Source: Oligoflexia bacterium
GTDB taxonomy: Bacteria > Bdellovibrionota > UBA1018 > CAIPTA01
Reading direction: 5' to 3'
DNA: 64,000 nt
Assembly: GCA_023954355.1 (NCBI GenBank)
Contig: JAMLID010000001.1
Coordinates: 1 to 64,000, forward strand
Part shown: piece by piece, positions 1 through 64,000 of the stretch
How positions within the stretch are numbered: position 1 is the first letter of the stretch
Layout: the number at the start of each line of letters is the position of its first letter
Position numbers and translations under genes: made by a program
The notes under the pieces: generated by a model
Seen by the model: only the letters and a program-made list of their open reading frames with translations
Told to the model about the DNA's origin: nothing
The model's database searches: none

Positions 1-965
1 ACGCAAGTCTAGTTCATATTGTGGCTTGTGGTACGGCGGCGCATGCAGGTTTTTATGGGCAACAAATTATAGAAAGTGTAGCTAAAGTTGCATGTCGAGC
101 AGAATTGGCAAGCGAATTTAGGTACAGAAACCCTGTTTTACGATCGAATGATTTAGGTATTGTAGTAAGTCAGAGCGGTGAAACGGCTGATACCTTAGCA
201 GCGGTAAAATTGATGAAGTCTGCGGGAATGAAAGTTATTGCCATTTGTAATGTACGCGATTCTTCGATTCCTAGAGAGTGTGATGCTGTCATGTATACCA
301 ATGCGGGGATTGAGATGGGTGTTGCGAGTACTAAGGCCTTTACTACGCAAATGTCGCTCTTTGCTGTTTTAGCGGCAGCTCTTGGGGTGCACCGTAAGAC
401 ACTAAGTAAAGAACAAGAAAAAGAGTGGGTCGATGATTTATTAAAAGTTCCAGAAAAAATTCGCCTTATTTTAGATCATTCAGACAAAGTGAAGGCAATT
501 GCCGATCGCTATGCGAAAAAGAAAGGCTTTTTATTTTTAGGTAGAGGTATTTATTATCCAATAGCACTAGAGGGGGCTCTAAAGCTGAAAGAGATTGCTT
601 ATGTGCATGCTGAGGGGTATCCATCTGGAGAGCTAAAGCATGGACCTATTGCCATGGTTGAGCCAGATATGGTCGTTCTTGCAATAGCGCCAGAGGGTGA
701 TGGCTTATTGCATGAAAAAAGCGTTAGCAATATAGAAGAAGTAAAAGCGCGAAAGGGAACTTTGTTTTCATTAGTCTCTTCTTCTGATCAGCACTTACAA
801 GAAATTTCTGATACCCATTTAGTATTGCCTTCAGTGGTTACAGAAGAAGTAGGGCCATTGCTATCAGTTATTCCTTTGCAATTATTTTCTTACTATGTTG
901 CTGATGCTTTGGGTACAGAAATTGACCAACCAAGAAATTTAGCAAAAAGCGTAACCGTGGAGTGA
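1..965 (+). CDS. glmS: Glutamine--fructose-6-phosphate aminotransferase (isomerizing), 3' part
   Basis: This is the C-terminal part of GlmS, which makes glucosamine-6-phosphate from fructose-6-phosphate and glutamine, the first step towards UDP-GlcNAc for peptidoglycan and LPS. The open frame runs off the left edge, so the N-terminal glutaminase domain and start are missing. The visible part begins in the first SIS (sugar isomerase) domain (VHIVACGTAAHAG) and includes a second SIS domain (FLGRGIYYPIALEGALKLKEIAYVHAE, given here only by its start FLGRGIYYPIALEGALK). It ends in the family's characteristic DQPRNLAKSVTVE tail. The next gene starts 1 bp after the stop, so the two are probably co-transcribed. 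Confidence 0.97.
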   Translation, partial: ASLVHIVACGTAAHAGFYGQQIIESVAKVACRAELASEFRYRNPVLRSNDLGIVVSQSGETADTLAAVKLMKSAGMKVIAICNVRDSSIPRECDAVMYTNAGIEMGVASTKAFTTQMSLFAVLAAALGVHRKTLSKEQEKEWVDDLLKVPEKIRLILDHSDKVKAIADRYAKKKGFLFLGRGIYYPIALEGALKLKEIAYVHAEGYPSGELKHGPIAMVEPDMVVLAIAPEGDGLLHEKSVSNIEEVKARKGTLFSLVSSSDQHLQEISDTHLVLPSVVTEEVGPLLSVIPLQLFSYYVADALGTEIDQPRNLAKSVTVE

Positions 966-966
966 G

Positions 967-2739
967 ATGGTATTTTGGTTTTTAGCAATTGTTATTGGAT
1001 GTATCGCTGGATTTTTAGTTCCTGCGGCCTGGTGGGCAATCGCTAAACTTTCTGACAGACTAGATTTTTATTTCGGAGCTGAATTAACTTCTCGATCAAT
1101 CGAGTATGCAATTGGTTATCCTTTGATTGCAGCTTTATTTGTTTTTATCTTAATTGGTGTTTTTTCGAAATTTCGCTCAGCTGATGCTTTCACATATTTT
1201 ATTTCGGATCTGCATTTTCAAGATGGTAGAAGAAAGCTTCCCTACTCTATAGCACACGCCTTGTCTAATTTAGCCCTACTGATGGGTAAGGGTGTCGTAG
1301 GTATTGAAGGCTTTGGAATGGAAGTCTTATCTGCCATTGGTTCAAAGCTTGGGCAATTGAGTAAGCTTTCTGCTAACCAGATACGAACACTGGCGGCTTG
1401 TGGAGCGACGGCTTCTATTGCCGCTGTAATTGGGCAGCCAGCAGCAGCGTTTTTATTTATTATCGAATTACTTTACGGCTGGGGTAGCCTGTCTTTTACA
1501 GTGGGTGCCTATGCGCTAACAGCTTTTGTTGCAGGAAGCGTAGCACAGTCTTTAACAGCTCCCTCGGGGATTTTTAAAGACTTGTTTGGTACTGATGCTG
1601 GTTTATCACTATTGATTCAGCTTGAGACCTATGATGCTGATCTTTTCTCTTCATTGTTATCGATTCCCCTAGTGAGCGTTACAACGGCAGCGATTGCCGC
1701 GCTTACAATATGGCTTCATAAAAGAACAGATCAAGACTTACACTACATTTTCGAGCCCAAGCGAAATATTGATCAATCAAAAGCATCTCTGTTATTACGG
1801 CTTTCTCTATGGATCGCTGTGACCGCTTTTGCTCTTTATTTTTATCCTGGTGTTGCGGGGAATGGGATCGCTGCCGTTAGAGAATCATTTTTACAAGGAT
1901 TTTTTTGGGGATCAGCGCTCTTGTTTGTTCTCATGAGAATTCTATTGAGTTCTTTGGCCTACTCTGTGATCGGCTCTATGGGATTGGTTTTTCCTGTGAT
2001 GATTATAGGTGTTTTAACTGGTAATTTTATTACTCTAGCCCTAGCGAGTACAATCCCATTGTCTTCAGGGTTTATTGCTATCCTCTCATTGGGAGGAGTT
2101 TTTTCGGCTTGCTTTGGTACTCCAATAGCGGCGACTGCTCTTGTTTTCGGTTTTTCATCAGGAATGACTCAGGATAATGCTGTCTTTTTATTCGTCTCTT
2201 TATCTATAAATTTTTTATCACATTATTTATGTGGCTATTTACAAAAAGATCGTATGGCCAGCATGGGGCTATATCGTCATGGAATTCGCTTTCGTAATGG
2301 AATGTGCTTTAATACTCTTTCGGGGATTCAAGTTCGTGATGCTATGATTACCTACGTAAATCCTGTGGATAAAGAGTCTTCGCTAGGAGCGACGTATAAA
2401 AAACTGATGGCTTCAAAGTTTTCAAAGCTACCCGTTGTTGGGAAAGAAGGAAGCCTAGAGGGGGTAATTTCTTTAGCTGATTTTTACGGTCTAGAAGCTT
2501 GGAAGCGTCTTGGCGAAGATAGTCATGTGCATGATTTAGTAGGTGTAGAGGATATGCTGAAGAAATCTCGTGTTGTTGTGAAGCCTGAGATGAATTTAGA
2601 GACAGCGCTTTTTGTGATGAGTGATGAAGAAATTGTGCCCGTAGTTGAAGAAAATAAGTATGTTGGCTTATTGATTAAAAGTGATTTAGTGAATCTCTAT
2701 AATAAAGAAGTAGTTAAAAAGGCCTTTCGCAGGACATAA
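967..2739 (+). CDS. ClC-family chloride channel/transporter with C-terminal CBS pair
   Basis: This 590-residue inner-membrane protein has about ten hydrophobic segments over residues 1-440, then two CBS domains (about 455-585) that usually bind adenine nucleotides and gate transport. The ClC fold is recognised from GIEGFGM near residue 112, which holds the external gating glutamate (E114), and from MGLVFPVMIIGVLTG. It departs from the textbook family. The GSGIPE selectivity loop is not recognisable, and in the FLFIIELL segment the position matching the internal proton glutamate of E. coli ClcA (E203) is L168. Loss of that glutamate is typical of channels or uncoupled transporters, so passive chloride conduction is more likely than H+/Cl- antiport; this is inference. 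It lies 1 bp downstream of glmS. Confidence 0.85.
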   Translation: MVFWFLAIVIGCIAGFLVPAAWWAIAKLSDRLDFYFGAELTSRSIEYAIGYPLIAALFVFILIGVFSKFRSADAFTYFISDLHFQDGRRKLPYSIAHALSNLALLMGKGVVGIEGFGMEVLSAIGSKLGQLSKLSANQIRTLAACGATASIAAVIGQPAAAFLFIIELLYGWGSLSFTVGAYALTAFVAGSVAQSLTAPSGIFKDLFGTDAGLSLLIQLETYDADLFSSLLSIPLVSVTTAAIAALTIWLHKRTDQDLHYIFEPKRNIDQSKASLLLRLSLWIAVTAFALYFYPGVAGNGIAAVRESFLQGFFWGSALLFVLMRILLSSLAYSVIGSMGLVFPVMIIGVLTGNFITLALASTIPLSSGFIAILSLGGVFSACFGTPIAATALVFGFSSGMTQDNAVFLFVSLSINFLSHYLCGYLQKDRMASMGLYRHGIRFRNGMCFNTLSGIQVRDAMITYVNPVDKESSLGATYKKLMASKFSKLPVVGKEGSLEGVISLADFYGLEAWKRLGEDSHVHDLVGVEDMLKKSRVVVKPEMNLETALFVMSDEEIVPVVEENKYVGLLIKSDLVNLYNKEVVKKAFRRT

Positions 2740-2740
2740 A

Positions 2741-2765
2741 ATTTTCGAACTGCGTGGTCGAAAAT
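2741..2765. other. Hairpin after the ClC gene
   Basis: ATTTTCGA and TCGAAAAT form a perfect 8-bp stem around a 9-nt loop, 2 bp after the ClC stop codon. There is no T-run directly after it, so it may be a weak terminator or an mRNA 3' end rather than a canonical intrinsic terminator. The following 130 bp up to uvrD contain A/T tracts but no clear promoter that I could defend. Confidence 0.4.
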
Positions 2766-2893
2766 AAGACACTTTTCTAGAAAAAAAACAAAAAAAATTA
2801 GATGGACTTCTGATTTGTAATCTCAACTACTTTCTATTATTGTTTCTGTTTTGAGGCACAGGCGAATCTGTAGTTAGACAATAAGGAAAATTC

Positions 2894-5203
2894 ATGTCAG
2901 CAGAAAGATATTTACAAGAGTTGAATACAGCTCAGCGCGAAGCTGCAGAAACAATAGATGGCCCGGTCATTGTATTGGCTGGAGCTGGCTCAGGTAAAAC
3001 AAAAACACTTATCTCTAGAATTGCATATTTGATTCAAAATGGTGTTTCTCCTAGTCAAATTTTAGCTGTGACATTTACCAATAAAGCGGCTGGAGAAATG
3101 AAAGAGAGAGTGCAAAAAGTTTTGTCGAATTCTTCGCAGGGATTAAATTCAGCTTGGGCTAAGCCTTGGATGGGGTTTTCGCGATTTATGCCCGAAGTTT
3201 CTACTTTTCATTCGTTTTGCGTAAAACTGCTAAGAAATGAAACAACAGCATTGGGCTATGATCGGCCTTTTGTTATTTATGATGATGATGATCAAGTCTC
3301 TTTATTAAAGAAAATTTTAAAGAGTCAAGATATAGATCCTAAAAACTATAAGCGTTTTAAAGCTGAAATGGATCAACTAAAGTGTCAGGCTCTTGGGCCA
3401 AATGAAATAGAGACATTTTCGTATACGGGGCAATTTGGGCAGCAGCTACAAGATGTTTATCAAGCCTACCAAAACGAATTGCGAGCAAGTCAGGCTTTAG
3501 ACTTTGGTGATTTAATTGTAGAGTCTGTTAAACTTTTCAAAAAGCATCCAGAAATTTTAGAAAAGTACCAAGAGCATTTTCGTTACTTAATGATAGACGA
3601 ATACCAAGACACTAACCGCGCCCAGTATTTACTGATTAGTATGCTTGCCAAAAAGTTTAAAAATATTTGCGTTGTAGGTGATGAAGATCAAAGCATTTAT
3701 AAGTGGAGAGGCGCTGATATTAGAAATATTTTAGATTTTCAAAAAGATTATCCTGAAGCGAAACTTATTAAATTAGAGCAAAATTATCGTTCTACAAAAA
3801 CAATTATAGAAGCAGCTAGTGCTGTGATTAAAAATAATCAAAGTCGCTACGATAAAAAGCTGTGGACTGCAAATTCTGAAGGAGAAAAAATTCATTGGAT
3901 TCAGTCGGCAGATGAGAGAGGTGAGGCAGAGGTCGTAGCAAAAGAGATTGATTCTTTTTTGCGTAATGGTAGGTCATATAATGAAATTGCTGTTTTTTAT
4001 CGTTCTCACGCACAATCAAGAGCTCTAGAAGAGTCGTTTCGCAGATTACGAATAGGCTATAAAATTATAGGTGGAGTCGGGTTTTATGAGAGAAAAGAAA
4101 TTAAAGATGCTTTAGCTTATCTACGCGTTTTGGTGAATCCCGATGATTCAGTTAGCTTATTAAGAATTATTAATGTACCTAGCCGAGGAATTGGGAAATC
4201 TTCTCTAGAAAAAGCAGAAAGCTTTTCTAGAGAAAAAGGGATATCTCTATATTATGGTCTAAAAGAAATTTTAAGCACAGATATTTTAAATGCTGGCACT
4301 CGAAAAAAGATTTTGGATTTTCTAAAAATGATAGATTCTTTTCGAGATCTGGCTAGTCGATCACCAGTGAGTGATACATACCACCATGTTTTAGAAGCGA
4401 CTGGCTACGTGCAAGAGTTAAGAGCAGAAAATACAGATGAGAGTAAGGGTAGAATCCAAAACTTAGAAGAGTTCGATACGGTTATTCAATTTTTTGAAGA
4501 AGAAAATAAAGACAATGGTGGAGAAAACGCACTGCAAGCTTTTTTAAATCAAGTAACATTAGAAGCAAGCCTCTTAGATCAAGAAAAAAATGGTGGTGAG
4601 AGCGTATCATTCATGACGCTACATTCTTCAAAAGGGCTAGAGTTTCCTTTAGTATTTTTGGTAGGCTGCGAAGAAGGGATTTTTCCCTCTAGGCAATCAA
4701 TGTCTGAGCTCTCTGCAAGTGAAGACGGGGTAGAGGAAGAGCGAAGATTATTTTATGTGGGAGTCACTAGAGCAAAAGAAAAGTTAGTTTTAACAAACTC
4801 ACATGTGAGAAGAATTTATGGTCAAGTACAAGTTTCTCCTCCATCAAGATTTTTAGAAGAAATCCCAGAGCAGTATTTGAGAAAAACAGGACAGTCTTCT
4901 TTTGGTTCGTCTACAATGCAGACTTGGCAAAATAAATCACAGTGGGAAAAGGGTCGATCAGAGCGGTTTTCCAATACAAAATATGATTATAGTTTCAACC
5001 AAGAGCCGACGTATAAGGTAAGTAAGGTAGAGTCTGATCAAGGTAGTTTTACCGTAGGGCAAAAAGTTCGGCACGAAGTCTATGGTAATGGAGTAATCCG
5101 TTTACTAGAGGGTGGAACTGACGATCGTAAAATAACGATAGAATTTAATGGGCGTTTAAAGAAAAAATTTTCCCTAAAACATGTGCAATTAGAGACTATT
5201 TAA
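2894..5203 (+). CDS. uvrD: ATP-dependent DNA helicase, UvrD/PcrA type (SF1A)
   Basis: A 769-residue 3'-5' DNA helicase for repair and removal of protein roadblocks. All SF1A motifs are present in order: Walker A GAGSGKT (residues 30-36), TFTNKAAGEM (Ia), DEYQDTN (II), GDEDQSIYKWRGADI (III), QNYRS (IV), TLHSSKGLEF (V) and VTRAK (VI). The C-terminal tail (about 720-769: VGQKVRHEVYGNGVI and following) is the Tudor-like domain that in PcrA/UvrD binds RNA polymerase. The length fits PcrA/UvrD rather than RecB or Rep. AAGGA lies about 7 bp before the ATG. The ABC exporter genes follow 4 bp later, but a functional link is not evident. Confidence 0.96.
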   Translation: MSAERYLQELNTAQREAAETIDGPVIVLAGAGSGKTKTLISRIAYLIQNGVSPSQILAVTFTNKAAGEMKERVQKVLSNSSQGLNSAWAKPWMGFSRFMPEVSTFHSFCVKLLRNETTALGYDRPFVIYDDDDQVSLLKKILKSQDIDPKNYKRFKAEMDQLKCQALGPNEIETFSYTGQFGQQLQDVYQAYQNELRASQALDFGDLIVESVKLFKKHPEILEKYQEHFRYLMIDEYQDTNRAQYLLISMLAKKFKNICVVGDEDQSIYKWRGADIRNILDFQKDYPEAKLIKLEQNYRSTKTIIEAASAVIKNNQSRYDKKLWTANSEGEKIHWIQSADERGEAEVVAKEIDSFLRNGRSYNEIAVFYRSHAQSRALEESFRRLRIGYKIIGGVGFYERKEIKDALAYLRVLVNPDDSVSLLRIINVPSRGIGKSSLEKAESFSREKGISLYYGLKEILSTDILNAGTRKKILDFLKMIDSFRDLASRSPVSDTYHHVLEATGYVQELRAENTDESKGRIQNLEEFDTVIQFFEEENKDNGGENALQAFLNQVTLEASLLDQEKNGGESVSFMTLHSSKGLEFPLVFLVGCEEGIFPSRQSMSELSASEDGVEEERRLFYVGVTRAKEKLVLTNSHVRRIYGQVQVSPPSRFLEEIPEQYLRKTGQSSFGSSTMQTWQNKSQWEKGRSERFSNTKYDYSFNQEPTYKVSKVESDQGSFTVGQKVRHEVYGNGVIRLLEGGTDDRKITIEFNGRLKKKFSLKHVQLETI

Positions 5204-5207
5204 GATC

Positions 5208-6125
5208 ATGAAAATTATAAGTGCAAAAGAAGTTACAAAAATATTTTCTAGCTTTACGGCAGTAGATAAACTCTCGTTTGAGCTTAGAAAAGGAGAATGC
5301 TTTGGTCTTTTAGGCCCAAACGGTGCGGGTAAATCTACCTTTATTGGGATGCTCTATGGTGTAAATTCTATTTCAAGTGGTAATCTTGAAGTTTTTGAGA
5401 TGAATCCAAAAAGCCAGGCGAGAAAAGTAAAGCAGCGCATGGGGGTTGTTACCCAAGATAACGCCTTAGATGATAGCCTTACAGTAATAGAAAATATGAT
5501 GATTTATGCCTCTTTTTTAGGGGTGCCTAAAAAAGAGAGAGAAAAGAGAATTAAAGACTTACTAGACTTTATGAATTTGTCGCATAAAGCAAATGCTCCT
5601 ATTCGTTTTCTTTCTGGAGGTATGAAGAGGCGTTTAGTTTTTGTTCGCAGTCTTTTGGGTGATCCTGAGTTGCTTGTATTAGATGAGCCTACGACTGGAC
5701 TAGATCCGGCGGTACGTCATCTTCTTTGGGGAAAAGTTAGAGATCTAAAAGCTAAGGGAAAAACAATCTTATTAACTACACATTATATGCACGAAGCAGA
5801 AATTTTATGTGATCGCATTTTAGTTATGAATAAAGGTAAATCTGTAGCTGAGGGTAGTCCGTCTGAATTAATTCAAAAATATTGTCCTGGCTATGTTGCT
5901 GTTTACGATCAAATTGAAAAAAATGAGAGCGTAAAAAAATTTGGTGAAAAACATAATTTTCTCATTCAAGAAGACCGTTCGGGAATTTATTTACGAGCTC
6001 CGAAATTTGAGGATCTTTTAAAAATGCAAGAAGAAACAAAAACATTTGCTGCGCAATTGCGCCCGGCGAATTTAGAAGATGTATTCTTACAGCTAACAGG
6101 ACAGGAGCTCACCGCCGATGCTTGA
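5208..6125 (+). CDS. ABC-2 type export ATPase, NodI-like
   Basis: This 305-residue ATP-binding subunit powers a two-gene exporter with the following permease. It shows Walker A GPNGAGKST (36-44), the Q-loop region VVTQDNALDD, the signature LSGGMKRR (135-142), Walker B LLVLDE (155-160), the D-loop and H-loop TTHYMHEAE (H192). The roughly 80-residue C-terminal extension is typical of NodI/CcmA/DrrA-type ATPases. The substrate cannot be read from sequence; NodI/J homologues outside rhizobia are generic lipid, polysaccharide or drug exporters. The stop overlaps the permease start by 8 bp, implying coupled translation. Confidence 0.93.
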   Translation: MKIISAKEVTKIFSSFTAVDKLSFELRKGECFGLLGPNGAGKSTFIGMLYGVNSISSGNLEVFEMNPKSQARKVKQRMGVVTQDNALDDSLTVIENMMIYASFLGVPKKEREKRIKDLLDFMNLSHKANAPIRFLSGGMKRRLVFVRSLLGDPELLVLDEPTTGLDPAVRHLLWGKVRDLKAKGKTILLTTHYMHEAEILCDRILVMNKGKSVAEGSPSELIQKYCPGYVAVYDQIEKNESVKKFGEKHNFLIQEDRSGIYLRAPKFEDLLKMQEETKTFAAQLRPANLEDVFLQLTGQELTADA

Positions 6126-6888
6126 GACTTTGCGACTTTGTGTACAGCTTACAAAAAGAAACTGGATCGTCTATCGAAAAGACTTGATTGCGAACGTTTC
6201 TCCCACCATATTTGAGCCTATTTTTCTAATTTTATCATTAGGAGTTGGCTTAGGGTATTTTATCACAGATATCGATGGACGCTCGTATACAGCTTTTTTA
6301 GCACCCGGATTAGCTGTATCAACAGCACTATTTTCTTCCTTCTTTGAATCTAGTTATGGGTTTTATATTAGAATGACCTTTGAAAATATTTTTAAAGCCA
6401 TGCTCACGACTCCTATTGGAGTGCATGAGGTTATTTTGGGTGAGTATATTTGGTTGTCTATAAAAGGGGCTATGATGTGTAGCCTACTCGCTATAGGTTT
6501 TGCCTGTTTTGGTTTAATAAAATCTTTATGGTTATTACCACTAATACCAATTGCTGGTGTCTTAATTGCCCTACCTTGTGGAGCATTGGGCTTAATTGCA
6601 ACATCTTATGTAAAGAATATTAATCAATTTCAAACAGTCTATGCTTTTTTTATTGCGCCTTTATTTTTCTTTTCTGGAATATTTTTTCCTCTTGCTCAGA
6701 TGCCAAATAGTTTGAAATATATAGCCTACGCGTTGCCACTTGCCCATGGGGTAGAGGTATCGAGAGCTCTTTTTTGGAATGAAAATGTATTATATGTGCT
6801 AGGAGTTCATGGAGGGATTCTAATCCTATATAGTGCAATACTATGCGCTTTTGCTTATTATAGAATCCAAAAAATTTTACAAAATTAA
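6118..6888 (+). CDS. ABC-2 type permease, NodJ-like
   Basis: A 256-residue inner-membrane permease that pairs with the upstream ATPase. It has about six hydrophobic segments. The N-terminal amphipathic stretch, the FLAPGLAVSTALFSS segment and the pattern near 183-195 (FFSGIFFPLAQMPNSLKYIA) are typical ABC2_membrane signatures and match NodJ in length. The start overlaps the ATPase by 8 bp. The stop codon (6886-6888) overlaps tail-to-tail with the stop of the next minus-strand gene, leaving no room for a separate terminator. Confidence 0.92.
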   Translation: MLETLRLCVQLTKRNWIVYRKDLIANVSPTIFEPIFLILSLGVGLGYFITDIDGRSYTAFLAPGLAVSTALFSSFFESSYGFYIRMTFENIFKAMLTTPIGVHEVILGEYIWLSIKGAMMCSLLAIGFACFGLIKSLWLLPLIPIAGVLIALPCGALGLIATSYVKNINQFQTVYAFFIAPLFFFSGIFFPLAQMPNSLKYIAYALPLAHGVEVSRALFWNENVLYVLGVHGGILILYSAILCAFAYYRIQKILQN

Positions 6889-7625
6889 CCGGCAGACTGA
6901 ATTCGGTAGTATTCGTTTAGTGCTTTACGAAGGTAGATGCCTGGACGACTTGTTTCAGGTATCTGCGTTGCTGCCTGTTCGTAAATAGCTAAGGTTCTCT
7001 CATTTATAAAACTTAAAATCAGAGTACTGGCTTTTTCTGAAGAGAATTGCCCACCTTCCTGGAAAAGAGTGCTTAAAAATGCAGCTATGTCTACTTCTTC
7101 GGGCTGACCAATATAGCGTTCAAATTCTTTCATGGCATATTCTATTAAAAGTGGGTCGTTACTCTGTGAGAGGCCAGAGAGAATTTTTGCTAAATTTTCT
7201 CTGTCAATAGGCAGAGATGAGTATATTTTTAAAGCTTCTGCTTGAACATATCCGTCGTAAGAATTTATACCTTGATCAGCTAGAGCTTTTAGTAAATTTT
7301 CTTTTTCTTTATCAGGTATGTCTAAGCCGTTAGTTTTTATAAAAAGCTCTTTAATGGCTTGGCCAATAGAGTAATCATATTCTCTAGCATCACTATTTGG
7401 GAAATCACAATCTTGGGTTTCGTAGCAGAGAACAAGAGTTTGGTATTTTTCTAAAACATTTTCTTTTACTTCTTTGGATTTATTTGTTGTAAAGTTAGAA
7501 ATTTTTTCCTTTTTTTTAAATGATGGTGAGTTAGGTTCAGGCTGCTTTGCTTCTCTGAATGTCTGCGTTTTTATGAGCAAGCCAGATAATATTGCGAGAC
7601 CAATAATTATAAAAACCTTTTTCAT
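6885..7625 (-). CDS. Hypothetical single-pass membrane or secreted helical protein
   Basis: A 246-residue protein with an N-terminal signal anchor (MKKVFIIIGLAILSGLLI), then a charged linker and a mostly helical domain. I recognise no family; short helical units such as LLIEYAMKEFERYIG suggest a helical-repeat fold, but weakly. The open frame extends 18 bp further upstream, but the ATG at 7625 overlaps the TGA of the preceding lysozyme-like gene as ATGA, so that start is preferred. It is probably co-transcribed with that gene and may act in the envelope alongside it. Confidence 0.7.
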   Translation of the reverse strand: MKKVFIIIGLAILSGLLIKTQTFREAKQPEPNSPSFKKKEKISNFTTNKSKEVKENVLEKYQTLVLCYETQDCDFPNSDAREYDYSIGQAIKELFIKTNGLDIPDKEKENLLKALADQGINSYDGYVQAEALKIYSSLPIDRENLAKILSGLSQSNDPLLIEYAMKEFERYIGQPEEVDIAAFLSTLFQEGGQFSSEKASTLILSFINERTLAIYEQAATQIPETSRPGIYLRKALNEYYRIQSAG

Positions 7626-9163
7626 CGAACTCTTTCTGTCCATAAGTGTACACTGCTATTTGGTTCTAAAAAGCCGGAGTATACGTATCCAGCTTTACCG
7701 TTATAGCTAACCATATAGTAAAGATAATTTTGTGAGCCTTGAATAATATAAGAAAGAACAGTCAGCTCTTTTGCCTTTGGAATATTTCCTAAAAGTGAGC
7801 CTCCAGGAGTTTTTCTCATATTAATCCCCGCAGAGTTTTTAATTCGTATTTTTTCTCCCATTCTAGCGATTTGAGAAGGTATTGGTGCTGTTTGGTCTGA
7901 TTTTATTGCCCAGCTTGCGTAGCTACTGGCAGAGCCCGCGTAAAAATAACCAATCTTACCCTCTAGGTTAATTTTGTAGTATCTATCTTTGCTGTCGAGA
8001 TTTCTAATTTCAAAATCTGAAACCTCTAAAATTTCTCCCTTTGGAATAACGCCTAAAGCCCCACCCCCTGGGGTTGCGCGAAGAAAAATAGCCTGCTTCG
8101 TTTCTAAAAAATTCCCCACTTTTAATAGAGAAGAAGAAAATTGTGAGCAAATTTTATGTCTATCTACGATCTCTACAACTAAATTATGTTGTGGTAAGGT
8201 TCGTGAATCTAGAGAGTTAAGCTTAGAAATAGTATCCAAGCAAACAGCATTTTTACTTTCTTCTACGCAAGAAAGTTTTGTACCGGAGCGAACACAGTAA
8301 AAATTTTCCTGTTTGTATAGTGTATGTTCTAGCACTTGACTTCCTGTACCGTCTCCAGGTGGGGGGCAATCTTCTCTATTTTCTATCAGACAACCTACAT
8401 CTACAGAAGCTTCTTTATTCAGGTCAGCCACATATTTTTTCCAGCTTTGACTTTTTAGTTTTGAGTGAAACCCCTTATCATTATTTGCAAATTTGTCGTT
8501 CGGATTCGTAAAACGACAAATTTTTGAGGGTCCGCCATTGTAGGCAGCCCAGGCCGCTCGCATTCTAGCTTCGTAGTTTGTAGATGATCCCACACACGTT
8601 TGCGAAGGTGCTCTTGTCCATTGGGGGTATAGAATGTCCATGGCATATACGAGATTTCCCATGAGGTTCCAACCGATGCCTTGCTGAATGGCGGGAAAAT
8701 GATGTCGATCGTCTACTTGCATCATTCCATGACCGTGACCAATGTCTCCTCTCATCATTTTTAATCTTTGGTCACTTGCTGATCGATAATGAGAAAAAAA
8801 AGTTTCTTGGTCGGCTGTGGCTGTAACAAGTTTTTGCCAGTATTCGATTTCTTGTCTAGATGCTTGAGGATTTCGTTTTAGTATATATAGCTGCGCAGCT
8901 TCGCGTATAAGTGCATGCATTTCTTCCATATAGCGATTTCTCTCTATTGTGCGGTTTTCAAGATCTAAAAAAATTAGTTTAGGGTAGTTACTCAATAGCG
9001 TTCGATCTTCTCCAAAGGCTGACGCATCGCAACCGTTGGGAGCACGACCGTAGTTCCATTCTCCACCAACTCGATTTATACAGCGATAATAATCGGGAGT
9101 AGGGTTTGCAGCGAAGAGCGTTGGTGTTAAAAATAATCCAAAAATTGTGAAAAAAATCTTCAT
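7622..9163 (-). CDS. Secreted lysozyme/transglycosylase-like protein with two SH3b domains
   Basis: A 513-residue exported protein with signal peptide MKIFFTIFGLFLTPTLFAA. Residues about 75-250 resemble the lysozyme/SLT fold: a candidate catalytic Glu in TADQETFF (E120) followed by GHGHGMMQVDDRHHF (142-156), analogous to the GLMQ/GLFQ motif of lytic transglycosylases, and AAWAAYNGGPSKICRF, comparable to the AYNGG motif of SLT enzymes. Two bacterial SH3 domains follow (about 345-410 and 440-505), each with an R-(A/K)-TPGG loop, likely for cell-wall binding. The probable role is peptidoglycan cleavage in the periplasm or outside the cell. Its start faces the gatC promoter region. The exact glycosidase class is not assigned. 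Confidence 0.82.
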   Translation of the reverse strand: MKIFFTIFGLFLTPTLFAANPTPDYYRCINRVGGEWNYGRAPNGCDASAFGEDRTLLSNYPKLIFLDLENRTIERNRYMEEMHALIREAAQLYILKRNPQASRQEIEYWQKLVTATADQETFFSHYRSASDQRLKMMRGDIGHGHGMMQVDDRHHFPAIQQGIGWNLMGNLVYAMDILYPQWTRAPSQTCVGSSTNYEARMRAAWAAYNGGPSKICRFTNPNDKFANNDKGFHSKLKSQSWKKYVADLNKEASVDVGCLIENREDCPPPGDGTGSQVLEHTLYKQENFYCVRSGTKLSCVEESKNAVCLDTISKLNSLDSRTLPQHNLVVEIVDRHKICSQFSSSLLKVGNFLETKQAIFLRATPGGGALGVIPKGEILEVSDFEIRNLDSKDRYYKINLEGKIGYFYAGSASSYASWAIKSDQTAPIPSQIARMGEKIRIKNSAGINMRKTPGGSLLGNIPKAKELTVLSYIIQGSQNYLYYMVSYNGKAGYVYSGFLEPNSSVHLWTERVR

Positions 9164-9223
9164 AGGCAGCCTTTCGGCAATCTTTATTCACAACTAAAGA
9201 ATGAAAGAAAAAGTTAGATAAAT

Positions 9224-9237
9224 TTTCTCGCGAGAAA
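9224..9237. promoter_or_regulatory. 14-bp perfect palindrome, possible operator
   Basis: TTTCTCGCGAGAAA is a perfect palindrome in the 176-bp divergent region between the lysozyme-like gene and gatC. It sits about 20 bp upstream of the putative gatC -35 box and 60 bp from the other start, so one dimeric repressor could act on both. No regulator is encoded beside it, so its role is inferred from position only. Confidence 0.4.
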
Positions 9238-9256
9238 CTTCCTGAGTGAAATGCTA

Positions 9257-9286
9257 TTGATCGTATGCACTAGATAAAGGTATGCT
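9257..9286 (+). promoter_or_regulatory. Putative sigma-70-type promoter of the gatCAB operon
   Basis: TTGATC (9257-9262) and TATGCT (9281-9286) are separated by 18 bp, with the gatC ATG 54 bp downstream of the -10. This is the best -35/-10 pair in the divergent region. It would drive the whole overlapping gatC-gatA-gatB-asmA-ppx unit. Confidence 0.5.
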
Positions 9287-9339
9287 CTAGGGCAAGAATT
9301 CAGTACACCGACTAAATCATTTTGTTTGGGTTATATATT

Positions 9340-9645
9340 ATGAGTAAAGAAGTCAATTTAGAAGTAACGAAAAAAATCGCACAATTAGCAAAGCTTTCTA
9401 TGAAAGAAGACGAGCTAGTGAAAATGACGGGTGAGTTAGTAAAGATTTTAGATTTTGTTAATCAACTATCTGAAGTCGATACGAGCTCTGTAGAGGCGAT
9501 AGTGCATGGAACAGAATTGCCAACGGTGATGCGCCAAGATGAAGCACTTGCTCTAACTGAAGAAGAAACAAAATTAATCGTAAGTTGTTCTGAACAAAAT
9601 TTATATGATCAGTATCGCGTACCTCAAGTATTAGGAGAGGCTTAA
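9340..9645 (+). CDS. gatC: Aspartyl/glutamyl-tRNA amidotransferase subunit C
   Basis: A 101-residue subunit of the GatCAB complex, which amidates Glu-tRNA(Gln) and/or Asp-tRNA(Asn). GatC wraps GatA and GatB together and has no active site. It carries typical family features: KKIAQLAKLSMKEDEL at the N terminus, ILDFVNQLSEVDTSSVEA in the centre and a C-terminal YDQYRVPQVLGE (family: FRVPRVL). A TTG 18 bp upstream also opens the frame, but the ATG at 9340 gives the standard N terminus. It is joined to gatA by a TAATG overlap. Confidence 0.96.
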   Translation: MSKEVNLEVTKKIAQLAKLSMKEDELVKMTGELVKILDFVNQLSEVDTSSVEAIVHGTELPTVMRQDEALALTEEETKLIVSCSEQNLYDQYRVPQVLGEA

Positions 9646-11108
9646 TGTTACCAAAAGAAAAATGGAAAAAAGCGTGGGAGTGGAAAAAACTTCTAGCCGA
9701 GAAGAAAACAAGCCCTAAAGAAATTTGTGAAGAGTATTTGAAAAGAGCCGAGCAAGATAAAACAAATGCTTTTATTAAACTTACTCCTGAATGGGCAAGG
9801 GGAGTTGCGCAGTCAGTTTCTCAAGATAGTCAAGATGTGATGTCTGGGATTCCTATTGGTCTTAAAGATAATTTAGTGACTAAAGGCATAGAAACAACTT
9901 GTGGGTCGAAAATTTTACAAAATTATAAACCTCCCTATGACGGTACGGTTGTAAAAAAACTAAAAGACTTACAAGCCGTAGTTATAGGTAAATGTAATTT
10001 AGATGAGTTTGCTATGGGCTCTTCAAATGAGAATTCTGCCTATGGTAGTGTAAGCTTACCGCAAAAAGAAAATTATGTTCCTGGTGGTAGCTCTGGGGGA
10101 TCCGCTGCAGCTGTTGCAGGAGGGTTAGTTGTGCACGCTCTAGGCTCGGATACCGGAGGCTCTGTTCGCCAACCTGCGAGTTTTTGTGGTGTTGTTGGCT
10201 TAAAGCCCACTTATGGAAGGGTTAGTCGCTATGGCTTAGTAGCCTTTGCATCATCTTTGGATCAAATTGGTCCCCTGGCGCTAGATGTTCAAGATTGTGC
10301 AGATATGTATGATTCTATTGCAGGCTATGATCCTTTGGATTCTACATCGGCAAATCGAAAAAATGAGAGTTGTGGTTTGCGAGTTAGAGAGGTTCGAGAG
10401 TCAAAGTCAAAAAGAGATGAAAAGTTGAAATCACTTACCGTAGGGCTGCCTAAAGAATTTTTTGGCGAAGGTTTATCTGACGACGTAAGAGCCTCTATAG
10501 ATGCGTGCATTCAAAAAATGAGAGCGAAAGGAGTAAAATTTAAAGAAGTTAGTTTACCGCACTCTAAATTTGCACTACCCGTTTATTATGTTGTTGCCGT
10601 ATCTGAGGCATCTACAAATCTTTCTCGTTATGATGGAGTTAGATTTGGACCAAGAATTTTACCTCATGAGAACAAAACAACTTTAGAAGAAATGTATTCG
10701 GCTACAAGAGGTGCCCTTTTCGGCCCGGAAGTAAAACGAAGAATTTTACTAGGTACATTTGCGCTCTCATCTGGTTATTATGATGCTTATTATAAGAAAG
10801 CTTGTCAGGTGAGAAATCTTATTTCTCAAGACTTCATAAGAACGTTTCATGATGTAGATGTAATTTTAGGCCCAACAACACCTACAGTATCTTTTGAAAA
10901 GGGAGCAAAATCTAACGATCCGCTCTCTATGTATTTGTCAGATATTTATACAGTTCCTGTGAACTTGGCTGGTGTGCCGGCAGTTTCGATCCCTTCTGGT
11001 TTGGGAAATCACCAGCTGCCAGTGGGATTACAAATTATCGGCCCTAGCTTTTCAGAACCAGAGCTTTTAAGTGCTGCTGCCACTATAGAATCTTTACTTG
11101 AGGAGTAA
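9645..11108 (+). CDS. gatA: Aspartyl/glutamyl-tRNA amidotransferase subunit A
   Basis: A 487-residue amidase-signature subunit that releases ammonia from glutamine for transamidation in GatB. The catalytic Ser-cisSer-Lys triad is intact: K74 in IGLKDN, S149 in [11 protein letters not shown] and S173 in [12 protein letters not shown], each exactly five less than the published S. aureus GatA numbering. Residues about 236-262 hold a charged, basic insertion ([18 protein letters not shown] and on) before the conserved VGLPKEFF, slightly longer than usual. Coupled to gatC by TAATG and 5 bp from gatB. Confidence 0.98.
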
Positions 11109-11113
11109 TTATC

Positions 11114-12583
11114 ATGAGTCACCCAACATATCATGGATTTGAGGCAGTTATTGGACTTGAAGTACACGCTCAACTCTCTACGAACTCAAAACTCTTTTCG
11201 AGCTCACCGAATGCATTCGGTAATAGTCCCAATAGAAATATTAATCCCGTATGTACAGCTCAGCCCGGGGCTTTACCCGTATTAAATAAAAAAGCCGTCG
11301 AGTATGCGGTGAAGGCGGGACTTGCTACCAATTGTGAAATACGCCTTCGTTCTATATTCGCGAGAAAAAACTACTTTTATCCAGACTTACCTAAGGGCTA
11401 TCAAATTTCTCAGTTTGAGCATCCCATATGCGAAAAAGGTTGGCTAGATATTGAGTTTGAACACGAGCCAGAGAAAAAAGAGCAAAAAAGAGTGGGAATC
11501 ACTCGCATTCATATGGAAGAAGATGCTGGCAAGTCTCAACATATGTCAGGATATTCACTTGTAGACCTGAACCGAGCTGGTACACCTTTGATTGAAATTG
11601 TTTCTGAGCCGGATTTTCGCTCTTCAACAGAGGCTGTGGCCTATTTAAAAAAGCTGAGGGCAATTTTACAGTATTTAGATGTTTGTGATGGTAATATGCA
11701 AGAAGGTAACTTTCGTTGTGATGCAAACGTATCAGTACGAAAAATCGGAGCAGAAAAGTTTGGCACCAGAGCAGAGCTTAAAAATTTAAATTCGTTTCGA
11801 TTTTTAGAAAAAGCTATTGAGTATGAAATTCAAAGGCAAATTAATGTTATTAATTCTGGTGGTAAAGTAGTTCAAGAAACAAGACTCTACGATTCTGCTA
11901 AAAATATTACGGCATCTATGCGCTCTAAAGAAGAAGCTCATGATTATAGATATTTTCCAGACCCCGATCTTCCACCTCTAGTAATTGAAAAAAACTATGT
12001 AGAAGCGATAAAGAAAGATTTACCTGAGCTACCTGATGAAAAGGCAACGCGTTTTGTCTCTGCTTTTGGAATTCCAGAATATGATGCCAAAGTAATTACT
12101 TCTACAAAGGCATTAGCCAGCTTCTATGAGGGTGCTGTGGATCATTCTGCAAATGAACCAAAGTTAGTTTCGAATTGGCTGATGACTGAGGTTTTACGAA
12201 AGCTAAAAGAAGATGAGAAAGAAATCGAAGATTGTCCTTTTACTGCCGACAAGCTTGGGCAATTAATACAGCTTATTAAGTCAGGCGAGATTTCATCAAA
12301 AATTGCTAAAACTGTATTTGAAGAGATGTGGTTATCAGGAGATAGTCCTAAGTCAATCGTAGAGAAAAAAGGATTGATTCAGGTTTCTGACCCCGGTGCT
12401 ATTGAAGAGGCTATTCGCAAAGTGATGCAAGCAAGTCCAAAGCAACTGGCTGACTTTCGTTCTGGTAAGGATAAATTATTCGGCTATTTTGTAGGACAAG
12501 TAATGAAAGAAACTCAAGGGAAAGCAAACCCCGCTATGGTGAACTCATTGGTAATGGCCTTTCTTAAAGGAGAAAAATCATGA
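11114..12583 (+). CDS. gatB: Aspartyl/glutamyl-tRNA amidotransferase subunit B
   Basis: A 489-residue subunit that phosphorylates the misacylated Glu/Asp on the tRNA and transfers ammonia to it. It starts with the diagnostic [19 protein letters not shown]. The kinase-domain motif [19 protein letters not shown], the [11 protein letters not shown] segment and [16 protein letters not shown] are all present, and the tail (about 330-489) contains the helical GatB/YqeY domain that contacts tRNA. Full length. The stop overlaps the AsmA-like start as ATGA. The presence of gatCAB suggests that GlnRS and/or AsnRS may be absent or supplemented; that cannot be seen here. Confidence 0.98.
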
Positions 12584-14970
12584 AAAAACTACTATGGCTA
12601 GCGCTAGGTGTTTTCGTATTTATCTGTGTTGTGGCGATTAGTATTCCTTTTTTTGTGAATGTAGATAGATATCGATCAGCACTAGAAGCAGAGGTAAATA
12701 GTAGAATTAATGGTCAAGTGGTTTTGGGTAAATTATCTTTACATTTATGGGGATCTATTAAGATCCACGCTGATTCTATTAACCTAAAAATAAATGGTTA
12801 TGAGCAGCCAGCGATAGAGACAAAAGAATTTTATATAAACTTACCTATTGGTTCTTTGCTCACGGGAAAGCCAAGAGTAGTGGTTGTTTTGGATAAACCC
12901 AATCTCAGGATCGAAAAAGATAAAGACGGAAAATTAAATTTACTGCAATTAAAAAAGAACTCAGAAGAAAAAACGTCTTTACTAGATGAAAAAGTAAGTG
13001 ATGAAGTAGAAATTCATAGCTTGGAAGAAAAAGAAAAAAAATATCAAGATGAGCTTTTAGTAATATCTTCTTCAGAAGAGAAAAAAGAAGAACAGAAGGC
13101 TCAGCCAGTTACGCAACTTGCATCTGGTGAAAAAAGTGAAACTAAGAAGATTCCTGCAATTTTATCGGGTGCTTCCATTGATTTAAGAATTCAATCAGGA
13201 GATTTGCAATATTTTGAGAGCGAAAAATTAATTGGTAAAGTTAATGGATTAGAGGTGAGTGTACAGAACTTAGGGTTGGCCTCGCCTATGGATGTTCGTT
13301 TAGTAGCCCCTTTTGATTTTAAAACAGAAGCGTATCAAGTGAGTGGTCCGATAGAGGTTTTAGGTAATATGCAGCCACGCTTACAGGGAGGTACCTTAAG
13401 TCTAGTTTATGCCTCTACAAATATAGATTTGACCAAAGTTGAGATTGTAGCGCAAAAGGATCGAGTGCATAAGGGCAAAGGAGTTCCACTGTCTTTAAAG
13501 ATACAGTTAGAGGGAAATGAGAATGAAACCTTTATCAAAGACCTAGATTTATCTTTTGCCGATTTAGTTTTAAATGGAAAAGGTAGAATTAAAAATTCTC
13601 CTCTGAGTGCAAAATTAGAAGTCGTGGCAGAGCCTTTTTCACTCCATAATTTACAGTCTACATTTAAGGACGTGGCGGCTTACGACTTAAAAGGTCAAAT
13701 GAGATTTACAGCAAATGTAGATGTATACGAAAATTCTTTTCGCTTGAATGGTGATTTAAAAATTTCTGATGGATCATTTTTTGCCAAAGAATTTTTCCAA
13801 AACCCTATAAAGTTTCAATCACAAATTGGGTTTTCAGAAAATTCTTTAAATATTATTCGTATGGGCGTAAATGCTCCAGAGACAGATGTAGAGCTTAGTG
13901 GTAAATTTTCTAGCTTTTTAGCGCCTCGGTTTTCATTTACAATTCGTGGAAAACAAATCAATCTTGATAAGCTTCTTAAAGAGCCGCAAAAAACAGCAGG
14001 TTTTTCATTTATACCAGCAGCATATGCGGCAAAAGAAAGTCCGCAAGAAGGCCCTCTAAAGGACTTGCGAAAAAATTCTGCGTTTTTAAAAGCACAAGGA
14101 ACCGTATTTACGCAAATCAATCATGTGATAATCAAAAAGACTGATCTAAAAGATGTAAAATGCCGAGTGGCTTTAAATAAAGCTAAGTTAGATGTGCAAG
14201 AAGCTTCGCTAGAAACTTATGAGGGGAAATTAAATGCAAAAGCTGAGCTAGATTTATTGGATCCTCGTTTAACCTTTGCTTCTAGCGGCTCTATAGAGGG
14301 GGTAAATGCTGGTCTGGCATTGGCTAATTATTTTCCTAAATATAAAAATACCTTAGAGGGTAAGGGTGGAGGTAGTTGGTCTGTACAGGGAAAAGCGTTT
14401 CCTGAGGCTCTTAGAATGAAGTCTTTTACCGGCTCAGCTAAGGTGCAGATGCAAGAGGGGGCGATAAAATCTATAGATTTTCAAGACTCGATTAATTCTA
14501 CGATGAAAAAAGTTCCCTTTCTAAAAAACAAAAAGCCTCTAGAAATTGATGATGGGTTTAGTTCGCTAACAGCTTCTATTTCATTTTCTAATGGTATTAC
14601 GTCGGTGAATCCTGTTGAAATACAGCCAAGAAAAAGAGGGTTCGTTGTTAAGGGCAAATCAATAATTCAAGAATCGATGGAGCAGGAGAGTTTTTTTGAT
14701 ATTTATGATCCGCAAAAGCGTTTACCAGAAGAAATTCAAAAAGCTGGAAAACCTGCTATTGAAGTTCGTTTATATGGTTCTTTGCAAGACCCTAAAACAG
14801 ATTTCGAATATACAGTGTCTCGCTTGGCAAAAAATGCGGGTTCAAATTTGGTAAAAAAAGAAGGTGCCAAACTTTTAGATAAGGTTATTGGCGGAGGAGA
14901 TTCTCAGGGTGGTGGTGATAAGCTCAAGGACTTAGGAGATAAACTTAAAAAGAAGTTTAAAATATTTTAA
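12580..14970 (+). CDS. AsmA-family inner-membrane-anchored protein
   Basis: A 796-residue AsmA-like protein with one N-terminal membrane helix (about 4-25) and a long periplasmic beta-rich region. The N-terminal [20 protein letters not shown] matches the AsmA family opening, and the C-terminal half has the AsmA_2-like repeated strands ([20 protein letters not shown], then [17 protein letters not shown]). Residues about 128-190 are a charged, low-complexity insertion rich in Glu and Lys. AsmA-like proteins are thought to form bridge-like lipid conduits between the membranes; the specific role here is unknown. ATGA-coupled to gatB and TAATG-coupled to the phosphatase. Confidence 0.85.
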
Positions 14971-15869
14971 TGGGTATTCGCGCGGGGATAGATATAGGCA
15001 CCAATACTATTCTCATGTTGGTGGCAGAAGAGAATGCGGGGAGTATCTCGATTCTTGAAGATCATATGACGATTGTTAGGCTAGGTGAGGGGGTAGATAA
15101 AAATAGAAATTTTTCTGAGCCTGCCATGAGTCGAGCAAGTGCTTGCTTTAAAGAGTACAAAAAAATTTTAGAAAAGTATCCTTCAGTTGTAGTGAAGGCA
15201 GTTGCTACTTCTGGATCAAGGGATGCAAAAAATTCACAGAATTTTTTTAAGGAAATAGAAAAAATTTATGGATTTTCTATTCGAGTTATTGAGGGCGAAG
15301 AAGAGGCCAGGTATGCCTATCTTGGTTCAAGACGGCCTGACTTATCTGAAAGCCAAGTGATTCTTGACATCGGAGGAGGCTCATCCGAACTTGTGGGTTT
15401 TGTAGAGGGTGTACTAGAACGTTTTAGCTTCGATCTGGGTTGTGTTAGGGTGACGGAGAAGTTTTTTTCAGACCCCATTCAAGATGATGAATTTGTTTTA
15501 GCGCAAAAATATATTCAAGAGCAGCTATTAAACCAAAAAAAATTTTTTGATAAATTTAGATCTCCACCTTTAGTTGGTGTGGCGGGTACGGCAACGTATG
15601 TTGCGTCTTCTATTTTGGGATTGGTAAGATTTGATGCGCAGAAAATCAATGGACAAAAAATTTCTCTAAAAGAGGTTGAGGGTTTTATAGAGAAAATGAA
15701 AAAATTAAAAGCAAAAGAGCGTTTGGGGTTTGGCGGTATGGATGAAGGCAGAGCCGATGTAATTGTGGGCGGCGCTTTAGTGCTAAGAGAAATTATGAAA
15801 GTTCTTGGAGTTGATCATTATCATGCCTCTACTTTGGGCCTAAGATATGGGCTGGTATACGAGAACTAG
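14970..15869 (+). CDS. Ppx/GppA-family exopolyphosphatase/pppGpp phosphatase
   Basis: A 299-residue protein of the ASKHA fold that cleaves terminal phosphates from polyphosphate or pppGpp. The phosphate-binding motifs are clear: GIDIGTNTILMLV (5-17), VATSGSRDAKN, the acidic EGEEEARYAY and ILDIGGGSSELVGF. Only the approximately 300-residue catalytic core is present, without the C-terminal HD domain of long Ppx proteins, so substrate preference cannot be told. It ends the gat operon. The 282 bp after it up to the subtilase gene hold A/T-rich sequence and no gene I can support. Confidence 0.9.
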   Translation: MGIRAGIDIGTNTILMLVAEENAGSISILEDHMTIVRLGEGVDKNRNFSEPAMSRASACFKEYKKILEKYPSVVVKAVATSGSRDAKNSQNFFKEIEKIYGFSIRVIEGEEEARYAYLGSRRPDLSESQVILDIGGGSSELVGFVEGVLERFSFDLGCVRVTEKFFSDPIQDDEFVLAQKYIQEQLLNQKKFFDKFRSPPLVGVAGTATYVASSILGLVRFDAQKINGQKISLKEVEGFIEKMKKLKAKERLGFGGMDEGRADVIVGGALVLREIMKVLGVDHYHASTLGLRYGLVYEN

Positions 15870-16151
15870 TTAGGTTCGGTTCGTGTTTTTTTGCATTTGT
15901 CAGGGATCTTACAGGAAAAAATGTTAGATGGTTTTTTAGCTTTTAAAATAATAAACTGTCTTAACTAGCTGATATTTCTAGAGTTCAAAAAAGCAATTAT
16001 ATAATAAATACATACGCGTTATGGCAATTTTATGTATTTTTAACCAATGTTTTACTAAAAACCCCCTCTGCAAACATGAGCTTAAAAGAGCTGTCAGGCT
16101 ATTCTTTTTTGCGAGAATCCACCTACCATTTCTTACCTGGAGGGAAAAATT

Positions 16152-17357
16152 ATGAAAATCTTATTATCAGTTTTAGCGTTAGTGATGGTAGCCGGCACTG
16201 CTCAAGCAGAGCGAATGGTTATGAAGAACCCTGAAAGAGTGCCTGCGGGAGCAAAGGTAATTCACGATTTTACGATTGGTGGTAATCGTTATGTCGCTGT
16301 AGATGTACCTAGCTTTTCAGCACTTGCAATGGATGTAACCACTGAAGGTGGATTCCAAGATGTGCAAATCGAATTACCTGTAACAGAAGAAGTAGGTTCT
16401 GACTCAGACTCTGCGACGGCATGGCACGTAGAAGCGATGAAGTATTCTGAGTTATCTTCGCAAGCAGATGGCCGAGGAATTACAGTAGCTATTCTTGATA
16501 CTGGTGTTGATTATACTCACTCTGCATTGAAGAACAGAATGTGGGTGAATAATGGTGAAATTCCTAATAACGGAATCGATGATGACGGCAACGGCTTTAT
16601 TGATGACGTAAATGGTTTTGATTTTGAGAGCGATGATTCAGATCCAATGGACAATCAAGCTCACGGCACACACTGTGCTGGAACAGTAGCAGCTGAAGTG
16701 GATGCTGCATCTTTAGGTCAAGGTTCTGCACCAGGTGCTAAAATCATGGCTGTTAGAATTATTGGCAATGAAAGAAAAGGGTTTCTTACAGATGCTGTAG
16801 CGGGAATCAAATACGCTGCTGATAACGGTGCAAAGATTATGTCTAACTCATGGAGAGTTTACAAAAGCTGGACACCATTTGATCCATCTGAAGAAAATGT
16901 GAAAATGTTGAAAGATGCTATTGCGTATGCTGGTGAGAAGGGTGCTATTTTCTTAGCAGCTGCTGGAAACGAAACCAGAAATATCGATACCCATAGCGAT
17001 CTAATGTATCCAGGTGGTTTTGAAGGATTATCAAACCTAGTGGTGGTTGCTGCTTCTGATAAGAGCGGTGCTCCTGCTAGCTTCACAAACTATGGTAAGC
17101 AACATGTGATGATTGCGGCTCCTGGTGTGAATATCTACTCAACAGTTCCTGGTAACCGTTGGAGCAATATGAGTGGTACATCTATGGCGACCCCACTTGC
17201 TGCAGGAATCATGGCTCGTGCATTGAGTGCTGGTATGTCTATGGATCAAGCCATCGCTGGGATTCGTGATACAAGCACAAGAACTGATATCTGGGCAGAA
17301 AAAGTTTCTTCTCAGGGAATCATTCAACCATGGGAATACTTAAGTTCTGGGCACTAA
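16152..17357 (+). CDS. Secreted subtilisin-like serine protease (S8)
   Basis: A 401-residue exported protease with a clear signal peptide (MKILLSVLALVMVAGTAQA) and a short propeptide (about 20-88). The S8 catalytic triad is complete: D116 in AILDTGVDYTH, H171 in AHGTHCAG and S344 in SGTSMATPLAAG. Residues about 139-158 (GIDDDGNGFIDDVNGFDF) form an Asp/Gly-rich loop typical of calcium-binding subtilases. A strong GGAGGG ribosome-binding site sits just upstream of the ATG. It stands alone with its own terminator and is probably an extracellular or prey-protein-degrading enzyme. Confidence 0.96.
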   Translation: MKILLSVLALVMVAGTAQAERMVMKNPERVPAGAKVIHDFTIGGNRYVAVDVPSFSALAMDVTTEGGFQDVQIELPVTEEVGSDSDSATAWHVEAMKYSELSSQADGRGITVAILDTGVDYTHSALKNRMWVNNGEIPNNGIDDDGNGFIDDVNGFDFESDDSDPMDNQAHGTHCAGTVAAEVDAASLGQGSAPGAKIMAVRIIGNERKGFLTDAVAGIKYAADNGAKIMSNSWRVYKSWTPFDPSEENVKMLKDAIAYAGEKGAIFLAAAGNETRNIDTHSDLMYPGGFEGLSNLVVVAASDKSGAPASFTNYGKQHVMIAAPGVNIYSTVPGNRWSNMSGTSMATPLAAGIMARALSAGMSMDQAIAGIRDTSTRTDIWAEKVSSQGIIQPWEYLSSGH

Positions 17358-17379
17358 TTTCTTAGTTTAGCTCATCAAG

Positions 17380-17408
17380 AAAAGTCTGGTCCTTTGGACT
17401 GGGCTTTT
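17380..17408. terminator. Intrinsic terminator, probably bidirectional
   Basis: A 13-bp stem (left arm 17380-17392, right arm 17396-17408, loop TTT; three G-T wobbles) is flanked by A-rich sequence on the left and T-rich sequence on the right. It lies between the stop of the subtilase and the convergent stop of the small minus-strand gene at 17413, so it can serve both. Confidence 0.8.
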
Positions 17409-17412
17409 TCTT

Positions 17413-17631
17413 TTAAAGGCTACCGTAGTTTCTCGTGTGAACCGATCTATGAGAGCTTTCATTATTTGATTTTGTATTTGTTGGGCTTAAATGCGCCTCT
17501 AGTCTTCTGGCAAGCTGTGGATCTAGCCTTCTTATATTGCGTAGAATCTTTTCTCTAAATGTTGCGTCAGATTTTCTAAGCATTTCGACTACACTTCCAA
17601 AACCATCAAAGGGGATTCCTTCTTTTTTCAT
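17413..17631 (-). CDS. Small protein resembling the FliG middle domain
   Basis: A 72-residue protein. Residues 10-47 (FGSVVEMLRKSDATFREKIL and on to DPQLARRLEAHL) follow the spacing of the FliG middle-domain helices, where the family has a GxxxVAEIL...ILxxL...DPELAEEI pattern. The Ser/Asn-rich tail is probably disordered. It is far shorter than FliG (about 330 residues), so it is not a motor switch subunit by itself. It is coupled by TAATG to the coiled-coil gene upstream, suggesting the two work together. The FliG resemblance was judged by eye and is weak. Confidence 0.6.
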   Translation of the reverse strand: MKKEGIPFDGFGSVVEMLRKSDATFREKILRNIRRLDPQLARRLEAHLSPTNTKSNNESSHRSVHTRNYGSL

Positions 17632-18035
17632 TATGCATTTCCTCGCTTTGTAATATTCTCTACAGCCTCGGCCTCTTGTTCTCTTAGGGTATGGAGTTTT
17701 CTTTCGCCCTGTGTTCGAATTTCTTCGGCTTGCATTCGATATGTTTCTTGCGCCTGTTTTAAGCTAGCTTCGTTTGTTCTTGCTAATCCAGCCAGTCGAA
17801 GTTGTTGGCTATCGTTCATTTCTTTCATCTTGCGATCAAATTCGCTCCCTTTTGCAGAGAGTTCTACTTGATAGGCCTTCTCTAGCTCTTTCATATCTTT
17901 TTCGTGTTTGTCTTGAGCGTGTTGAACTTCTGCCTGTTGAGCTCTTCTTATGTCTCGTATTTTCTTATTGTGTTCTTGTTGCATTCTCTCAGCATCGGCT
18001 TGCTGATTTGCTCTTTGAGTATTGAGTGATTCCAT
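17631..18035 (-). CDS. Coiled-coil protein of unknown function
   Basis: A 134-residue, highly charged protein that is almost entirely predicted coiled coil (heptad-like Q/E/K/A-rich sequence over residues 5-130) with no signal peptide. The frame stays open 42 bp further upstream (MLVFLAGCRKG...), but the ATG at 18035 (MESLNTQRANQQ) removes an implausible Cys/Arg leader that overlaps the divergent gene's upstream region. Coupled by TAATG to the FliG-like small gene. Composition resembles FliH/FliJ-type stalk or scaffold proteins, but I see no specific motif. Confidence 0.65.
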   Translation of the reverse strand: MESLNTQRANQQADAERMQQEHNKKIRDIRRAQQAEVQHAQDKHEKDMKELEKAYQVELSAKGSEFDRKMKEMNDSQQLRLAGLARTNEASLKQAQETYRMQAEEIRTQGERKLHTLREQEAEAVENITKRGNA

Positions 18036-18123
18036 CCTTAGAAACCCTTTCCGGCATCCTGCCAAAAACACCAGCATTTATAGCTGGTACTTTAATTATA
18101 AGGCAAATCGGTTTAGTTTGAAA

Positions 18124-19068
18124 ATGCTTATGCAGTTTAACGTTCCTAAAACAGATAGAGTTGATCGCCTTATACGAGATCGTCAATTTATTGGCAGTGA
18201 GTGGGTGAGTCGCGCTAGTTGGGATGATCTCTTTTTGAGTAAAAAGATTTCTTCGAAAAATAAAGGGGTATTAAAGTCAGGAGATACAGTAAATAAGGAC
18301 GATATAGTTTCTGTTGAGCTTCCCTTTTCTCATATTGGTTTATTAGTCGCAGAGAGTGACGTGGAAAGAGTGTATCGTTCTCCAGATAAGAAGTGGGGCG
18401 TTTTTTTAAAAAAACCAATGCTTAACTCTATATCGTTAAGGCCTTGGTTGAATGATTCACTCGCTTCTGAGGTAGCAGGTTTTTTAGAAAAAGCAGGAGA
18501 AATGAGTGCAGAGCAATTTTCTTACTTAGCAGCGCCTCCTATTTTAGAGGGTGGGCTGGTTCAGCGCTTGGATTATGAGACAAGTGGATTAGTATGTGTT
18601 GCTTTTACAAAACCATCTAAGGTGTTGTTACAAAAACTATTTATAGAAAAAAAAGTGGCAAAAGAATATTTGGCCATCGTTCTTGGTGAGATAGAAAAAG
18701 ATTGGTCGGGGCAGTTGTATTTTCAGGCACATAAAAAATCCGATACAGTGTCGGTTTCTACAGAGAGAAAAAAGCAAACAGATGTTTCCTATTCTTTTAA
18801 CTTAAAGGTCTGCTCAAAAAATGCTGGCTATAGCCTTGTTCTTGTTCGTCTTCAAGAAGGTTTTCGTCACGTGGTAAGGGCATCGATGGCTGCTTTAGGT
18901 CATGCACTTTATGCAGATCCTGTTTACGGGCAAAAAGTTGATGGTGAATTTTTTTCTTTGCATGCTTCTACTTTAATATGCGAAGAAATTTCTTTAAATA
19001 TTAAAGCTTTACCACCGCAAAGCTTTCTCAGCAGACTAGAAAAGTTTGGGTTACACTATACTGTATGA
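18124..19068 (+). CDS. RluA-family RNA pseudouridine synthase
   Basis: A protein of about 314 residues that isomerises uridine in rRNA or tRNA. The catalytic aspartate lies in VQRLDYETSGLVCVAF (family VHRLDRDTSGL), followed by KEYLAIVLGE and a variant RNA-binding motif QEGFRHVVRASMAALGHALYADPVYG, given here in two parts: QEGFRHVVRASMAALG and HALYADPVYG. The N-terminal stretch (RVDRLIRDRQF to GDTVNKDDIVSVELP) resembles an S4 domain. The frame is open back to 18022, but that region overlaps the divergent coiled-coil gene. ATGs at 18124 and 18130 fit the S4 domain start. The target nucleotide cannot be deduced. It overlaps the next gene by 4 bp. Confidence 0.88.
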   Translation: MLMQFNVPKTDRVDRLIRDRQFIGSEWVSRASWDDLFLSKKISSKNKGVLKSGDTVNKDDIVSVELPFSHIGLLVAESDVERVYRSPDKKWGVFLKKPMLNSISLRPWLNDSLASEVAGFLEKAGEMSAEQFSYLAAPPILEGGLVQRLDYETSGLVCVAFTKPSKVLLQKLFIEKKVAKEYLAIVLGEIEKDWSGQLYFQAHKKSDTVSVSTERKKQTDVSYSFNLKVCSKNAGYSLVLVRLQEGFRHVVRASMAALGHALYADPVYGQKVDGEFFSLHASTLICEEISLNIKALPPQSFLSRLEKFGLHYTV

Positions 19069-19556
19069 AAGAGATCCCTTTACCAGATCTTAAAGAAATA
19101 CATTCAGCTTTAACAGAAGCATCTGTAGATTTATTTGGCTTTTCTGTAGTTTGTTTGGGTGGGGTTACTTGGGCTGCAGAAAAAGAAGTTTTAGATACTT
19201 TATATGTAGGCTTGGAAAAATATTGGTTCACTACAATAGATGGTGAGAAACCTAGTCATAAAGAGTTTAGGGAAGAATTTTTTAAAAACCTATGGTTACG
19301 AGTTAAAGGGAAAACTATTAACGTTCAGCTCGGCATTGATGTGCCTCTTGGACATGAGGCTATGAGATTTTATAAATTGGGCAAGCTAGAGCGCGCACTT
19401 TTATACTTGAGAACAAAGAAGCAATTTTCTATTAAAACGCTTTCTTTCATTTTTGATTTGCATGTCGATGAAGTACGAAAAAACCTGGAAGAGAGTAGAA
19501 CCCTTATGCTTGGAAGAAAAGTTCGAGAGGTAAGTGTAATCGAGGAGGACTTTTGA
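19065..19556 (+). CDS. Sigma-factor region-4-like protein
   Basis: A 163-residue cytosolic protein. Residues about 108-150 (ERALLYLRTKKQFSIKTLSF then IFDLHVDEVRKNLEESRTLM) match the ECF sigma region 4 pattern, where RAVLYLR...LSxxEIAxxLxxxxxxVxxxLxxAR is usual. The N-terminal half (FREEFFKNLWLRVKGK) is only faintly like sigma region 2, so DNA-opening ability is doubtful. The following membrane protein overlaps it with TTGA and looks like an anti-sigma factor, which supports the reading. ATGA-coupled to the pseudouridine synthase. Confidence 0.6.
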   Translation: MKEIPLPDLKEIHSALTEASVDLFGFSVVCLGGVTWAAEKEVLDTLYVGLEKYWFTTIDGEKPSHKEFREEFFKNLWLRVKGKTINVQLGIDVPLGHEAMRFYKLGKLERALLYLRTKKQFSIKTLSFIFDLHVDEVRKNLEESRTLMLGRKVREVSVIEEDF

Positions 19557-19906
19557 AGCTGCCATCAAGAGAAGATATGATGGAGTTTGTGGAGGGAGAT
19601 GCGGGGCTTAATGCTCATATGCATAGGCAAATCTTAGATTTGATTGCCTCAAGTAAAGTGGTGCGTGAGCAGGTGACTGAATTGAAGCAAGATTTGTATT
19701 GGGTTGACTCTCAAGTTCCCGATTATTTACCGGGGGTTTCCCTGGGTTTAGAAATTACTCGTTTAACAAAAAGTTGGGGAGCCTCAGAGTACAAAAGAAG
19801 CTTTTCTTTAAAAGACTATTATCGAGCAAAAGAGTTTACCTATTTGATGCTTTTTCTTTTCGGTGGTGTCTTAATGCTTTTTATTCTTGTAAATTTATGG
19901 ACTTAA
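19553..19906 (+). CDS. Small single-pass membrane protein, putative anti-sigma factor
   Basis: A 117-residue protein with a cytosolic helical N terminus beginning PSREDMMEFVEGD and a C-terminal transmembrane helix (about 95-115). The N-terminal opening resembles anti-sigma factors (xxxLxxYVDGxL) but the zinc-binding HxxxC motif is absent. It uses a TTG start overlapping the previous stop as TTGA, with a strong GAGGAGG site upstream; this gives tight translational coupling to the sigma-like gene, the usual arrangement for sigma/anti-sigma pairs. Function is inferred from layout. Confidence 0.6.
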   Translation: MKLPSREDMMEFVEGDAGLNAHMHRQILDLIASSKVVREQVTELKQDLYWVDSQVPDYLPGVSLGLEITRLTKSWGASEYKRSFSLKDYYRAKEFTYLMLFLFGGVLMLFILVNLWT

Positions 19907-19936
19907 CTTTTGCGCCTAGAGGTGGAAAATAAAAAA

Positions 19937-20039
19937 GGCTGCTCTTGGAATAAACTTTTTATGGAGGGGAATTTCCTTAGGTGGAAAGGAAACAAAAGAG
20001 ATCCAAAAGCAGCCCTTGGCAGATTGCATCTATGCAATC
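19937..20039 (+). ncRNA. Candidate structured RNA in a 345-bp gene-free stretch
   Basis: Between 19907 and 20251 there is no gene. It holds a 12-bp stem with one internal mismatch (GGCTGCT-C-TTGGA at 19937-19949 with TCCAA-A-AGCAGCC at 20002-20014). A nested hairpin lies inside (TTTCCTT/AAGGAAA, 19972-19992), and a perfect 7-bp hairpin follows (GATTGCA-TCTA-TGCAATC, 20022-20039). No T-run follows, so it is not a simple terminator. It could be a small RNA, a 3' UTR structure of the anti-sigma-like gene, or a decayed inverted-repeat element. Strand is assumed. Confidence 0.4.
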
Positions 20040-20210
20040 AAGTAAACAAAAGCAATTGATATGCCAATTTAATTAGTGGGTATTTTTAAAAGAAAACTTC
20101 CAGAAAAAAATATAAGTTATTGAATTTAAAAGAGTAGATATTTTTCTGGGGTGTTCGATGAAAACAAATGGAGTTCCAAAAAGGTTCTCGCGACGCGTCT
20201 TTTTATGGGG

Positions 20211-20240
20211 AAAATAAAAAAGTAGTTCCGAAATGGAACT
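20211..20240 (-). terminator. Intrinsic terminator for the alpha/beta hydrolase operon
   Basis: On the minus strand, AGTTCC-ATTTC-GGAACT (20240-20224) is followed by a T-rich tract (CTTTTTTATTTT). It lies 12 bp past the stop codon of the 20252 hydrolase. Confidence 0.75.
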
Positions 20241-20251
20241 GCCAAGGAGCT

Positions 20252-21052
20252 TTAAGTGAAAAGGTATTCGTTAGAAAGCATAACAAATAAACTTGGATCT
20301 TCTACATTAGTACAGTGGCCGCGTCCGTTGATTTCATAGAACTTTCCATTAGAGAGCAAGCTTGCGAGCTCAAGAGAGTCTTCTTTAGGAAGAACCGCAT
20401 CTTTTTCGCCATGAAGAATGGTGATGGGGGTTTTAATAGCCTTAACTTTTTCTCGGTAATCAATGGCGGAAAGCATTTTTGGAACTCCGTGCCAGATTAA
20501 TGGGTGAATCCCAAAGCAATCGTTTACGATTCCTTCTCTAAGCTCGGGGCTAAGCTCTGCTTGGTGTATAGTTCCTAAGATTACCGCTTCTGCAACAGAT
20601 TTATCTTGGCTCATGGCTGTAAAGGCATCATACATTTCTGGTCCAAAAGAGATTCCTTTGGCTCCGACCGGGTCTAAAAGAAGCGCTTTATGGAATAAGC
20701 TCGGCTTTTGCAGTAACGCCTCTATGGCGATCAAGCCACCAGTGGAGTGGCCGATTATATTTACTTGGTTGCACTTAAGGTCGTTTAAAAGATTTATATA
20801 ATCAGAGGCTAAGCCTTCTAACTTTAGTTCTTTCTCTAAGTTTGGCCCTGTGCTTTTTCCGCAGCCTCTCCATTCCGCTAAAATGGCGCGACCTTTGAAA
20901 TCAGGCTTTGCTTGCTTTTGCCATTGTGAAATTGCGGGTTGCCACCATCGATTAGAGGCTAGGTTTCCGTGTATGAATAGCGTATCCATTGGTAAGAGAT
21001 TTTCTACAATCTCATAGTGCATATTAAAGCCGTCAGATGAAAAAAAAGGCAT
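20252..21052 (-). CDS. Alpha/beta hydrolase (cytosolic)
   Basis: A 266-residue alpha/beta-hydrolase with no signal peptide. The nucleophile elbow is GHSTGG (S103), the acid is probably D218 in HGEKDAV and the base H246 in GRGHCTNVEDP; an oxyanion-type HGN motif sits at 28-30. It is the last gene of a minus-strand run with a second, exported hydrolase and a ketoreductase, all beside a KAS III-like protein and an acyl-CoA ligase. A thioesterase, esterase or lactone-opening role in that acyl pathway is plausible. The substrate is unknown. Confidence 0.88.
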   Translation of the reverse strand: MPFFSSDGFNMHYEIVENLLPMDTLFIHGNLASNRWWQPAISQWQKQAKPDFKGRAILAEWRGCGKSTGPNLEKELKLEGLASDYINLLNDLKCNQVNIIGHSTGGLIAIEALLQKPSLFHKALLLDPVGAKGISFGPEMYDAFTAMSQDKSVAEAVILGTIHQAELSPELREGIVNDCFGIHPLIWHGVPKMLSAIDYREKVKAIKTPITILHGEKDAVLPKEDSLELASLLSNGKFYEINGRGHCTNVEDPSLFVMLSNEYLFT

Positions 21053-21062
21053 TCGAAAGCTC

Positions 21063-22052
21063 CTAGGGAATTTGAATTTCTAAAAAGCGAGCTTTTGCTT
21101 TTTTGGTCGCAGTGTTGCCAATAAACTCTAGGCCACGAGATAAGTTTCTATCTTCGTCCATGATTAACTTTACCCAACCAGAAGAAAAGCTTGGGATGGC
21201 TTCGGGGATTTTATGCTCAGAGGTAGAGATATCGATTCTACTAGCTCTTGCACTTCTTGGAATTTGCTCCCAGAAATTATCTAAAACTTTTCCAGGTATG
21301 TATTGGTCTTGATTGGCAATCATTAAATGTACTTTTCTTGTCTGTAGTTTTTCTAGAGCTGGTTGAATGTCGTATTTACGAATTCCTTGAACCATTCGAA
21401 ATACCGCCTCTAATTTATAGGGATTTTTTAAGATCTCAGGTTCTGCAAGAGGGTAGGTGTTGTAGATAAACTGTCTTAAAAAATAATCGTAGAGCTCATC
21501 ATCCGTTGCTCTATTCCAAGGATTGGTGATTCTATTTAAGGCTATTTGCTGACGAATCCACTGGTCTTGGGCTTCTAGTGGTTTAGTAAAAGGAGCCATT
21601 AGGATCAGGCTTTCAACTTTTCTTGGATGTTGATGGGCAAACTCAACAGCAATGGCTCCACCGTAAGACAAACCTAAAATATGAGCTTTTTGGATTCTTA
21701 AGTGATCCATTAAACGTTTGGTGATTTCTACTTGAAGAGAATAAGGAATTTCATAATTTACGGGCAGTTTTCCTTTTAAAAGAGTTTCGCCCATTCCCAC
21801 CATGTCGAAGCGTAGGATTCCGGCGTTTGGAGATTTTTGCTTTAAATTTTCGACAAATGCGTCCCATGACTTAGTGGAATAGGTTAGACCGTTAAGCAGT
21901 ACAACGGTTGGTTCACGATAGGAATCTGCTTTTTTATAATCAAAATAAATAGAATAACTTTTGCCTTCAGCGTAGAGACGAACAAATCCCTCGTCGTTTG
22001 CGTGTACGGTATTGGCAAAAAATACAGCAAGTAAAAGTACAAAAACTTTCAT
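21063..22052 (-). CDS. Alpha/beta hydrolase (exported)
   Basis: A 329-residue alpha/beta-hydrolase with a cleavable signal peptide (MKVFVLLLAVFFANTVHA). The nucleophile lies in GLSYGG (S129); HILGLSYGGAIAVEFAHQHP is a classical elbow. A cap-like helical segment follows (about 165-230). The gene ends 10 bp before the start of the cytosolic hydrolase and lies 25 bp after the ketoreductase, so the three probably share a transcript. It is only distantly similar to its neighbour by eye and is located in the periplasm or outside the cell, so it may act on exported lipids or prey lipids. Confidence 0.86.
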   Translation of the reverse strand: MKVFVLLLAVFFANTVHANDEGFVRLYAEGKSYSIYFDYKKADSYREPTVVLLNGLTYSTKSWDAFVENLKQKSPNAGILRFDMVGMGETLLKGKLPVNYEIPYSLQVEITKRLMDHLRIQKAHILGLSYGGAIAVEFAHQHPRKVESLILMAPFTKPLEAQDQWIRQQIALNRITNPWNRATDDELYDYFLRQFIYNTYPLAEPEILKNPYKLEAVFRMVQGIRKYDIQPALEKLQTRKVHLMIANQDQYIPGKVLDNFWEQIPRSARASRIDISTSEHKIPEAIPSFSSGWVKLIMDEDRNLSRGLEFIGNTATKKAKARFLEIQIP

Positions 22053-22077
22053 GAAATCCCCCTCAAGATTTTCTTTC

Positions 22078-22818
22078 TTAAAGCGTTAGAGCTCCATCCA
22101 CACTCATTACGGTTCCAGAAATATAAGAAGCCTCTTCACTTGATAAAAACAAACAAGCATTTGCAATATCTTCAGGTAACCCAAGTTTTGCTAAAGGAAC
22201 CTTTGCTTCCATTTTTTCTAAAACTTCTTTTGGCATTCCCGCCGTCATTTTGGTTGCAATAAAACCTGGAGCAATAGCGTTTACGGTCATGCCTGAGCGA
22301 GCAAATTCTCTGGCCCATGTTTTGGTCATTCCAATCACGCCAGATTTTGCTGCCGCATAATTGGTTTGTCCAAAATTACCAAATAAGCCCACGATGCTTG
22401 AGATGTTGATGATGCGTTTAGGGCCGTCTTGAAATTTTTCAAAAAGAGATTTGGTTACATGAAAGAGTCCGCTGAGGTTGGTTGCGATTACAGCATCCCA
22501 TTCAGAGGCTTCCATTTTTTTAAAAGATTTATCTCTTGTGATTCCCGCGTTGTTTACAAGATAGTTTATGTTTCCTGGCAATTTACTTGCAGCAGCAGAA
22601 CAAGACTCTTTATTGCTTACATCAACTTTTTCAAATTGAACTTTTGATCCAAAACTAGAAAGCTCAGCTTTTGCTTGGTCGAGAGCATCTTGAGAAAAGT
22701 CCCAAATTGATACATTGCATCCTGCTGTGAGATAAGCTTTCGCAATAGCAAAGCCAATGCCTTGTGCTCCTCCTGTTACGACTGCTGTTTTACCCTGGAA
22801 ATTGTATTGAATATTCAT
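22078..22818 (-). CDS. FabG/PhaB-like 3-oxoacyl reductase (SDR)
   Basis: A 246-residue classical short-chain dehydrogenase that reduces 3-oxoacyl-ACP or -CoA with NAD(P)H. The cofactor motif TGGAQGIG (15-22), NNAG (89-92) and the catalytic S141, Y154, K158 (NYAAAKSG) are all in place; the C-terminal SGTVMSVDGALTL is typical of FabG/PhaB. The frame opens 30 bp earlier at a TTG, but the ATG at 22818 gives the usual N terminus. It is divergent from the KAS III-like gene across 58 bp, which must contain both promoters. Confidence 0.92.
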   Translation of the reverse strand: MNIQYNFQGKTAVVTGGAQGIGFAIAKAYLTAGCNVSIWDFSQDALDQAKAELSSFGSKVQFEKVDVSNKESCSAAASKLPGNINYLVNNAGITRDKSFKKMEASEWDAVIATNLSGLFHVTKSLFEKFQDGPKRIINISSIVGLFGNFGQTNYAAAKSGVIGMTKTWAREFARSGMTVNAIAPGFIATKMTAGMPKEVLEKMEAKVPLAKLGLPEDIANACLFLSSEEASYISGTVMSVDGALTL

Positions 22819-22876
22819 AGATGGGTGGTATATCCGCTTAATGCGCAATTCGTCAAGAAACTGTTAGGAGTAAGTT

Positions 22877-23875
22877 ATGAGATCAGCAATTATCGCAGGC
22901 ATCGGAATGCATCATCCTTCACGATTAATCGAAAACTCTTTTTTCAATGAAAAATACCAGATTGATATAGACAGTTTTTTGCGAGAAAAAAGAAATATTC
23001 ATCAGCGCTACCATATGGAAGCAGATGAAGCTACGAGTGATCTCATTGTACCAGCTATTGAAAAAGCTTTGCAGTCAGCTAAAATTACCAAAGACGAAGT
23101 TGATCTCTTAATTGTTGCAACCGATACACCTGATTATTTATCACCTTCTACAGCTTCGGTTGTACAACATAAAATGGGGTTAAAGAATGCAGGTACTTTT
23201 GATTTAAATTCTGCTTGTGCAGGATTCGTCACCGCCCTTGATGTTGCAAAAAAATATATTTCTTCTGATGAACAATACAGAAATATTGTTGTTGTTGGTG
23301 CCTATGGGATGTCGAAATATTTGAATTGGGATGATTACAAAATCGCTTCTCTTTTTGCTGATGGTGCTGGAGCTGTAGTTGTTCAAGCTAGTGCTGAAGA
23401 GGGTAAAGGGATTTTGTCTTCTAAACTTTTTACTTTGGGTGAATACTACGACTATATGGGTGTCTATGGTGGTGGAACCGCTATGCCTACAAGCCATGAA
23501 GCGATTGAGAAAAAAGAAAATTTATTAAATTTTGCGAAAAAAATTCCACTTGAGACGAATCCTACGCACTGGCCACGTTTAGCTCGTTTGGTTTTAGATA
23601 AAAGCAATCGAAAACTTCAAGACGTTAAAAAGTTTTTCTTAACACAAATCAATATTGGCTCCATTGATGAGACAATGAAGAATTTAGAATTACCCGCATC
23701 AATGAGTCATAATATTATGGATAAATATGGGTATACGGGCTCTGCTTGTATTCCTATGGCTATGGCTGATGCAGTAGAGAAAAAAATCTTAAACAAAGGT
23801 GATCTTATTGTTCTTGTTGGTTCAGGGGGAGGGGTGTCCATGGCCTCTCTAGTTATTGAATGGACAATGGATTAA
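22877..23875 (+). CDS. KAS III (FabH)-fold protein with altered catalytic triad
   Basis: A 332-residue thiolase-fold protein of the FabH/OleA superfamily, which joins or transfers acyl groups. The nucleophilic cysteine is conserved (C114 in LNSACAGFVTALDVA). The positions of the FabH His (family HQAN) and Asn (family GNTSAAS) are T256 (LTQIN) and Y286 (YGYTGSAC). Without His and Asn the normal decarboxylative condensation is unlikely, so it may be an acyltransferase, a non-decarboxylating enzyme or a carrier-like acyl acceptor. The stop overlaps the ligase start as TAATG, strongly suggesting a joint pathway with that acyl-activating enzyme. Confidence 0.86.
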   Translation: MRSAIIAGIGMHHPSRLIENSFFNEKYQIDIDSFLREKRNIHQRYHMEADEATSDLIVPAIEKALQSAKITKDEVDLLIVATDTPDYLSPSTASVVQHKMGLKNAGTFDLNSACAGFVTALDVAKKYISSDEQYRNIVVVGAYGMSKYLNWDDYKIASLFADGAGAVVVQASAEEGKGILSSKLFTLGEYYDYMGVYGGGTAMPTSHEAIEKKENLLNFAKKIPLETNPTHWPRLARLVLDKSNRKLQDVKKFFLTQINIGSIDETMKNLELPASMSHNIMDKYGYTGSACIPMAMADAVEKKILNKGDLIVLVGSGGGVSMASLVIEWTMD

Positions 23876-25347
23876 TGGCTATGGCTTTTGAGCTTGATTG
23901 GCTTAAACGCTGGAGCTTATATCAACCCAATAAGATATGTATTCGTTGTGCTGATTCTCTCAGAGAGTTTTCTTATCAAGAGGTTTTCGAGCGTGTTTTA
24001 GGAATTACTCAATACCTACAAGTAGAGTATAAAATTACTAAGGGCGATCGAGTAGCTTGTCTTTCTACTAATGAGCCCGAGTATTTATTTTTATTTTTTG
24101 CCCTTCAAAGATTAGGGGCCATTTTGGTTCCTGTAAATTTTCGTTTTTCGAAGCGGGAGATAGATTTTGTCTTAAAAAATTCAGAAGCAAAGCTTGTCAT
24201 TTACGAAAAGGAGTTTAAAGAAAATATTTCTCATGAACTGACTCTTGATCTTTCTGTTTTACGTACGATTACTCCTATAAAAGAAGAGAGCATATTTGAT
24301 GCTAAGCCAGATGATGCAGTAATGATTTTATATACCTCTGGCACTACGGGTTTTCCTAAAGGGGCTATTATTGATCACCAAATGCTTTTTTGGAACTCCA
24401 TTAGTACCGGGCTACGACTAGAAATACAAAGCTCAGACCGCTCGCTTTTATTTCATCCTTTTTTTCATACTTCTGGATGGAACGTTTTAACTACTCCGTT
24501 TCTACACCATGGGGCATCTATTGTTTTTTTAAAAAAATTCGATGCTGATCGTGTATTAGAGCTTTGTGATAGTGAGAAGATAAGTATCTTATTTGGTGTT
24601 CCAACAATGATGGATATGATGGCGGCTTCACAAAAATTTACGCAAATTAAATTTGACTCTGTTCGCTATGCCATTGTTGGGGGTGAGCCTATGTCTGTTC
24701 CTTTGATCGAAAAATGGAATAAAAAAGGAGTGCCTATACGACAAGGTTATGGGCTTACAGAATTTGGTCCAAATGTTTTTTCACTAAATGAAGAAGATGC
24801 TGTTCGAAAAATCGGTTCTATTGGTTTCCCAAATTTTTATATAGAAGTAAAAATAGTAGATGCTGAAGGGAATGAACTTTTAGAGCCAAATACTGTAGGT
24901 GAGCTTTGTTTGCGTGGCCCTGCTTGTACGCAAGGATATTGGAAAAATGAAGAAGCTACTCAGTCTGCGATTCAAAGACAATGGTTGCATACGGGCGATT
25001 TGGTTAGAAAAGATGAAGACGGTTATTTTTATGTTGTAGGTCGTAAAAAAGAGATGATTATTTCTGGCGGAGAGAATATTTATCCCGCAGAAATAGAAGC
25101 TTATTTGATGAAAAAGCCTGAAATGCGAGAAGTGGCTATTGTAGGCGTGAGTGATGAAAAATGGGGGGAAGTAGGAAAATGCTTTTACTCAACTCACAAT
25201 GAAGAGCCTATTGCCGAAGAAAATTTAAAAAAATACTGTCTTGAGGGTTTAGCAAAATATAAAATTCCCAAAACTTTTGTCTATATAAAGTCATTGCCTA
25301 AGGGTGATAGTGGTAAAATCTTAAAAAAAGCATTAAGCAATTTATGA
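23875..25347 (+). CDS. AMP-forming acyl-CoA synthetase/ligase
   Basis: A 490-residue member of the ANL superfamily that activates a carboxylic (probably fatty) acid as acyl-AMP and acyl-CoA. The P-loop-like LYTSGTTGFPKGAI, the GYGLTEFGP adenine-binding motif, the TGDLVRKDEDGYFYVVGRKK hinge and the C-terminal catalytic lysine region LPKGDSGKILKKAL are all present. The frame opens 15 bp earlier, but the ATG at 23875 overlaps the preceding stop as TAATG and is preferred. Its partner is the KAS III-like protein. OleC-like beta-lactone synthetases belong to the same superfamily, but nothing here proves that activity. Confidence 0.92.
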   Translation: MAMAFELDWLKRWSLYQPNKICIRCADSLREFSYQEVFERVLGITQYLQVEYKITKGDRVACLSTNEPEYLFLFFALQRLGAILVPVNFRFSKREIDFVLKNSEAKLVIYEKEFKENISHELTLDLSVLRTITPIKEESIFDAKPDDAVMILYTSGTTGFPKGAIIDHQMLFWNSISTGLRLEIQSSDRSLLFHPFFHTSGWNVLTTPFLHHGASIVFLKKFDADRVLELCDSEKISILFGVPTMMDMMAASQKFTQIKFDSVRYAIVGGEPMSVPLIEKWNKKGVPIRQGYGLTEFGPNVFSLNEEDAVRKIGSIGFPNFYIEVKIVDAEGNELLEPNTVGELCLRGPACTQGYWKNEEATQSAIQRQWLHTGDLVRKDEDGYFYVVGRKKEMIISGGENIYPAEIEAYLMKKPEMREVAIVGVSDEKWGEVGKCFYSTHNEEPIAEENLKKYCLEGLAKYKIPKTFVYIKSLPKGDSGKILKKALSNL

Positions 25348-25381
25348 TTTTTATCACTTCTAGAAAACAAGCTGCGAAAAG

Positions 25382-26689
25382 TTAAGAGCAAAAAGGCAAT
25401 TCACCAAGATCGGTTTCTTCTGAATCGCGAATTTCTTTAACAAGGGAAGAGTTTTTCTGGATAAGCTCATTCTTATCAAATGTATGATAGACGGCTATTT
25501 CTGGGCTAAGAGAAAGTTTTGCACTCATTTGATAAAATTTATTAAAACTCATTTTTGTTTCAAGAGTAGGTATTTTAGAGGTAATTTTTGATGAGTCTAT
25601 TTGTATGGGGTATTGAAAACACTTCGGTGAAAGTGTTTCTGCTCGCTCTAATCTATTATTAGTAAGCGCTCTACGTGTCCACTGAAAGGTGGGGTCTAAA
25701 GTAGCGATGATTTGTTTTAATTTTTCTTGGCTTTCTTTTTCTAAAACAGATTCTAAATTATTATTTTTTAAAACGTCTTCTAGGCCTGGAGCTTTAACTA
25801 ATGAAGTATCTATAGCAGGGCAGTTATTATCAATATTAGTCATTGATCGCTCGTAACATCTCATGCTGGTAGCGATTGAAATTTTTCCTGGTTCTTCGTT
25901 GAAATTTTCATAAGCGGCTAGGCGTTTTCGAAAGTTTTCTTGAAGAGGTAGAAATGCTTGCATAATGGCAGCCACCTTACCGTCTTGATCAATTAAGGGA
26001 GAACCAGAGTTGCCAGGTTTAGATTCGCACCCTCCGATAGAGAAAACAGAGTCAGTTTCTTTTTTATAGATAGGAAAGCGAAATGAATTGGCTACTGCTT
26101 CGCAATCTTGTTTTTGTAATATGCCCTTAGGACTATTTTTTTGTGTGGGTGTGATCCCATAAAATGTGAGCTTTTGCCCGTTTTTTAGTCCGTTTTGATT
26201 TAGACTAAATGCAGACTTTGATGAATTTTTTTCTAATTGAAAAAGTGCCATATCTGGAGATACAGAGTTTGGCCGATCGCTTGCGCCAATAAATGACTTA
26301 CAGGCAATGGTTTCTTCTTCTCCTGATTCACCAGCAGGGAAAATAAATTTTATGCGATCTTTGCATAATTCTGGTTCAAATTTTACTGCAGCTGGGAGGC
26401 AATGAGCATTTGTTAAAACTAAATCACTACCGACTAAAAAAGAGGTACATTCTAAAACACTATTTTCAGTAGAGGCTACTAGCATTCCCACATTCTCGGG
26501 ACATTCTTCACTATTTTCGCAAACAAGTTTTGCTTCTTTAGCAATAGAGTTAGCTTCTTTTAAATTTTTGGCAGGAATATGGTGAACAAGATTTTGCGCA
26601 GGCGCGATAGCCTCATTTTTTTTATCAGCGCAAGAACTTAAGATCCATGAGCTAGAGAGCAATAACAGCAACAACAATAACGGTTTCAC
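25382..26689 (-). CDS. Trypsin-like serine protease lipoprotein
   Basis: A 435-residue putative lipoprotein: a Leu-rich signal ending in LSSC (lipobox cysteine C20). The S1-type triad is visible as H96 (VLTNAHC), D146 (SPDMALFQ) and S228 (KPGNSGSPLI), resembling V8/glutamyl-endopeptidase-like enzymes. About 200 residues follow the protease domain with no recognised motif. Seven or more cysteines suggest disulphides. It would act on the periplasmic or outer face of the envelope. It is convergent with the acyl-CoA ligase and stands alone. Confidence 0.88.
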   Translation of the reverse strand: MKPLLLLLLLLSSSWILSSCADKKNEAIAPAQNLVHHIPAKNLKEANSIAKEAKLVCENSEECPENVGMLVASTENSVLECTSFLVGSDLVLTNAHCLPAAVKFEPELCKDRIKFIFPAGESGEEETIACKSFIGASDRPNSVSPDMALFQLEKNSSKSAFSLNQNGLKNGQKLTFYGITPTQKNSPKGILQKQDCEAVANSFRFPIYKKETDSVFSIGGCESKPGNSGSPLIDQDGKVAAIMQAFLPLQENFRKRLAAYENFNEEPGKISIATSMRCYERSMTNIDNNCPAIDTSLVKAPGLEDVLKNNNLESVLEKESQEKLKQIIATLDPTFQWTRRALTNNRLERAETLSPKCFQYPIQIDSSKITSKIPTLETKMSFNKFYQMSAKLSLSPEIAVYHTFDKNELIQKNSSLVKEIRDSEETDLGELPFCS

Positions 26690-26750
26690 GCAATTAGTAT
26701 AGTATAGTGTATTCTTTTAATCAACTATTAATTTGTTCGTAACTATATAA

Positions 26751-26787
26751 AAATAAAGGAGAAATCAAAATGATTTCTCCTTTATTT
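26751..26787. terminator. Strong intrinsic terminator
   Basis: A 17-bp perfect stem (AAATAAAGGAGAAATCA at 26751-26767, with its complement at 26771-26787, loop AAA). The A/T ends provide a U-tract in either direction. It lies 18 bp beyond the stop of the L,D-transpeptidase at 26805 and upstream of the protease gene, insulating the two. Confidence 0.88.
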
Positions 26788-26804
26788 TGGGCTTTGGCTT
26801 TGCT

Positions 26805-27500
26805 TTAGTATAGTCCGCCGGCAAGCTCGCAGTTAATTTTTTTGCCTCTGATGATTTCTCGTGTTTCTTTAGGAGTACAAATTCTTCTTTGTTCTCTTGG
26901 GCTTCTAATGTGTAGTCCAATGTTTTCACCTACGATAACTCGAGTGTTTTTCATTCCGTAATAATTCACCATATGGAAAAGATATTTTGCGTCTTCTTCA
27001 GCTTGGCGAATACAACCACCAGACTGCTTGGTTCCAAGTAGTCCAATATTTTCACCATAAGTTGCATGAAGGGCGATTCCACCGTTAAAGAAAATCGCAT
27101 AATCCATTCGAGCATCCCATAGTTTTGAAGTATAAAATTCTTCCATTCTAAAGGGAACAAATGTGCCGTCTGGAGTATCAGCCATATAACAATCGCCATT
27201 AGGTGGGCATTTTAAAACTTCTTTACCGCTAGAAACGAGCCATTTATTGGTTACAATGCCGTCTTCTTCAGTCCAAAGAAATTGTCTGGCTTTATCGATA
27301 TATATTTTGAGTCTTGGTTTAGAGGCAGTAGCTTCAGCATCTAAGTCGATAAGCTCTGGTTGGTTTTCCATAATTTCTTGCAAGATTTGATCTGGGCTTG
27401 CTAAATCGTCAAGTTCTACTCTTGCAGCCTTAGCCACGTTCAAAGTGAAGGGGATTAGGGCTATGGCTAAAATTAGTGCTCTTAGCTTTTGGGTTTTCAT
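26805..27500 (-). CDS. L,D-transpeptidase (YkuD), downstream paralogue
   Basis: A 231-residue exported YkuD enzyme that forms 3-3 peptidoglycan cross-links, exchanges D-amino acids or attaches proteins to the wall. Signal peptide MKTQKLRALILAIALIPFTL... ends near ALA-type AKA; the mature region starts with LDDLASPDQI. The catalytic motif is ALHATYG followed by SGGCIRQ, containing the conserved His, Ser and Cys. The frame is open to 27530, but AAAGGA lies 7-8 bp before the ATG at 27500. It is a tandem duplicate of the gene 13 bp upstream (same LDDLASPD start and same active site), with a shorter C terminus. Confidence 0.93.
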   Translation of the reverse strand: MKTQKLRALILAIALIPFTLNVAKAARVELDDLASPDQILQEIMENQPELIDLDAEATASKPRLKIYIDKARQFLWTEEDGIVTNKWLVSSGKEVLKCPPNGDCYMADTPDGTFVPFRMEEFYTSKLWDARMDYAIFFNGGIALHATYGENIGLLGTKQSGGCIRQAEEDAKYLFHMVNYYGMKNTRVIVGENIGLHIRSPREQRRICTPKETREIIRGKKINCELAGGLY

Positions 27501-27513
27501 GTTGGGGTCCTTT

Positions 27514-28470
27514 CTATCTACCAGTTTCATAAGTATTCATCATTTGTCGTGAATTGTTTTGGCCACTATTTGAAAACGAACAGCCATTTTTCTTGGTGAT
27601 TAAGTCAAGAAGGTAGCATGGTTGTTTTTTATTAGCCGAGCTACTGGCCGCAGGTCTTGTGACTATTTTGCGGGCTTTGGGTTTTTGTGGTTTTGTTTGA
27701 TCAGCCCTAAAAAGACTGTCTATGAATTTCGCAATCGGATCTCTTTTTACTGCCGGACGTTCGCTTGGTCTTGGAACATCTTTTAGCTTGGTATGAATAG
27801 CTTCACCTTCAATATTAGGTCTAGCCACCGGATGAGGAGCTTCTTTTTGGATTTCTCCTCCTGGTCTTGAAACTTTTCTATCAAATGAGTTGGCCACAAT
27901 TACTCTTGTATTTTGAGGTCCATAGTATTTTACTAAACGAAAAATCTTTTGTGCGTGGTCTCCTCTTTGGCGAACGCAACCACCAGATTGTTTTGTTCCT
28001 AGTAGTTTAATCGCATCACCGTAAGTTTCGTGAAGAGCGATTCCACCATTAAAGAAAATGGCATAATCCATACGCACTTTGAATTTTTTAGAAACATATC
28101 TTTCGTGCATTCGATAAGGGGTGAATTCACCGTTAGGTGTGCTGGCTCGATAACATTTGCCGTTTGGCGGACATTTTACTTTTTCAGATCCGGTTGAGAC
28201 CAACCATTTATCTGTGATTCTACCGTCTTCTTCTATCCAAAGCATTTGACGGCCTTTATCTACGAATATTTTTAAACGAACTTCTGAACTTGTGGGGGTG
28301 GCATCTAAGGTAAGAAGATCTTGTTCTGACGCTAACTCTTCAGCAATTTCATCTGGGCTAGCTAAATCATCTAGAGCGAGCTCTTCTTCGGCTTTAGCAT
28401 AAGATGTGGTTAGAACTGAAATTAGGCCTAGGGCAATAATAGACTTTGGAAGCTTGAGCAAATACAACAT
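27514..28470 (-). CDS. L,D-transpeptidase (YkuD), upstream paralogue
   Basis: A 318-residue exported YkuD enzyme with signal peptide (MLYLLKLPKSIIALGLISVL... to AKA), then LALDDLASPDEI and a catalytic ALHETYG/SGGCVRQ motif. Compared with its tandem paralogue it has an extra C-terminal region of about 100 residues, Arg/Lys/Pro-rich (HPVARPNIEGEA, PRPSERPAVKRD), that may anchor it to anionic wall or prey polymers. Duplicated L,D-transpeptidases are typical of predatory bdellovibrios, where they modify self and prey walls; that link is inference. Confidence 0.92.
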   Translation of the reverse strand: MLYLLKLPKSIIALGLISVLTTSYAKAEEELALDDLASPDEIAEELASEQDLLTLDATPTSSEVRLKIFVDKGRQMLWIEEDGRITDKWLVSTGSEKVKCPPNGKCYRASTPNGEFTPYRMHERYVSKKFKVRMDYAIFFNGGIALHETYGDAIKLLGTKQSGGCVRQRGDHAQKIFRLVKYYGPQNTRVIVANSFDRKVSRPGGEIQKEAPHPVARPNIEGEAIHTKLKDVPRPSERPAVKRDPIAKFIDSLFRADQTKPQKPKARKIVTRPAASSSANKKQPCYLLDLITKKNGCSFSNSGQNNSRQMMNTYETGR

Positions 28471-28561
28471 GAGCGAGTCTCCTGAATAATTTAATGTGCA
28501 GCAGTATACAAAAAGAGGCTTGCTAATACAATACTAAAATAGTATGTTATTAAAAAATTTT

Positions 28562-29686
28562 CTAATTATTTGAATTTATTGATCTTTTTATTTTTTTCTG
28601 GATTCTGTCGGCCTGTAATGCCTGCTCGATTAGGTGAGAAATCAGCTTAGGATAGGGGTATCCAGAGGCTTCCATCATTTTGGGGTAGAGGCTTATTGAG
28701 GTAAAGCCGGGTAGGGTATTTACCTCATTAAATAAAAATTTCTTGGTTATTTTATCGAGAAAAAAGTCTACTCGAGCCAGTCCCTTGCACTCTAATCCTA
28801 AGAAAACCTTTGCGGCTAGTGCTTGCACTTCTTGTGTTTGGCTTACTGTAAGTTCTGCTGGGATAGTAGATTTTGATCCATTTTCATCAAGATACTTTGC
28901 CTCATAAGAATAGAACTCATGCGTTCCACAGGCCTGTATTTCGGAGGGCGCACTAACAATGGGAGGATTACTTTCCATAGATTCTAGAACGGCAACTTCA
29001 ATTTCTCTCGCATCTATAGATTTTTCTACCAAAATTTTAGTGTCATATTGAAAGGCATCATTGATAGCTTTGCTTAAGCTGTCGATGCTTTTTACTTTTG
29101 TGATCCCTACACTTGATCCCATATTGGCTGGTTTTACAAAAACAGGAAAACCAAAGCTCGTTTCTATTTCTTTGCGAAGTTTTTGTTCGTTACTTGCCCA
29201 TTCCTGTGATCTCAATGCTAGGTATGGTGTTGTCGGGATATTTGCAGCTATAGCTAGTTTTTTTGCTATATCTTTATCCATTCCAAGTGACGACCCAAGA
29301 ACCTTAGAGCCCACATAGGGGATTTTTAAAAGCTCAAAAAAACCTTGGATTGAGCCGTCTTCATATAGTGGCCCGTGCATGACAGGAAAAACGACATCTA
29401 TTTCTATAGGGTCAAACTTTGAATCAGTATGTTTTGCTAAAACATACTGATTGTTTATTAGTGTGGGGGTAACTTTCACAGCTTCTTTGTTAATAGAGAG
29501 GGGGCCAGATGTAGGTAGTTTGTCAGGATCAATCCACTGCCAAAGTCCTTCTTTATTAATACTAATTGGAATTAAATTATATTTAGACTGGTCTATAGCT
29601 CGTAACACGGAAGCGGCAGACATTAGAGAGACTTCATGTTCTCCTGATTCACCACCAAATAGAATTGCAACATTAGTCTTCGTCAT
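28562..29686 (-). CDS. ddl: D-alanine--D-alanine ligase
   Basis: A 374-residue ATP-grasp enzyme making D-Ala-D-Ala for peptidoglycan. It opens with VAILFGGESGEHEVSLMSA. The ATP-grasp core shows KPANMGSSVGI (ATP-binding), VEKSIDAREIEVAVL, and the metal/substrate motif FNEVNTLPGFTSISLYPKM. The length (374) is somewhat longer than E. coli DdlB (306) and fits the DdlA-like size class. It lies just upstream of the two L,D-transpeptidases on the same strand, 91 bp away, suggesting a cell-wall neighbourhood but not necessarily one operon. Confidence 0.96.
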   Translation of the reverse strand: MTKTNVAILFGGESGEHEVSLMSAASVLRAIDQSKYNLIPISINKEGLWQWIDPDKLPTSGPLSINKEAVKVTPTLINNQYVLAKHTDSKFDPIEIDVVFPVMHGPLYEDGSIQGFFELLKIPYVGSKVLGSSLGMDKDIAKKLAIAANIPTTPYLALRSQEWASNEQKLRKEIETSFGFPVFVKPANMGSSVGITKVKSIDSLSKAINDAFQYDTKILVEKSIDAREIEVAVLESMESNPPIVSAPSEIQACGTHEFYSYEAKYLDENGSKSTIPAELTVSQTQEVQALAAKVFLGLECKGLARVDFFLDKITKKFLFNEVNTLPGFTSISLYPKMMEASGYPYPKLISHLIEQALQADRIQKKIKRSINSNN

Positions 29687-29765
29687 AAATATAGGCTATC
29701 ACTAGCGAATTCTGCTTACCAACGGGAATTTGCGAGTATGAGAAAATAAGAATAAAATTATAATT

Positions 29766-30476
29766 ATGACCTTCAGGAAGAAAGTCTTTGTAAGTCAAAA
29801 AATTGCTATCCGTTTTGGGGCTCATGAAGTCAAAGTTCAAGCTTTAGTTTCTCCATTTGGAGCAAAATATGTTTTTGAAGATAGCGATATTCCGCAAGAA
29901 TTACGTTTGAATTTAGGTAAAGAAGTACAGGTTTTTTATAAAAATGTTCCAACAAAAGCCAGGTTAGTAAGAGAAGTAAACTCAATAGGTGTGTTGTATA
30001 ATATTCGTTTTTTAAATCCGAGTGGTTTGTTTCTTAGACAAATAGAAAGAGATATTAGAGAGAATGGAATTCCTTCGCCTTGGATTCGTTCTTTGCCGAG
30101 GCTAGTGTCTGATACTAAGAACGCACCTTCTCCTGCTATATGTGTTCTTTTTTATAGAGGCGAAACACATATTTTATCTATTAAAAATTTTACTCTAGGT
30201 GGTTTACTTCTTGAGTTTGCTGGAGAGGGGTTATCGGAAATCCGCATTGGCGAAAAAATTGAATTTGATATCGTTACAAATTACGGTGAAAAAATATCAG
30301 ACGTGGTGGCGAAAATTTCTCACTTCACACTAGAAAGAGGAGTTAGCGAAGATATAATGGAAAAAATGCAAATTGGCGTTCAGTTTTTATCGATGAGCAT
30401 GCTTTCAGAATCAAAATATAAAACAACCATTCGCGAACACTGCCGGGAGCTTAAGCTAGCTCTTCCGCAGAATTAA
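29766..30476 (+). CDS. PilZ-like protein of unknown function
   Basis: A 236-residue cytosolic protein. The C-terminal half (about 120-225) looks like a PilZ domain: IKNFTLGGLLLEF corresponds to the (D/N)xSxxG c-di-GMP-binding motif with Thr replacing Ser, and IRIGEKIEFDI and IGVQFLSMS are the usual PilZ strands. The N-terminal RxxxR arginines are not obvious, so c-di-GMP binding is uncertain. The N-terminal half may be a divergent second copy. It is convergent with mazG and overlaps it by 26 bp. Confidence 0.65.
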   Translation: MTFRKKVFVSQKIAIRFGAHEVKVQALVSPFGAKYVFEDSDIPQELRLNLGKEVQVFYKNVPTKARLVREVNSIGVLYNIRFLNPSGLFLRQIERDIRENGIPSPWIRSLPRLVSDTKNAPSPAICVLFYRGETHILSIKNFTLGGLLLEFAGEGLSEIRIGEKIEFDIVTNYGEKISDVVAKISHFTLERGVSEDIMEKMQIGVQFLSMSMLSESKYKTTIREHCRELKLALPQN

Positions 30477-31257
30477 TTTTTTTTGCTTCATTCCAAAATT
30501 TATCTAATTCATCTAACGAAAAAGATTTCATTGGCTTGCCTGTTTTGTTTACTTGTTTTTCTACATAACGAAAGCGCTTAGAGAATCGATCAAGCATTTC
30601 ACGCAACGATTCTTCAGCATCAATTTTTAGTAGAAAGCCCAAGTTGCTTAGACAAAAAATTAAATCTCCGAGTTCTGATTTAATTTTTTTATTATCCTTT
30701 GTATTTAATGCCTCTAAAAATTCATTTAGCTCTTCTTTTGTTTTTTCAATAGGCCCATCTAAATTACTCCACTGAAATCCCACCTCACTAACCCTTTTAA
30801 TAATCTTAGTGCTTTTTGCGAGAGCTGGTAGTGTATTTGGAATATCATCAAGTACGGAAGAGCGTTTTTTTTCTTTCTTTTTTTGCTCTTCCCAGTTTTC
30901 GTGTATTGCTTGCTCAGAAATGGTTTCAGGATTTTTAAATACGTGAGGATGTCTTTCAATTAATTTTTTATTCAGCGAAGTGCAAACATCAGTAAATGAA
31001 AATAAGCCTTTTTCGTGGGCAATTTGCGAGTGTAGTAAAATTTGTAAGAGAAGATCTCCTAATTCTTCTTTTAAATTGGCAGAGAAATTTTTTGCTTCTT
31101 CTCCTTCGTCTAAAACGGCTAAGGTTTCATGACATTCTTCTAGTAAAAATTGACGTAAGCTAGAAAACGTTTGTTTTTTGTCCCATGGACATCCATTTTC
31201 ACTGCGAAGTGATTCAACTGTTTTTTCTACTTCATGAAGTGGTGATGGCTTTGTCAT
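30451..31257 (-). CDS. mazG: Nucleoside triphosphate pyrophosphohydrolase MazG
   Basis: A 268-residue two-domain MazG that hydrolyses NTPs/dNTPs to the monophosphate. The N-terminal domain has CPWDKKQTFSSLRQFLLEE and the EExxE...ExxD metal motif (LLEECHET and KEELGDLLLQILLHS). The second domain repeats it (KTKEELNEFLEA, SELGDLIFCLSNLGFLL). Full length. The start overlaps the mscS stop by 26 bp, so it is coupled to the upstream membrane genes; the 3' end overlaps the convergent PilZ-like gene. Confidence 0.95.
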   Translation of the reverse strand: MTKPSPLHEVEKTVESLRSENGCPWDKKQTFSSLRQFLLEECHETLAVLDEGEEAKNFSANLKEELGDLLLQILLHSQIAHEKGLFSFTDVCTSLNKKLIERHPHVFKNPETISEQAIHENWEEQKKKEKKRSSVLDDIPNTLPALAKSTKIIKRVSEVGFQWSNLDGPIEKTKEELNEFLEALNTKDNKKIKSELGDLIFCLSNLGFLLKIDAEESLREMLDRFSKRFRYVEKQVNKTGKPMKSFSLDELDKFWNEAKKINSAEELA

Positions 31258-32326
31258 TAGATTGCGCTGGATTTACATTTTCTACATAAATTTTTCTAGT
31301 CGGATAAGCAAAGTCTAATCCCGCTTTACGGAATCTTCTGACTAGCTCTACGGAGATTTCGTGGTGCTTTTCTACAAATACATTATAGTCTCTGCTATGA
31401 ATCCAGTAGACTACTTCGTAATCTAAAGAAGAGGGGCCAAAGCTTGCGAGAAAGCAGCGTTCTAGGCGAACGCCCTCAATATCTTCAATGGTTTTAGAAA
31501 TAATCTGTCTTGTTTCATCAAGTTTTTCGGTAGGAGTTTCGTAAAGAATCCCTACAGTAAAAGCAAATCTTCTTTCGCGCATTCTTCTAAAATTTTGTAT
31601 TCGGCTTTGTAGAAGATCTGAATTTGAAAAAATAAGTTGTTCTCCAGTGGCACTAGTTAGTCGTGTTGTTTTTAGGCCAATATGCTCAACAGTTCCTAAT
31701 TGACTTCCTACTTGAATAAAATCTCCAATTACAAAAGGTTTATCTAAAACAATAGAAAGTGAAGCCAATAAATCACCAAGCACGTTCTGAACTGCTAGTG
31801 CAACAGCTACACCCCCAATACCAAGACCAGTTACTAGAGCAGCAATATTTACGCCGTAGTTATCAAGTAAGAGCAGTAATACAAAAACCCAAACAAATAT
31901 TTTTGCTAAAAAGCCTAGGGCTGAAACGGTAGTTGCACGGCCACCATCATCTGCTTTTTCTGCGGCCGCTTTTACATAGAAATCAATAATATAAATTGAC
32001 CAGAGCGCAATTTGTACAATGATCGAAAAAACTAAAATGCCCTTAGTTAAAGTTAGAACTTTTCCTTCAAGTTGAAGGCTTGTAAGTGAAGTAGATAAAG
32101 AAAAGAGAAGAAAAAGAGGTAGCTTAGTTCTATCAATTACCGATAGTGCAAGATCGTCGATAGTTGTAGTTGTTCTTGATGCTATGGCTTTTAAGCGTAC
32201 TAAAATAATGGTTTTGACAATCCATAGAGTAGCAAGAATGGCAATAAACATCAAAATGGCCGAGACCCACTGCTTACCAGAGTTGCCTAGAAATTGGAGT
32301 TCTTCTAAAGTTTTTAAAAAATCCAT
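31232..32326 (-). CDS. MscS-family mechanosensitive ion channel
   Basis: A 364-residue inner-membrane channel protecting against osmotic downshock. Four or so hydrophobic segments precede the pore-lining helix GLGIGGVAVALAVQNVLGDLLASLSI (quoted here as GLGIGGVAVALAVQNVLG), the beta-domain motif DKPFVIGDFIQVG and GTVEHIGLKTTRL, plus a C-terminal cytoplasmic vestibule. A standard single-subunit MscS of moderate size. Directly adjacent to htpX (TAAATG junction) and overlapping mazG, so it is part of an htpX-mscS-mazG operon. Confidence 0.95.
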   Translation of the reverse strand: MDFLKTLEELQFLGNSGKQWVSAILMFIAILATLWIVKTIILVRLKAIASRTTTTIDDLALSVIDRTKLPLFLLFSLSTSLTSLQLEGKVLTLTKGILVFSIIVQIALWSIYIIDFYVKAAAEKADDGGRATTVSALGFLAKIFVWVFVLLLLLDNYGVNIAALVTGLGIGGVAVALAVQNVLGDLLASLSIVLDKPFVIGDFIQVGSQLGTVEHIGLKTTRLTSATGEQLIFSNSDLLQSRIQNFRRMRERRFAFTVGILYETPTEKLDETRQIISKTIEDIEGVRLERCFLASFGPSSLDYEVVYWIHSRDYNVFVEKHHEISVELVRRFRKAGLDFAYPTRKIYVENVNPAQSNDKAITTS

Positions 32327-33229
32327 TTAACTTAGCCTTCGTATTCTTTCTTCTAGTGGTGGGTGTGTAGATAAGAGAGCGGCTAAGCCTTGTCGCTTCC
32401 CAGAAATTTTAAAAGCAGCTAAAGATGCATGTGAATCTTCAATACGGTCTTGATTATTTAGTAAACGTTGTAAGGCGGCCTTCATGTTTTCGCGCCCAGC
32501 AAGTGAGGCTCCTCCGGCATCGGCGCGAAACTCTCTCCAGCGAGAAAAGAATGCCACCACCATCGCTCCAAGAATTCCAAACACAATTTCAAACAAAAAG
32601 GTAATCATATGAAAAAGAAATGGGCTTTGAATTCCTCTATCTTCGCTATCGCTATTTCTGTTAGCCAAAGCCATAGAGATAGCATAAGCCGCTATTCTGG
32701 CTAAAAACATTACAAAAGCATTAATAATGCCTTGAATAAGGGTCATTGTGACCATATCTCCGTTGGCAACATGGGCAACTTCGTGAGCGAGTACACCTTC
32801 TACTTCATTTTTATTCATAGAGCGCAGTAGGCCAGTAGAAACGGCAACTAAAGATCTACTTTTTGTTGGTCCAGTGGCAAAAGCGTTTACTTCAGGGCTA
32901 TCGTAAACGCCTACTTCGGGAAGTGCTGGGAGCTTTGCGGCTCTTGAGAGATTATGCACTGTTTGAACTAAATCTGAAAATTGTCCTGGTGAATTTGGAT
33001 CAATGACTTTTACCCCCATCATCCACTTCGCCATTATGCGTGAAATAGCAAGAGATATAAATGCGCCGCCCATACCCCATACGAAACAAAATACTGCAAG
33101 TGATGAGAGGTCTAAGCCATAGCTGCTTAAGTATGGTCCAACACCAAGTATAGCTAAAACAATGCTAATTGTTACAACCATTAATATATTTACAAGAAGA
33201 AAGAAAAAAATTCTTTTTGCAAAAGCCAT
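32327..33229 (-). CDS. htpX: HtpX-type membrane zinc metalloprotease
   Basis: A 300-residue inner-membrane M48 protease that degrades misfolded membrane proteins. The zinc motif is HEVAH (H149, E150, H153) and the third ligand lies in the REFRAD motif (E233), both facing the cytosol. Four transmembrane segments are visible (about 8-30, 42-65, 165-190, 205-228). Length and order match E. coli HtpX. First gene of the htpX-mscS-mazG run. Confidence 0.95.
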   Translation of the reverse strand: MAFAKRIFFFLLVNILMVVTISIVLAILGVGPYLSSYGLDLSSLAVFCFVWGMGGAFISLAISRIMAKWMMGVKVIDPNSPGQFSDLVQTVHNLSRAAKLPALPEVGVYDSPEVNAFATGPTKSRSLVAVSTGLLRSMNKNEVEGVLAHEVAHVANGDMVTMTLIQGIINAFVMFLARIAAYAISMALANRNSDSEDRGIQSPFLFHMITFLFEIVFGILGAMVVAFFSRWREFRADAGGASLAGRENMKAALQRLLNNQDRIEDSHASLAAFKISGKRQGLAALLSTHPPLEERIRRLS

Positions 33230-33311
33230 AGAGAAAGTCTCCTAAAAAAATTCCTTAGAGCTAAAGATAGTATCGATTCGAGAATTGGCAAGAGAAACCG
33301 AAAAAACTTTT

Positions 33312-34010
33312 TTATTTTTTCTCTTGGTTTGTTTTATGGGGAACAAATCCCCAGCCAAGGGCAGCAAGCATAGAGAGCCAAAAAATCCAAAATGCAGGAC
33401 TAGAAAAGCTATGAAAGTCTATATTAGGAAGATGAAAACCGTCGACTAATAATTTAACTCCAATGATAAATACAAGTAGATATGCTGTTCCTTCAAATCG
33501 TGGGAAGCGATCTAGTAATTTTATAAAAACACCTGCGGCAAAGCGCATCATTAAGAGTCCAAGAAGACCACCAGTTACCACGACCCAAAGTTTATTAGAA
33601 AGGGCAACCGCAGTTAAAATCGAGTCGACAGCAAAGGCAATGTCAGTAAGCTCTACTACAAGAACGGTCATTAAAAAACCACGCTCTCTGCCTGGTTTGT
33701 CTTCGTCTTGTTCGTCTTTGTTTTTTGTTAAAAGATAAGCTAGGGCTAAATATACAAGATAAGCACCGCCGACAAATTTCACCCATCGCCACTCCATTAA
33801 GTAAGAGGCCATAGAGATTGCTGCAATACGGAAGATTACAGCGCCAGCGATTCCGTACACTAGAGCTTTTTTTTGTAAGTCTTTTGGTAAGTGCCGAACA
33901 AGTAGAGCAAGAACTAGTGCATTATCTATTGATAAAATGCCCTCTAAAAAAATGAGAAAACCAACTGCCATAAGGTCAGCGCCAGTGATTGTTGTAAAAA
34001 AAGAGAACAT
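33312..34010 (-). CDS. TerC-family integral membrane protein
   Basis: A 232-residue protein of the TerC/Alx superfamily with about seven hydrophobic segments and conserved acidic motifs FLEGILSIDNALVLALL and VVELTDIAFAVDSILT, which are thought to bind metal ions, probably manganese. The frame is also open from a GTG at 34025, but the ATG at 34010 is the better start; both lie within or next to a perfect 15-bp inverted repeat (34011-34025). It follows the large lipoprotein gene by about 18 bp on the same strand. Confidence 0.9.
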   Translation of the reverse strand: MFSFFTTITGADLMAVGFLIFLEGILSIDNALVLALLVRHLPKDLQKKALVYGIAGAVIFRIAAISMASYLMEWRWVKFVGGAYLVYLALAYLLTKNKDEQDEDKPGRERGFLMTVLVVELTDIAFAVDSILTAVALSNKLWVVVTGGLLGLLMMRFAAGVFIKLLDRFPRFEGTAYLLVFIIGVKLLVDGFHLPNIDFHSFSSPAFWIFWLSMLAALGWGFVPHKTNQEKK

Positions 34011-34028
34011 GTGCAGATTCTGCACGAT

Positions 34029-36851
34029 TTAGTTTCCAGGAGTCAATAGGCTTGGATAAAATCCATCATATCGATTGCCAGATTCTTTCATTAATTCTGC
34101 AGGCACGGGTAGTTCGCTACCAAAATATAATGTTACTGATGGATCTTGTAAAAGCCTTAAAAAACCTTGGTAACGTTGAGGTCCCCGCAGCAGAATGGTA
34201 AGAGGCCTTTCCTCTAATTGCGCACCTTCATCTTGTATAGCACTATTATGAATAGACTGGTAGATCATATAGTACGTTTCTAAGACCTCTTTACGATCAG
34301 TTGTATTTTTACAGATCATATAAACTTTTTTATCTTTTTTATCGACTAGGTTTCCAACGAGTAGACAGCTGTTTATATCTGCGTTGATTCTAAACTGTAC
34401 TTCATCGACAGTCATTTCTTTGGAGACATCTGTGCCTCTACTGTTGTTTTTGCTTTTTCCCTTCGTGAATGATTTGGTTGTAGACCAGGAAGTTGAATAA
34501 CTTGCTCCCACTCCAATGTTTAGACCTACTAAGTCTAAGATAGGAACAGATGCTCTAAAGCCTGCATCTGCATTCAAGCTTTTAGTGACGCTTTCTGTTT
34601 CATCATTGCTCTCATATTCACTAAAAGTAAATGAAGAGGAAATCCCTATTCGTGAACTGTCTGGTTGTCTTGCTAATTCACTTTCATATACTTTCTCTAC
34701 GTGATTAGTAGATACTATAGCTAAGTATGACATTGGATTATATGTACATGAGCGATAAGGAGACCAAAATCCTTTAGGGTCAAAAAACAGTCCACATAAT
34801 TTTCCTAGTGCTCTTGGTTTAGCTGTTACGAAATACTCGTTGAGTTTTTCATAAGTAAAGCCAATTTTACCTATAAGTTTCTCATTCAAAAGAGTGAATC
34901 CCTTGGATTTAGCAAAAAGCTTAGCTCCAGTAAGTGAGTACTTTGTTTCTATTTCTCTTTGATTTTTTAAAAGAGCAATTTTTTTCTTTATATCAATTTT
35001 TTCCATCGGCTCTAAACGAACAGCAAAACCTTTGATTAAATCAAAAGTACCTCTATGTACGACGGATTGAATCGGAATGTTAGAATCTAGTGGCTCTAAT
35101 TCAAGATATAAATACATTCTTGAGCTTACTAAACGTAGGTCGTTAAAATAAAAATCAACGCTTTCTGCTATAGTATCTGCCCTTGACTGAACGATCATTT
35201 CTATTCCATCAATAGGAGTAGGATTATTATCTTCTGCTGTTTCTAAATACATTCGCATGCGATATTTGCCATTACCCGTACCTAAGGGGGCTAGCCAGCC
35301 TTTATCACGACTAAGTCTCATAAGATTTGGCTTCATCTCAAATCTATAGGTACGTTTCGTGCTTAGATTTAATCTAGAATCAATATCAAATGTTCTTTTT
35401 AAATAGTTAAACCAAATCGAAGGAATAGATAGTTGGGATCCTGTAGTTGAGTCTGCAATGCTTTGTGTGGGAGCTCCATCGAACTTCTCGTCTAGTATAG
35501 CATTTGCTAGGTCTTCATACTTCCAAGGGTTTAGATAAACAACTCTCTCTATTTTTTCGTTTTTATAATAAGAGTTTACTCCCTCAATATGTACTACAAT
35601 TTTCTCATGTCGTTCGCCGCTATGAAATTGGAAACGAGTTTCTTTTTTCCATCGTAAACAACCGTCGTCGGGGTTCGTTTTCTCGCGAATGACTTGGTTT
35701 CCGCTGGTAATAAGAAATTCAAGATTACGAATAGGGTCTTGGCTAACAGCATTTCGCATACAAACTTTTAACTGAAATTCTATTACGTTAGGTTTTGTAG
35801 TCGAATCGAGTGATTTTATGACGGAGCGTTCTGCAGTTACTTTTCCTGCAACGAATCCCATTTTTTGTTCTGTTTGTTCTTCTTCAGTCTGTGGAAGTGG
35901 AGAAAGAAAGCTTAGGGTTTCGTCGTTTTTAAAAGGAGCCTTCGATGATAAACTTAATGAATTTAAGCGCCCTAAATTAACTTTACCGCGAATAGGACTT
36001 GTTGTTTCCATTTCTAGGGGAGTAGCTTCAAAGGCTAATTCAATAATAGCTTCCCTAGGCACTTTACGGATTAAGGCAATTCTTTTTTGAAGTAATAGCG
36101 TACCTTTTTGAAACTTAGCAGATTGGAACGTGAAAGTATTTGTGAGTGGAAGATACGAGTCTCCCGTATAAGCCAAAATTTGTGCTTTTACATCAAAAGA
36201 TCCGCTGGTGATTGGTTCAGTAGTTACTGTCCCATCAATATTTTTTCTTTTGATTTTTGGCTCAAAAAGAATACGTATATTAGTGTCAGCTACAGCGCTT
36301 TGGCTTCTCAATAAATCAAGATCAACTGAAAGCGAATCTATGGTTAGTCCACTATCGTCTGAGCTACTTAGTTGCTGGTTTTGAGTGGGAATAGATTGAA
36401 ATCTTAAGTCGCGTACACCTTCGCCTTTTTTCCAAGGATTAATGCCAAGGCGAATAGAGATAGAGCCTTGGTGAAAACTTTGTGGCTGAAAGATACGAGT
36501 AATTTCTATAAATTGTTCTCTTTTAGATCGGTCAAAGCGTATTTCTTCTTGCCAGAGCAAGCAACCGTCAGCACCTGTGGGGGCGGCTTTAATTTGGTTA
36601 CCGTTATTGTCTTTAATAATAAACTCAAGACCAATAACTGGCTCAACAGCAGCGGCATCACGTATGCAGGCTTTAAGGCTTACTACTCTTACATTTGGAG
36701 TAGATGATTCAATCGCTTTTGTTTCTTCGGTGCTTCCTGTAATTGGATTAATGACAAAACTAGAATCGCCTTCAGCTATTTTTTTTTCTTCTCCTGAAGA
36801 GCATGAGGTTAGCAGTAAAGCTGCGAATAGTATTGTTTTAAAAACTTGCAT
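34029..36851 (-). CDS. Large lipoprotein with an internal domain duplication
   Basis: A 940-residue putative lipoprotein (signal MQVFKTILFAALLLTSC, lipobox Cys17). It carries two copies of one domain, at about 55-140 and 354-440, sharing L-K-x-C-(I/M)-R-(D/N)-A, GLEF(I) or NLEF(L), DGCL(L/R)W(Q/K)xE and NPWK. Between and after them are beta-rich regions. A Ser/Thr/Lys-rich segment near 785-805 (STSWSTTKSFTKGKSKNNSR) with flanking glycine strands could be a membrane-inserting loop as in pore formers, but this is speculative. I recognise no named family. It overlaps the upstream porin-like gene by 14 bp and may form a pair with it. Confidence 0.75.
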   Translation of the reverse strand: MQVFKTILFAALLLTSCSSGEEKKIAEGDSSFVINPITGSTEETKAIESSTPNVRVVSLKACIRDAAAVEPVIGLEFIIKDNNGNQIKAAPTGADGCLLWQEEIRFDRSKREQFIEITRIFQPQSFHQGSISIRLGINPWKKGEGVRDLRFQSIPTQNQQLSSSDDSGLTIDSLSVDLDLLRSQSAVADTNIRILFEPKIKRKNIDGTVTTEPITSGSFDVKAQILAYTGDSYLPLTNTFTFQSAKFQKGTLLLQKRIALIRKVPREAIIELAFEATPLEMETTSPIRGKVNLGRLNSLSLSSKAPFKNDETLSFLSPLPQTEEEQTEQKMGFVAGKVTAERSVIKSLDSTTKPNVIEFQLKVCMRNAVSQDPIRNLEFLITSGNQVIREKTNPDDGCLRWKKETRFQFHSGERHEKIVVHIEGVNSYYKNEKIERVVYLNPWKYEDLANAILDEKFDGAPTQSIADSTTGSQLSIPSIWFNYLKRTFDIDSRLNLSTKRTYRFEMKPNLMRLSRDKGWLAPLGTGNGKYRMRMYLETAEDNNPTPIDGIEMIVQSRADTIAESVDFYFNDLRLVSSRMYLYLELEPLDSNIPIQSVVHRGTFDLIKGFAVRLEPMEKIDIKKKIALLKNQREIETKYSLTGAKLFAKSKGFTLLNEKLIGKIGFTYEKLNEYFVTAKPRALGKLCGLFFDPKGFWSPYRSCTYNPMSYLAIVSTNHVEKVYESELARQPDSSRIGISSSFTFSEYESNDETESVTKSLNADAGFRASVPILDLVGLNIGVGASYSTSWSTTKSFTKGKSKNNSRGTDVSKEMTVDEVQFRINADINSCLLVGNLVDKKDKKVYMICKNTTDRKEVLETYYMIYQSIHNSAIQDEGAQLEERPLTILLRGPQRYQGFLRLLQDPSVTLYFGSELPVPAELMKESGNRYDGFYPSLLTPGN

Positions 36852-37944
36852 AAGGTAACTCCAAGCCTAGCTGATAAAACTGAAAGCGATCTCTTTGGAA
36901 AGGGTTTTGGATTATACGGTCGCTACTTCTAGCTTTTAATTCTAAATTAAAGCCCATATTTTTAAATTCTAGTTTTAATGAGCCACCATATCCCTGGCGA
37001 TTATTATGACCAAACTCACTACTAGTATAAAATGCCGGTGTAGAGTCTGCTTCGTTTCTATAGTGCTCGGCCTTTATGGATAAAAGTGTGGTGTTAAAAG
37101 CCTTAGAAAATTCTAAAAATGCATATCGACCTTGATTTGATCCCTTTGGTCCTTTTTGATTACTGATAAAACTTGCTCCTGCCTTTAATTGAAATTGATT
37201 TCCTAAGTTTAATGAACCTTCAGGGCCAAACTCCCAACCTTGGTATGCATAAATAAATCTTGATGATGCGCCTATGCCGCTTATGCTGTTTCCATAGTAG
37301 CGACTGTCTTGAGCCGTTCCTTTGGTTAGGTGTTTGTATTGAAAATACGTTGCTCTCAAAAATAAGCCTGTTTTATTTTTGCTATAGCCGGCCAAAAATT
37401 TTTGTGTAAATAGAGTTGGTGTTTTTTCTTTACCCACAGATTTAGTAGAAATACTTTTACTTGTGGGAATAGCCATTTGTGAATTTGTATGGAGTAAAAA
37501 ATAATTTTTTCTGGTTTCTAAAATGATCTGGCTTGCAGGAAAACTAAAACCATCGATAAAGAGAGGAGAACGATGTTGAGATTGGGGAAGTGCCCCAGCT
37601 CTAACCGTTAAAGGTTGAAAAACTCTCCAATTTAAACTTGCTTCTCTTAGAGAGAGTCGATTATTTGGCTCGAATTCATTGGTAAACAGAGATGATGATG
37701 AGCCAGCTTCTAAGACCGCGCCAGCTTCAAATTTAGCAAAAAATTTCGGATGTAGAAAATGAAGAACCTGAATGCCAGCATAGAGAGCTACTAGTTTACT
37801 AGAACTGAATTGATCATCTGCAGAGGTGCCGCTAAGCGATGCCGTCCACAACGCTTGAGTTTTGCCTTTAGCATAAGCAAAGTCGTGGAAAAGTATAAAC
37901 CACGAAAAAATACATAAAATTGAATAATTCAAATATTTTTGCAC
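36838..37944 (-). CDS. Outer-membrane beta-barrel protein candidate
   Basis: A 368-residue exported protein with a signal peptide (MQKYLNYSILCIFSWFILF... ending near AYA). The mature sequence alternates short hydrophobic strands and turns (for example LSLREASLNWRVFQPLTVRAG), has almost no cysteine and ends with aromatic Phe in QLGLELPYASF, the usual C-terminal signature for barrel insertion by BamA. No specific family is recognised. Coupled to the large lipoprotein gene by a 14-bp overlap. Confidence 0.72.
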   Translation of the reverse strand: MQKYLNYSILCIFSWFILFHDFAYAKGKTQALWTASLSGTSADDQFSSSKLVALYAGIQVLHFLHPKFFAKFEAGAVLEAGSSSSLFTNEFEPNNRLSLREASLNWRVFQPLTVRAGALPQSQHRSPLFIDGFSFPASQIILETRKNYFLLHTNSQMAIPTSKSISTKSVGKEKTPTLFTQKFLAGYSKNKTGLFLRATYFQYKHLTKGTAQDSRYYGNSISGIGASSRFIYAYQGWEFGPEGSLNLGNQFQLKAGASFISNQKGPKGSNQGRYAFLEFSKAFNTTLLSIKAEHYRNEADSTPAFYTSSEFGHNNRQGYGGSLKLEFKNMGFNLELKARSSDRIIQNPFQRDRFQFYQLGLELPYASF

Positions 37945-38055
37945 ATATTCTCATCGGTTATAAATAGGCTCAAACTGAGCGAGAAATCATTTTTTTAGCT
38001 ATGCGTACATGCGACCGTGTAGCGAGATAGTATCAAAGACAAAAAAAGAACTAGT

Positions 38056-39072
38056 CTAATAGGAAAAATGAGTTGCTAGCCAATATACACGTTGACCGAG
38101 TGTTTTATATGCCGAGCTGTTTTCTAATTGATAGGTTCCGATTCTGAACTCTGTTCCTTGGTTCCATCTAGTGCGAAATTCTCCGCCCACATAACCCGCG
38201 TAGTAGCCTGCAGTAATTGCCATGCGTGCTGTTGGTCCCGCTTTCCAGCTAAAGCCAGCACCTGCTCCAGACATTGCACCGATTTCACGATTGGTTCTTG
38301 TATTTGAAACTCTATGCCAGACGCGCGGAAGAAATTTGGATGGTAAGGGGTGAGGGCCGCCAATTGCATGTAGATTTAAGAAAGAATAAAGAAAGTCTAA
38401 TCTTCCTTGGTATCTCAAAAAATTGGACCGAACTTTTCGATCTAAAGCAACAGACTCTACAGCTTCGGATGCACGAAAATAGGTATCCTCTACCTCGCCA
38501 CTTAGAACCCATCTTGTATTTGAAAAACGCCATAGCTTTTGTATTCTCAAATCACCCCCGACTAAGAGTACAGTGTCTTTTTGAAAGGGTATTTTATTGA
38601 TTAAATCAGTGCTTGTAGCCGAAACTCTTCGCTCTATTCCAGCGCCAAAGGATAGACTCGCTAAGATTCTTAAATCATCATTAAACGCTCTACCATCTAC
38701 TCCAACGGTAAGGACGCCCATGGCAATTATTGAAGCTGTAAATTCAGGCACTACGGGGTTTTGTACTAATCCAAGGCCTGCAGATTCTCCTCCAAGCTCA
38801 AAAAAATAGTGCTGAGGCCAGCTGGGAGATTTAGTAAGGTATGTATGTCTTGTTCCAATTTTTGCAAAAAGAGTTTCGTATGATCCGTAGTTTTTATTCA
38901 AAATTTGATTAATATTAGAAATATTGTTTTTTGCATTTTTAATATCACTGATGATTCCCCAAGCATTTTGAGATTGCCCGTAGGTAAGAAAAAAACCTGA
39001 TGGCTCTGCATGGGCTGTGCTGCTTTGCGTGATGCAGGTGATGAGAAAAACTAAAAAAGTGATACGGATCAT
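38056..39072 (-). CDS. Exported outer-membrane-like protein of unknown function
   Basis: A 338-residue protein with signal peptide MIRITFLVFLITCITQSSTAHA. The rest is beta-rich with repeated aromatic/glycine alternation (GAGAGFSWKAGPTARMAITA, YYAGYVGGEFRTRW) and ends YWLATHFSY, a terminal aromatic suited to barrel insertion. It is separated from the neighbouring barrel candidate by 111 bp on the same strand. No family is recognised. Confidence 0.7.
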   Translation of the reverse strand: MIRITFLVFLITCITQSSTAHAEPSGFFLTYGQSQNAWGIISDIKNAKNNISNINQILNKNYGSYETLFAKIGTRHTYLTKSPSWPQHYFFELGGESAGLGLVQNPVVPEFTASIIAMGVLTVGVDGRAFNDDLRILASLSFGAGIERRVSATSTDLINKIPFQKDTVLLVGGDLRIQKLWRFSNTRWVLSGEVEDTYFRASEAVESVALDRKVRSNFLRYQGRLDFLYSFLNLHAIGGPHPLPSKFLPRVWHRVSNTRTNREIGAMSGAGAGFSWKAGPTARMAITAGYYAGYVGGEFRTRWNQGTEFRIGTYQLENSSAYKTLGQRVYWLATHFSY

Positions 39073-39199
39073 TAATCAAATTGTAAAACGTCTAGAGTAG
39101 ATTGCAAGTAAAGGTGATGCGATTCTTTCGATTTGTATTGGTTATTAAAAGTGTTTTTTGTTAAAACAAATCCTAGATAACATAAGTGCTTGGTACGAT

Positions 39200-41815
39200 A
39201 TGAAAGTTTTTCTTTATACTTTTTTTGTTTTCTTTGTTTTTTTAACTACAGCAATGGCTGAAGAGCCAATTGAAGAGAGTAAAAAAAGTATTTTAGTTAG
39301 TTCTGAAGAATCCACAAAGGAAGCGCCGCTTGATCGTGTAAAAGAAGCGGAAAATAAAAAAATTAAAAATGAAGAAGATAAATTAGCCAGGCAGTTTGAT
39401 GCTATAAAAACAGATTTTGTTAAAACGATCTCTGAAAAAAAGACCGAGTTAGTTGAGTTACAATTAGAACTAGGGGGCCTTAGTTCTGGGTCTTTAAAAG
39501 ACTCGTCGCAAGTAATTTCTGAAAAATTTTCTCGAATTGTGCAAATTTGGAGAGTATCAGCAGATCATCTTTTTATTTTATATCAAGATTCTGAAGCACT
39601 ACCTTTGGCAGAGCGATTGTCTGTATTGTTTTCTGATGAAGATTCTGCGGACTATCGTCAAAAATTGGAAGCAAATACAAAAGAGAAAAACCAAGATCTT
39701 TCTAGTTTAAGAATAAAATTAACTAATGAGCTGAAGGCAATAAATTTTCGCTTGGTCAGTGACGCTGGCGTTACTCGAGCAAAATTTTTGGAGCTTTGTG
39801 AAAAAACGAATTGCCAACGACCTAGAGGAATCAATCAGGATAATATCGAAGATTTAAAAAGAGAGTTTGCTCTTGTTCCTCTGCGATTGCTTTCTGGTGC
39901 GCTTAATAAGTGGATTGAAGTTCGGGCAAAATTTAATGCTGGAGTCGATGGGTGGATTGACCTGTTTAAACAGTTTATCGCATTACTTGGACTCTTAGCT
40001 GTACCATTGATTTTAACTAGAACTCTTCGTTGGGCATCAAGGCAATTAGATGAAATTCGTAAAAACATGCTTTCGCGCTCTATGCTCGACTATCGTAGAA
40101 GAACGCAGATTGCTATGTGGATCACTAGACTAAATCCATTTATCCCCTCGGTAGGGATGATATTGGCAATCTATTTCAGTCGTAAGCTAATTGAAAATAC
40201 CGACCTAAAAGAAATTTCTACTATTTTATATTATGTAGGTGCCTATTTTATTTATCGTGCTTGTCGTTTATTGCTGGCTATAATTTTAGATATTTTATTT
40301 TCTACTAGTGCCGTTGATTCACAAAATATTCAAAAGATTAAAACTGAAGCTTCTGCGGCAAGAATTTCTAGGTTACTTTTTATAGAGTTTGTTTTATTGC
40401 ATGTGACAGAAGATACGGTAAGAAGAGCGTTTGCTTATCAGATTTTATCGAGCTTAGTACTTTGGGTTAATCTATTCTTCGCTCTCAGTGAGTCCTCTAA
40501 GTGGAAACAAGAAATTATAACTGCATTTCGCTACAGATTTTCTAAACTTGAGCTTCGTTTGCAAAAAATATGGGATAAAAAAATATCCATAATTTTGATG
40601 CCGTTACTATTATTATTGATTACGTTTAACGACCTATTAAATTGGGCGATTTTCCATTTAGAAAAAATAGATTTTGTTAAAAAGATCTTATCTGAAGTAT
40701 TACGGAAAAAATTAGAGAGAGCAGAGAAAGAATCAGTTGATGAAGATTATTCGATCTCGGACGAATACCTGAAGCAGTTTGATTATTACTTACCTGCTAA
40801 TAAAGAAATTTATGTGAAAGACTCTGAGTCTATCGTTGATAGCTGTTCAACATTAGTTGTTGATTGGTTAGATAAGAAGGGGCAAGAAGATTTGCTTCTT
40901 ATTGTTGGTAACCGCGGTATGGGAAAAACAACTACCTTGGAATACCTTAAAAATCAAATTACAGATAAGGCAACTGTGTTTCATAAGAAGATTGAAGATA
41001 AATCTTTAGATGAAGATTCTATATTTCGACTTCTTTCTGAGGTTTTTGGTACAAGAATTCAATCGATTTCAGATTTACTAGATTTTGATGAGCGTCAACA
41101 GAAAAAAATCGTTGTTTTATTAGATGATATACATAATTTGTTTTTAGGAAAAATTCATGGATTCAATGGATACAAACTCTTTTTACGTCTGTTGAATCTC
41201 AGAACAAAAAATATCTTTTGGTGCCTCACAGTTAATTCGCGGGCCTGGTCTTATCTGAAAGGTGTTTTAGGTAAAGAACATTTTTATGGTGAAACAAAAA
41301 TACTAAAGCCATGGTCTGATATAGATATACAAAAACTAATTTTAAAAAGACATAATACGACTGATTTTAGCAGAACTTTTGACGAGTCTATTAAAGCATA
41401 TGGTGCAGGCGATGCCTTTGGGCAGCAGACCGAAATACAGTTTTTTAGACTTTTATGGGGACAATCTAGAGGAAACCCTAGATCTGCACTGATGTATTGG
41501 ATTTCGGCTATATCAAACCCCAGAGATAAAATAATTCATGTCGGAGTGCCGTCATTTGTTAGTTCGAGCTTGGTTTCATCTATGAGCGATGAGTCTCTAT
41601 TTATACTTGCAGCTATTGCAAGGCACGAAAGTCTAGACCAAGAAGAAATTTCTGAAGTAACCAGAATAGAGGATACAATCATTAGAAAATGTATCAATGA
41701 GTCTTTAGATAAAGAGCTGATATGGCTTGGGAAAGATAATAGATACCGCGTTTCTTCAAGGTCGCAATACGTGATTGACTATTTCTTAATAGGAAAGAAT
41801 TTTTTATATGAATGA
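39200..41815 (+). CDS. Membrane-anchored P-loop NTPase with C-terminal winged helix
   Basis: An 871-residue multi-domain protein. Order: signal peptide (MKVFLYTFFVFFVFLTTAMA), a charged helical periplasmic region (about 20-240), four to six transmembrane segments (about 255-490, e.g. FIALLGLLAVPLILTRTL and ISTILYYVGAYFIYRACRLL), then a cytosolic NTPase with Walker A VGNRGMGKTTTLEYL (about 565-580) and Walker B KKIVVLLDDIHNLFL, and a C-terminal winged-helix-like part (DESLFILAAIARHESLDQEE onward). The frame is open to a TTG at 39158; the ATG at 39200 gives a clean signal peptide. It overlaps an mscS gene by 8 bp. The architecture suggests an ATP-dependent regulator of the channel; no described family comes to mind. 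Confidence 0.8.
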   Translation: MKVFLYTFFVFFVFLTTAMAEEPIEESKKSILVSSEESTKEAPLDRVKEAENKKIKNEEDKLARQFDAIKTDFVKTISEKKTELVELQLELGGLSSGSLKDSSQVISEKFSRIVQIWRVSADHLFILYQDSEALPLAERLSVLFSDEDSADYRQKLEANTKEKNQDLSSLRIKLTNELKAINFRLVSDAGVTRAKFLELCEKTNCQRPRGINQDNIEDLKREFALVPLRLLSGALNKWIEVRAKFNAGVDGWIDLFKQFIALLGLLAVPLILTRTLRWASRQLDEIRKNMLSRSMLDYRRRTQIAMWITRLNPFIPSVGMILAIYFSRKLIENTDLKEISTILYYVGAYFIYRACRLLLAIILDILFSTSAVDSQNIQKIKTEASAARISRLLFIEFVLLHVTEDTVRRAFAYQILSSLVLWVNLFFALSESSKWKQEIITAFRYRFSKLELRLQKIWDKKISIILMPLLLLLITFNDLLNWAIFHLEKIDFVKKILSEVLRKKLERAEKESVDEDYSISDEYLKQFDYYLPANKEIYVKDSESIVDSCSTLVVDWLDKKGQEDLLLIVGNRGMGKTTTLEYLKNQITDKATVFHKKIEDKSLDEDSIFRLLSEVFGTRIQSISDLLDFDERQQKKIVVLLDDIHNLFLGKIHGFNGYKLFLRLLNLRTKNIFWCLTVNSRAWSYLKGVLGKEHFYGETKILKPWSDIDIQKLILKRHNTTDFSRTFDESIKAYGAGDAFGQQTEIQFFRLLWGQSRGNPRSALMYWISAISNPRDKIIHVGVPSFVSSSLVSSMSDESLFILAAIARHESLDQEEISEVTRIEDTIIRKCINESLDKELIWLGKDNRYRVSSRSQYVIDYFLIGKNFLYE

Positions 41816-42629
41816 AGCTGATTTAACGGGCGTAGTTGATTTTGTAGATGTACTAAGTTTTACAAAAGTATTTATGCTAATCGTTGGTGCCATTCTACTT
41901 GTTGGTTTGGTTAAATTTGTTGTTTCTTTGGGAGATGGGTTTAAAAAGAGAATTCCCTCAAAAAGACTTTTAATTGCTCAGTCTATAACGATCATTTCAT
42001 TTTTAATTTATATCTTAGGAGGTATTTATTTATTTTATGGAGTTGTACGGCCACCAAAATCTTTATTATTAGCTGTTAGTGGTACTTTGGCAGTAGCACT
42101 GGGTTTGTCTTTGAAAGACTTGGTTTCTTCTGTAGTGGCTGGAATCATTCTTTTATTTGATCGCCCTTTTCAGGTAGGGGATAGAATTTCTTTTAATGGA
42201 AATTATGGTGAAATTATAACAATCGGTCTTAGAGCAGTTCGAATTGTTACTTTAGATGACTCAATTGTGACTATTCCTAATAGCTCATTTATTACTGATG
42301 TTGTTTCTTCTGGAAATTTTGGTGCCTTAGATATGTTAATTGAAACAGATTTTCACTTAGCACTAGGTACTGATTTAGAAAAAGCGAGAGAGGTTTTGTA
42401 CGAAACAGCAGCAACAAGTCGGTATGTTTTTTTAAAGAAAGACATAACGATAGTCATGAATGAAGTAGCAATTGCTGAACGCTTGGCGGTGCGTTTTCGA
42501 GTGAAGTGCTATGTATTAGATGTGCGCTTTGAAAAGGCTCTACAATCTGACATTACCATTAGAGGGAATAAAGCTCTGATAGAAGCAAAAATAGAAAGGC
42601 CTGCGCTTTTTGTGAAAACACAAGGATAG
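41808..42629 (+). CDS. MscS-family mechanosensitive channel, partner of the NTPase
   Basis: A 273-residue short MscS core: three transmembrane segments (about 18-38, 52-76, 84-115), the Gly/Ala-rich pore helix LAVSGTLAVALGLSLKDLVS, the DRPFQVGDRISFNG and GEIITIGLRAVRIVTLDD beta-domain motifs and IPNSSFITDVVSSGN. It lacks extra N-terminal helices, which appear instead in the upstream NTPase protein. The 8-bp overlap implies coupled synthesis and a stable complex. Confidence 0.92.
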   Translation: MNEADLTGVVDFVDVLSFTKVFMLIVGAILLVGLVKFVVSLGDGFKKRIPSKRLLIAQSITIISFLIYILGGIYLFYGVVRPPKSLLLAVSGTLAVALGLSLKDLVSSVVAGIILLFDRPFQVGDRISFNGNYGEIITIGLRAVRIVTLDDSIVTIPNSSFITDVVSSGNFGALDMLIETDFHLALGTDLEKAREVLYETAATSRYVFLKKDITIVMNEVAIAERLAVRFRVKCYVLDVRFEKALQSDITIRGNKALIEAKIERPALFVKTQG

Positions 42630-42737
42630 TGCTTTTAGACTAGGCACTTGATAACTACTTGAATTTGCTCAGAATTCTTTTTATAGATTAAGTTAATAAA
42701 AACAGGGATTTAGCCGATAAGATAGATGGAGGTCCCT

Positions 42738-44057
42738 GTGCACTCTAAGCTGCTGAAGAATGTTCTATTTATTTTATTAGGCGTATACTCATTTGCATTT
42801 TCTACAACTGTGTTTTCTGCGCAATCAAAAGAGTGCTCACACTTACATGACATCCAAAGAATTTTTAGTAGCAAAGGCTTTTCAAATAGGGACTATGGCA
42901 AAAAATGTGAGAATGGGCTTTCTGCAATGCGCTCTATTGAAAATGAAGCAAAACAAAAAAATCTTTCTTCTACAAACGGTAGATCAGTAGAGTTTCGTAG
43001 TGGTCAAAGAGGGGGATTTGATAGCACTGGTTCTGTATCAGATACCGGGAGCCAGATTCAACAAGTAAGAGCAAGTGCGGCTGGTACAGCTAAAACTAAA
43101 TTTAACCAATTAGGAGAAGCACTTACAGAGTTAAAGAAGAATTTACGATCGGATGCTTTTGATTTATCTAAAAAATTAGACCAAGCAAGTGCAAGTTCAT
43201 TTAATGATAAGTATGAGTCTGCGTATAAGCAGTTATCAAATATTGAATCTGCGGCCTACGCTAAGGCCGGTGCTATGGCAAATTTAGAGGCCGAATTTAG
43301 AGGAAGTTCTACAGACTTAACAGATTATAGGGCCGAATCAGAGAAAACAGCCAAACGCTTTGAGGCTGATTATACACCACCAGAAAAAAATGGCTTGAGC
43401 GCAGGACAAAAAATTCTTGTAGGTGGTGCGATTATAGGAATGGCTGGTGGAGCTACTTATTTAGTGGGAAATGCCTTACTTAATAAAGGCAATAAAGTGG
43501 CTGAAGATCGTATTAAACAGGTAGAAGATACGGCAAATCGCTTAATGGATGAAGCAGAGAAGAAGGCTGAACATATTATAGAGTTTGCAAGAGACGAGGC
43601 AGGCAAGCTAATTAAAGACGCTGAAGAGAGCGCAAAAAGAATTATCAAATATGCAAGAGAGAATGTCGAGGGACTAATAGATAAAATAAAAGAAGATATT
43701 CGAGCAGAATTTGAATATCTTTCTGATAAGGGGCTAGAGCGTTTAAAGAAAGAATGTAAAGACATGTTTGATGACGCAATCAAGATGGCCAAAGAAGAGG
43801 GTGATGAGGCGCTAGTAGAGTCTTTAGAAAAAGCGAAAAAAGAAACCATAGATGCTATCGATCAAGAATTATTTAAGCGCTTGCTAAATTCAGGATCATC
43901 TACAGATACAGAAACAAATACTACCACAGACACAGAGTCATCTACAGACACAAGTACAGATACTGAAACTGCAACAGATAGTGGTACTGGAACTGGCACT
44001 GCAACTGAGACAAGCACATCTAGCTCAACAGAGACGAATACAGCGATTAGAGAATAG
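42738..44057 (+). CDS. Exported coiled-coil protein with Thr/Ser-rich tail
   Basis: A 439-residue protein. The start is set at GTG 42738 because a perfect GGAGG (42728-42732) lies 5 bp upstream; the ATG at 42726 is part of that site's own context. A signal peptide (residues about 1-28, ending VFSA) is followed by helical, Q/S/A-rich sequence, a Gly-rich hydrophobic segment (about 223-246: KILVGGAIIGMAGGATYLVG), a long charged coiled coil (about 250-380) and a low-complexity tail dominated by T, S, D, E and G dipeptides. Function unknown; it resembles surface-exposed stalk proteins. Confidence 0.8.
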   Translation: MHSKLLKNVLFILLGVYSFAFSTTVFSAQSKECSHLHDIQRIFSSKGFSNRDYGKKCENGLSAMRSIENEAKQKNLSSTNGRSVEFRSGQRGGFDSTGSVSDTGSQIQQVRASAAGTAKTKFNQLGEALTELKKNLRSDAFDLSKKLDQASASSFNDKYESAYKQLSNIESAAYAKAGAMANLEAEFRGSSTDLTDYRAESEKTAKRFEADYTPPEKNGLSAGQKILVGGAIIGMAGGATYLVGNALLNKGNKVAEDRIKQVEDTANRLMDEAEKKAEHIIEFARDEAGKLIKDAEESAKRIIKYARENVEGLIDKIKEDIRAEFEYLSDKGLERLKKECKDMFDDAIKMAKEEGDEALVESLEKAKKETIDAIDQELFKRLLNSGSSTDTETNTTTDTESSTDTSTDTETATDSGTGTGTATETSTSSSTETNTAIRE

Positions 44058-44104
44058 TTTGAACTCTATGGAAAAGTTCTCATACTTGTGATGTAACTAT
44101 TGTT

Positions 44105-44464
44105 ATGCATCCAGTGAATTGTCCAAAATGTAATTCAGAAAACATTTATCCAGATGGCAACCTTTGGATTTGCCCTGAGTGTTTTCATGAGTGGAGTTTT
44201 GATGATGATTCATTAGGTTCAGTTGAATCAATAGAAGAGTCTAATCATGTCAAAGATGCTAATGGTATAGAGTTGAAAGACGGAGACTCTGTGTCTGTTA
44301 TTAAGGACTTAAAGGTTAAAGGCGCAGCGAGCGTGCTTAAGGTAGGAACAAAAGTAAAAAATATTAGAATTATAGATGGAGAAGACGGCCATAATATTTC
44401 ATGTAAAATTGAAGGTTTTGGCTCAATGAACCTTAAGTCTGAATTTGTTAAAAAAATAAATTAA
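44105..44464 (+). CDS. PhnA/YjdM-like zinc-ribbon protein
   Basis: A 119-residue protein of the PhnA (YjdM) family. The N-terminal zinc ribbon is C6xxC9...C23xxC26 ([21 protein letters not shown]); the C-terminal domain has the characteristic [23 protein letters not shown] and ends in LKSEFVKK. Despite the historical name the family is not proven to act in phosphonate use; its biochemical role is unclear. Confidence 0.93.
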
Positions 44465-44564
44465 TTTTTCGTATGTGTTTTTTTTGTCTCATTATGATGG
44501 GACAAGAAGTCTCGTTCTTTTCTAAAACGAATTCTTTTGCATTGAATTTATTATTATTTTTTTA

Positions 44565-44580
44565 TGGCACGACATCTGCT
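44565..44580 (+). promoter_or_regulatory. Sigma-54 (RpoN) promoter
   Basis: TGGCACGACATCTGCT matches the RpoN consensus TGGCACGNNNNTTGCW with one substitution (C for the first T of the -12 element) and exact GG-GC spacing. A start site about 12 bp past the GC would leave a 14-nt leader ending in AGGAG and the ATG of the 44605 gene. No activator-binding site can be assigned by eye, though the 100 bp upstream contain inverted ACGA/TCGT-type repeats. Confidence 0.72.
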
Positions 44581-44604
44581 TTAGAAAAGAAATAGGAGTA
44601 TTTT

Positions 44605-44799
44605 ATGAAAAAAAACATCCATCTTGTGGAGAGAGTTTTTAGAGTTATTGTAGGGTTAGCTCTAGTAAGTATGGTTTTTATTGGTCCAGAAAATCCTTGG
44701 TTTGCTCTGGGGTTGCTTCCTCTATTGACTGGTCTTGTTGGCTGGTGCCCGCCATATTCGTTACTAGGAGTGAATACTTGTAAGATAGGAAAGTCGTAG
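44605..44799 (+). CDS. DUF2892 (YgaP-type) inner-membrane protein
   Basis: A 64-residue protein with two short hydrophobic helices around a central GP(E)NPW turn; the sequence NIHLVERVFRVIVGLALV, GLVGWCPPYSLLGVNTCK is the standard DUF2892 pattern including the C-P-P and terminal Cys. Such domains occur alone or fused to rhodanese (sulfur metabolism). It has its own AGGAG site and the strong sigma-54 promoter, so it probably belongs to a stress or nutrient response. Function unknown. Confidence 0.9.
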   Translation: MKKNIHLVERVFRVIVGLALVSMVFIGPENPWFALGLLPLLTGLVGWCPPYSLLGVNTCKIGKS

Positions 44800-44812
44800 A
44801 AACTTGAGCTCT

Positions 44813-44989
44813 TTAGGTTGACGAAAAAAATGGCCCAAAAAACGTAGGGGATATTTGTCTCTTGGGCCTTGAAAGTTGGCGGTCTCTTACCACGCCGTAG
44901 TCGGCTAAGAGCTCATCACAAATTTCTAAAATAAATTTTTTGTACTCTTCGTCTGCATTGCTTGCTTCAAAATTTTTATGGAGTGCCAC
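44813..44989 (-). CDS. Small open frame, 58 residues, possible gene remnant
   Basis: An in-frame GTG at 44989 preceded directly by a stop opens a frame of 58 codons: it begins VALHKNFEASNADEEYKKFI and continues with an acidic helix (ILEICDELLADYGVVRDRQL) before a basic tail. The amino-acid composition looks like protein rather than random translation. No Shine-Dalgarno site precedes the GTG. Either a small gene or the 3' remnant of a decayed one; a +1 shift near the A-run at 44970-44978 would extend it upstream. It fills most of the 231-bp gap before the sulfatase-fold genes. Confidence 0.35.
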   Translation of the reverse strand: MALHKNFEASNADEEYKKFILEICDELLADYGVVRDRQLSRPKRQISPTFFGPFFSST

Positions 44990-45030
44990 TTATATTCAGA
45001 GATTTTCAAGAAAATAGGTATTGGGATTTT

Positions 45031-46617
45031 TTATCTATAGTCTTGTATCCAATCAATTTTTTTAACGGTTACGCTATTTGATTTCATTTTATCTTCAAAG
45101 CTTGCAAGCTCTTTTTTTAATTCATTTTTAATCTCTGAGTCTGTAAGTATAGGATTAAGCTCAGTTGGGTCGTTGATTAAGTTATAAAATTCATATTCGT
45201 GAATTTGTCTGTAGTTTCCTGATACATACTTCCAGCAAGAGTAAATTTCTTCAATGTTTCTAGCCAGTCGATGTATAAGTTTATGAGTTTTTGTTCTGAT
45301 GGCGTAGTCACGAAAATCGTGAATGGTATTCATGGCTCTAAAATCAGAAAAAATATCATGTTCACTAGAGTTTACTCTCAGGGTGTCTTCCCAAAGTGGG
45401 ATTCTAGAAATATAAATATATTTGCGCTCAACGATACTTGCTAAGCTATTCTTTATTTTGGATATTATATTGATTCCGTCAATGTCGATATTAAAATCAA
45501 TTCCCAAGTGCGATAAAATCGTTGGAAGTATATCAACTCCAGAGATTAGTTCTTCACTGGTATCGGGCTTAAGTATGGGGCTATGAAATATGAACGGAAC
45601 AGCTACTGTGGTGTCCCATATATCGTAATGCGCAATGTATTTGTGTTCGCCTAGATCTTCACCGTGTTCTGACTGTAGAATGATGACGGTATTCTTTTCT
45701 AAGTTTAGATTTTTTATGATTTCAATAATTTGACCAAAAATATAATCCGCATGAAATACGCCATTATCATAGCTGTCTATTACGTACTTTAAGTCTGCTT
45801 CATTAATCTCTATAGGCCATTTTTTTACATTTTGTAAAGATTTTGGTGTTTTAAGTGTGGGGGTTAAAAATTTATTGTCGTTACCTATGATACGGAAGTC
45901 GTATTTTTTGTCCCATATATTGTAAGCTTTCCCATCATAGTAAAATTGTAAATTGCCATAAAATTGTAATAGCTCATGCATCGGCCTTGAATAGTCTTTG
46001 TCAGCAAAAATATTGGGAATGTTTTTCACATATGGACCATGAGGCACACCGATAGCGATCCAAGCAAAAAATGGTTTATCGCTTTCATTTTCTTGAAGTC
46101 TTTTCTTAAAGATATTTAAATCGGGCGCTCTTTCAAAGGAATGTCGCTCTCTAAAATCATAATGGTCAAAATCTTTTTCAAAGCTTTTCTTTAAGTTAGG
46201 AAATATCAAAAACTCTGGAGAGTCACCAACCGCAAATGTCGAGTATCCAGCCTTCTTAAAGTAAGTAGCCATCATATTAATTTTTGGTGCAATTTCTGAT
46301 CGAAAGCTTGTAAGTCCGTTTCTTTCAGGGTGCAGACCAGTATGAACAGAAGACTCAGAAATTGGAGTTAAATAAGAGGTAGAGTAGTAGTTGGTGAATT
46401 TAATCGATTTATCTGCAAAGACATCAATATTGGGTGTTGTTTTTCTTGCATAACCATATGTGCTCATATGGTCTCTTCTTAGGCTGTCGATAGAAATTAA
46501 TACAACATTACAATTTTTGCATATAGCTGTTTGGTATTTAAATTTGAAAAAGTAAATAGAAGAAAGAATTATTGACCCTAAGAACAAGTAGATTAGTAAT
46601 ATTTTTTTATTATTCAC
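45031..46617 (-). CDS. Sulfatase-fold (alkaline phosphatase superfamily) protein, downstream copy
   Basis: A 528-residue protein with an N-terminal signal anchor and an extracytoplasmic sulfatase/phosphodiesterase fold. The metal-site motif ISIDSLRRDHMSTYGY (D44) and the TPNID motif are clear, as are SEHGEDLGEH and the C-terminal EFYNLINDPTELNPI. At the catalytic residue, however, a Thr (T84 in YLTPISESS) takes the place of the formylglycine Cys/Ser of CxPxR. This is closer to phosphoglycerol/phosphoethanolamine transferases. A CxxC (C33, C36) precedes the metal Asp. It overlaps its paralogue by 8 bp. Confidence 0.85.
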   Translation of the reverse strand: MNNKKILLIYLFLGSIILSSIYFFKFKYQTAICKNCNVVLISIDSLRRDHMSTYGYARKTTPNIDVFADKSIKFTNYYSTSYLTPISESSVHTGLHPERNGLTSFRSEIAPKINMMATYFKKAGYSTFAVGDSPEFLIFPNLKKSFEKDFDHYDFRERHSFERAPDLNIFKKRLQENESDKPFFAWIAIGVPHGPYVKNIPNIFADKDYSRPMHELLQFYGNLQFYYDGKAYNIWDKKYDFRIIGNDNKFLTPTLKTPKSLQNVKKWPIEINEADLKYVIDSYDNGVFHADYIFGQIIEIIKNLNLEKNTVIILQSEHGEDLGEHKYIAHYDIWDTTVAVPFIFHSPILKPDTSEELISGVDILPTILSHLGIDFNIDIDGINIISKIKNSLASIVERKYIYISRIPLWEDTLRVNSSEHDIFSDFRAMNTIHDFRDYAIRTKTHKLIHRLARNIEEIYSCWKYVSGNYRQIHEYEFYNLINDPTELNPILTDSEIKNELKKELASFEDKMKSNSVTVKKIDWIQDYR

Positions 46618-47971
46618 ATTGCCCCTTGTATACTGGTAGGCAATTGCTTTTTCCTGTATTCATTACGCCTCCAAGGGTTTTACTAATATGTTCCATTAAT
46701 AATTTACGTAATTCAGCATTTTTTTTTGCTTCTTTTTTATGTAAATTAATTAATTCTTTTGGATCAGAATTTAGATCGTATAGCTCGTCTGTTCCATTTT
46801 CAATGGTTAAAATGTACTTCCAGCCATCTTTAGTTCTTATAGCTCTTTTGTGAGTGAAGTTTCTATAGTCGGTCTCAGAAAATACAGTATGTCCATCTTG
46901 TTCTTTACTTTTGATTAAAGGGATTAGGCTGGCTCCCTTTATTTGTTCTTTTAGGTCTTTATTTTGGGTTAAGCCAGATACCTCAATAAGTGTAGGGAAC
47001 ACATCCATGGTAGAGACTTGTTTTTTTATAATTGTGCCCTTTGAAAGACTCATTTTTGGTAAAACAAAAATAAGAGGGACCTGAATTAATTCATCATATA
47101 AGGTATGGCCATGATCAAATTTTTTATGCTCAAACACCTCAGTACCGTGATCTGAAAGCAATACGATATTTGTATTTCCTCTTAATTTTTCTTTGTCTAA
47201 AAAATTTAAGAAATTTTCTAGTTTTTTATCAGCATCAAAAATTTTACTGTCATACCAATCATTCCAGTCTCGTATCTCTTCTTTAGAAAGAGATATGTCT
47301 TTATTTGATAGGCCCATCTCCCGATACTTTGCTTGTTCATTTGAATTAATTTTTTTCCAGAGGTCAGGTTTTGTAAAATACTTACCTTTGTACTGTTCTT
47401 GTAAGTGGTATTGTCCATGAGAATCGTAACCGTGAAGAAATAAAAAGAATTTCTTTTTATCTTTTTTGATCCATTTTATAGCATGATCTATGGAGTTATC
47501 GATTCCACCAAATTGAGTTTCGTCTGTATATATATCAAAGCCTTTATCGTATCCTAAAACGGCACTAACACCAGCATCTCCTGTAAAGGCTCCAGTTCTG
47601 TAACCATGGGATTTGAAAAAATCGGCGATAGTAATGATATTTGGTATTTTGCGATTTACATTCGAAATTTTTTTCTCACCTTCATTAAACACTTCAAATC
47701 GATTGGTAAGGCCATGCTTTGATGGAAATACTGAAGTGAATATAGAAAGATATGTAGGTACAGTCCAACTAGCTGGTGAGATTGCTTGTGAGAAACTAAT
47801 GCCAAGTTTAGCTAAGTTATCTATATTAGGAGTTGTTTCTCGAGGGTAGCCTAAATGTGAAACCCTTTTTGCTTGAAGCGCATCCATACTAATTATGATG
47901 AAATTGCAATCAGAACATTTCGAGTATGAGGGCAGTATTTTTATTGTGAGCAAAAATAATATAGTAATCAT
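46610..47971 (-). CDS. Sulfatase-fold protein, upstream copy
   Basis: A 453-residue exported or anchored protein, paralogous to the next gene. It has a hydrophobic N terminus, CxxC (C19, C22) then IIISMDALQAKRVSHLGYPR (D30), TPNIDNLAKLG, and WTVPTYLSIFTS, where T70 falls at the formylglycine position. The C-terminal motifs LSDHGTEVFEHKKFDHGHTL and ELYDLNSDPKELINLHKK are typical of the family. The shared CxxC and Thr suggest both copies have the same chemistry. It heads a two-gene operon. Confidence 0.85.
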   Translation of the reverse strand: MITILFLLTIKILPSYSKCSDCNFIIISMDALQAKRVSHLGYPRETTPNIDNLAKLGISFSQAISPASWTVPTYLSIFTSVFPSKHGLTNRFEVFNEGEKKISNVNRKIPNIITIADFFKSHGYRTGAFTGDAGVSAVLGYDKGFDIYTDETQFGGIDNSIDHAIKWIKKDKKKFFLFLHGYDSHGQYHLQEQYKGKYFTKPDLWKKINSNEQAKYREMGLSNKDISLSKEEIRDWNDWYDSKIFDADKKLENFLNFLDKEKLRGNTNIVLLSDHGTEVFEHKKFDHGHTLYDELIQVPLIFVLPKMSLSKGTIIKKQVSTMDVFPTLIEVSGLTQNKDLKEQIKGASLIPLIKSKEQDGHTVFSETDYRNFTHKRAIRTKDGWKYILTIENGTDELYDLNSDPKELINLHKKEAKKNAELRKLLMEHISKTLGGVMNTGKSNCLPVYKGQCE

Positions 47972-48189
47972 CTGTACTTGATATTAAACGGAATAAAAAA
48001 ATACAAGTAAATTGATTTAATACCTAAGTTGGCAAGTTTATTGAAAATAGAGCTTTTCAGAGCACGTATTCTATTATTCACTACGCACTTTATGTACAGC
48101 TCGTATTAGGTGAAATCTCGCAGTCGTTTGCTTACTTTTATTCTAGGTCTAAAAAATCTACCTCTATCGTCTAGATGAAGTCGGATTTT

Positions 48190-48399
48190 TGGAAGTGACG
48201 ATAGGCTTCGCCTACTACAATCACGGCTCCTGCCGTTCTTTGCGTAGGCTCCCCGCGTTCACTAAGAAAGCCATCCAAGGCCTTCTTCCCTGCAAGAAGT
48301 CGCTATGGCGACATCCCGCAGGTCGTTCACTTGCTTCGAATCCTAATCTACTAAAACTAAAAAACTCCGCATAGACAAGCCAGCGAAGTTTTTTTAGTT
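48190..48399 (-). mobile_element. Candidate miniature tRNA-targeting element at tRNA-Cys
   Basis: Read in the tRNA direction (minus strand), the tRNA-Cys gene is followed by its terminator, then about 150 bp rich in short hairpins (GTCGC/GCGAC, CTTCTT/AAGAAG, ACGGC-AGGA-GCCGT). It ends in a degenerate copy of the tRNA's own 3' end (T-stem strands GTAGG...CCTAT, then CGTCACTTCCA) at 48190-48205. That copy matches the tRNA's 48400-48415 at 15 of 16 positions. Nothing in it looks coding. This layout is what insertion at a tRNA 3' end leaves behind. The 218 bp further left (47972-48189) show no gene either. Confidence 0.55.
48354..48399 (-). terminator. Intrinsic terminator of tRNA-Cys
   Basis: On the minus strand the stem AAACTAAAAAAACTTCGC pairs with GCGGAGTTTTTTAGTTT (one G-T wobble and one bulge) around a 12-nt loop directly after the CCA end; the second arm carries the T-run. 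Confidence 0.85.
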
Positions 48400-48475
48400 T
48401 GGAGGTGACGATAGGATTCGAACCTACACAACACGGTTTTGCAAACCGTTCCCTTAGCCATTCGGGCACGTCACC
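48400..48475 (-). tRNA. tRNA-Cys (anticodon GCA)
   Basis: A 76-nt cloverleaf on the minus strand with the CCA encoded: acceptor GGTGACG/CGTCACC, D-arm CCC/GGG, anticodon stem ACGGT/ACCGT around TTGCAAA (anticodon GCA), a 5-nt variable loop and T-arm GTAGG/CCTAT around TTCGAAT. Discriminator base U, as usual for tRNA-Cys. It lies 40 bp past the stop of queE on the same strand. Confidence 0.96.
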
Positions 48476-48515
48476 AAAAAATGTAGAACTAAACTAAGCG
48501 ATTTGACCTAACAAG

Positions 48516-49151
48516 TCAAACTCCTCGCTTATCACCCCAAATTACTTTATGTAGCTGTATTTGAAAGCGAACATTTAATCCATCTTTTAAAATTTGCTCG
48601 GGTAGCCATTGAAGGTTTTCTTGAGGCATTACCGGAGACATAAGAATTTTATGCTTATTTTCTAATTGGTGCTTTTGAATAAAATCTTTGGCGAATAAGT
48701 AATCTCTTTGGTCGCAAATTACGAACTTAATTTCATCCTGAGGTTTTAAATAACTTAGGTTTTTTTCCGATTTAGGGTTTGCCATTTTACTGCCTGGAGT
48801 TTTCACGTCCATTACTATGGTTACTCCAGCAGGAACCTTGGAGAGATCTTCTACTCCATCAGTTTCTAAAAAAACTTCATAACCACTTTTAAGAAGTGTT
48901 TCTAGCAGAAGAGGGGTTTCTTCTTGCTCCATAGGCTCTCCCCCGGTGACTTCTACGAATTTAGAGGGGTATTGGCGAATTTGATTCAGAATTGCGTCAA
49001 TTGTGGTTTCTTCACCTTCATAATAAGCATATTTCGTGTCGCAGTAGGTGCAGCGAAGCTTACAGCCTGATAGGCGGATGAAAATGCAGGGGCGCCCGTT
49101 GGCGCTGCTTTCTCCCTGGATACTAAAAAAAATTTCATTTAGCTTCAGCAT
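48516..49151 (-). CDS. queE: 7-carboxy-7-deazaguanine synthase (radical SAM)
   Basis: A 211-residue radical SAM enzyme in queuosine/7-deazaguanine biosynthesis, converting CPH4 to CDG. The cluster motif is C30xxxC34xxC37 (SGCKLRCTYCDTKYA), preceded by FFSIQGESSANGRPCIFIRL and followed by the SAM-binding VTGGEP. The product feeds tRNA queuosine, relevant to tRNA anticodons of the GUN type. Lone gene with tRNA-Cys 40 bp downstream on its strand; other que genes are outside the window. Confidence 0.96.
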   Translation of the reverse strand: MLKLNEIFFSIQGESSANGRPCIFIRLSGCKLRCTYCDTKYAYYEGEETTIDAILNQIRQYPSKFVEVTGGEPMEQEETPLLLETLLKSGYEVFLETDGVEDLSKVPAGVTIVMDVKTPGSKMANPKSEKNLSYLKPQDEIKFVICDQRDYLFAKDFIQKHQLENKHKILMSPVMPQENLQWLPEQILKDGLNVRFQIQLHKVIWGDKRGV

Positions 49152-49223
49152 GAAAGAGGTGTATATCAGGTTCTCTTGCTCTTGACGAATGGATTAGGGG
49201 CGAGTACTTTCTTCAAAAATTCC

Positions 49224-49300
49224 GGCTCGGTAGCTCAGTTGGTTAGAGCGTGGCATTCATAACGCCAAGGTCGGCAGTTCGATCCTGCCTCGAGCCACCA
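49224..49300 (+). tRNA. tRNA-Met (anticodon CAT), elongator type
   Basis: A 77-nt cloverleaf with CCA encoded: acceptor GGCTCGG/TCGAGCC (one G-U), D-arm GCTC/GAGC with loop AGTTGGTTA, anticodon loop TTCATAA (CAT), variable AGGTC and T-arm GGCAG/CTGCC. The 4-69 pair is U-A and the D-loop is AGTTGGTTA, both like elongator tRNA-Met; the C4-G69 of the lysidine-modified tRNA-Ile2 is missing. The anticodon stem ends in an A-C mismatch. Ile2 is a minor alternative, since tilS is also present. Confidence 0.93.
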
Positions 49301-49555
49301 CAAAAAAACTCGACGACCCTTTAGGGTTGGCGGGTTTTTTTGTTTTGGTGGGTAGGGGCAGAGAGCAGGATGTTGAAGCAGTTCACAAAACAACCAAGAG
49401 GGTTGTTTTGCATGCGAACGAACTGAGCACCCGAAGGGCAATGGCAGCAGCCAAGTGTGACAATTTTAGCAGCAGGCTAAAATTGCAAAAGAGAAGCTTT
49501 CCCGGAACGGGCGAGGGTCAGGAGACCCGAGTGACATCCTATACTCGAGCCAGCA
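49301..49555 (+). mobile_element. Candidate miniature tRNA-targeting element at tRNA-Met
   Basis: After the tRNA-Met terminator comes a hairpin-rich, apparently non-coding stretch. It includes TTGTTTTG/CAAAACAA-type, CCCG-GAA-CGGG, and GGGTC-AGGA-GACCC stems. It ends at a degenerate copy of the tRNA's own 3' end (ATCCT-ata-CTCGAGCCAGCA at 49536-49555) that matches 49282-49300 (ATCCT-gc-CTCGAGCCACCA). The start shares a GTTTTTT-T/A-GTTTT, GGATxxxGAAGCA series with the tRNA-Cys element, so the two look homologous. The 49556-49719 remainder has no gene. Confidence 0.55.
49302..49341 (+). terminator. Intrinsic terminator of tRNA-Met
   Basis: An A-run, then a stem ACTCG-A-CGACCC with GGGTTG-G-CGGGTTTT around a short TTTA loop, ending in a run of seven T. 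It closely resembles the tRNA-Cys terminator in form. Confidence 0.85.
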
Positions 49556-49719
49556 ATTATTCTGATAAAGAGTTCTACTCACTCAGTGGAAGGGGCAATG
49601 CGTTAAGGAACTAATTACAAGCACTTAGTAATCTCAAGCGATAGTTTTTAAACCAAAGGTTCGTCTAGAGATCATTTCCAGTCTCTTCACTATTTGAGGG
49701 GGGAATTAATAAATTATAG

Positions 49720-49932
49720 TTAGTCTCGAAAAAAGTCATAAATTTTCACATTTAAAACATGCGCTAGAGTTGCCATGGTATCAATTTTTACATTTGGACA
49801 TTTTGATCCTTCTAGACGCTGTACATAGCGAGTGTTTATTCCAAGTCTTTCAGCTAAAAGCTCTTGTGTGAAATTTTTCTTTTTTCTCAATCGTTTTAAG
49901 TTTTTAGAAAAAATTTTTCGCTGTTCATTCAA
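49720..49932 (-). CDS. Xre-family HTH transcriptional regulator
   Basis: A 70-residue protein consisting almost entirely of a Cro/C1-type helix-turn-helix: FSKNLKRLRKKKNFTQELLA, ERLGINTRYVQRLEGSKCPN, VKIDTMATLAHVLNVKIYDF. It starts at a TTG with a GGGG site just upstream (no in-frame ATG exists). It probably represses a nearby promoter, perhaps its own or that of the divergent gene at 50063. Confidence 0.85.
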   Translation of the reverse strand: MNEQRKIFSKNLKRLRKKKNFTQELLAERLGINTRYVQRLEGSKCPNVKIDTMATLAHVLNVKIYDFFRD

Positions 49933-50062
49933 ACGAAACCCCGAATCTATAAATTCATTGAGCTTTGAAATTTAATATTAATTCTGCTGTCTCTTTTTGA
50001 AGTCGAACACGATCTTGTAGATACGTGTTTTGATGTTTTTTTAAGATTAGTATTAATGGAAG

Positions 50063-50881
50063 ATGAGACATGAAAAATGCCATTACTTGGATTTGGTATA
50101 TTTAGTATTCGTTGTTATATGTTGTTTAAGCGTCTCATTTTATGCGCAGGCAGCGACTGAAATTAGTGCACAAGAAGATCTTTCTTATTTCGATGAATAT
50201 GTTCCGTACTATCTAGATGAAGATACATATGCTGAAGAGAGTTTTATGTATTTTGGTAAAGATTTTGGATTTTCTTTAGGGACGGGTGTTAGTATTTGGA
50301 CTGGAGCTTTGGGTAAATATTTCAAGCCAGCATATCCAATATTAGAAATGCGTCTTCTTTGGTTCACGGGGTATAGGTCTTCGATACAGTATACTGGATC
50401 TTTAGTTACCCACCATGCTGAAATTCCGGAATGGGGATTAACTAAATTAAGAATGATATTTATATCTATTGATTATAAATATTACTTTGAGTCTGCATAT
50501 CCTTCTTCCGGTTTCGAATTAATCAGTTCAATGCCATATATTACTTTTGGCTTAAGCTATATTAATTTGACTTTATCTAAGCATAGACAAAATACCGAAG
50601 AAAGTTTTGGAATATTGGAATGGAAGACCCCACTGTTTGGTAAGATACCAGTTCCTATTTGGCCATCTGTTGGACTAGGAATTGATTTAACACTAAAACC
50701 ACGAGTATCTAGCTTGACGTTTGAAGCAAAATGGAAAATTCCACTAGGAACTTATGAAGGGGATATTCCTATTTTAGATCAGCTTACAAGCGAAAAAAAA
50801 ATTGGAGATAACTTTATGTTCTCTACTTTTATTAATTTTGTTTTTGATATTCCATATCATAGCTATGGCGATTCGCCATAG
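50063..50881 (+). CDS. Exported beta-rich protein of unknown function
   Basis: A 272-residue protein with a long, possibly uncleaved N-terminal hydrophobic segment (about 9-30, ending FYAQA), an acidic region, and a beta-rich remainder with alternating aromatics (FGFSLGTGVSIWTGALG, PYITFGLSYINLTLSKH) suggestive of an outer-membrane barrel. It ends in Ser-Pro rather than an aromatic. No family is recognised. Confidence 0.6.
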   Translation: MRHEKCHYLDLVYLVFVVICCLSVSFYAQAATEISAQEDLSYFDEYVPYYLDEDTYAEESFMYFGKDFGFSLGTGVSIWTGALGKYFKPAYPILEMRLLWFTGYRSSIQYTGSLVTHHAEIPEWGLTKLRMIFISIDYKYYFESAYPSSGFELISSMPYITFGLSYINLTLSKHRQNTEESFGILEWKTPLFGKIPVPIWPSVGLGIDLTLKPRVSSLTFEAKWKIPLGTYEGDIPILDQLTSEKKIGDNFMFSTFINFVFDIPYHSYGDSP

Positions 50882-50929
50882 AGGTAGAAAATATTAGCTT
50901 TTATAGTGTCACTATGCTTTTTTTTAAGT

Positions 50930-52009
50930 ATGAAAATGATCGGTTTTATCATGCTATTTATTTTTCCTGTTCTATCTAAAGCGCAGACCAACTTAGACAG
51001 CATCAAGCTCCCAAAAGGATTTCAAATCGAACTTTTGGCAAAAGTTCCATACGCTAGGGGAATGTCTATTAGTCCCTCGGGCACCATCTATGTAGGCTCT
51101 AGAAGTGAAGAAAAGATTTTTGCCGTAATTCGCGAAAATTTAAAAACCAAAGAGGTAGTTACGCTAGTAAGCGATCAAGACGAGCCTATTGGGGTAGCTT
51201 TTCATAAAGGAGATTTATATTTTTCAACAATTGGTAAAATTCAAAAACTTCCAAATATTGAAGCTTCTTTAAAAAAGCCACCAAAGCCTGTTTTAGTGAC
51301 AGATAAAATTGAAAACGATAGACGTCATGGGTGGAAATACATCGCCATTGGTCCTGATGAAAAGCTTTATGTCCCTATCGGTGCCCCATGTAATGTTTGT
51401 AAAGAAACAGATACGCATGCCCTATTATTACGCATGGATCTTAATGGAAAAAATAAAGAAGTAGTGGCAAGAGGTATTAGAAATACAGTGGGCTTTGATT
51501 GGCATCCTGACACGAAAGAATTATGGTTTACAGATAATGGTCGTGACTGGCTGGGAGATGATAGCCCTTCTTGTGAGCTTAATCATATGTCAAAAGTAGG
51601 ACTACACTTTGGATTTCCCTATTGTCATGCTGGGGATGTTTTAGACCCTGATTTTGGAGTCGGAAAAAAATGCGCTAATTATATAGCTCCTGCACAAAAG
51701 CTCGGTCCACACGTAGCGCCTTTGGGGATGAGGTTTTACACAGGAAAAATGTTTCCTGAAAAATATAAAAACCAAATTTTCATAGCAGAGCATGGCTCTT
51801 GGAATCGTTCCAAGCGAATAGGGTATAGGGTAATGCTTGTACGTTTAGAAAATAATAAAGCGGTATCTTATGAACCGTTTGCTGAGGGTTGGCTTAAAAA
51901 TGAAGATGTAAGTGGTCGTCCAGTAGATATCGCTATTGATTTAGATGGTTCACTTCTTGTTTCTGATGATTTTGCTGGTGCCATTTATCGGATTAGTTAC
52001 AAAAAGTAA
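50930..52009 (+). CDS. Secreted PQQ-type sugar (sorbosone-like) dehydrogenase
   Basis: A 359-residue protein with signal peptide MKMIGFIMLFIFPVLSKAQ and a six-bladed propeller of the PQQ-dependent glucose/L-sorbosone dehydrogenase family. Markers include LPKGFQIELLAKVP, SPSGTIYVGSR, RRHGWKYIAIGPDEKLYVPIGAPC, and AEHGSWNRSKRIGYRV, where the His-rich EHGSWNRS loop is a family hallmark. It oxidises a sugar or aldose in the periplasm, if PQQ is available. The open frame extends 24 bp upstream; the ATG at 50930 gives a proper signal peptide. Confidence 0.85.
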   Translation: MKMIGFIMLFIFPVLSKAQTNLDSIKLPKGFQIELLAKVPYARGMSISPSGTIYVGSRSEEKIFAVIRENLKTKEVVTLVSDQDEPIGVAFHKGDLYFSTIGKIQKLPNIEASLKKPPKPVLVTDKIENDRRHGWKYIAIGPDEKLYVPIGAPCNVCKETDTHALLLRMDLNGKNKEVVARGIRNTVGFDWHPDTKELWFTDNGRDWLGDDSPSCELNHMSKVGLHFGFPYCHAGDVLDPDFGVGKKCANYIAPAQKLGPHVAPLGMRFYTGKMFPEKYKNQIFIAEHGSWNRSKRIGYRVMLVRLENNKAVSYEPFAEGWLKNEDVSGRPVDIAIDLDGSLLVSDDFAGAIYRISYKK

Positions 52010-52017
52010 AATCACTA

Positions 52018-52830
52018 TTATTCAGCATCTTCTTGCTGAAATCTCGCCTTTAAATCTTGTAGCAGCTGAGTTCTCGTATTTCTATTTCTAGCGGCGTAGG
52101 GGAAGCCTTCCGCGCACTTTCCGATATATTCCATCATTGCGTCTGCCATCCAGCCTTCTGTAATACCATTGCCTTTGCCACAAAGATTTTCTAGAGTTTT
52201 TCTTTCTGTGCCATGACCAGGACGTTCTTGAATTGTACTGAGTTCGATATTTGAGTTTCCTTTAGAAATATAATCTACAACCCTTTGACATTCTTTTCTT
52301 GAATACTGATCGCTGCTGTATCCATCAGATAGTACAGAAACGCCGCTGCCATAAATTTCTGTTTGGCAACCCTCGTGATCCATTTTATAAAACTTTCCAC
52401 TGAAAGTTTTTTTACCATCAACGCTAAAGATGTGAGAAAATCTAGGTTGGTCTTCGATTTTTCCTTTGATCACGCCAGCATCTGGTGCTTTTGTTCGAAC
52501 AACTTTAGGCTCAACATAACACACAAAATTTGTGGTTTTTTCTGGGTTCAGGCAAATGATATTTTTATTTGCCTTGCAAAGAGACTCAGCGGCTTCTGGC
52601 ATATTGGCCATATCATCACAAGAGGCTACAGCTATTTTTTTATTACTAAAGCCAGCTGCATAATTAAGTTTTGGTGCTATTGTGTTTCCATCGCAATTTG
52701 TACCGAAACTACTTTCTGACGAATACATAACAAGGTCTGAAAATTGTTTGTTTTCTTGAGTGTTGCCTTGAGCATTACTCATGAAGGTTATAAAAATTAA
52801 AGATATAAACATAATAAATTTCATAAACAA
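52018..52830 (-). CDS. Exported protein of unknown function
   Basis: A 270-residue protein with a signal peptide (MFMKFIMFISLIFITFMSNAQ). Seven to nine cysteines in the mature region suggest disulphides. Centrally, RFSHIFSVDGKKTFSGKFYK and a basic-to-acidic C terminus (QDLKARFQQEDAE) are seen. No recognised motif. Convergent with the dehydrogenase gene. Confidence 0.7.
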   Translation of the reverse strand: MFMKFIMFISLIFITFMSNAQGNTQENKQFSDLVMYSSESSFGTNCDGNTIAPKLNYAAGFSNKKIAVASCDDMANMPEAAESLCKANKNIICLNPEKTTNFVCYVEPKVVRTKAPDAGVIKGKIEDQPRFSHIFSVDGKKTFSGKFYKMDHEGCQTEIYGSGVSVLSDGYSSDQYSRKECQRVVDYISKGNSNIELSTIQERPGHGTERKTLENLCGKGNGITEGWMADAMMEYIGKCAEGFPYAARNRNTRTQLLQDLKARFQQEDAE

Positions 52831-52948
52831 ATCCTCTTCCTTTAAATATCGGAGTTTTCTAGAAAATTTTTAATAAATACTTAAACGTCACAGTGTATCT
52901 ATTGAAACTATATAGGAATTACTGCTCAAGACCGATACGAATACAGAT

Positions 52949-53890
52949 ATGTTTTGGCAATTAACAAAGAAGCTTCTTTTTTTATCTATGCTTTTTTTCC
53001 CACTACTTACGTGGGGAAAAACCTATGTATTGTCTGAGCCTATACGAAAAACAACAGATGTAAATTTAGCGCTGAAAGGCATAACCGCGGTTTCTGAGTT
53101 TGGGCCAGCAGCAATGGATACAGCGGTTTATTATTTAGCTACTCGCGAACCATACTCATCTTCTTTAATGTTTGGTATGCAGTTATTAACTCAGATGCCA
53201 GTGTATTCGGCAAAGCTTCGTGCAGAAAATGAACTTTATGGGCGTTATGTTAGGTATAGAGATATTCAAGATGCCATCTCAATGGAAGGAATAAAAGAAG
53301 CAAAAGTTTTATCTACAGGCTTTGGTGAGCAAGCAGGGCTTTATAATTCTAAATTTCACTCCTCTGCTTTGATTTTCGCTGACATGGAAGATGGAGTAGA
53401 GCCAAAACCTATAGAAGGTAGAGAGTGGATTCCTATAGATAGTTATGAGGACACGAAAATCAGATTTCGTTTGGAAGCTCCAGGAATAGAGAGTCCACAA
53501 TCCATAGAAATGACATTAAAAGAACTTTTTGAAGGAAAAAAGATAGATTCCGAAATTCTAAAAAAGTGGAGAAAATCTATTTCTGAATGGAATAAAACAA
53601 GACCATTTTTTAGAAGAACATTTACTCGAAAAGGATTAGAAGATTTAAAAGTTACTAGCTCACTCGTGGTTGGCGATGTTGAGCAAACTTTGGGTGAGTT
53701 TATGCAGGGAAAAGGAGTAAGAATAGTAGCGGGAAAAGACTTCATTAGAAATATTATGCATTGGGCGACTTTACGCAAAGCAGGTAAAACAGACTGGAAA
53801 GCAGTCAGCTCTACTATTATCTCTCAAGGGGGATGTAAAACTTGGTATTCTAGGCTTATTGGTCGTGAGATTCTCAAAAAGAATCCTTAA
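52949..53890 (+). CDS. Exported protein of unknown function
   Basis: A 313-residue protein with a signal peptide (MFWQLTKKLLFLSMLFFPLLTWG). The mature region has a mixed alpha/beta composition, one acidic segment (FADMEDGVEPKPIEGREWIP) and a basic C-terminal third. No known fold recognised. It lies 30 bp before the next exported protein on the same strand, probably one operon. Confidence 0.7.
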   Translation: MFWQLTKKLLFLSMLFFPLLTWGKTYVLSEPIRKTTDVNLALKGITAVSEFGPAAMDTAVYYLATREPYSSSLMFGMQLLTQMPVYSAKLRAENELYGRYVRYRDIQDAISMEGIKEAKVLSTGFGEQAGLYNSKFHSSALIFADMEDGVEPKPIEGREWIPIDSYEDTKIRFRLEAPGIESPQSIEMTLKELFEGKKIDSEILKKWRKSISEWNKTRPFFRRTFTRKGLEDLKVTSSLVVGDVEQTLGEFMQGKGVRIVAGKDFIRNIMHWATLRKAGKTDWKAVSSTIISQGGCKTWYSRLIGREILKKNP

Positions 53891-53920
53891 TTTAGTTCAT
53901 AAAAATGTCGAATAGTTAAA

Positions 53921-54892
53921 GTGAAAAATTTCATTCTACTATTTATTTATTTAATTCAAGCACCGTTTGCGGGCGCGTTTGATTCCAAGACGCAGGCTTT
54001 GAGAACGAATACCTGTCCAGGATATCGCTACGTATATATGGTGAATGTACCAGCGGAAAAATCAGAGGATGAAAAAGTAGAGTTTCACGCATGTAGGCAG
54101 ATTGTAGAGCCTAGCTCACGCCCCATTCAGTGTGAGAGAATTGGTTCAATCAAAGTAGATAAAATTAAAGAAACCTCTCAAATGGCAACAGAGAAGCTAT
54201 GGGAGTATAAGGGTGGAATTTTGGCTGGTGCCGGATGTGCTGTTTTCGCTTATTCTGCAGCGTTTGCTAGTTACAAATTAGGGGGTGCTTTTGCTGCATA
54301 CAATTACCCCATAGAGATGATTGAAAAAGAAGGTCTTAGAGAAGAAGTTCGCAACGATAAACGCGAGCTTGGGGCTCTACCCTCTATAGAGTCTAAATAT
54401 ACACGAGCTGTTCCAGCAATTTGCTCTAAAATTACTAGCTTAGTGAACGATGAGCATGGAAGCTTTGATAAAGGTGTAATGACTGCTGTACGTTCTTTGG
54501 CTGCTATTTTTCATCAAACCCATGCAATGCAGGCCGACGCACGTGCCGTATGGACCACCATAGATAAAAAAGAGAGAGACGCTAAATTCGCTATCTATAA
54601 AAAAAATGTGAATAGAACTAATGCAGCAAGGGTTGAGGCTTTTAGTACATCTACTCAGGCAATTAAGTTTGTTTATGAGTACTTAACTAGTGAAACAATG
54701 TTAAATATTCCGGTTGGTACTTCAGCTGAAATAGCCATGGTTTCTCCTAAGTCTTGTATCCCTTCTCCAGAAATTGAGAAAATGCGTGAAACCTTGACGG
54801 TCTTCACTGAGCTCTTAAAGACAGGAAAAAATGTGCTTGATACTGATATTGATATTAATGAATTAATTAAGCACAAGTTTCCGATGGACTAA
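53921..54892 (+). CDS. Exported helical protein of unknown function
   Basis: A 323-residue protein starting at GTG with a signal peptide (MKNFILLFIYLIQAPFAGA), a hydrophobic internal segment (about 102-122: GILAGAGCAVFAYSAAFASY) and a helical C-terminal half. Function unknown; it may be a membrane-anchored periplasmic protein. Follows the previous exported protein by 30 bp. Confidence 0.7.
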   Translation: MKNFILLFIYLIQAPFAGAFDSKTQALRTNTCPGYRYVYMVNVPAEKSEDEKVEFHACRQIVEPSSRPIQCERIGSIKVDKIKETSQMATEKLWEYKGGILAGAGCAVFAYSAAFASYKLGGAFAAYNYPIEMIEKEGLREEVRNDKRELGALPSIESKYTRAVPAICSKITSLVNDEHGSFDKGVMTAVRSLAAIFHQTHAMQADARAVWTTIDKKERDAKFAIYKKNVNRTNAARVEAFSTSTQAIKFVYEYLTSETMLNIPVGTSAEIAMVSPKSCIPSPEIEKMRETLTVFTELLKTGKNVLDTDIDINELIKHKFPMD

Positions 54893-54918
54893 GTTGTCTT
54901 GAGTTTTGTTTTACGGAA

Positions 54919-55061
54919 TAGCTACCCCCTTTAATTGTTGTTAGAGTGAAATTTCTTTAAGGGAAACAATTCCTTGGCTATGACTAGCTTATTTTGAAAC
55001 CCAAAGACTGAGCGTTGCCTGAGAGATTAAATGGTTCAGCAACAATTAAAGGGGGCAGCTA
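54919..55061. repeat. 143-bp inverted-repeat element with 22-bp arms
   Basis: The roughly 400-bp gap between the two exported-protein genes contains a near-perfect inverted repeat: TAGCTACCCCCTTTAATTGT-TG at 54919-54940 and its complement at 55040-55061 (one A-C mismatch). The 99-nt interior holds AAGG(G)AA/TTCCTT and a GTTGcCTGA/TCAGCAAC hairpin that competes with the right arm. The arm ends are palindromic (TAGCT...AGCTA). A miniature inverted-repeat element or a structured RNA fits; there is no transposase. Confidence 0.5.
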
Positions 55062-55294
55062 GTCTTAATTAAGCGTTTTTGTATAAAGCAATCAATTAAA
55101 AATCTTTTATAATCAATGAGTTACATATTTTTTCGAAGACATACCGCTGCTTTCGAGTTTCAGCAAATGAGCCTTTCGTAAGAGAAGCCAACAAAACTCT
55201 AAAGAATGTAGAGTTGAATTCATGATCTAAATTTGATACGTTGCACAAAATTAAGCGTAATTTCTTTGAAAACGTAAGGGTGAATGGGTGTATT

Positions 55295-57535
55295 GTGACG
55301 TATAGGTTATCTATAGGGGTATTAGGTCTTTGCATATTGCTGCTACCAGCTTGTTCACTTCGCTTTAACGAAGAGAAAGTACCACCTGCTACAATCAGTG
55401 TTAGTTCTAGTGAGCGTGCTTGTCTATCTGAGGCAGGCAATACCCTAAATGATTTTTTCGAAGGAAAGGCAAGTGATCCTGCCATTGATGGATTCTTTTA
55501 CTGCTTACAAAAATCTATATATTTGTTTTTAGAAAACGCGAGAGGGCAAGACCCGAATCGCTATGACCCGAAAGAGTTGGCTGGATTTGTATCTAAATAT
55601 TTTTTGAATGGTAAAGAAATACCCGAGGGCTTTTTACGTGAACTCATGAAGCTTAAAAAGGGGATTTTCGGTGGAAGTACTCAAAATCTAACTAGAGATG
55701 AGGTTTATCAAATCGTACACTTATTTGGTGCTTTTAGCAGCGTTGCTAAAAAGGTGAATCCTTATATGCCGCTGACACCAGATGTTTTACTAGGGCCAAA
55801 TGTAGATGAAGATAAGTTCTCACATTCACTTGACGCTCTTGAAGCGGCTTCTTTAGAGTTAGGGGATGTTTTAAAAGGGAGTTTAGGGGAATATTCTATT
55901 TCAGACTTTGTCGGCTTAATGAATCAAACAGAAGTGTTTATGAAGTCTGCTGGGTGGGAGATTCCATGGAAAGAGAAAGTGTATCAGTGGATAGAGCTAT
56001 TGCCGCCACTTAAAGGGGCTTTAGTCTCTCAACCTAAAAACATCATATCAAAAGAAGATTGGGCAAAATTATTCTATTTAGTACCTCGCTATTACGGATT
56101 ATTTCTTCGCTATAAACTTTATTTTGACCAGCCAAAGAGTTTTATTGAAGGTGAGGGGCTATATCTCTTTTCTAAAATATTTGATGAATCAGTATATTTG
56201 ATTGAGAGTTCATTAAATGGACGTAAAAGTGGAAAGATTACTGGAGAAGAAATAGAAGAAATCTTAGATCAGCTAATTGCGCTTGATTTAGTAAAAATTA
56301 AGAAAAAAGAAATTCTCACCGTTCTAACTCTATTGGTAAATAAAGTAATTCCTGACTCCCAAGCTAAAGGCAGGCTTCAGTTTTCTTTAAAAAATCTAAG
56401 TGAATTAAAGACCCTTTATTCGTACTATACAGATGGTAAGAGAATGCTTGAAGGTATTTTCAAGCAAACACATGGTAGTTCTTATAAAAACGGAGAAATC
56501 TCTTTTTCTCAGACAGTTCGTTATGCAAACGAAGATTTAAGTCAATTCACCATTTTCAACAATGAAAGCACGAAAGTTGCTAAACGAGATTTGCAAGAAA
56601 ATATAGCTAATGTAGACCTAGTTTTTGATAAAGACCTAAAGGCAGCTTTGGTTCCAGTGGGTAGCCCGAAGATGTCTTTCTTTCATTTAGACCGCATGCA
56701 TTTATTTAGAATTTTAAATAAAGTAGTCATGCGTTCATACGGTAGTTCTCGTGGCAGTATTTCTGAAAAGCAAATTAAGATAATGTTAAAAGAATTTTCG
56801 CCTTTCTTAGATTTTTTGAAAATTGACTCTAAGAGTGTTTCCGATATTTTACACTCAAGACTATACGAGGCTAGCTTATTTTTACCGCATTCAGATGGTA
56901 GTGTATCTCTACGCTTAAATGAGGCCATGGAGTTTGAGGTTTTGCTTTTATCAGCGGTAGAGCAAGGGGATAAAATTCATAGAGAAATCGCAAAGGTTTG
57001 CAAAACAAGCAGAAGGCGTTCTGGTGGATATGTCGTGGATGCTCAATGCTATAGAAGAACATTTGCCTATAATAGCAGAGTAACATGGAGAGTAGTGCCT
57101 GCGTTGGCTACTGCTTTTCAAGAAATGACAATGGATCAACGGGCAGATGCGATAGGCGCGATGGATCCGTTTTTACGTTCCGATCGTATGGGAGCATCGT
57201 ACACACAATCAGACTCTAGAGGTTTAATTTTAATTGGCTACTATATAGAGCTATTATTTTTTCGGTTTGATAAAGATCGAAATGGTGTGTTTGATCAAGA
57301 TGAAGTTAAAAAAGCGTATCCGCTATTTGAGCCTATTATTGCTAAGAAAGCAAAAGAGCTTGGGCGAACGGATCCAAAAGAGTTTTACAAAATCTATACT
57401 TATATTTTGGCAAAACGAAAAATTCCTACAACCTTAGGGGAAAAGCTTGGTTATTTGAATTGGAAAGCAGAAAATCCGTTCACTACGAATCGAATGCAAA
57501 TCATGGAAATTTTTTCTACTTTAATGGGTAAGTAG
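55295..57535 (+). CDS. Large lipoprotein with EF-hand-like calcium loops
   Basis: A 746-residue putative lipoprotein. The start was set at GTG 55295 (TYRLSIGVLGLCILLLPACS, lipobox Cys); the frame opens from TTG 55241 and GTG 55280 too. Near the C terminus (57269-57304) there is a canonical EF-hand loop DKDRNGVFDQDE with all ligand positions filled. Similar but degenerate 12-residue units occur earlier (GRKSGKITGEEI, GSSYKNGEISFSQ, GSSRGSISEKQI), suggesting several calcium-binding repeats in an all-helical protein. Role unknown; likely extracellular. Confidence 0.72.
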   Translation: MTYRLSIGVLGLCILLLPACSLRFNEEKVPPATISVSSSERACLSEAGNTLNDFFEGKASDPAIDGFFYCLQKSIYLFLENARGQDPNRYDPKELAGFVSKYFLNGKEIPEGFLRELMKLKKGIFGGSTQNLTRDEVYQIVHLFGAFSSVAKKVNPYMPLTPDVLLGPNVDEDKFSHSLDALEAASLELGDVLKGSLGEYSISDFVGLMNQTEVFMKSAGWEIPWKEKVYQWIELLPPLKGALVSQPKNIISKEDWAKLFYLVPRYYGLFLRYKLYFDQPKSFIEGEGLYLFSKIFDESVYLIESSLNGRKSGKITGEEIEEILDQLIALDLVKIKKKEILTVLTLLVNKVIPDSQAKGRLQFSLKNLSELKTLYSYYTDGKRMLEGIFKQTHGSSYKNGEISFSQTVRYANEDLSQFTIFNNESTKVAKRDLQENIANVDLVFDKDLKAALVPVGSPKMSFFHLDRMHLFRILNKVVMRSYGSSRGSISEKQIKIMLKEFSPFLDFLKIDSKSVSDILHSRLYEASLFLPHSDGSVSLRLNEAMEFEVLLLSAVEQGDKIHREIAKVCKTSRRRSGGYVVDAQCYRRTFAYNSRVTWRVVPALATAFQEMTMDQRADAIGAMDPFLRSDRMGASYTQSDSRGLILIGYYIELLFFRFDKDRNGVFDQDEVKKAYPLFEPIIAKKAKELGRTDPKEFYKIYTYILAKRKIPTTLGEKLGYLNWKAENPFTTNRMQIMEIFSTLMGK

Positions 57536-57539
57536 CTTA

Positions 57540-57908
57540 TTAAGGTTTGTAAGTATAGCTTGGATCTTCTGGGCAGCCTTCAGTAATATCATAATCTAAT
57601 AATATCAAATCAGAGTATTTTTCATCTTGTAGTTTATCTTGTGCTGTTTGATCGCCCTCATGTGAGCGAGTCATTAACTCTAGGTCTTCTATAGAAACAT
57701 CCACTTTTTTGTAGTTCCTAACTACGCATTCACAGACTGCTTTGTAGTTATCTAAAAACTCGCTTGTTGTTTTCTCGCAAGCGGCATGAATTCTTTTAAT
57801 GAGTTTGTCTCGACTAGCTGCTCCCTCTGCTATTGGTTGAGCAAAGCTGAATAAAATCGCTATGAGTATTGGTAAGAAAATAGATTTTAGATTTATATTT
57901 CTCGACAT
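57540..57908 (-). CDS. Small exported Cys-containing protein
   Basis: A 122-residue protein with a signal peptide (residues 1-30) followed by a helical region bearing four cysteines (HAACEKT, VCECVVRNY, EGCPEDP). Function unknown; the Cys pattern suggests disulphide bonds. It is convergent with the EF-hand lipoprotein, 4 bp from its stop, and divergent from the glutathione peroxidase. Confidence 0.65.
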   Translation of the reverse strand: MSRNINLKSIFLPILIAILFSFAQPIAEGAASRDKLIKRIHAACEKTTSEFLDNYKAVCECVVRNYKKVDVSIEDLELMTRSHEGDQTAQDKLQDEKYSDLILLDYDITEGCPEDPSYTYKP

Positions 57909-57937
57909 CTGGGCTCCTCAATAGGTATCTTTCTCTA

Positions 57938-58504
57938 ATGATATCGGCTAATAGTCTTGTTAAATTAAGTAGATTTCTTGTTTTATTCATATGTGTTTTT
58001 TCCCCACTTAAAGTGGCAGCAAAAAAGGCGGTAAAGATGGAAAATTTTTATGATATTTCGGTGAAGAATATAGAAGGTAAGTCAGTGTCTATGTCTGACT
58101 ATAAAGGCAAAGTTGTCTTAATCGTAAATACAGCTTCTGAGTGCGGATTTACTCCTCAATATAAGGGGTTAGAAGAGCTGTATAAAAAGTATAAGGATAA
58201 AGGTTTATTGGTGCTTGGCTTTCCAAGTAATGATTTTGGTGGACAAGAGCCAGGCTCAGAAAGCGAGATCAAGGCCTTTTGTGAGTCTCGTTACCAGGTA
58301 AGCTTTCCGCTCTTTTCTAAGGTTTCTATAAAAGAAAACCCAAGCTCTTTATATCAGTATTTACAGCAAAAAACTCAGGTTCAAGTGGCTTGGAATTTTT
58401 CAAAATTCTTAGTTTCTAAAGATGGTAAAACGATTCATGCCTTTTCTTCAAAAGTAGAGCCAATGTCTTCAGAACTAACGAAGTCAATCGAGGGGCTTCT
58501 CTAA
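57938..58504 (+). CDS. Glutathione peroxidase (Cys-type), exported
   Basis: A 188-residue thioredoxin-fold peroxidase with a signal peptide in front of a standard GPx domain. The peroxidatic cysteine is C69 in NTASECGFT; the tetrad also has Q103 (GGQEPG) and W152/N153 (AWNFSKF). The family motif GFPSNDFGGQEPG is intact. No second resolving cysteine is obvious, so glutathione or thioredoxin would be the reductant. It scavenges lipid peroxides or H2O2 in the periplasm. tilS starts 7 bp later. Confidence 0.95.
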   Translation: MISANSLVKLSRFLVLFICVFSPLKVAAKKAVKMENFYDISVKNIEGKSVSMSDYKGKVVLIVNTASECGFTPQYKGLEELYKKYKDKGLLVLGFPSNDFGGQEPGSESEIKAFCESRYQVSFPLFSKVSIKENPSSLYQYLQQKTQVQVAWNFSKFLVSKDGKTIHAFSSKVEPMSSELTKSIEGLL

Positions 58505-58511
58505 GCAATAT

Positions 58512-59678
58512 ATGCAGCAGAAACAAAGCTTGTTAGTAGAAGTAGAAAAGCTCCTGCTTCAAGTGCCTCAAGATGGAGTTGCCTACATAGCATGCTCTGG
58601 AGGGGTAGACTCCGTAGTGCTTTTTCATTTAATGGTTACAGCCTCTACGAAAAGAAAATTAAAAGTACTTCACTTCAATCATCGCCAAAGAGGAGTAGAG
58701 TCAGATAATGACGAAGCATTTGTTCGCACTTTAGCTAAGCAAAAGAAAATTTCATTTGTATGCAAAAGATATCAAGACAAAAAATCTACTCAAGAAAAGC
58801 TGCGAGATTGGAGAAATAGAGAGATAGAAAAAATAGTATCAACGAATGATAGAATTTTTTTAGCTCATCATAAAGACGATCAGGCTGAGACAATCTTTAT
58901 GAATATTTTGAGGGGCACTGGGCTAAACGGTTTAGTTGGAATGAGGCCAGTGCAGGGAAAAAAAATCAGACCTCTCTTGTTATTCACAAAAAAACAAATT
59001 GTCTCTTACGCCCAAAGGTTAAATTATCAGTGGAGAGATGATTCTAGTAACAGCAAAAATTATTACGATAGAAATTGGATTCGTAACCAGATTTTCCCTC
59101 TTTTAGAGGAGAGGCGACCAGGTATAGCAAACAAACTAACAGATCTTTCAAAACACGTACAAGAGCTATTGATAGAAGTTAATAGCGAATTGATCTCAAC
59201 GTTTACTTTGTCTAAAACAGAAAAATTTTATTATCTGCCGAAAAAAAATCTATCAAAATACACAAATCACTTTCTATCTTCGACTTTTGGTTTGTCTTCA
59301 AAGCACACAGCATTTATGCGAGAGTTGCTAAAAAAGGGGAGTGGAACTTTAACAGCTCCAGGAAGAAAGTATTCTTATTCAAACGAAATTTTATGTGAGT
59401 ATGAAGGTTTGATAGAGCATCGCTATAAAGATAAAAAGCTTGTACTGCAGAGTGTTTTAGGAGAGTGGAAGCACTCTGCAGATATTAAAATTTATAAAGA
59501 GAGTGGTGATAAGAGAAAAAAGCTATATCAAAATGAAAAGGTTCCTCATTTTTTACGATCGGCTATACCTATTTTTACTATTAAGGGAAGACCAGAAATT
59601 GTTTTTTTAAAAAAACAAAAAGAAGTTTCGTATTCTCCCTCAGGTCTTGCGAGTTGGATTATTGATTTAAGAAAATAG
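58512..59678 (+). CDS. tilS: tRNA(Ile)-lysidine synthetase
   Basis: A 388-residue enzyme that changes C34 of tRNA-Ile(CAU) into lysidine so that it reads AUA. The ATP-pyrophosphatase motif SGGVDS (29-34), the second motif HHKDDQAET and LRGTGLNGLVGM are standard. A C-terminal region of about 150 residues is longer than the minimal core, as in TilS of E. coli. The 3' end overlaps the convergent pilin-locus gene by 20 bp. Confidence 0.95.
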   Translation: MQQKQSLLVEVEKLLLQVPQDGVAYIACSGGVDSVVLFHLMVTASTKRKLKVLHFNHRQRGVESDNDEAFVRTLAKQKKISFVCKRYQDKKSTQEKLRDWRNREIEKIVSTNDRIFLAHHKDDQAETIFMNILRGTGLNGLVGMRPVQGKKIRPLLLFTKKQIVSYAQRLNYQWRDDSSNSKNYYDRNWIRNQIFPLLEERRPGIANKLTDLSKHVQELLIEVNSELISTFTLSKTEKFYYLPKKNLSKYTNHFLSSTFGLSSKHTAFMRELLKKGSGTLTAPGRKYSYSNEILCEYEGLIEHRYKDKKLVLQSVLGEWKHSADIKIYKESGDKRKKLYQNEKVPHFLRSAIPIFTIKGRPEIVFLKKQKEVSYSPSGLASWIIDLRK

Positions 59679-60159
59679 TGTTGTACTTAGGTTGTTTTGA
59701 CTTCCAGTAGAAGAATCCTCCAAGGAGTAGAGCTGCGCCTAGTGCTGCATATATTACCGTTTTTTGAGTAGATTTTGGTTCATCTACTGAAGTTAGATTC
59801 AATGATGCTTCTTTAAATGTGGGCGGTTGTTTGGGTGCATTGCTTACAAAAAGCTCATCGCAAATTTTGGTTTCTTGTCCAATTTGCATATGTTTTTCTA
59901 TTTTTTCAGATTCGCTTTGATATACAACAGATAGCTTTTCGTCTTTTTCGGTAATTTTTAGAAATGGCAATGTTTCAACGTTTTCGGTTAATATCCAGTT
60001 TTTATGTTTTGAATCTTCTATGCAATTTAATAAATGAATTGCAGACTCTGCTAAGTTTATGTCTGATGCATGAATGTGTACATAAATTGCGTCAGCTCCA
60101 TAAGCAGTTTTGTTAATGAGTAGAAGGATGATGAGTTTTTTAATTAAAGTGCTTTTCAT
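59659..60159 (-). CDS. Exported protein of the pilin locus with C-terminal membrane helix
   Basis: A 166-residue protein with a signal peptide (MKSTLIKKLIILLLINKTAYG) and a C-terminal transmembrane segment (about 136-155). The middle is a mixed-charge domain, ETKICDELF. Overlaps the upstream gene as ATGA, so it is the last gene of the pilin-like operon. No family assigned. Confidence 0.65.
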   Translation of the reverse strand: MKSTLIKKLIILLLINKTAYGADAIYVHIHASDINLAESAIHLLNCIEDSKHKNWILTENVETLPFLKITEKDEKLSVVYQSESEKIEKHMQIGQETKICDELFVSNAPKQPPTFKEASLNLTSVDEPKSTQKTVIYAALGAALLLGGFFYWKSKQPKYNTIFLNQ

Positions 60160-60623
60160 AAAGTAATCTCCTGAATGAATGTCGGTTTTGGTATTGAGTA
60201 ACAGTTTGTTGTTTCTTCATCTAAGATAGCTTCTTGTGCGTAGATTTCTTGTTCGTTATAGTAAGCCTCAATGCTTGTGTCTTGGTATTCAATCAAATAG
60301 AATCCTTTTGGTTTACCTTTAATACAATTGAGGGCGGTCGATGCTATCCAGCCTCTATTTTCAACTTCAGTGAGATTTAAGTCTTTTTCTATGCTTGGAT
60401 TTTCATTTGTTGATAGGAAGAGTAGAATTGAAATCATTAAAAATAGGATGGCCAAAAGTAGAGCTGGATTTTTTGCGAATGTTTTGAATGCTTGTATTTC
60501 GATGGTGAATGATTTGCTCTGTCTGTTGTTTAATCTTCTGATAAATAACCTTAGCTTCAATACAGAAAAAGAGAATAAGCAGCATCGAAATAGTGCATTC
60601 AATTGCCATAGAGCCTTTTTCAT
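60156..60623 (-). CDS. Membrane protein of the pilin locus; N terminus uncertain
   Basis: A frame of up to 155 residues whose C-terminal two thirds (KNPALLLAILFLMISILLFL, then an acidic domain with two Cys) looks like a genuine single-pass exported protein. Its N-terminal third lies antiparallel in frame to the TadE-like gene (60403-60672) and reads like an out-of-frame shadow. An ATG at 60623 does overlap the preceding stop as ATGA, but internal starts at 60452 (TTG) or 60437 (ATG) are as likely. A frameshift that joins it to the TadE-like frame is also possible. Confidence 0.5.
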   Translation of the reverse strand: MKKALWQLNALFRCCLFSFSVLKLRLFIRRLNNRQSKSFTIEIQAFKTFAKNPALLLAILFLMISILLFLSTNENPSIEKDLNLTEVENRGWIASTALNCIKGKPKGFYLIEYQDTSIEAYYNEQEIYAQEAILDEETTNCYSIPKPTFIQEITL

Positions 60624-60672
60624 TGAAAATACTCTTCTTTATGTTCGTCAAAAACGATTTGTGTGATTTCAT
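60403..60672 (-). CDS. TadE-like pseudopilin
   Basis: An 89-residue protein with a prepilin-type signal: a short basic leader (MKSHKSFLTNIKKSIFNEKG) then SMAIECTISMLLILFFCIEA, with Glu at +5 of the expected G/S cleavage site. This is the TadE/TadF pattern of minor pilins in type IVb (Flp) systems. It overlaps the upstream gene by 53 bp and the following frame by 221 bp, which is unusual; the last 30 residues may not be correct. Confidence 0.65.
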   Translation of the reverse strand: MKSHKSFLTNIKKSIFNEKGSMAIECTISMLLILFFCIEAKVIYQKIKQQTEQIIHHRNTSIQNIRKKSSSTFGHPIFNDFNSTLPINK

Positions 60673-61270
60673 AATTAGTCTTACAGCTGCTGGAGTGTTT
60701 TTGCTTTTTTTCTAGATTGATGGTTCCGTAAACGCCGGGAAATGGGCTAGGGTTTCTTTTTGGGTTGAATGCCAAAGTTGGAGTTAATAGACACCAGCAA
60801 AGACTTTTAGAGTACATATTTGTAGGACATGTTTTGTAGTACAGCTCACTGGTGATTTGTTTTTTCCATTCTATATTTTGTCTAAGATAAATAGCCTTGT
60901 GAATTTGTTTGAGAGCCTCTAGAGAGAGATTGCCTAGTGGTCCTGTAAGCGGCCTTAAAGATTGGCTGGCTATGATGGCTAGTCCCGTGAGTTTTAGTTC
61001 ATGGTTAGATTTATTTATTTTTTGGTAGAAGTTTTTTCGTTGAACGCTTTGGTGAACTGCGTTTATGTCTAGTCTAGACTTAAGGGCGATTTTGTTTTTT
61101 AGGTGGTAGGTTAGGCTGACAGAAGCAAAAAAAACTGACAACAAAGTAGCGAAAAGAAGAGTAGTGCTTAGAAAAATGGTGCCGATTTCATTTTGGATGA
61201 GTTTAGGTTTAGACGCTCTGAATAAAAATTTTTTTGTAAACCAAGAGTGCGTTGAAGGCTTTTTATGCAT
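60620..61270 (-). CDS. TadE/TadG-like protein of the pilin locus
   Basis: A 216-residue protein with an N-terminal hydrophobic helix after a basic leader (NEIGTIFLSTTLLFATLLSVF), as in TadG/pseudopilin-like proteins with a type IV pilin-style helix, followed by an extracytoplasmic domain with several Cys (TCPTNMY, CWCLLTP) and basic segments. The frame also opens at 61324; 61270 was preferred as it overlaps less with the preceding frame. No exact family is recognised; the neighbourhood supports a minor pilus component. Confidence 0.55.
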   Translation of the reverse strand: MHKKPSTHSWFTKKFLFRASKPKLIQNEIGTIFLSTTLLFATLLSVFFASVSLTYHLKNKIALKSRLDINAVHQSVQRKNFYQKINKSNHELKLTGLAIIASQSLRPLTGPLGNLSLEALKQIHKAIYLRQNIEWKKQITSELYYKTCPTNMYSKSLCWCLLTPTLAFNPKRNPSPFPGVYGTINLEKKQKHSSSCKTNYEITQIVFDEHKEEYFQ

Positions 61271-61350
61271 AGTCCTAGACCTAATATAAGAGTGAGAAGA
61301 AAAAGCTGAAACCATAAGATACATTCTAGAAGAAAGCTCCCCTTGCTCCC
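61168..61350 (-). CDS. Prepilin-like frame without canonical start codon
   Basis: After the Flp pilin stop, the -1 frame encodes 60 residues beginning GSKGSFLLECILWFQLFLLT and ending in NSSKMKSAPFF. The sequence G/SFLLE with Glu at +5 and a long hydrophobic helix is a type IV prepilin signature. No ATG, GTG or TTG exists between the last stop in this frame and the motif, so translation would need a -1 shift at the end of the pilin (TCTCCC before TAG), a rare start, or a sequencing error. It overlaps the TadG-like gene by about 100 bp. Confidence 0.35.
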   Translation of the reverse strand, partial: GSKGSFLLECILWFQLFLLTLILGLGLCIKSLQRTLGLQKNFYSERLNLNSSKMKSAPFF

Positions 61351-61365
61351 TAGGGAGAGAGCTTT
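61333..61365 (-). promoter_or_regulatory. Intercistronic stem-loop at the pilin stop codon
   Basis: AAAGCTC (61333-61339) and GAGCTTT (61359-61365) form a 7-bp outer stem that encloses a 12-bp palindrome, CTCCCTAGGGAG, at 61346-61357 containing the pilin stop. It may attenuate or stabilise the transcript so that pilin is made in excess over the minor components. Confidence 0.45.
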
Positions 61366-61526
61366 ACGGGGATTCCTTGGTCTATTTGTGTCTTCATTTC
61401 TTTGAGTTTGGTATTTAATTTTTTGCCTAGTAGTTTTGTTGAGCCAACGCAAACAAGAACAACCAAGGCTGTTAAAATGATATACTCTAGCAAGCCTTGC
61501 CCTGATTCTGATGAAATGTGTTTCAT
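61350..61526 (-). CDS. Flp-type major pilin
   Basis: A 58-residue prepilin: basic leader MKHISSESG, then QGLLEYIILTALVVLVCVGS with Glu+5/Tyr+6 after the Gly cleavage site, the hallmark of Flp/Fap pilins of the Tad system. A clear GGAGG site lies 6 bp before the ATG at 61526; the frame extends 21 bp further but that start lacks support. It heads the operon, but no TadA/TadB/TadC assembly genes lie in the window, so they must be elsewhere. Confidence 0.9.
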   Translation of the reverse strand: MKHISSESGQGLLEYIILTALVVLVCVGSTKLLGKKLNTKLKEMKTQIDQGIPVKLSP

Positions 61527-61667
61527 ATATGCCTCCCATATCTTCATTAGAGCAAGTGTTGTGCCGTATCTCGTGTGTAGTAAGGTTAGGCTGGCTATGG
61601 CTGTGGTGTGAGATTTGAACCGACGGTAGATTGACAGCTTGCCCGTGAAGTTAGATACTTAAATGCA

Positions 61668-62417
61668 ATGAGCGATAAAAAACCCTCTCTATATGTTGTA
61701 GAAAAAAAAGAAGTTGTCATTCTTGTTGTTTTATTTGTTTTAGTAACAGTACTCTCTTTTACTTTGGGTGTTCGTTATGGTGAATCTATTGGTAAGAAGA
61801 TTGCCAAAGAAGAAGAGGTAGCTGAGACAGAGCTAGGTGGGCATGGTGACTCTTCTGGTGGCACATTAGGCAAGAAAGAAACTCATGATGAAAAGCCCGC
61901 TCATAATGAGTCTCATTCTGGTGAAAAAGACCATTCATCTAATGAAAGTTCACATGCGCCTCATGGTGAGCATGAATCGCATGTCGAGAGTCAGCCAGTG
62001 ATTGAAGAGAAAGCACCTGTGACAAATGTGAAAGATACAAAATCGCAGGTTGATAAAAATTCTGATGAGTATCTTTTGGACGCATTAAAAACAACTGGTT
62101 TAGAGAGTCCAGAATCGAAAGCAAAAGACGAACAAGAGCTTCCTTCTTCTGTTAAGTCTATTAAAAGTTCGCGCTCTGGTCAGTATGTAGTGCAAGTTGG
62201 GAGTCATCCCACTAAAGTCGATGCTCAACGTCAAGTGAACTCACTAGCGAAGAAAGGTATACAGGCTGAGTTGTTGCCTCCGTTTAAAGATCGACAGGGG
62301 CAATGGCATCGAGTAATTGTAGGTACGTATAGCCAAAAAAGTGAGGCAGATAGAGTGGCCAGGCAGTTAAAGCAAAAAGGATCAATTACAAGTTTTTTCG
62401 TTTGGAGGCACCCATGA
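61668..62417 (+). CDS. SPOR-domain cell-division/envelope protein
   Basis: A 249-residue protein with a cytosolic N terminus, one membrane helix (about 14-34), a His/Ser/Glu-rich periplasmic linker (AHNESHSGEKDHSSNESSHA) and a C-terminal SPOR domain (about 170-249: GQYVVQVGSHPTKVDAQRQV through RVIVGTYSQKSEADRVARQL). SPOR domains bind denuded glycans at the division septum, as in FtsN. The start lies 120 bp from the divergent pilin operon. ATGA-coupled to the cupin gene. Confidence 0.93.
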   Translation: MSDKKPSLYVVEKKEVVILVVLFVLVTVLSFTLGVRYGESIGKKIAKEEEVAETELGGHGDSSGGTLGKKETHDEKPAHNESHSGEKDHSSNESSHAPHGEHESHVESQPVIEEKAPVTNVKDTKSQVDKNSDEYLLDALKTTGLESPESKAKDEQELPSSVKSIKSSRSGQYVVQVGSHPTKVDAQRQVNSLAKKGIQAELLPPFKDRQGQWHRVIVGTYSQKSEADRVARQLKQKGSITSFFVWRHP

Positions 62418-62776
62418 ATATTGTGACAAAACCGTGGGGTCGAGAAATTATTTTCGCTGTGACAAAAGATTATGTTGGAAAAATATTAGAAATAACCAAA
62501 GGGCACCAATTGTCTTTACAGTTTCATAAAGTAAAAGAAGAAACGATTTATTTGCGTTCGGGAAAGATGCGCTTTGTATTCGAAGATGAGGGCGGAAATT
62601 TAAAAGAACATATATTGAACCCGGGAGATGCTTTTCATATTCCGCCAAAGAAGAAGCATCGTATGATTGCCGAAGAAGATTGCGAAGTTTTCGAGGTAAG
62701 TACTCCGCATTTAGAGGATGTGGTTAGATTAGAAGATAGCTATGGTCGTGTACCTGGCAATGGATCAACTTCATGA
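62414..62776 (+). CDS. Mannose-6-phosphate isomerase-type cupin
   Basis: A 120-residue cupin resembling the C-terminal domain of type II mannose-6-phosphate isomerases (KPWGREIIFA, LSLQFHKVKEETIYLRSGKM, NPGDAFHIPPKKKHRM). Expected to convert fructose-6-P to mannose-6-P or help ManC. The ATG at 62414 overlaps the SPOR stop (ATGA), shortening the frame by 4 codons. Coupled again by ATGA to ManC, which supports a GDP-mannose role. Confidence 0.88.
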   Translation: MNIVTKPWGREIIFAVTKDYVGKILEITKGHQLSLQFHKVKEETIYLRSGKMRFVFEDEGGNLKEHILNPGDAFHIPPKKKHRMIAEEDCEVFEVSTPHLEDVVRLEDSYGRVPGNGSTS

Positions 62777-63846
62777 GTTCGACATGGCTTTTTATTTTGG
62801 CGGGTGGTGCCGGAACTAGATTTTGGCCGCGGAGTCGAAAAAACAAGCCAAAACAATTTTTGCCAATAGTTGGTGATAAGCCTCTCTTGCTTACAACCAT
62901 TGAGCGTTTTCGTTCTATGGTTCCAGAAGAGAGGGTTGTTATTCTAACTACAGAAGATCTTGAAGCGCCCACGCGTGATATTTTAGGCGATCAGTCGAAA
63001 ATTCAAATTCTCTCAGAGCCAGAATCTAGAAATACGGCACCTACAATTGTTGCAGCTATGCAATGGCTTAAGGCTAAAGATAAGAGCGCCACTGCAATTG
63101 TAGTACCTGCTGATCACTGGATAGGTGAAGAAGAAGAGTATAGAAAAGTAATGCAGTTTGCTGTGACTAAGGTCGTGAAGGAAAAAAAACTTTGTACTAT
63201 TGGGCTTCAGCCGACACGGCCAGAGGTCGGATACGGGTATATACGTATAGGAAAAAGTATTGAGCCATCCTTGTATGAGGTGGATCGGTTTGTAGAAAAG
63301 CCTTCGCGAGAGGTTGCCGAAACAATGGTTCAGAGTTCTGAATATCTATGGAATTCGGGCATGTTTGTTTGGACGGTAGAAACTTTTTTTAAAGAACTAG
63401 ACCTTTGCTCCCCTGAGTTTCTTCCTTTATCGGAATATGGAAAAGCTGTTGAATCAAGTTCGGCGAACGAAAAAGAGGTGCTAAGAAAAACATTTGCTCA
63501 GGTTCCTGCCATTAGTATTGACTACGCACTAATGGAAAAAAGTAAAAGTGTGATGGTGGTGCCCGCTAGTACATTTTTATGGAACGATTTAGGCAGCTTT
63601 TTATCTCTTGAAGAAGTTTACGAGCGTGCTGAGGGTGGGGTGGCGAGGGCAAAAAAGGTAATTGCTATTGATTCGCTAGCAAATATCGTGGACGTTCCTG
63701 GAAAAACGGTAGCTCTTGTGGGCGTGACCGATATGGTTCTTGTTGATACGGGAGATGTTTTGCTCTTGGCAGCCAAGGAGCGCGCGCAAGATGTAAAAAA
63801 ATTAGTAGAAAGATTGAAAGAATCTAAAGAAATCGACATTCTCTAA
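62773..63846 (+). CDS. manC: Mannose-1-phosphate guanylyltransferase
   Basis: A 357-residue nucleotidyltransferase that makes GDP-mannose for surface polysaccharides. The motif LAGGAGTRFWPRSRKNKPKQ (10-29) binds GTP, and VVPADHWI, RPEVGYGYIR, FVEKPSRE and YLWNSGMFVW are typical of ManC. It lacks the C-terminal isomerase domain, which is provided by the separate upstream cupin. Last gene in the window; the 154 bp after it show no gene I can support. Confidence 0.95.
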   Translation: MSSTWLFILAGGAGTRFWPRSRKNKPKQFLPIVGDKPLLLTTIERFRSMVPEERVVILTTEDLEAPTRDILGDQSKIQILSEPESRNTAPTIVAAMQWLKAKDKSATAIVVPADHWIGEEEEYRKVMQFAVTKVVKEKKLCTIGLQPTRPEVGYGYIRIGKSIEPSLYEVDRFVEKPSREVAETMVQSSEYLWNSGMFVWTVETFFKELDLCSPEFLPLSEYGKAVESSSANEKEVLRKTFAQVPAISIDYALMEKSKSVMVVPASTFLWNDLGSFLSLEEVYERAEGGVARAKKVIAIDSLANIVDVPGKTVALVGVTDMVLVDTGDVLLLAAKERAQDVKKLVERLKESKEIDIL

Positions 63847-64000
63847 CGCTTAGCGCTTGTGTAAAAACTTCAATATTTTTTGTCAGACTCTGTAAGATAA
63901 ATTGGAAAACTGTTTTGAGATACCGTTTTTTACCTCTGAGAAATGGTGTTTTAATTTTTGTTACCAGAAAGATTGTAGAATACAAACTTAGGTCTTTTTG

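Follow-up and report, generated by a model that had tools for sequence, protein, structure and literature searches.

In the stretch of 64,000 nucleotides that was analysed here (the window), the gene for a membrane-anchored AAA+/winged-helix protein was found to overlap the gene for an MscS-type channel by 8 bp. Such overlapping genes are inherited together, with no exception found, in many bacteria and in at least one archaeon, and this suggests a channel that has a built-in molecular switch instead of opening by membrane tension alone. The reading that we favour is that the pair probably makes up one channel complex in which the upstream protein, as a regulatory subunit reserved for its own MscS, would gate or tune that channel. 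In textbooks, MscS channels exemplify the pore that membrane tension alone opens; if this reading is true, an entire branch of them is actively controlled from the cytosol. A published description of the pair was not found in the open-access literature, and one may exist elsewhere.

The overlapping gene pair

The features of the two genes, which were identified from their open reading frames and translations and from the analyses given in brackets, are the following.

39200..41815, + strand: upstream gene for the AAA+/winged-helix membrane protein, ATG start, 871 aa (open reading frame and translation)
39200..39259, + strand: hydrophobic, signal-peptide-like N-terminal segment MKVFLYTFFVFFVFLTTAMA, residues 1-20, ending at 39259 (hydropathy and sequence)
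39263..39937, + strand: helical, presumably periplasmic region, residues 22-246 (AlphaFold model of the N-terminal half, pLDDT 84.7)
39938..40669, + strand: membrane region, residues 247-490, five to six hydrophobic helices (hydropathy)
40790..41554, + strand: predicted AAA+ domain with lid, residues 531-785, ORC/Cdc6-like fold (VIA-align)
40907..40930, + strand: Walker A, GNRGMGKT, residues 570-577; the lysine is present in 39 of 40 Bdellovibrionota proteins
41108..41128, + strand: Walker B, VVLLDD, residues 637-643; D642 is present in 38 of 40 Bdellovibrionota proteins
41471..41482, + strand: GNPR motif in the lid, residues 758-761, within the most conserved stretch
41555..41812, + strand: predicted C-terminal winged helix, residues 786-871 (AlphaFold; the Orc1/Cdc6 alignment reaches residue 867-871)
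41808..41815, + strand: 8-bp overlap of both frames, ATGAATGA, with the channel ATG within conserved C-terminal codons of the upstream gene
41808..42629, + strand: downstream gene for the MscS-type channel, ATG start, 273 aa
42117..42305, + strand: MscS beta domain, PF00924 (Pfam)

The preliminary description of this DNA had reported two open reading frames with 8 bp in common, and these were recovered exactly. In most relatives the channel gene likewise starts inside the NTPase gene and the overlap is 8 or 11 bp. Because homologous pairs with the same type of overlap recur in dozens of genera, the NTPase-MscS arrangement is not due to chance. No RNA family was found at the pair and no promoter or terminator signal there was above chance. 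The GC content of the pair is 34.3% compared to 37.5% for the window, which is low but still inside the range of the window. Only one further match to the MscS beta-domain model exists in this genome. It is on the opposite strand (31232-32326), some 7 kb upstream, where genes for an M48 peptidase and for MazG flank it in a cluster that is unrelated to the pair.

The channel protein

When the 273-aa protein was searched against Pfam, PF00924 scored 69.8 bits (2.1e-19; cut-off 20.2) and PF21082 was also above its cut-off. Three N-terminal membrane helices, with hydropathy peaks at residues 21-39, 62-80 and 98-116, are followed by the beta and C-terminal domains, and the glycine/alanine-rich pore helix is present and conserved (GGSAAVAIGFALKD). 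E. coli MscS has the same layout, its pore subunit consisting of three helices followed by beta and C-terminal domains, but has no such partner as far as we know. The cut-off of the NCBIfam MscK equivalog was not reached by the 273-aa protein, which scored 67 bits compared to the 991 that are needed. The channels of the pairs have a mean pairwise identity of 51.6% and differ from MscS generally in forming a separate clade, apart from MscK and the other MscS proteins, in a FastTree tree in which E. coli MscS itself is not included; in the same tree this clade is not clearly sister to the MscK pores.

Conservation of the pair

Relatives of the NTPase were present in 66 other genomes of the 368 sampled in the phylum (about 18% of the sampled Bdellovibrionota genomes). 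The named relatives in the alignment-based genome scan were mostly from Bdellovibrio, Bacteriovoracaceae and Halobacteriovorax, with fewer from Gallionella and from Gammaproteobacteria, Spirochaetes, Rickettsiaceae and Alphaproteobacteria assemblies. At every uncut junction the channel gene lies directly downstream, which is the case for 39 Bdellovibrionota loci and for 51 of 51 uncut loci in the set of 85,000 species. No uncut NTPase gene without a channel gene was found, and the fragments in G224, G280, G294 and G325 all run into a contig end. In the phylum survey, MscS proteins scoring more than 240 bits occurred only in NTPase-positive genomes and were separated by a wide gap from the remaining MscS proteins, and a score gap between partner-type and other MscS proteins was also seen in other phyla. 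Nearly all carriers have one copy per genome and in several genera most of the sampled members are positive, according to the survey listing. The coupling of the NTPase to MscS that had been claimed from the single locus is therefore upheld, there being no uncut exception and the partner-type MscS occurring only alongside the NTPase in the phylum survey. The neighbourhood of the homologues, which had been proposed as a test, likewise displays conserved linkage to mscS and not the unrelated family free of such linkage that had been named as the contrary outcome.

Scans of genome and viral contigs with a single protein returned no relatives, because the NTPase diverges fast. When an alignment was used instead, no relatives were found in viral contigs although the same approach worked on genomes. 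The distance matrices of the NTPase and the channel were correlated with r 0.91 and none of 2000 permutations was as high, a correlation to which shared species history contributes.

The upstream protein and its AAA+/winged-helix head

A signal-like N-terminus, periplasmic helices, membrane segments, a Walker NTPase and a winged helix had all been described for the 871-aa protein, and all of them were seen again by hydropathy, motifs and AlphaFold. The model, with a mean pLDDT of 83, has a helical periplasmic part, a membrane bundle, an AAA+ domain, a lid and a winged helix. A long helical stretch occupies residues from about 51 to 246, and the periplasmic region is about 150 residues shorter than that of most relatives, many of which are about 1010-1050 aa long.

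By VIA-align, the head gave a Z of 16.2 to the Drosophila ORC-Cdc6 entry 7jgr and of 16.0 to the archaeal Cdc6/Orc1 2qby, and residues 519-867 align with 2qby over the AAA+ core, the lid and the winged helix in that order. The ORC/Cdc6 proteins 2qby, 2v1u and 7jgr share this order of domains with it at a Z of about 16, but the identity is about 13% and the protein described here is membrane-anchored, linked to a channel and without a replication context. By its modelled fold the NTPase is an ORC/Cdc6-like AAA+ domain, and the AAA_22 model of Pfam matches the 871-aa protein just over its cut-off. The preliminary description had assigned the NTPase to the STAND/KAP/ExeA type, an identity that neither the profile cut-offs nor the fold ranking support. 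In the window protein the STAND models of Pfam stayed below their cut-offs (nSTAND6 20.5 of 27.7, nSTAND3 19.2 of 27.2, NACHT 17.4 of 26.7), and KAP PF07693 had no match in it at E<=1 and matched 2 of 40 relatives at E<=0.01. STAND NTPases and bacterial NLRs share with this protein a P-loop switch ATPase that has a winged helix after it, but here there is no STAND model over cut-off, no repeat sensor region and no defence context.

Walker A and Walker B are both intact in the window protein. In an otherwise close relative (L056:7775-10810) the Walker A lysine is changed to arginine (GNRGMGRT). Mean pairwise identity falls from 42.9% in the lid to 38.1% in the winged helix, 32.8% in the AAA+ core, 22% in the membrane part and 19.5% in the periplasmic part. 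The lid and the winged helix are better conserved and are kept where the P-loop is gone, and this suggests that it is they that would make the functional contact with the channel.

Likeness of the membrane region to MscK

Hydrophobic segments lie at about residues 252-275, 313-333, 345-370, 388-407, 411-431 and 461-487 of the 871-aa protein by hydropathy, and the positive-inside pattern favours five spanning helices and one hydrophobic helix that would not cross the membrane, the number of passes being uncertain. MscK combines a channel core formed by TM7-11 with a peripheral bundle formed by TM1-6 and a periplasmic domain some 500 residues long (PMC9653487). When the membrane region of the NTPase was compared by hhalign with residues ~490-682 of an MscK-like protein, the match had a probability of 47%, and a second profile made from other sequences matched at the same place with 33%. 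The merged membrane-region profile matched MscK with 74%, which is below the level normally called proven. These matches were judged against controls only, because hhalign E-values near 1e-3 also arise between unrelated parts; 15 unrelated membrane families gave at most about 1% and reversed or block-shuffled profiles at most about 2%. With Foldseek, MscK (7uw5) ranked first for the membrane region, a weak match with E 0.25, and the superposition with MscK was poor (Z 8.4, rmsd 13.9 A). PF12794 (MscS_TM) had no match in the 871-aa protein, nor in 26 carrier and related genomes, with the E. coli control positive.

These comparisons lend moderate support to a remote likeness between the membrane region and the peripheral MscK helices. 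The earlier suggestion of an MscK split in two is moderately supported by the hhalign matches with clean controls and by the weak Foldseek match. E. coli MscK (KefA, 7uw5) resembles the pair in having an MscS-type pore and a helical periplasmic domain, and its peripheral six-helix bundle aligns remotely with the membrane region of the NTPase. It differs in being a single polypeptide without an ATPase, whereas here the putative sensor part and the pore have a gene each, and AAA+ and winged-helix domains close the sensor part.

Loss of the P-loop beyond the phylum

Outside Bdellovibrionota the pair was found on plasmids of Novosphingobium and Caulobacter and on a replicon of the haloarchaeon Salinirubellus. 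The upstream protein of Salinirubellus (L127:4883-5878) is soluble, measures 331 aa, lacks membrane helices and has a degenerate P-loop; it scored 27.8 bits to the family profile and its gene overlaps the MscS gene by 4 bp. Partner-type MscS was present in 20 of 398 Pseudomonadota genomes (about 5%) and in 20 out of 20 it is preceded by a gene in the same orientation. Of these 20 upstream proteins, 16 were recognised by the family profile at 45 bits or more, and the four that it did not recognise are P-loop-free forms. The Pseudomonadota proteins range from membrane-anchored ones with an intact Walker A, through those with GERGxG(A/S/T)TT, to soluble ones of 370-417 aa with little or no P-loop. 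By profile comparison the membrane-anchored group is homologous to the family at 100% over 683 columns and the P-loop-free group at 96.6% (hhalign, E 5.7e-10). In the soluble partners (L171-L176; 370-417 aa) the P-loop is degenerate or absent and the lid and winged helix are kept, so that they are pseudo-AAA+ proteins tied to an MscS gene.

In several lineages that still carry the pair, the Walker A lysine (K to A/S/T) or the entire P-loop is gone. Since the P-loop was lost in these lineages while the lid and the winged helix persist, an ATP-powered gate, judged from these sequences, cannot be the common denominator of the family. The ATP-dependent switch of the preliminary description is weakened, as a general principle, by the loss of the P-loop elsewhere. 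In the series from intact-ATPase to P-loop-free proteins, nature offers variants with which the use of ATP can be told apart from binding to the channel.

Proposed mechanism and alternative explanations

Starting from the paired genes and their conservation, from the AAA+ fold that is predicted and from the loss of the P-loop in some lineages, we infer a physical complex, its stoichiometry, its gating and an osmotic role, conservation of an operon being no proof of a complex. The MscS protein, like others of its family, would be a heptameric pore, and the periplasmic and membrane helices of the upstream protein would surround it like the outer sensor helices of MscK. The cytosolic ORC/Cdc6-type AAA+/winged-helix head would adjoin the cytosolic cage of the channel. 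Binding of a nucleotide, or possibly of another ligand, may alter the angle between the AAA+ core, the lid and the winged helix, and this change would shift the tension threshold of the pore up or down. Where the P-loop has decayed, the lid and the winged helix would still bind the channel and regulation would proceed without ATP hydrolysis. A likely use would be the controlled release of solutes or ions in osmotic or envelope stress. In cyclic-nucleotide-gated MscS channels the MscS pore is controlled by a cytosolic cNMP-binding domain; there the sensor is fused to the channel, whereas here it is a separate AAA+ protein. The fuller proposal, which we regard as a good possibility rather than a probability, is that the pairs represent an undescribed class of MscS in bacteria and archaea. 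The pore of such channels would be gated by nucleotide or ligand through an ORC-type AAA+/winged-helix subunit with an MscK-like sensor paddle, pseudo-ATPase versions without a P-loop included.

AAA+ proteins often remodel their partners, and the upstream protein could instead be a dedicated chaperone that assembles its MscS, inserts it or controls its quality and stays outside the working channel. The strict pairing and the overlapping frames would be in keeping with a chaperone whose translation is coupled to that of its client. The decay of the P-loop in several lineages is not expected, however, for an ATP-driven remodeller, and the large periplasmic region together with the MscK-like membrane region is more like a sensor, and we consider this explanation unlikely. 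The regulatory subunit that we prefer has also to be set against a device for defence or killing, a role that the preliminary description had called imaginable; a STAND-like NTPase would then sense phage or damage and open the channel, leaving the cell depolarised. Such a device might be read from the weak sub-threshold matches to STAND, NACHT and NB-ARC profiles, the NLR proteins among the Foldseek matches and the scattered distribution outside some genera, but the pair matched no PADLOC system (only mads_8, over 26 residues, E 0.0013), and the PADLOC matches among neighbours were isolated and generic, at most 9 of 149. There were also no phage copies and just a handful of plasmid copies, the gene is single-copy in nearly all carriers and most sampled members of several genera have it, and the partner MscS evolves slowly, as its mean identity shows; a role in defence was accordingly not borne out and is quite improbable. 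Least probable of all is a one-component transcription regulator that merely shares an operon with mscS, since, although winged helices of the ORC/Cdc6 type bind DNA and the fold match is to that DNA-binding type, the neighbours besides mscS are not conserved, so that there is no recurring target gene, and a regulator of many genes would not be expected to be bound so closely to a single channel clade.

Gene neighbours and history of the pair

No third conserved gene accompanies the pair and no common neighbour names a pathway. The commonest neighbour families were AstE/AspA (6 of 149 neighbours) and RimK (5 of 149), at about ten loci and in several arrangements. A cluster of AstE/AspA, RimK and RimB-like genes is found no more than about 8 kb from the pair at L035, L039, L042, L047, L048, L066, L102, L105, L106, L111 and L112, one alphaproteobacterial assembly included, and in some of these loci a further MscS paralogue is part of it. 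How well Pseudomonas aeruginosa tolerates hypo-osmotic conditions is controlled by its rlo operon, through RimB-related Rlo proteases together with an ATP-grasp protein (PMC12239564). The neighbours at about ten loci and this related, not identical, operon hint by analogy that the pair may be linked to osmotic physiology.

When 57 genomes sampled from the class to which the window belongs were searched with the protein, the pair was absent from all of them, which points to either horizontal gain or repeated loss. In a quick NTPase gene tree the window protein falls in a clade of 10 members drawn from five families, and this clade, together with the absence of the pair from the rest of the sampled class, suggests that the pair may have been transferred horizontally as a unit. 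In several unrelated loci a second, divergent MscS gene adjoins the pair (L053:2996-3874, L072:7136-7996, L112, L122 and L126:6696-7634).

What the first reader, a model, noticed from the sequence alone, without database searches (positions are those of the whole stretch)
48190..48475. Degenerate second copy of the tRNA-Cys 3' end beyond a hairpin-rich spacer
On the minus strand, tRNA-Cys is followed by a terminator, about 150 bp of short hairpins, and then a sequence (48190-48205) matching the tRNA's own last 16 nt including the CCA at 15 of 16 positions. T-stem strands upstream of that match are partly kept (GTAGG...CCTAT) but the T-loop is lost. Insertion of DNA at a tRNA 3' end would leave exactly this: a complete tRNA plus a decaying old end. 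The intervening 200 bp has no coding capacity, so it is either a miniature integrative element or a remnant of a larger one.
Basis: partly seen in the sequence, partly recalled or inferred. Interest (0 to 1): 0.75.

Follow-up and report, generated by a model that had tools for sequence, protein, structure and literature searches.

The report
Miniature insertion element behind tRNA genes
The odd second tRNA end is the scar of a tiny gene-less DNA element that belongs to a family, apparently undescribed, found behind at least 34 kinds of tRNA gene and the tmRNA gene across one bacterial phylum, and that looks like the clipped end of larger mobile islands which insert themselves into the same spot of tRNA genes.

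Summary
Behind tRNA-Cys lie a terminator hairpin, a short antisense copy of the tRNA T-arm, a folded ~130-nt core, and a second copy of the tRNA 3' end (19/21 nt, C56-A76). A covariance model of the core found 171 distinct units, most of them behind tRNA genes of at least 34 anticodon kinds or tmRNA, in 31 of 58 genomes of the class and 66 of 368 of the phylum (Bdellovibrionota; lower bounds). Each unit carries the 3' end of its own tRNA, starting at C56 of the T-loop. Empty sites exist: in Bdellovibrio tRNA-Gln and a relative's tRNA-Cys the insertion duplicates C56-A76. The same unit plus second copy closes the far end of 4-33 kb islands that begin at a tRNA with a large serine recombinase gene (G031, G051; also G018, tRNA off the contig). 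I read the window's unit as a non-autonomous, cargo-less derivative of these T-loop-targeting islands. Which recombinase moves it, and what the conserved fold does, are inferred, not shown. A CsrA-type regulatory RNA is less likely.

The parts
48400..48475 (-). tRNA-Cys (GCA), complete; its last 21 nt (C56-A76) are 48420-48400
48190..48399 (-). inserted segment, 210 bp including the displaced old 3' end
   Evidence: boundaries by analogy with the empty sites in relatives
48353..48399 (-). terminator-like hairpin with T-run
   Evidence: sequence
48335..48345 (-). antisense copy of the tRNA-Cys T-arm (TAGGATTCGAA, 11/11)
48289..48322 (-). core hairpin 1
48262..48288 (-). core hairpin 2 (GGA-containing loop)
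48210..48251 (-). core hairpin 3 (AGGA tetraloop)
48199..48348 (-). match to the covariance model of the unit family, 135.6 bits (this unit is one of the 16 used to build the model)
48190..48210 (-). second copy of the tRNA-Cys 3' end, 19/21
49224..49300 (+). tRNA-Met (CAT), neighbouring target with a similar arrangement
49301..49555 (+). second, more decayed element of another spacer type: terminator 49301-49342, antisense-like copy 49346-49361, second copy 49536-49555

Best explanation
The spacer is a miniature, non-autonomous mobile element inserted into the T-loop of tRNA-Cys. On insertion the tRNA keeps an intact 3' end, and the original 3' end (C56-A76) is pushed to the far side, where it decays (shown by anatomy here and by empty sites in relatives). 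The element consists of a terminator, an antisense copy of its target tRNA's T-arm, and a conserved folded core (shown). The same core closes the far end of islands that begin at a tRNA with a convergent large serine recombinase gene (shown for two islands whose tRNA is visible, and for a third whose tRNA lies off the contig). I infer that core plus tRNA 3' end is the attachment-site (attP/attR) module of a family of serine-recombinase islands that target tRNA and tmRNA T-loops. Miniature copies like the one in the window have lost everything else and would be moved, if at all, by a recombinase acting in trans. The recombination step itself and the role of the fold are inferred.
For: Copies belong to the tRNA they follow: either copy passes threshold in 89% of units with the own tRNA against 2.6% with other tRNAs. 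Second copy starts at C56 in 35 of 67 measured cases and within a few nt in nearly all. Empty sites: Bdellovibrio tRNA-Gln, G193 filled against G200/G203 empty, breakpoint at C56; tRNA-Cys, G004 filled against G040 empty. Presence varies within genera. Large serine recombinases abut the 3' ends of ten tRNA/tmRNA genes of nine kinds in 20 inspected loci, with the full domain set in this genome. Unit and second copy at the far end of such islands: G031, 33 kb, tRNA-Phe found where the copy predicted it; G051, 4.3 kb, tRNA-Lys; G018, 18 kb, the same core in front of both copies.
Against: Some genomes with several units show no PF07508 recombinase (G023, G004, G007, G028). Far-end repeats were not found for most recombinase islands within the DNA fetched, including both on this genome's contig C20. 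In this genome's C38 the recombinase is not next to the tRNA. Serine-recombinase attachment sites are usually about 50 bp, so a conserved 130-nt fold is unexplained. Repeats that run up to 71 nt past CCA suggest later duplication or gene conversion as well. No excision circle or activity has been seen.
Confidence: 0.7

Rival explanations
1. The unit is an independent element or hitchhiker that uses the same tRNA hot spots as the serine-recombinase islands but is moved by something else (for example a tyrosine recombinase, or recombination between repeats).
For: tRNA 3' ends are general hot spots; a tyrosine-integrase island sits at tRNA-Arg-TCT of this genome; several genomes have units without PF07508.
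Against: That tyrosine-integrase island has a direct repeat starting near nt 61, not C56; unit and second copy mark the island end itself in G031, G018 and G051, with no further copy of the tRNA end in front of the unit in G031 and G018.
Confidence: 0.17
2. A host-beneficial structured RNA in tRNA trailers, for example a CsrA-sequestering sponge, or a switch in which the antisense T-arm pairs either with the tRNA 3' end or with its copy.
For: Covarying fold; hairpin loops with GGA in 44% of cases against 13.5% in shuffles; CsrA in all 20 genomes checked; antisense part follows the tRNA when the copy differs.
Against: Loops often read ACGA or GUGA instead of GGA; CsrA is equally present where no unit was found; units are present or absent within one genus; at island ends the unit is 4-33 kb from the tRNA; the unit in the genome of HD100 length is not among the eight published attack-phase sRNAs.
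Confidence: 0.1
3. Tandem duplication of a tRNA end with later homogenisation, as in the E. coli tyrT repeats.
For: Tandem units with long repeats exist.
Against: The same core stands behind 34 kinds of tRNA and tmRNA, which duplication in place cannot produce; empty sites show insertion.
Confidence: 0.02
4. Chance similarity or decayed tandem tRNA gene.
For: None beyond the single locus.
Against: Unique match in the window, recurrence in the genome and a phylum-wide family.
Confidence: 0.01

Closest known systems
Dehalococcoides ssrA-specific genomic islands with serine recombinase DsiB (PMC3146451)
   Same: [quoted passage not shown] direct repeat of about 20 bp of the gene's 3' end at the far boundary; serine recombinase next to the gene; tandem islands.
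   Different: One target gene (ssrA) and one genus, a short 15-bp motif at the far end and protein-coding islands; here at least 34 tRNA kinds plus tmRNA, a conserved folded module with an antisense copy of the target, and gene-less miniature forms.
Elements using a tRNA T-loop as attB, such as mycobacteriophage Ms6 (PMC1762012, abstract)
   Same: Crossover in the T-loop with the tRNA 3' end restored.
   Different: Integrase phage with a single target kind; no miniature family, no folded module described there.
E. coli tyrT 178-bp repeats / rtT RNA (from memory)
   Same: Repeats behind a tRNA, each ending with about 19 bp of the tRNA 3' end.
   Different: One tRNA only; no core shared between tRNAs; no Rfam hit here.
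MITE and REP-type miniature elements of bacteria (from memory)
   Same: Short, non-coding, hairpin-rich, dispersed, non-autonomous.
   Different: Fixed target position in tRNA genes, target-specific copies at both ends, and no link to Y1 transposase or reverse transcriptase genes.

Membership tests
Serine-recombinase island at a tRNA/tmRNA T-loop | Direct repeat of the target gene's 3' end starting inside the T-loop | tested here: met
   starts at C56; 19/21 here, family-wide, empty sites
Serine-recombinase island at a tRNA/tmRNA T-loop | Encodes a large serine recombinase next to the target gene | tested here: not met
   the window's 210-bp segment has no gene; met by related islands ending in the same unit (G031, G051, G018). 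So the window's unit is not filed as an island, only as a derivative
Non-autonomous miniature derivative of such islands | Shares its end with an autonomous element | tested here: met
   core of the unit at the far end of recombinase islands in G031, G018, G051
Non-autonomous miniature derivative of such islands | Several dispersed copies and insertion shown by empty sites | tested here: met
   empty sites in relatives, none for the window's own locus
Non-autonomous miniature derivative of such islands | Moved in trans by the recombinase | not testable with these tools
   needs a recombination assay
CsrA-binding (CsrB/RsmX-like) sponge RNA | Several hairpins with GGA loops | tested here: inconclusive
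   44% of loops against 13.5% in shuffles, but mean only 1.2 per unit and frequent ACGA/GUGA
CsrA-binding (CsrB/RsmX-like) sponge RNA | Binds CsrA and is transcribed | not testable with these tools
   no expression or binding data
REP/RAYT or retroelement derivative | Y1 transposase or reverse transcriptase in the genome | tested here: not met
   Y1 absent in G026, G004, G009, G023; RVT_1 absent in G000, G001, G026
tyrT / rtT repeats | Match to a known Rfam family | tested here: not met
Integron attC / IS110 bridge RNA | Folded recombination site, or structured guide RNA at the element's end, with its recombinase (IntI or IS110 DEDD) | not tested
   resemblance recalled from memory only; no search for IntI or IS110 recombinases was made

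The most novel reading that the evidence does not exclude
The folded module is itself the target-choosing part: its segment complementary to one tRNA's T-arm, held by a conserved fold at the element's end, acts as a guide or as a folded recombination site that steers a promiscuous recombinase to that tRNA gene, so that changing this segment retargets the element to another tRNA.
Probability: 0.12. Interest if true: 0.93.

Novelty: new variant of a known kind. Interest (0 to 1): 0.68.

Why it matters
tRNA genes are the classic landing sites of bacterial islands, and each integrase is usually tied to one tRNA. Here one module family, with a conserved fold and a segment complementary to its target, has spread behind at least 34 kinds of tRNA gene plus tmRNA across a phylum that includes Bdellovibrio. 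That makes the old question of how integrative elements switch from one tRNA to another open to direct test, and it explains a class of repeated tRNA ends that annotation pipelines miss. A genome whose length equals that of Bdellovibrio bacteriovorus HD100 carries a copy.

Tried and rejected
Rfam at gathering and permissive thresholds: no family for the spacer. Reverse transcriptase and Y1 (RAYT-type) transposase as mobiliser: not linked. CsrA sponge: loops enriched in GGA but not strictly, and CsrA is universal. Pairing of antisense segment and second copy as the maintained helix: when the copy differs from the tRNA, the antisense follows the tRNA, though part of that count comes from the shortened T-loop. 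Presence in phages, plasmids or IMG/VR: none found (one exact pattern and one query sequence only). Tandem-tRNA decay: excluded by the core shared between different tRNAs. Cassette-array reading based on gene-bearing segments between near-identical units: kept as an observation, since most loci hold only one or two units without genes between. Far ends of the two serine-recombinase islands on this genome's contig C20: no second copy found. Paper searches found no description of the family; that library is open-access only.

Full report
What is in the window. tRNA-Cys (48475-48400, minus strand) is followed by a terminator-like hairpin (48399-48353), an 11-nt antisense copy of its own T-arm (48345-48335), three hairpins (48322-48210) and a second copy of its 3' end. 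That copy matches C56-A76 at 19 of 21 positions (48210-48190); the next-best match to those 21 nt anywhere in the window, either strand, is 14 of 21. No Rfam family covers the spacer. The neighbouring tRNA-Met (49224-49300, plus strand) has the same layout with a different and more decayed spacer.

It is not alone. A scan of the whole genome showed second copies behind about a third of its 32 tRNA genes: Ser-GGA 21/21, Asn 19/19, Gly-TCC 20/21, Arg-TCG nearly 29, Ser-GCT 18/19, Leu-TAA, Gln and others. Spacer DNA similar to the window's was found in relatives, again behind tRNAs of other kinds. I aligned 16 such units, built a covariance model and searched: 31 of 58 genomes of the class and 66 of 368 of the phylum have matches (only some candidates per genome were scored, so these are lower bounds). 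Names came from a pattern scan: records labelled Bacteriovoracaceae UBA4573 and Bdellovibrionales ND5_Bin_65, whose contig lengths equal those of G026 and G001. Genomes with contig lengths of 3,782,950 and 3,988,594 bp equal, from my own knowledge, Bdellovibrio bacteriovorus HD100 and strain Tiberius.

Anatomy of the family. Of 171 distinct units, 136 have a tRNA or tmRNA upstream on the same strand, 110 of them within 200 nt. The targets are 34 tRNA anticodon kinds plus tmRNA. The unit's second copy and antisense copy match that very tRNA: either copy passes threshold in 89% of units, against 2.6% when other tRNAs are used as control. The second copy begins at C56 in half of the measured cases and within a few nucleotides of it in nearly all, and runs 0-71 nt past CCA. 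The antisense segment is complementary to positions 56-63 almost always and fades toward CCA. The core fold is supported by two-sided changes: 1047 cells against 287 in shuffles, 90.9% of cells paired, and far better than any slid register (the alignment was fitted to the model, which favours it). Some loci carry tandem units with long repeats.

Insertion, not decay. In the genus of G193 the unit stands behind tRNA-Gln in six genomes and is missing in most others. In G200 and G203 the tRNA is followed directly by TTTCCATCATTAAG. In G193 the same DNA follows the second copy, and the alignment break lies exactly at C56, with synteny upstream. A second case is tRNA-Cys in G004 (filled) and G040 (empty). 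The tRNA-Cys genes of the class are a mixture of filled and unfilled. For the window's own locus I have no exact empty allele.

What moves it. Reverse transcriptases and Y1 transposases are absent from several unit-rich genomes. Large serine recombinases behave differently: in 10 of 20 inspected loci the gene lies convergent to, and mostly runs into, the 3' end of a tRNA or tmRNA (Leu twice, tmRNA, Ala, Val, Glu, Met, Arg, Pro, His), and three in this genome have the full domain set. In G031 the copy at the unit's end led me to expect the target tRNA next to the recombinase 33 kb away. A pattern search found the 21-nt sequence at two places on that contig: the unit's end, and the end of a tRNA-Phe that is followed by the recombinase. 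In G051 tRNA-Lys, a serine recombinase, an ATPase and then the unit and second copy lie within 4.3 kb. In G018 an 18-kb segment with the recombinase is bounded by two second copies, each preceded by the same core over the compared stretch; the tRNA itself is off the contig. In this genome's contig C38 a recombinase lies between tRNA-Leu-TAG and a unit whose antisense part matches Leu-TAG, although there the recombinase is not next to the tRNA. I therefore read the unit as the far-end attachment module of T-loop-targeting serine-recombinase islands, and the window's copy as a gene-less derivative. Against this: some genomes with several units have no such recombinase (G023, G004, G007, G028), most islands ran beyond the DNA I could fetch, and the conserved fold is unusual for a serine-recombinase site.

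Other readings. Loops rich in GGA (44% vs 13.5% in shuffles) and a universal CsrA suggested a CsrA sponge, but many loops read ACGA or GUGA, units come and go within genera, and at island ends the unit is far from any tRNA. The E. coli tyrT repeats look alike (from memory) but do not share a core between different tRNAs. Gene-bearing segments with toxin-antitoxin genes between near-identical units fit cargo-carrying relatives of the miniature element, or recombination between units.

Known relatives. [quoted passage not shown]). The mycobacteriophage Ms6 also uses a T-loop (PMC1762012, abstract). In what I read of them, neither carries a folded module with an antisense copy of its target, and neither spans so many tRNA kinds. 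My searches of the open-access library found no description of this family; subscription papers were not covered.

Verdict. Observation confirmed; interpretation supported and extended; a new variant of a known kind. The open and more surprising question is what the folded, target-complementary module does.

Noticed in passing
window 49301-49555: tRNA-Met (49224-49300 +) carries its own, more decayed element of a different spacer type, with a degenerate second 3' end.
   Followed up: partly
L254/L263, L069/L261, L180/L262: Gene-bearing segments of about 2.5 kb lie between near-identical units behind one tRNA or tmRNA; two of the three hold toxin-antitoxin genes (HEPN-MNT pair; BrnA antitoxin with DUF4160).
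   Followed up: partly
L342 (G031:C17 about 188.2 kb) and L265:7408-7971: Small ORFs (about 190 aa) with a helix-turn-helix and half of the PF07508 Recombinase domain lie right next to the unit; similar short hits recur across the class.
   Followed up: partly
L252 (G000:C56:40209-52320): A tyrosine-integrase island at tRNA-Arg-TCT pushed that tRNA's unit 12 kb away; its direct repeat starts near nt 61 of the tRNA, unlike the units, which start at C56.
   Followed up: partly
L012, L013, L023, L027: Another dispersed repeat (GGTTCTTCTAGGTTCGCAGTGGGTGG...) occurs behind several tRNA genes of this genome.
   Followed up: no
family-wide, 120 units (alignment A2): Hairpin loops contain GGA in 44% of cases against 13.5% in shuffled units, which is unexplained if the module works only as DNA.
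   Followed up: partly

Follow-up and report, generated by a model that had tools for sequence, protein, structure and literature searches.

Two structured tRNA tails in the window

The window, a stretch of 64,000 nucleotides from the genome of an Oligoflexia bacterium (phylum Bdellovibrionota), carries tRNA-Cys(gca) and tRNA-Met(cat) genes on opposite strands. Each is followed, in tRNA orientation, by an A/T-run hairpin, an antisense T-arm block, several hairpins and, last, a repeat of the tRNA 3' end. The tail of tRNA-Cys is termed element 1 and that of tRNA-Met element 2. A QueE-like radical SAM gene, as read from its translation, lies between the two element-bearing tRNA genes (48516-49151, minus strand). 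The features of the two tails are as follows (R1 and R3 are covariance models described below).

48400-48475, minus strand: tRNA-Cys(gca), host of element 1 (ARAGORN; Rfam RF00005, 62.5 bits)
48354-48399, minus strand: tRNA-Cys trailer with terminator-like A-run/T-run hairpin (inverted repeats; fold)
48335-48345, minus strand: antisense tRNA-Cys T-arm TAGGATTCGAA, left arm of the closing helix P1 (11/11 complement)
48210-48335, minus strand: type-A core RNA fold (P2, P3 and P4), about 125 nt (blastn homologues elsewhere; R1, 120.3 bits, E 2e-27, to be read as the score of one of R1's training sequences)
48223-48236, minus strand: AGGA-loop hairpin ACGGC-AGGA-GCCGT, tip of P4 (sequence; pair covariation)
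48188-48210, minus strand: 23-nt sense copy of the 3' end of tRNA-Cys, from T-loop to CCA (direct repeat)
49224-49300, plus strand: tRNA-Met(cat), host of element 2 (ARAGORN; Rfam, 61.8 bits)
49301-49348, plus strand: tRNA-Met trailer with terminator-like A-run/T-run hairpin (inverted repeat)
49346-49379, plus strand: imperfect antisense copy of the tRNA-Met 3' end, TGGTGGgTaGgGGCAG...GCAGGATgTTGAAGC (sequence; antisense score)
49379-49461, plus strand: first type-B core (R3, 56 bits, and 44.7 bits over 49379-49442; an R3 training sequence)
49454-49537, plus strand: second type-B core (R3, 57.1 bits; an R3 training sequence)
49515-49528, plus strand: AGGA-loop hairpin GGGTC-AGGA-GACCC (sequence; inside an R3 match)
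49536-49555, plus strand: sense copy of the tRNA-Met 3' end, ATCCtatacTCGAGCCAgCA (direct repeat)

All spacer features listed in an earlier note on this DNA were located where that note had placed them. The arms of the A-run/T-run hairpins are inverted repeats at 48354-48364/48390-48400 (Cys) and 49295-49320/49323-49348 (Met), and the two trailers have in common an 18-nt block, GTTTTTTTxGTTTTGGxGG (83%). The 'GGAT..GAAGCA' block that the note had seen in both spacers is the reverse complement of the T-arm of the adjacent tRNA. The match is perfect for Cys, where TAGGATTCGAA complements 48412-48422 of tRNA-Cys at all 11 positions, and imperfect for Met (GCAGGAT-GTTGAAGC). Both 5-bp AGGA-loop hairpins, with their differing stems, are present, and both spacers do end in a tRNA-end copy (Cys, 48188-48210 versus 48398-48420, 91% over 23 nt; Met, 49544-49555 versus 49289-49300, 92% over 12 nt). 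Element 2 (49379-49537) is composed of two tandem-fused type-B cores, with about 8 nt in common.

A family of type-A elements behind tRNA and tmRNA genes

By blastn, the Cys spacer has three further copies in its own genome and matches in 8 of 58 genomes of the class overall, nearly all of those outside its own genome lying directly 3' of a tRNA gene of one isotype or another. A sequence-pattern search of genome contigs gave 12 loci, in Bacteriovoracaceae, Bdellovibrionales and other delta-type MAGs. We built a covariance model, R1, from 12 aligned cores from which all T-arm-derived sequence had been stripped, so that the model contains no tRNA sequence. R1 was run on the 58 genomes of the class, which include G001 (Bdellovibrionales ND5_Bin_65, same family) and G026 (Bacteriovoracaceae UBA4573, same class). 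R2, rebuilt from all R1 matches, was run on 369 genomes of the phylum.

The model search proposed in the earlier note, which was to count against the idea if it returned just two matches or matches lacking a tRNA bias, yielded 110 R1 matches in 27 of the 58 genomes. A tRNA or tmRNA gene lies upstream on the same strand, at a distance of up to 500 nt, in 80 of the 97 matches with sufficient flanking sequence or a visible tRNA, and at up to 200 nt in 66; no match had such a gene within 500 nt in any other orientation. We estimate the chance expectation for this adjacency at about 0.3% (about 40 tRNA genes per 3 Mb). The hosts comprise 15 kinds of gene, namely 14 tRNA isotypes and tmRNA (five cases), and many orphan matches with no linked tRNA also finish in a tRNA-like ...CACCA. 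R2 extended the family to 75 of the 369 genomes and 52 of 182 genera. Units are non-coding, about 150-260 bp long, with a conserved multi-hairpin core, and are commonly found in tandem.

The A-run/T-run hairpin that the earlier note had counted among the common features is indeed found behind both window tRNAs, but elsewhere a terminator-like hairpin and T-run separates tRNA and element in just 21 of 66 first units. The terminator is thus not a part of the family, and its lack in the other 45 first units makes co-transcription of tRNA and element possible.

The type-A core fold is under selection

The covariation that the earlier note had suspected from two stems extends to 111 type-A core sequences, in which 92.9% of the cells form a pair and 35 of 36 pairs show changes on both sides. 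Doubly changed cells number 1117, compared with 316 after shuffling and at most 168 with slid partners, a margin that is very large even though the alignment is model-fitted and so favours structure. The fold of the type-A core is therefore under selection.

P3 carries an invariant C-G pair that closes an NNGAN loop (consensus C-NNGAN-G), mostly CAGGATG; loops of this type are the most frequent (36 of 111), GGA is present in 80 of 111, and ACGA and GTGA variants occur. The P2 loop is mostly a C-GNA-G or C-ANA-G triloop, with C-GAA-G and C-GCA-G frequent; such triloops are especially stable in DNA. In the tRNA-Val region of G007 (L099/L228), more hairpin repeats, with CATCCATGG and GGCATCCTGCC loops, lie behind the element and possibly belong to a wider family of NGGAN-loop intergenic hairpins.

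Both ends of the element match the host tRNA

The ends were compared in the 80 tRNA-linked R1 matches, with the tRNAs of other hosts as control. In the approximately 58 nt 5' of the core, the T-arm of the element's own tRNA recurs in antisense (at least 8/10) in 75 of 80 cases, compared with 25% for other tRNAs. On the 3' side, a sense copy of the acceptor strand and CCA (at least 10/12) is present in 45 of 80 (other tRNAs, 3.7%), and the antisense acceptor in 14 of 80 (1.25%). Both ends thus match the flanking tRNA specifically. Full copies are nearly exclusive to one side (sense only, 43; antisense only, 12; both, 2; neither, 23), so that a minority of type-A units carry the full-length copy on the left, antisense side instead. 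Sense copies begin in the T-loop, at position 55/56, and as a rule stop at the end of the tRNA; a few extend 14-35 nt or more into the trailer.

Where the arms have diverged from the tRNA, the left alone is intact in 18 cases and the right alone in 16, and both sides carry the same change in 1. Independent drift of this kind is more readily expected if the tRNA was copied twice, separately, than if selection maintained a helix. Several tRNA genes in G042 lack an encoded CCA, and the copies in the Ser and Arg elements of this genome lack it as well, which argues for copying from DNA. Reverse transcription from a mature tRNA, in a retroviral-like manner with an 18-nt tRNA copy, was considered and rejected on the basis of these CCA-less copies. 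A further G042 gene, tRNA-Gly (L195), also has no encoded CCA, yet its downstream copy reads GCTCCA (...CCGCTCCA), which copying from DNA leaves unexplained.

Taken together, that these elements exist, are specific to tRNA tails, conserve a fold and end in sequence of their own tRNA is, in our judgement, practically certain from the computational data.

Type-B elements and further types

The earlier note took the two window spacers for copies of one homologous element. Instead they belong to two sub-families that need separate models: Cys is type A and Met is type B, with a common architecture and cores that cannot be aligned. A single model for both spacers failed, as R2 gives 12.5 bits to the Met spacer and 104.9 bits to the Cys spacer; neither R1 nor R2 finds the former convincingly. 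A separate type-B model, R3, was accordingly built from the Gln and Leu elements and the two fused Met cores (three loci, in an N-padded alignment).

In the genome of the window, type-B elements follow tRNA-Gln, tRNA-Leu(taa), tRNA-Asn, tRNA-Arg(tcg) and tRNA-Ser(gct). R3 recovers the held-out Arg element (E 3e-4) and misses those of Asn and Ser(gct), whose grouping with type B is by reading. R3 has matches in 19 of the 58 genomes. Within 600 nt behind a tRNA lie 39 of 56 matches examined (35 of 51 outside the genome of the window), and none of the 56 has a tRNA in another orientation. A copy of their own tRNA at 14/18 or better is carried by 19 of the 39, against 1.9% for other tRNAs. With a core-only model for type A and a second model for type B, the note's proposal that small, structured non-coding elements using tRNA 3' ends form a family is borne out.

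Two more kinds of tail were assigned by description. Type C, at tRNA-Gly(tcc) (L108), tRNA-Ser(gga) (L133) and a G009 tRNA-Val (L236), has another core variant that ends in GCGCTTGrCCGA followed by the tRNA end, with near-perfect copies of its own tRNA end. In type D, at the second tRNA-Met (L110) and tRNA-Asp (L111) of the same genome as the window, an insert of about 100 nt with CCATTTATGG and GGATACAGGATGTAC hairpins splits the tRNA-end copy. Counting all types, tails are present behind at least 10 of the 32 tRNA genes of this genome.

Possible movement between tRNA genes and competing explanations

Cores that are about 90% identical lie behind tRNA-Leu(taa) in one genus and behind tmRNA in another; the similarity breaks off on reaching the T-arms, and the ends of each element match the tRNA or tmRNA behind which it lies. 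The same is seen within single genomes (Leu and Gly cores, 88-89%; Ser and Arg cores, 90%). Near-identical cores at different tRNAs with re-matched ends point to mobility with target-derived ends. At the rpoC-tRNA-Val locus of one genus, three species have a type-A element, one has type C and the others compared have none; trailers and downstream genes at this locus are wholly different and not alignable, and the comparison gave no clean empty site. Some insertions are old and vertically inherited (the tRNA-Val locus in three species, a tRNA-Leu locus in two). No transposase, integrase or reverse transcriptase is linked to the elements, and phage and plasmid sequences contained no carrier matching the Cys element. 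In G001 (L055/L057, C119:4786-7215), two identical tRNA-Trp elements lie about 2.3 kb apart; near the second are small ORFs that, as read from their translations, resemble toxin-antitoxin and HTH genes.

Core sharing, presence or absence at rpoC-tRNA-Val and the tandem units lead us to favour, with a probability of roughly 0.55, non-autonomous mobile tRNA-tail elements of the kind of the E. coli RtT repeats, with target-derived ends. Such units would insert at the 3' ends of tRNAs. There, duplication of the target site (tRNA positions 55/56-76, about 22 nt) would give rise to the sense copy and leave the tRNA whole, and the antisense arm might, as a guess, stem from fold-back copying of the same tRNA stretch at insertion. 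The conserved core would be the recognition site for a putative moving enzyme supplied in trans, and recombination between tRNA-end repeats could expand the tandem arrays. To our knowledge, target-templated inverted termini are not a mode of insertion of any described element. On the other side stand the strong conservation of the fold, which could equally mean RNA function, and the points above: the missing linked enzyme, empty site and phage or plasmid carrier, and the vertical inheritance of some insertions.

The chief competitor, which we think possible but on balance doubtful, is a functional regulatory RNA core released from the tRNA precursor, as for E. coli RtT. Its T-arm copies would close the fold and offer a tRNA-like end to 3' processing enzymes, and it would have spread by duplication. 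RNA-type covariation is strong, 45 of 66 first units have no hairpin and T-run between tRNA and element, and RtT, known also in Pasteurellaceae, yields RNA in Actinobacillus, as seen by Northern blot and RNA-seq, and in E. coli, where it has been implicated in the stringent response (PMC4986893). Against a trailer RNA, the host changes from one genome to the next, with 15 kinds of gene used, and many genomes lack the element altogether, a terminator intervenes in the window and at many other loci, the two P1 arms do not depart from the tRNA together (1 joint deviation in 35), and DNA-stable triloops are frequent in P2.

Three other accounts fare worse. Modules on tRNA transcripts that sequester CsrA/RsmA through AGGA loops (CAGGATG, as in CsrB) would agree with the commonest P3 loop; CsrA binding requires GGA, however, which is found in merely 80 of 111 P3 loops, and CsrA itself, present in 334 of the 369 genomes, is too nearly universal to discriminate. 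We consider this reading improbable, and equally so attR-type scars or remnants of islands or prophages shrunk to 200 bp. Integrative elements do leave a tRNA 3'-end copy, T-loop crossovers are a known sublocation, and the sense copy here begins at the T-loop. Scars, however, would share neither a conserved 125-nt folded core nor a host-matching antisense T-arm, their uniform size in tandem arrays would be unexpected, and the core-only model matches largely refute them. Least credible, to the point of being negligible, is a chance likeness of two tRNA-adjacent terminators: A/T-rich terminators are common after tRNAs, but the model, adjacency and end-specificity results oppose it and the terminator is not a constant part.

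Comparison with RtT and other known systems

The earlier note knew of nothing similar, but the RtT repeats (Rfam RF00391; rtT/rttR of E. coli tyrT and proK; Pasteurellaceae) have the same plan. RtT also lies directly behind tRNA genes and in tandem units, opens with an antisense T-stem (GGAAGGAT-GAGAAGC), continues with a hairpin core with CCCGAAGGG and ends in a 19-nt copy of its own tRNA 3' end (Tyr, 19/19; Pro, 19/19; Providencia Lys, 18/19). At tyrT, proK and Providencia tRNA-Lys, each unit has its own antisense T-stem and its own tRNA end. The type-B hairpin order (GGTTCGAC-hairpin-CCCnnnGGG-CGA-hairpin-GAGTnA-ATCC) also reads like RtT. By contrast with RtT, the type-A core folds differently. 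The host genes in this phylum are of 15 kinds, tmRNA among them, and in one class of elements the antisense side bears the full-length copy.

RF00391 at its gathering score of 45 bits matches none of the 369 genomes of the phylum, and at E ≤ 10 it has no match in the window region or the type-B loci of this genome; E. coli and Providencia RtT loci score 97-137 bits with it. Conversely, R2 and R3 do not find E. coli RtT. The tails are therefore RtT-like in build and lie outside the curated family; the architecture is common to both, and descent possibly so. RtT is present in 4711 of 5426 complete E. coli genomes, and those of its matches in plasmid and phage collections that were examined adjoin apparently chromosomal genes. 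Members of an rtT-resembling set of enteric attenuator candidates have been reported as belonging to BIMEs (PMC2965389). Searches of open-licence papers turned up no described family of such elements besides RtT.

REP/REPIN sequences, moved by RAYT (Y1), are likewise short, non-coding, hairpin-forming, repeated and non-autonomous. The tails differ in their tRNA-tail specificity, target-derived ends and lack of Y1_Tnp association: a RAYT/Y1 transposase as mover was rejected, as Y1 is found in 48 of 75 genomes with elements and 269 of 369 overall. Islands and satellites of tRNA-targeting tyrosine integrases share the direct repeat of the tRNA 3' end and its T-loop start, whereas the tails are about 200 bp long and geneless, with an inverted copy as well and a conserved RNA-like core. 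NGGAN hairpin loops are held in common with CsrB/CsrC-type sRNAs, in contrast to which GGA is not invariant and single units are tied to tRNAs.

For decades RtT has stood as a puzzle in the tyrT operon of E. coli. Now that its plan is seen in a second phylum, with a different core and host-matched ends, it can be studied by comparison of more than a hundred cases, and it becomes testable whether tRNA tails are hotspots for mobile RNA-like elements or carriers of conserved trailer RNA. Such tails can also mislead annotation, yielding false short ORFs and pseudo-tRNA ends. Tentatively, the tails may represent a phylum-wide set of tiny mobile elements for tRNA and tmRNA tails, with both ends rewritten from the target and enteric RtT as a distant cousin. 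To the RtT known from E. coli and its relatives, this analysis adds a family that spans the phylum and seems to pass from one tRNA gene to another.

Follow-up and report, generated by a model that had tools for sequence, protein, structure and literature searches.

Probable tRNA-anchored RNA cassettes of rtT-like anatomy behind tRNA genes of an Oligoflexia bacterium

Background

Why should a tRNA gene be followed, a short way downstream, by a second copy of its own 3' end? The question is raised by two loci of the window, a term used here for the whole stretch of 64,000 nucleotides that was analysed (Oligoflexia bacterium, assembly GCA_023954355.1, contig JAMLID010000001.1, positions 1 to 64,000 of the forward strand). 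An earlier note on this DNA had described, behind tRNA-Met, a terminator, hairpins and a degenerate copy of the tRNA tail, and had considered that the same layout at a different tRNA on the other strand made chance unlikely. Below, F designates the 3' end of the tRNA itself and F2 its downstream copy.

Results

Two loci of the window

The degenerate F2 of tRNA-Met is present, exactly where the earlier note had placed it (Table 1). A further element had escaped that note: just past the terminator lies F', a reverse complement of the tRNA end. Taken alone, the Met F2 is a weak match, equalled in about 2 of 300 shuffles, and the Cys F2 was equalled in none of 300. The idea of a shared layout was to be given up if no other tRNA showed it and if the match was no better than shuffled sequence; other tRNAs do show it (see below), and the Met match by itself is only modestly above shuffled sequence.

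Table 1. Features of the tRNA-Met and tRNA-Cys loci of the window
Feature	Position	Strand	Remarks
tRNA-Met(cat)	49224..49300	+	ARAGORN; F comprises the final ~20 nt
Met locus, terminator-like hairpin with U-run	49301..49342	+	apical part of the palindrome F - hairpin - F'
Met locus, F'	49346..49371	+	imperfect reverse complement of the tRNA-Met 3' end
Met locus, type-A body	49372..49535	+	two hairpin modules (ACAA..TTG stems) and a CAGGA-loop hairpin; terminates in GAGTGAC
Met locus, F2	49536..49555	+	degenerate second copy of the tRNA-Met 3' end, ATCCTATACTCGAGCCAGCA
tRNA-Cys(gca)	48400..48475	-	ARAGORN; includes F
Cys locus, terminator-like hairpin	48354..48399	-	past the tRNA
Cys locus, F'	48336..48353	-	
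Cys locus, type-B RNA unit	48198..48349	-	covariance model R1, 138.6 bits; overlaps F' and F2
Cys locus, F2	48190..48210	-	second copy of the tRNA-Cys 3' end

In alignment comparisons, the body of the Met unit was similar to the type-A modules of other units, and in the Cys unit F' and F2 form the closing stem. The Cys unit belongs to the set from which the covariance model R1 was built, so that its score is not independent. A check of coding potential found only short reading frames over the units, overlapping the tRNA or the hairpins. An Rfam scan of the window and eight sister loci returned nothing except tRNA above the gathering score, and no promoter-like sites beyond chance expectation were found near the window units. 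As a side observation, two adjacent, overlapping frames on the reverse strand of the window (45031-47971) both look like members of the sulfatase family, judged from their translations only.

Tail copies are frequent in this genome and its sister

The scan that the earlier note had proposed, of every tRNA for its own 3' end downstream, was run on the stretches around all 32 tRNAs detected in this genome. F2, whether full, diverged, partial or split, was found downstream of 12 of them, 60 to 260 bp from the tRNA and with an identity of up to 21/21: Gly-tcc, Asn, Ser-gct, Arg-tcg, Ser-gga, Leu-taa, Cys, the Met of the window, Gln (diverged), Val-tac (partial), and Asp and a second Met (both split). 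This is a count by eye helped by alignment scores; a strict score of at least 12 was reached by 7 of the 32. The sister genome (G001) gave a stronger signal, with F2 at 15 of 32 tRNAs under the strict score, a few others recognised by eye, and arrays of tandem units at Leu-cag, Ser-tga, Trp, Arg-tct and Gly-gcc.

When the two genomes were pooled, a score of at least 12 was found downstream of 22 of 64 tRNAs for their own tail, versus none of the 64 upstream regions and 0.48% of mismatched pairs; at a score of at least 19, nine of 64 tRNAs remained and none of the controls. For F', 13 of 64 tRNAs reached a score of at least 9 with their own end, versus 1/64 upstream and 3.1% across tRNAs. The view that the layout common to two different tRNAs is not due to chance is thus supported: it holds genome-wide, in the sister genome and across the phylum.

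Anatomy of the unit

The order of elements is tRNA 3' end (F), hairpin, F', a body of several hairpins, and F2. Such cassettes are about 150-250 bp long and occur singly or, often, in tandem, with bodies that are identical or different within an array. F, the hairpin and F' together make up one extended palindrome, an alternative in the folds being the pairing of F' with F2; it is F:F' that appears in the minimum-energy folds of tRNA and unit together. F' is often shortened to the T-arm half. Its match is with the acceptor and T arm and does not include the anticodon; for this reason T-box-like sensing of the tRNA was not favoured.

The terminator that the earlier note had made part of the layout is frequent without being universal: of the 29 units in the two close genomes, 20 have a terminator-like hairpin between F and F', and elsewhere the proportion is 12 of 35. 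At nine loci, a long-stem hairpin between F and F' encloses 50-80 nt that partly resemble a reversed body module. Separately, dense palindromic tracts were seen right behind some tRNAs or F2 (seven loci), GAATACAGTATACTGTATTC-like in the sister genome and GTATCC..GGATAC-like in this one.

The body is a structured RNA found across the phylum

Bodies fall into type A (Met of the window, Asn, Gln, Leu and others), type B (Cys of the window, Trp, Leu-cag, Val and others) and type C (Asp and the second Met), so that different tRNAs have body types in common. The covariance model R1, built from type-B bodies, had hits in 52 of the 368 phylum genomes, for the most part right behind a tRNA; at the narrower ranks, 26 of 58 genomes in the class and 2 of 3 in the order were matched. 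Among 46 newly fetched R1 loci, ARAGORN found a tRNA in 37, nearly always immediately upstream of the unit; at one locus beyond these 37 (L187), the tRNA is broken by masked bases. Many of the new units end with an exact copy, 19-22 nt long, of the adjoining tRNA's tail, even though R1 had been trained on units of other tRNAs.

In the R1 alignment of 73 distinct units, 93.1% of cells are paired versus 64.7% after shuffling, double changes are present in 34 of 35 pairs, and the covariation score is 0.672, versus 0.185 for shuffled and at most 0.112 for slid alignments. Fitting the alignment to the model biases these pair counts towards the structure; a first MAFFT alignment, made without such fitting, had double changes in 22 of 35 pairs. 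G.U pairs largely outnumber A.C (129 versus 23 in the type-B alignment), which indicates that the tRNA-sense strand is the one that folds. The loop of hairpin P3 is variable (AGGA, UGGA, ACGA, GUGA). For type-A units, that of the window Met included, the basis is two-genome alignments and the shared layout, without a covariance model of their own, and their short hairpins are misaligned by MAFFT. Most genomes are drafts, with contigs that break at tandem arrays; complete genomes of 3.7-4.0 Mb from one genus, which we infer to be putatively Bdellovibrio, have a unit behind tRNA-Gln.

Resemblance to rtT of E. coli

The little-understood small RNA rtT has long been regarded as a curiosity of the tyrT operon of E. 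coli and its Rfam relatives. At tyrT/tyrV of strain K-12 (rtT, RF00391), we found F2 with 19/19 identity at +159 and F' (GGGGAAGGAT) ahead of the body. The likeness is extensive: in rtT (rttR), units of ~178 bp each end in the last 19 nt of the tRNA, in the order F, F', body, F2; the body is rich in hairpins (GAGAAC..GTTCGAC, GAGTAATCC) and resembles type A; and units are in tandem and vary in presence among strains. One feature expected of rtT, a downstream repeat unit whose final stretch duplicates its own tRNA's 3' end, is present here. Among E. coli genomes, 4695 of 5426 have an rtT match with a variable copy number, and there are isolates in which the unit is precisely missing from the tyrT-tyrV spacer, as seen from contiguous versus split matches.

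The cassettes described here differ in being carried by many tRNAs within one genome and across the phylum, and in having several body types; moreover, F and F' are often separated by a hairpin that is long or terminator-like. The RF00391 model had no match in this genome or in 368 genomes of the phylum (the E. coli control was positive), nor did R1 match E. coli rtT. They are therefore rtT-like in anatomy and not members of RF00391; common descent with E. coli rtT is not established. rtT RNA has been reported to be released from transcripts of the tRNA operon and to be linked to amino-acid limitation (PMC4986893), and it is listed with the RNAs up-regulated in cold-grown Thioalkalivibrio (PMC8092127).

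Gain, loss and movement of units

The same tRNA may carry a different body type, or no unit, in sister genomes. In two species, the Leu-tag units have identical F2 (21/21) and bodies that are only 79.5% identical. In the genus that is putatively Bdellovibrio, F2 has decayed in its acceptor half but mostly retains the part that pairs with F', the tRNA being unchanged.

The Trp unit of the sister genome has an exact copy of 215 bp, a 210-bp period plus a 5-bp core CCTGG, at a non-tRNA site 2.3 kb away. It is the best indication that a unit was cut or copied out inside the tail and reinserted at a short identity, but rests on one instance from a draft assembly. The surroundings of the moved unit (C119; L172, about 1595-6571) contain small toxin-antitoxin-like genes and a cysteine-protease-like gene, from translations only. 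Another tRNA-free unit copy was found in the sister genome (C4), and in this genome (C38; L117, about 3642-3946) a type-C and a type-B unit adjoin each other, with no tRNA gene detected nearby. There is only one clean moved copy, and a recombinase linked to the units was not found. Also in this genome, an island-like stretch of ~12 kb (C56:40209-52322) separates tRNA-Arg(tct) from a displaced tail copy and type-B unit, whose final tail is similar to the end of another tRNA.

Discussion

We consider it probable, although by no means certain, that these loci are RNA cassettes of rtT-like type anchored at tRNA genes, which spread by recombination in the tail and whose RNA is probably processed out of read-through transcripts of the tRNA. 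In such a model, the cassette would encode a compact structured RNA with the host tRNA gene as its anchor; as shown above, F' can pair in the RNA with F2 into a closing stem (P1) around the conserved hairpins. Gain or loss of a unit should be harmless to the tRNA because, as we infer, F2 restores a complete tRNA tail, and cassettes could then persist and multiply via recombination within the tail repeat. Release of the RNA from read-through transcripts is inferred from E. coli rtT, in the absence of expression data. On the most economical reading, the cassette is largely selfish or neutral, with selection acting on the fold of its RNA. In support of the cassette model as a whole, the layout was recovered in independent genomes with a model of the body only. 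The frequent terminator-like hairpin between tRNA and unit in the two close genomes argues against efficient co-transcription, and read-through is therefore a weak point of the model there; likewise, as RF00391 is unmatched in the phylum, processing as in rtT may not carry over.

Could the unit instead work as DNA? F, hairpin and F' might form a folded single-strand site, attC-like, for a site-specific recombinase, the body being passive cargo whose structure matters as folded DNA. The extended palindrome, the tandem arrays, the moved unit with its 5-bp identity at both ends, and the retention of the hairpin even where it is not terminator-like would all fit. However, F' is often cut down to its T-arm half, and the body, with fixed loops and G.U pairs, is strongly conserved as well as the palindrome; moreover no integron-type integrase was seen adjoining the two window arrays, by inspection of reading frames and without a dedicated search. 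We regard this scenario as rather unlikely. Integron cassettes do share with our units arrays of small elements, a palindromic boundary that can fold as a single strand and an insertion at a short core, as of a circular unit; but the core here is the host tRNA tail, which varies by tRNA, and the unit encodes a conserved RNA, not a protein. A simpler process would be unequal exchange or replication slippage that copies the 3' end and its flank, the intervening sequence being an ordinary trailer or attenuator region. The terminator or flank behind F2 indeed repeats the one behind the tRNA at several sites (Gly, Arg-tcg, Ser-gga; L189 and L201), and copy number varies in E. coli, yet debris of this kind should not have body types common to different tRNAs and many genera, with strong covariation, nor a unit at a non-tRNA site. 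The shared conserved body largely refutes this account, which we find highly improbable, although it may still explain the growth of arrays.

A role for the host is conceivable if the RNA were a trailer that switches between F:F', with the 3' half of the tRNA trapped, and F':F2, with the tRNA free, and so tunes the supply of its own tRNA. The double complementarity of F' and the F:F' pairing of the minimum-energy folds point this way, as do the F2 kept at 21/21 between two species despite the divergence of the Leu-tag bodies and the tie of rtT to amino-acid limitation (PMC4986893). Against it, the unit at a given tRNA is missing or of another type in the sister genome, and several species of one genus have a decayed F2 next to an unchanged tRNA. 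Such turnover and decay indicate that a regulatory role per tRNA is not general, and we hold this switch to be improbable. F2 also covers the usual att region of tRNA genes, and the island-like stretch behind tRNA-Arg(tct) recalls integration there, so that att remnants left by phages or islands at the 3' ends of tRNAs come to mind. But the stretch at Arg(tct) displaces a unit and does not create one, and the spacing between tail copies is narrow: the interval of ~140-260 bp is structured and non-coding, with no integrase or phage genes in it. No match was obtained in a phage collection, queried with one sister array, or in viral contigs, searched with one pattern. A body that is conserved and covaries across tRNAs and genera refutes the att reading, to which we give hardly any credence.

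Returning to the cassettes with a selected RNA fold, a more ambitious form can be proposed only tentatively: mobile RNA cassettes throughout the phylum that take the 3' end of any host tRNA as F2 and F' for their own closing stem. If true, this would be a new mode of propagation of RNA elements, with tRNA genes as generic docking sites and E. coli rtT as an outlying example. What is seen is the rtT anatomy behind many tRNAs across the phylum, together with covariation in the RNA, arrays of tandem units and one exact copy at a new site. With such an occurrence, the nature of rtT and the duplication of tRNA tails become testable by comparative genomics and RNA-seq; they bear on tRNA maturation and on the use of tRNA sites by phages and islands.

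Other small elements invite comparison. REP/BIME elements, moved by RAYT (Y1 transposases of the IS200/IS605 kind), are likewise small, hairpin-rich intergenic repeats, whereas the cassettes are anchored at tRNAs with self-specific ends. The Y1 transposase domain (PF01797) had no match in the sister genome, the richest in units (20 of type B), and its presence does not track unit number; Y1/RAYT is thus unlikely as a general mover, being missing where units are most abundant. AGGA-loop hairpins recall sponge RNAs of the CsrB/RsmZ type, but binding of CsrA would need invariant GGA loops, and since that of P3 varies this candidate was rejected. Finally, repeats that look like IS ends or remnants (GGTTCTTCTAGGTTCGCAGTGGGTGG..., GGGCTCTTCCCCATTAACAGGGGC... 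and CTCAAGCGATAG..CGTCTAGAGATCAT) were noticed near several tRNAs, at positions 49632-49680 of the window and at five further loci.
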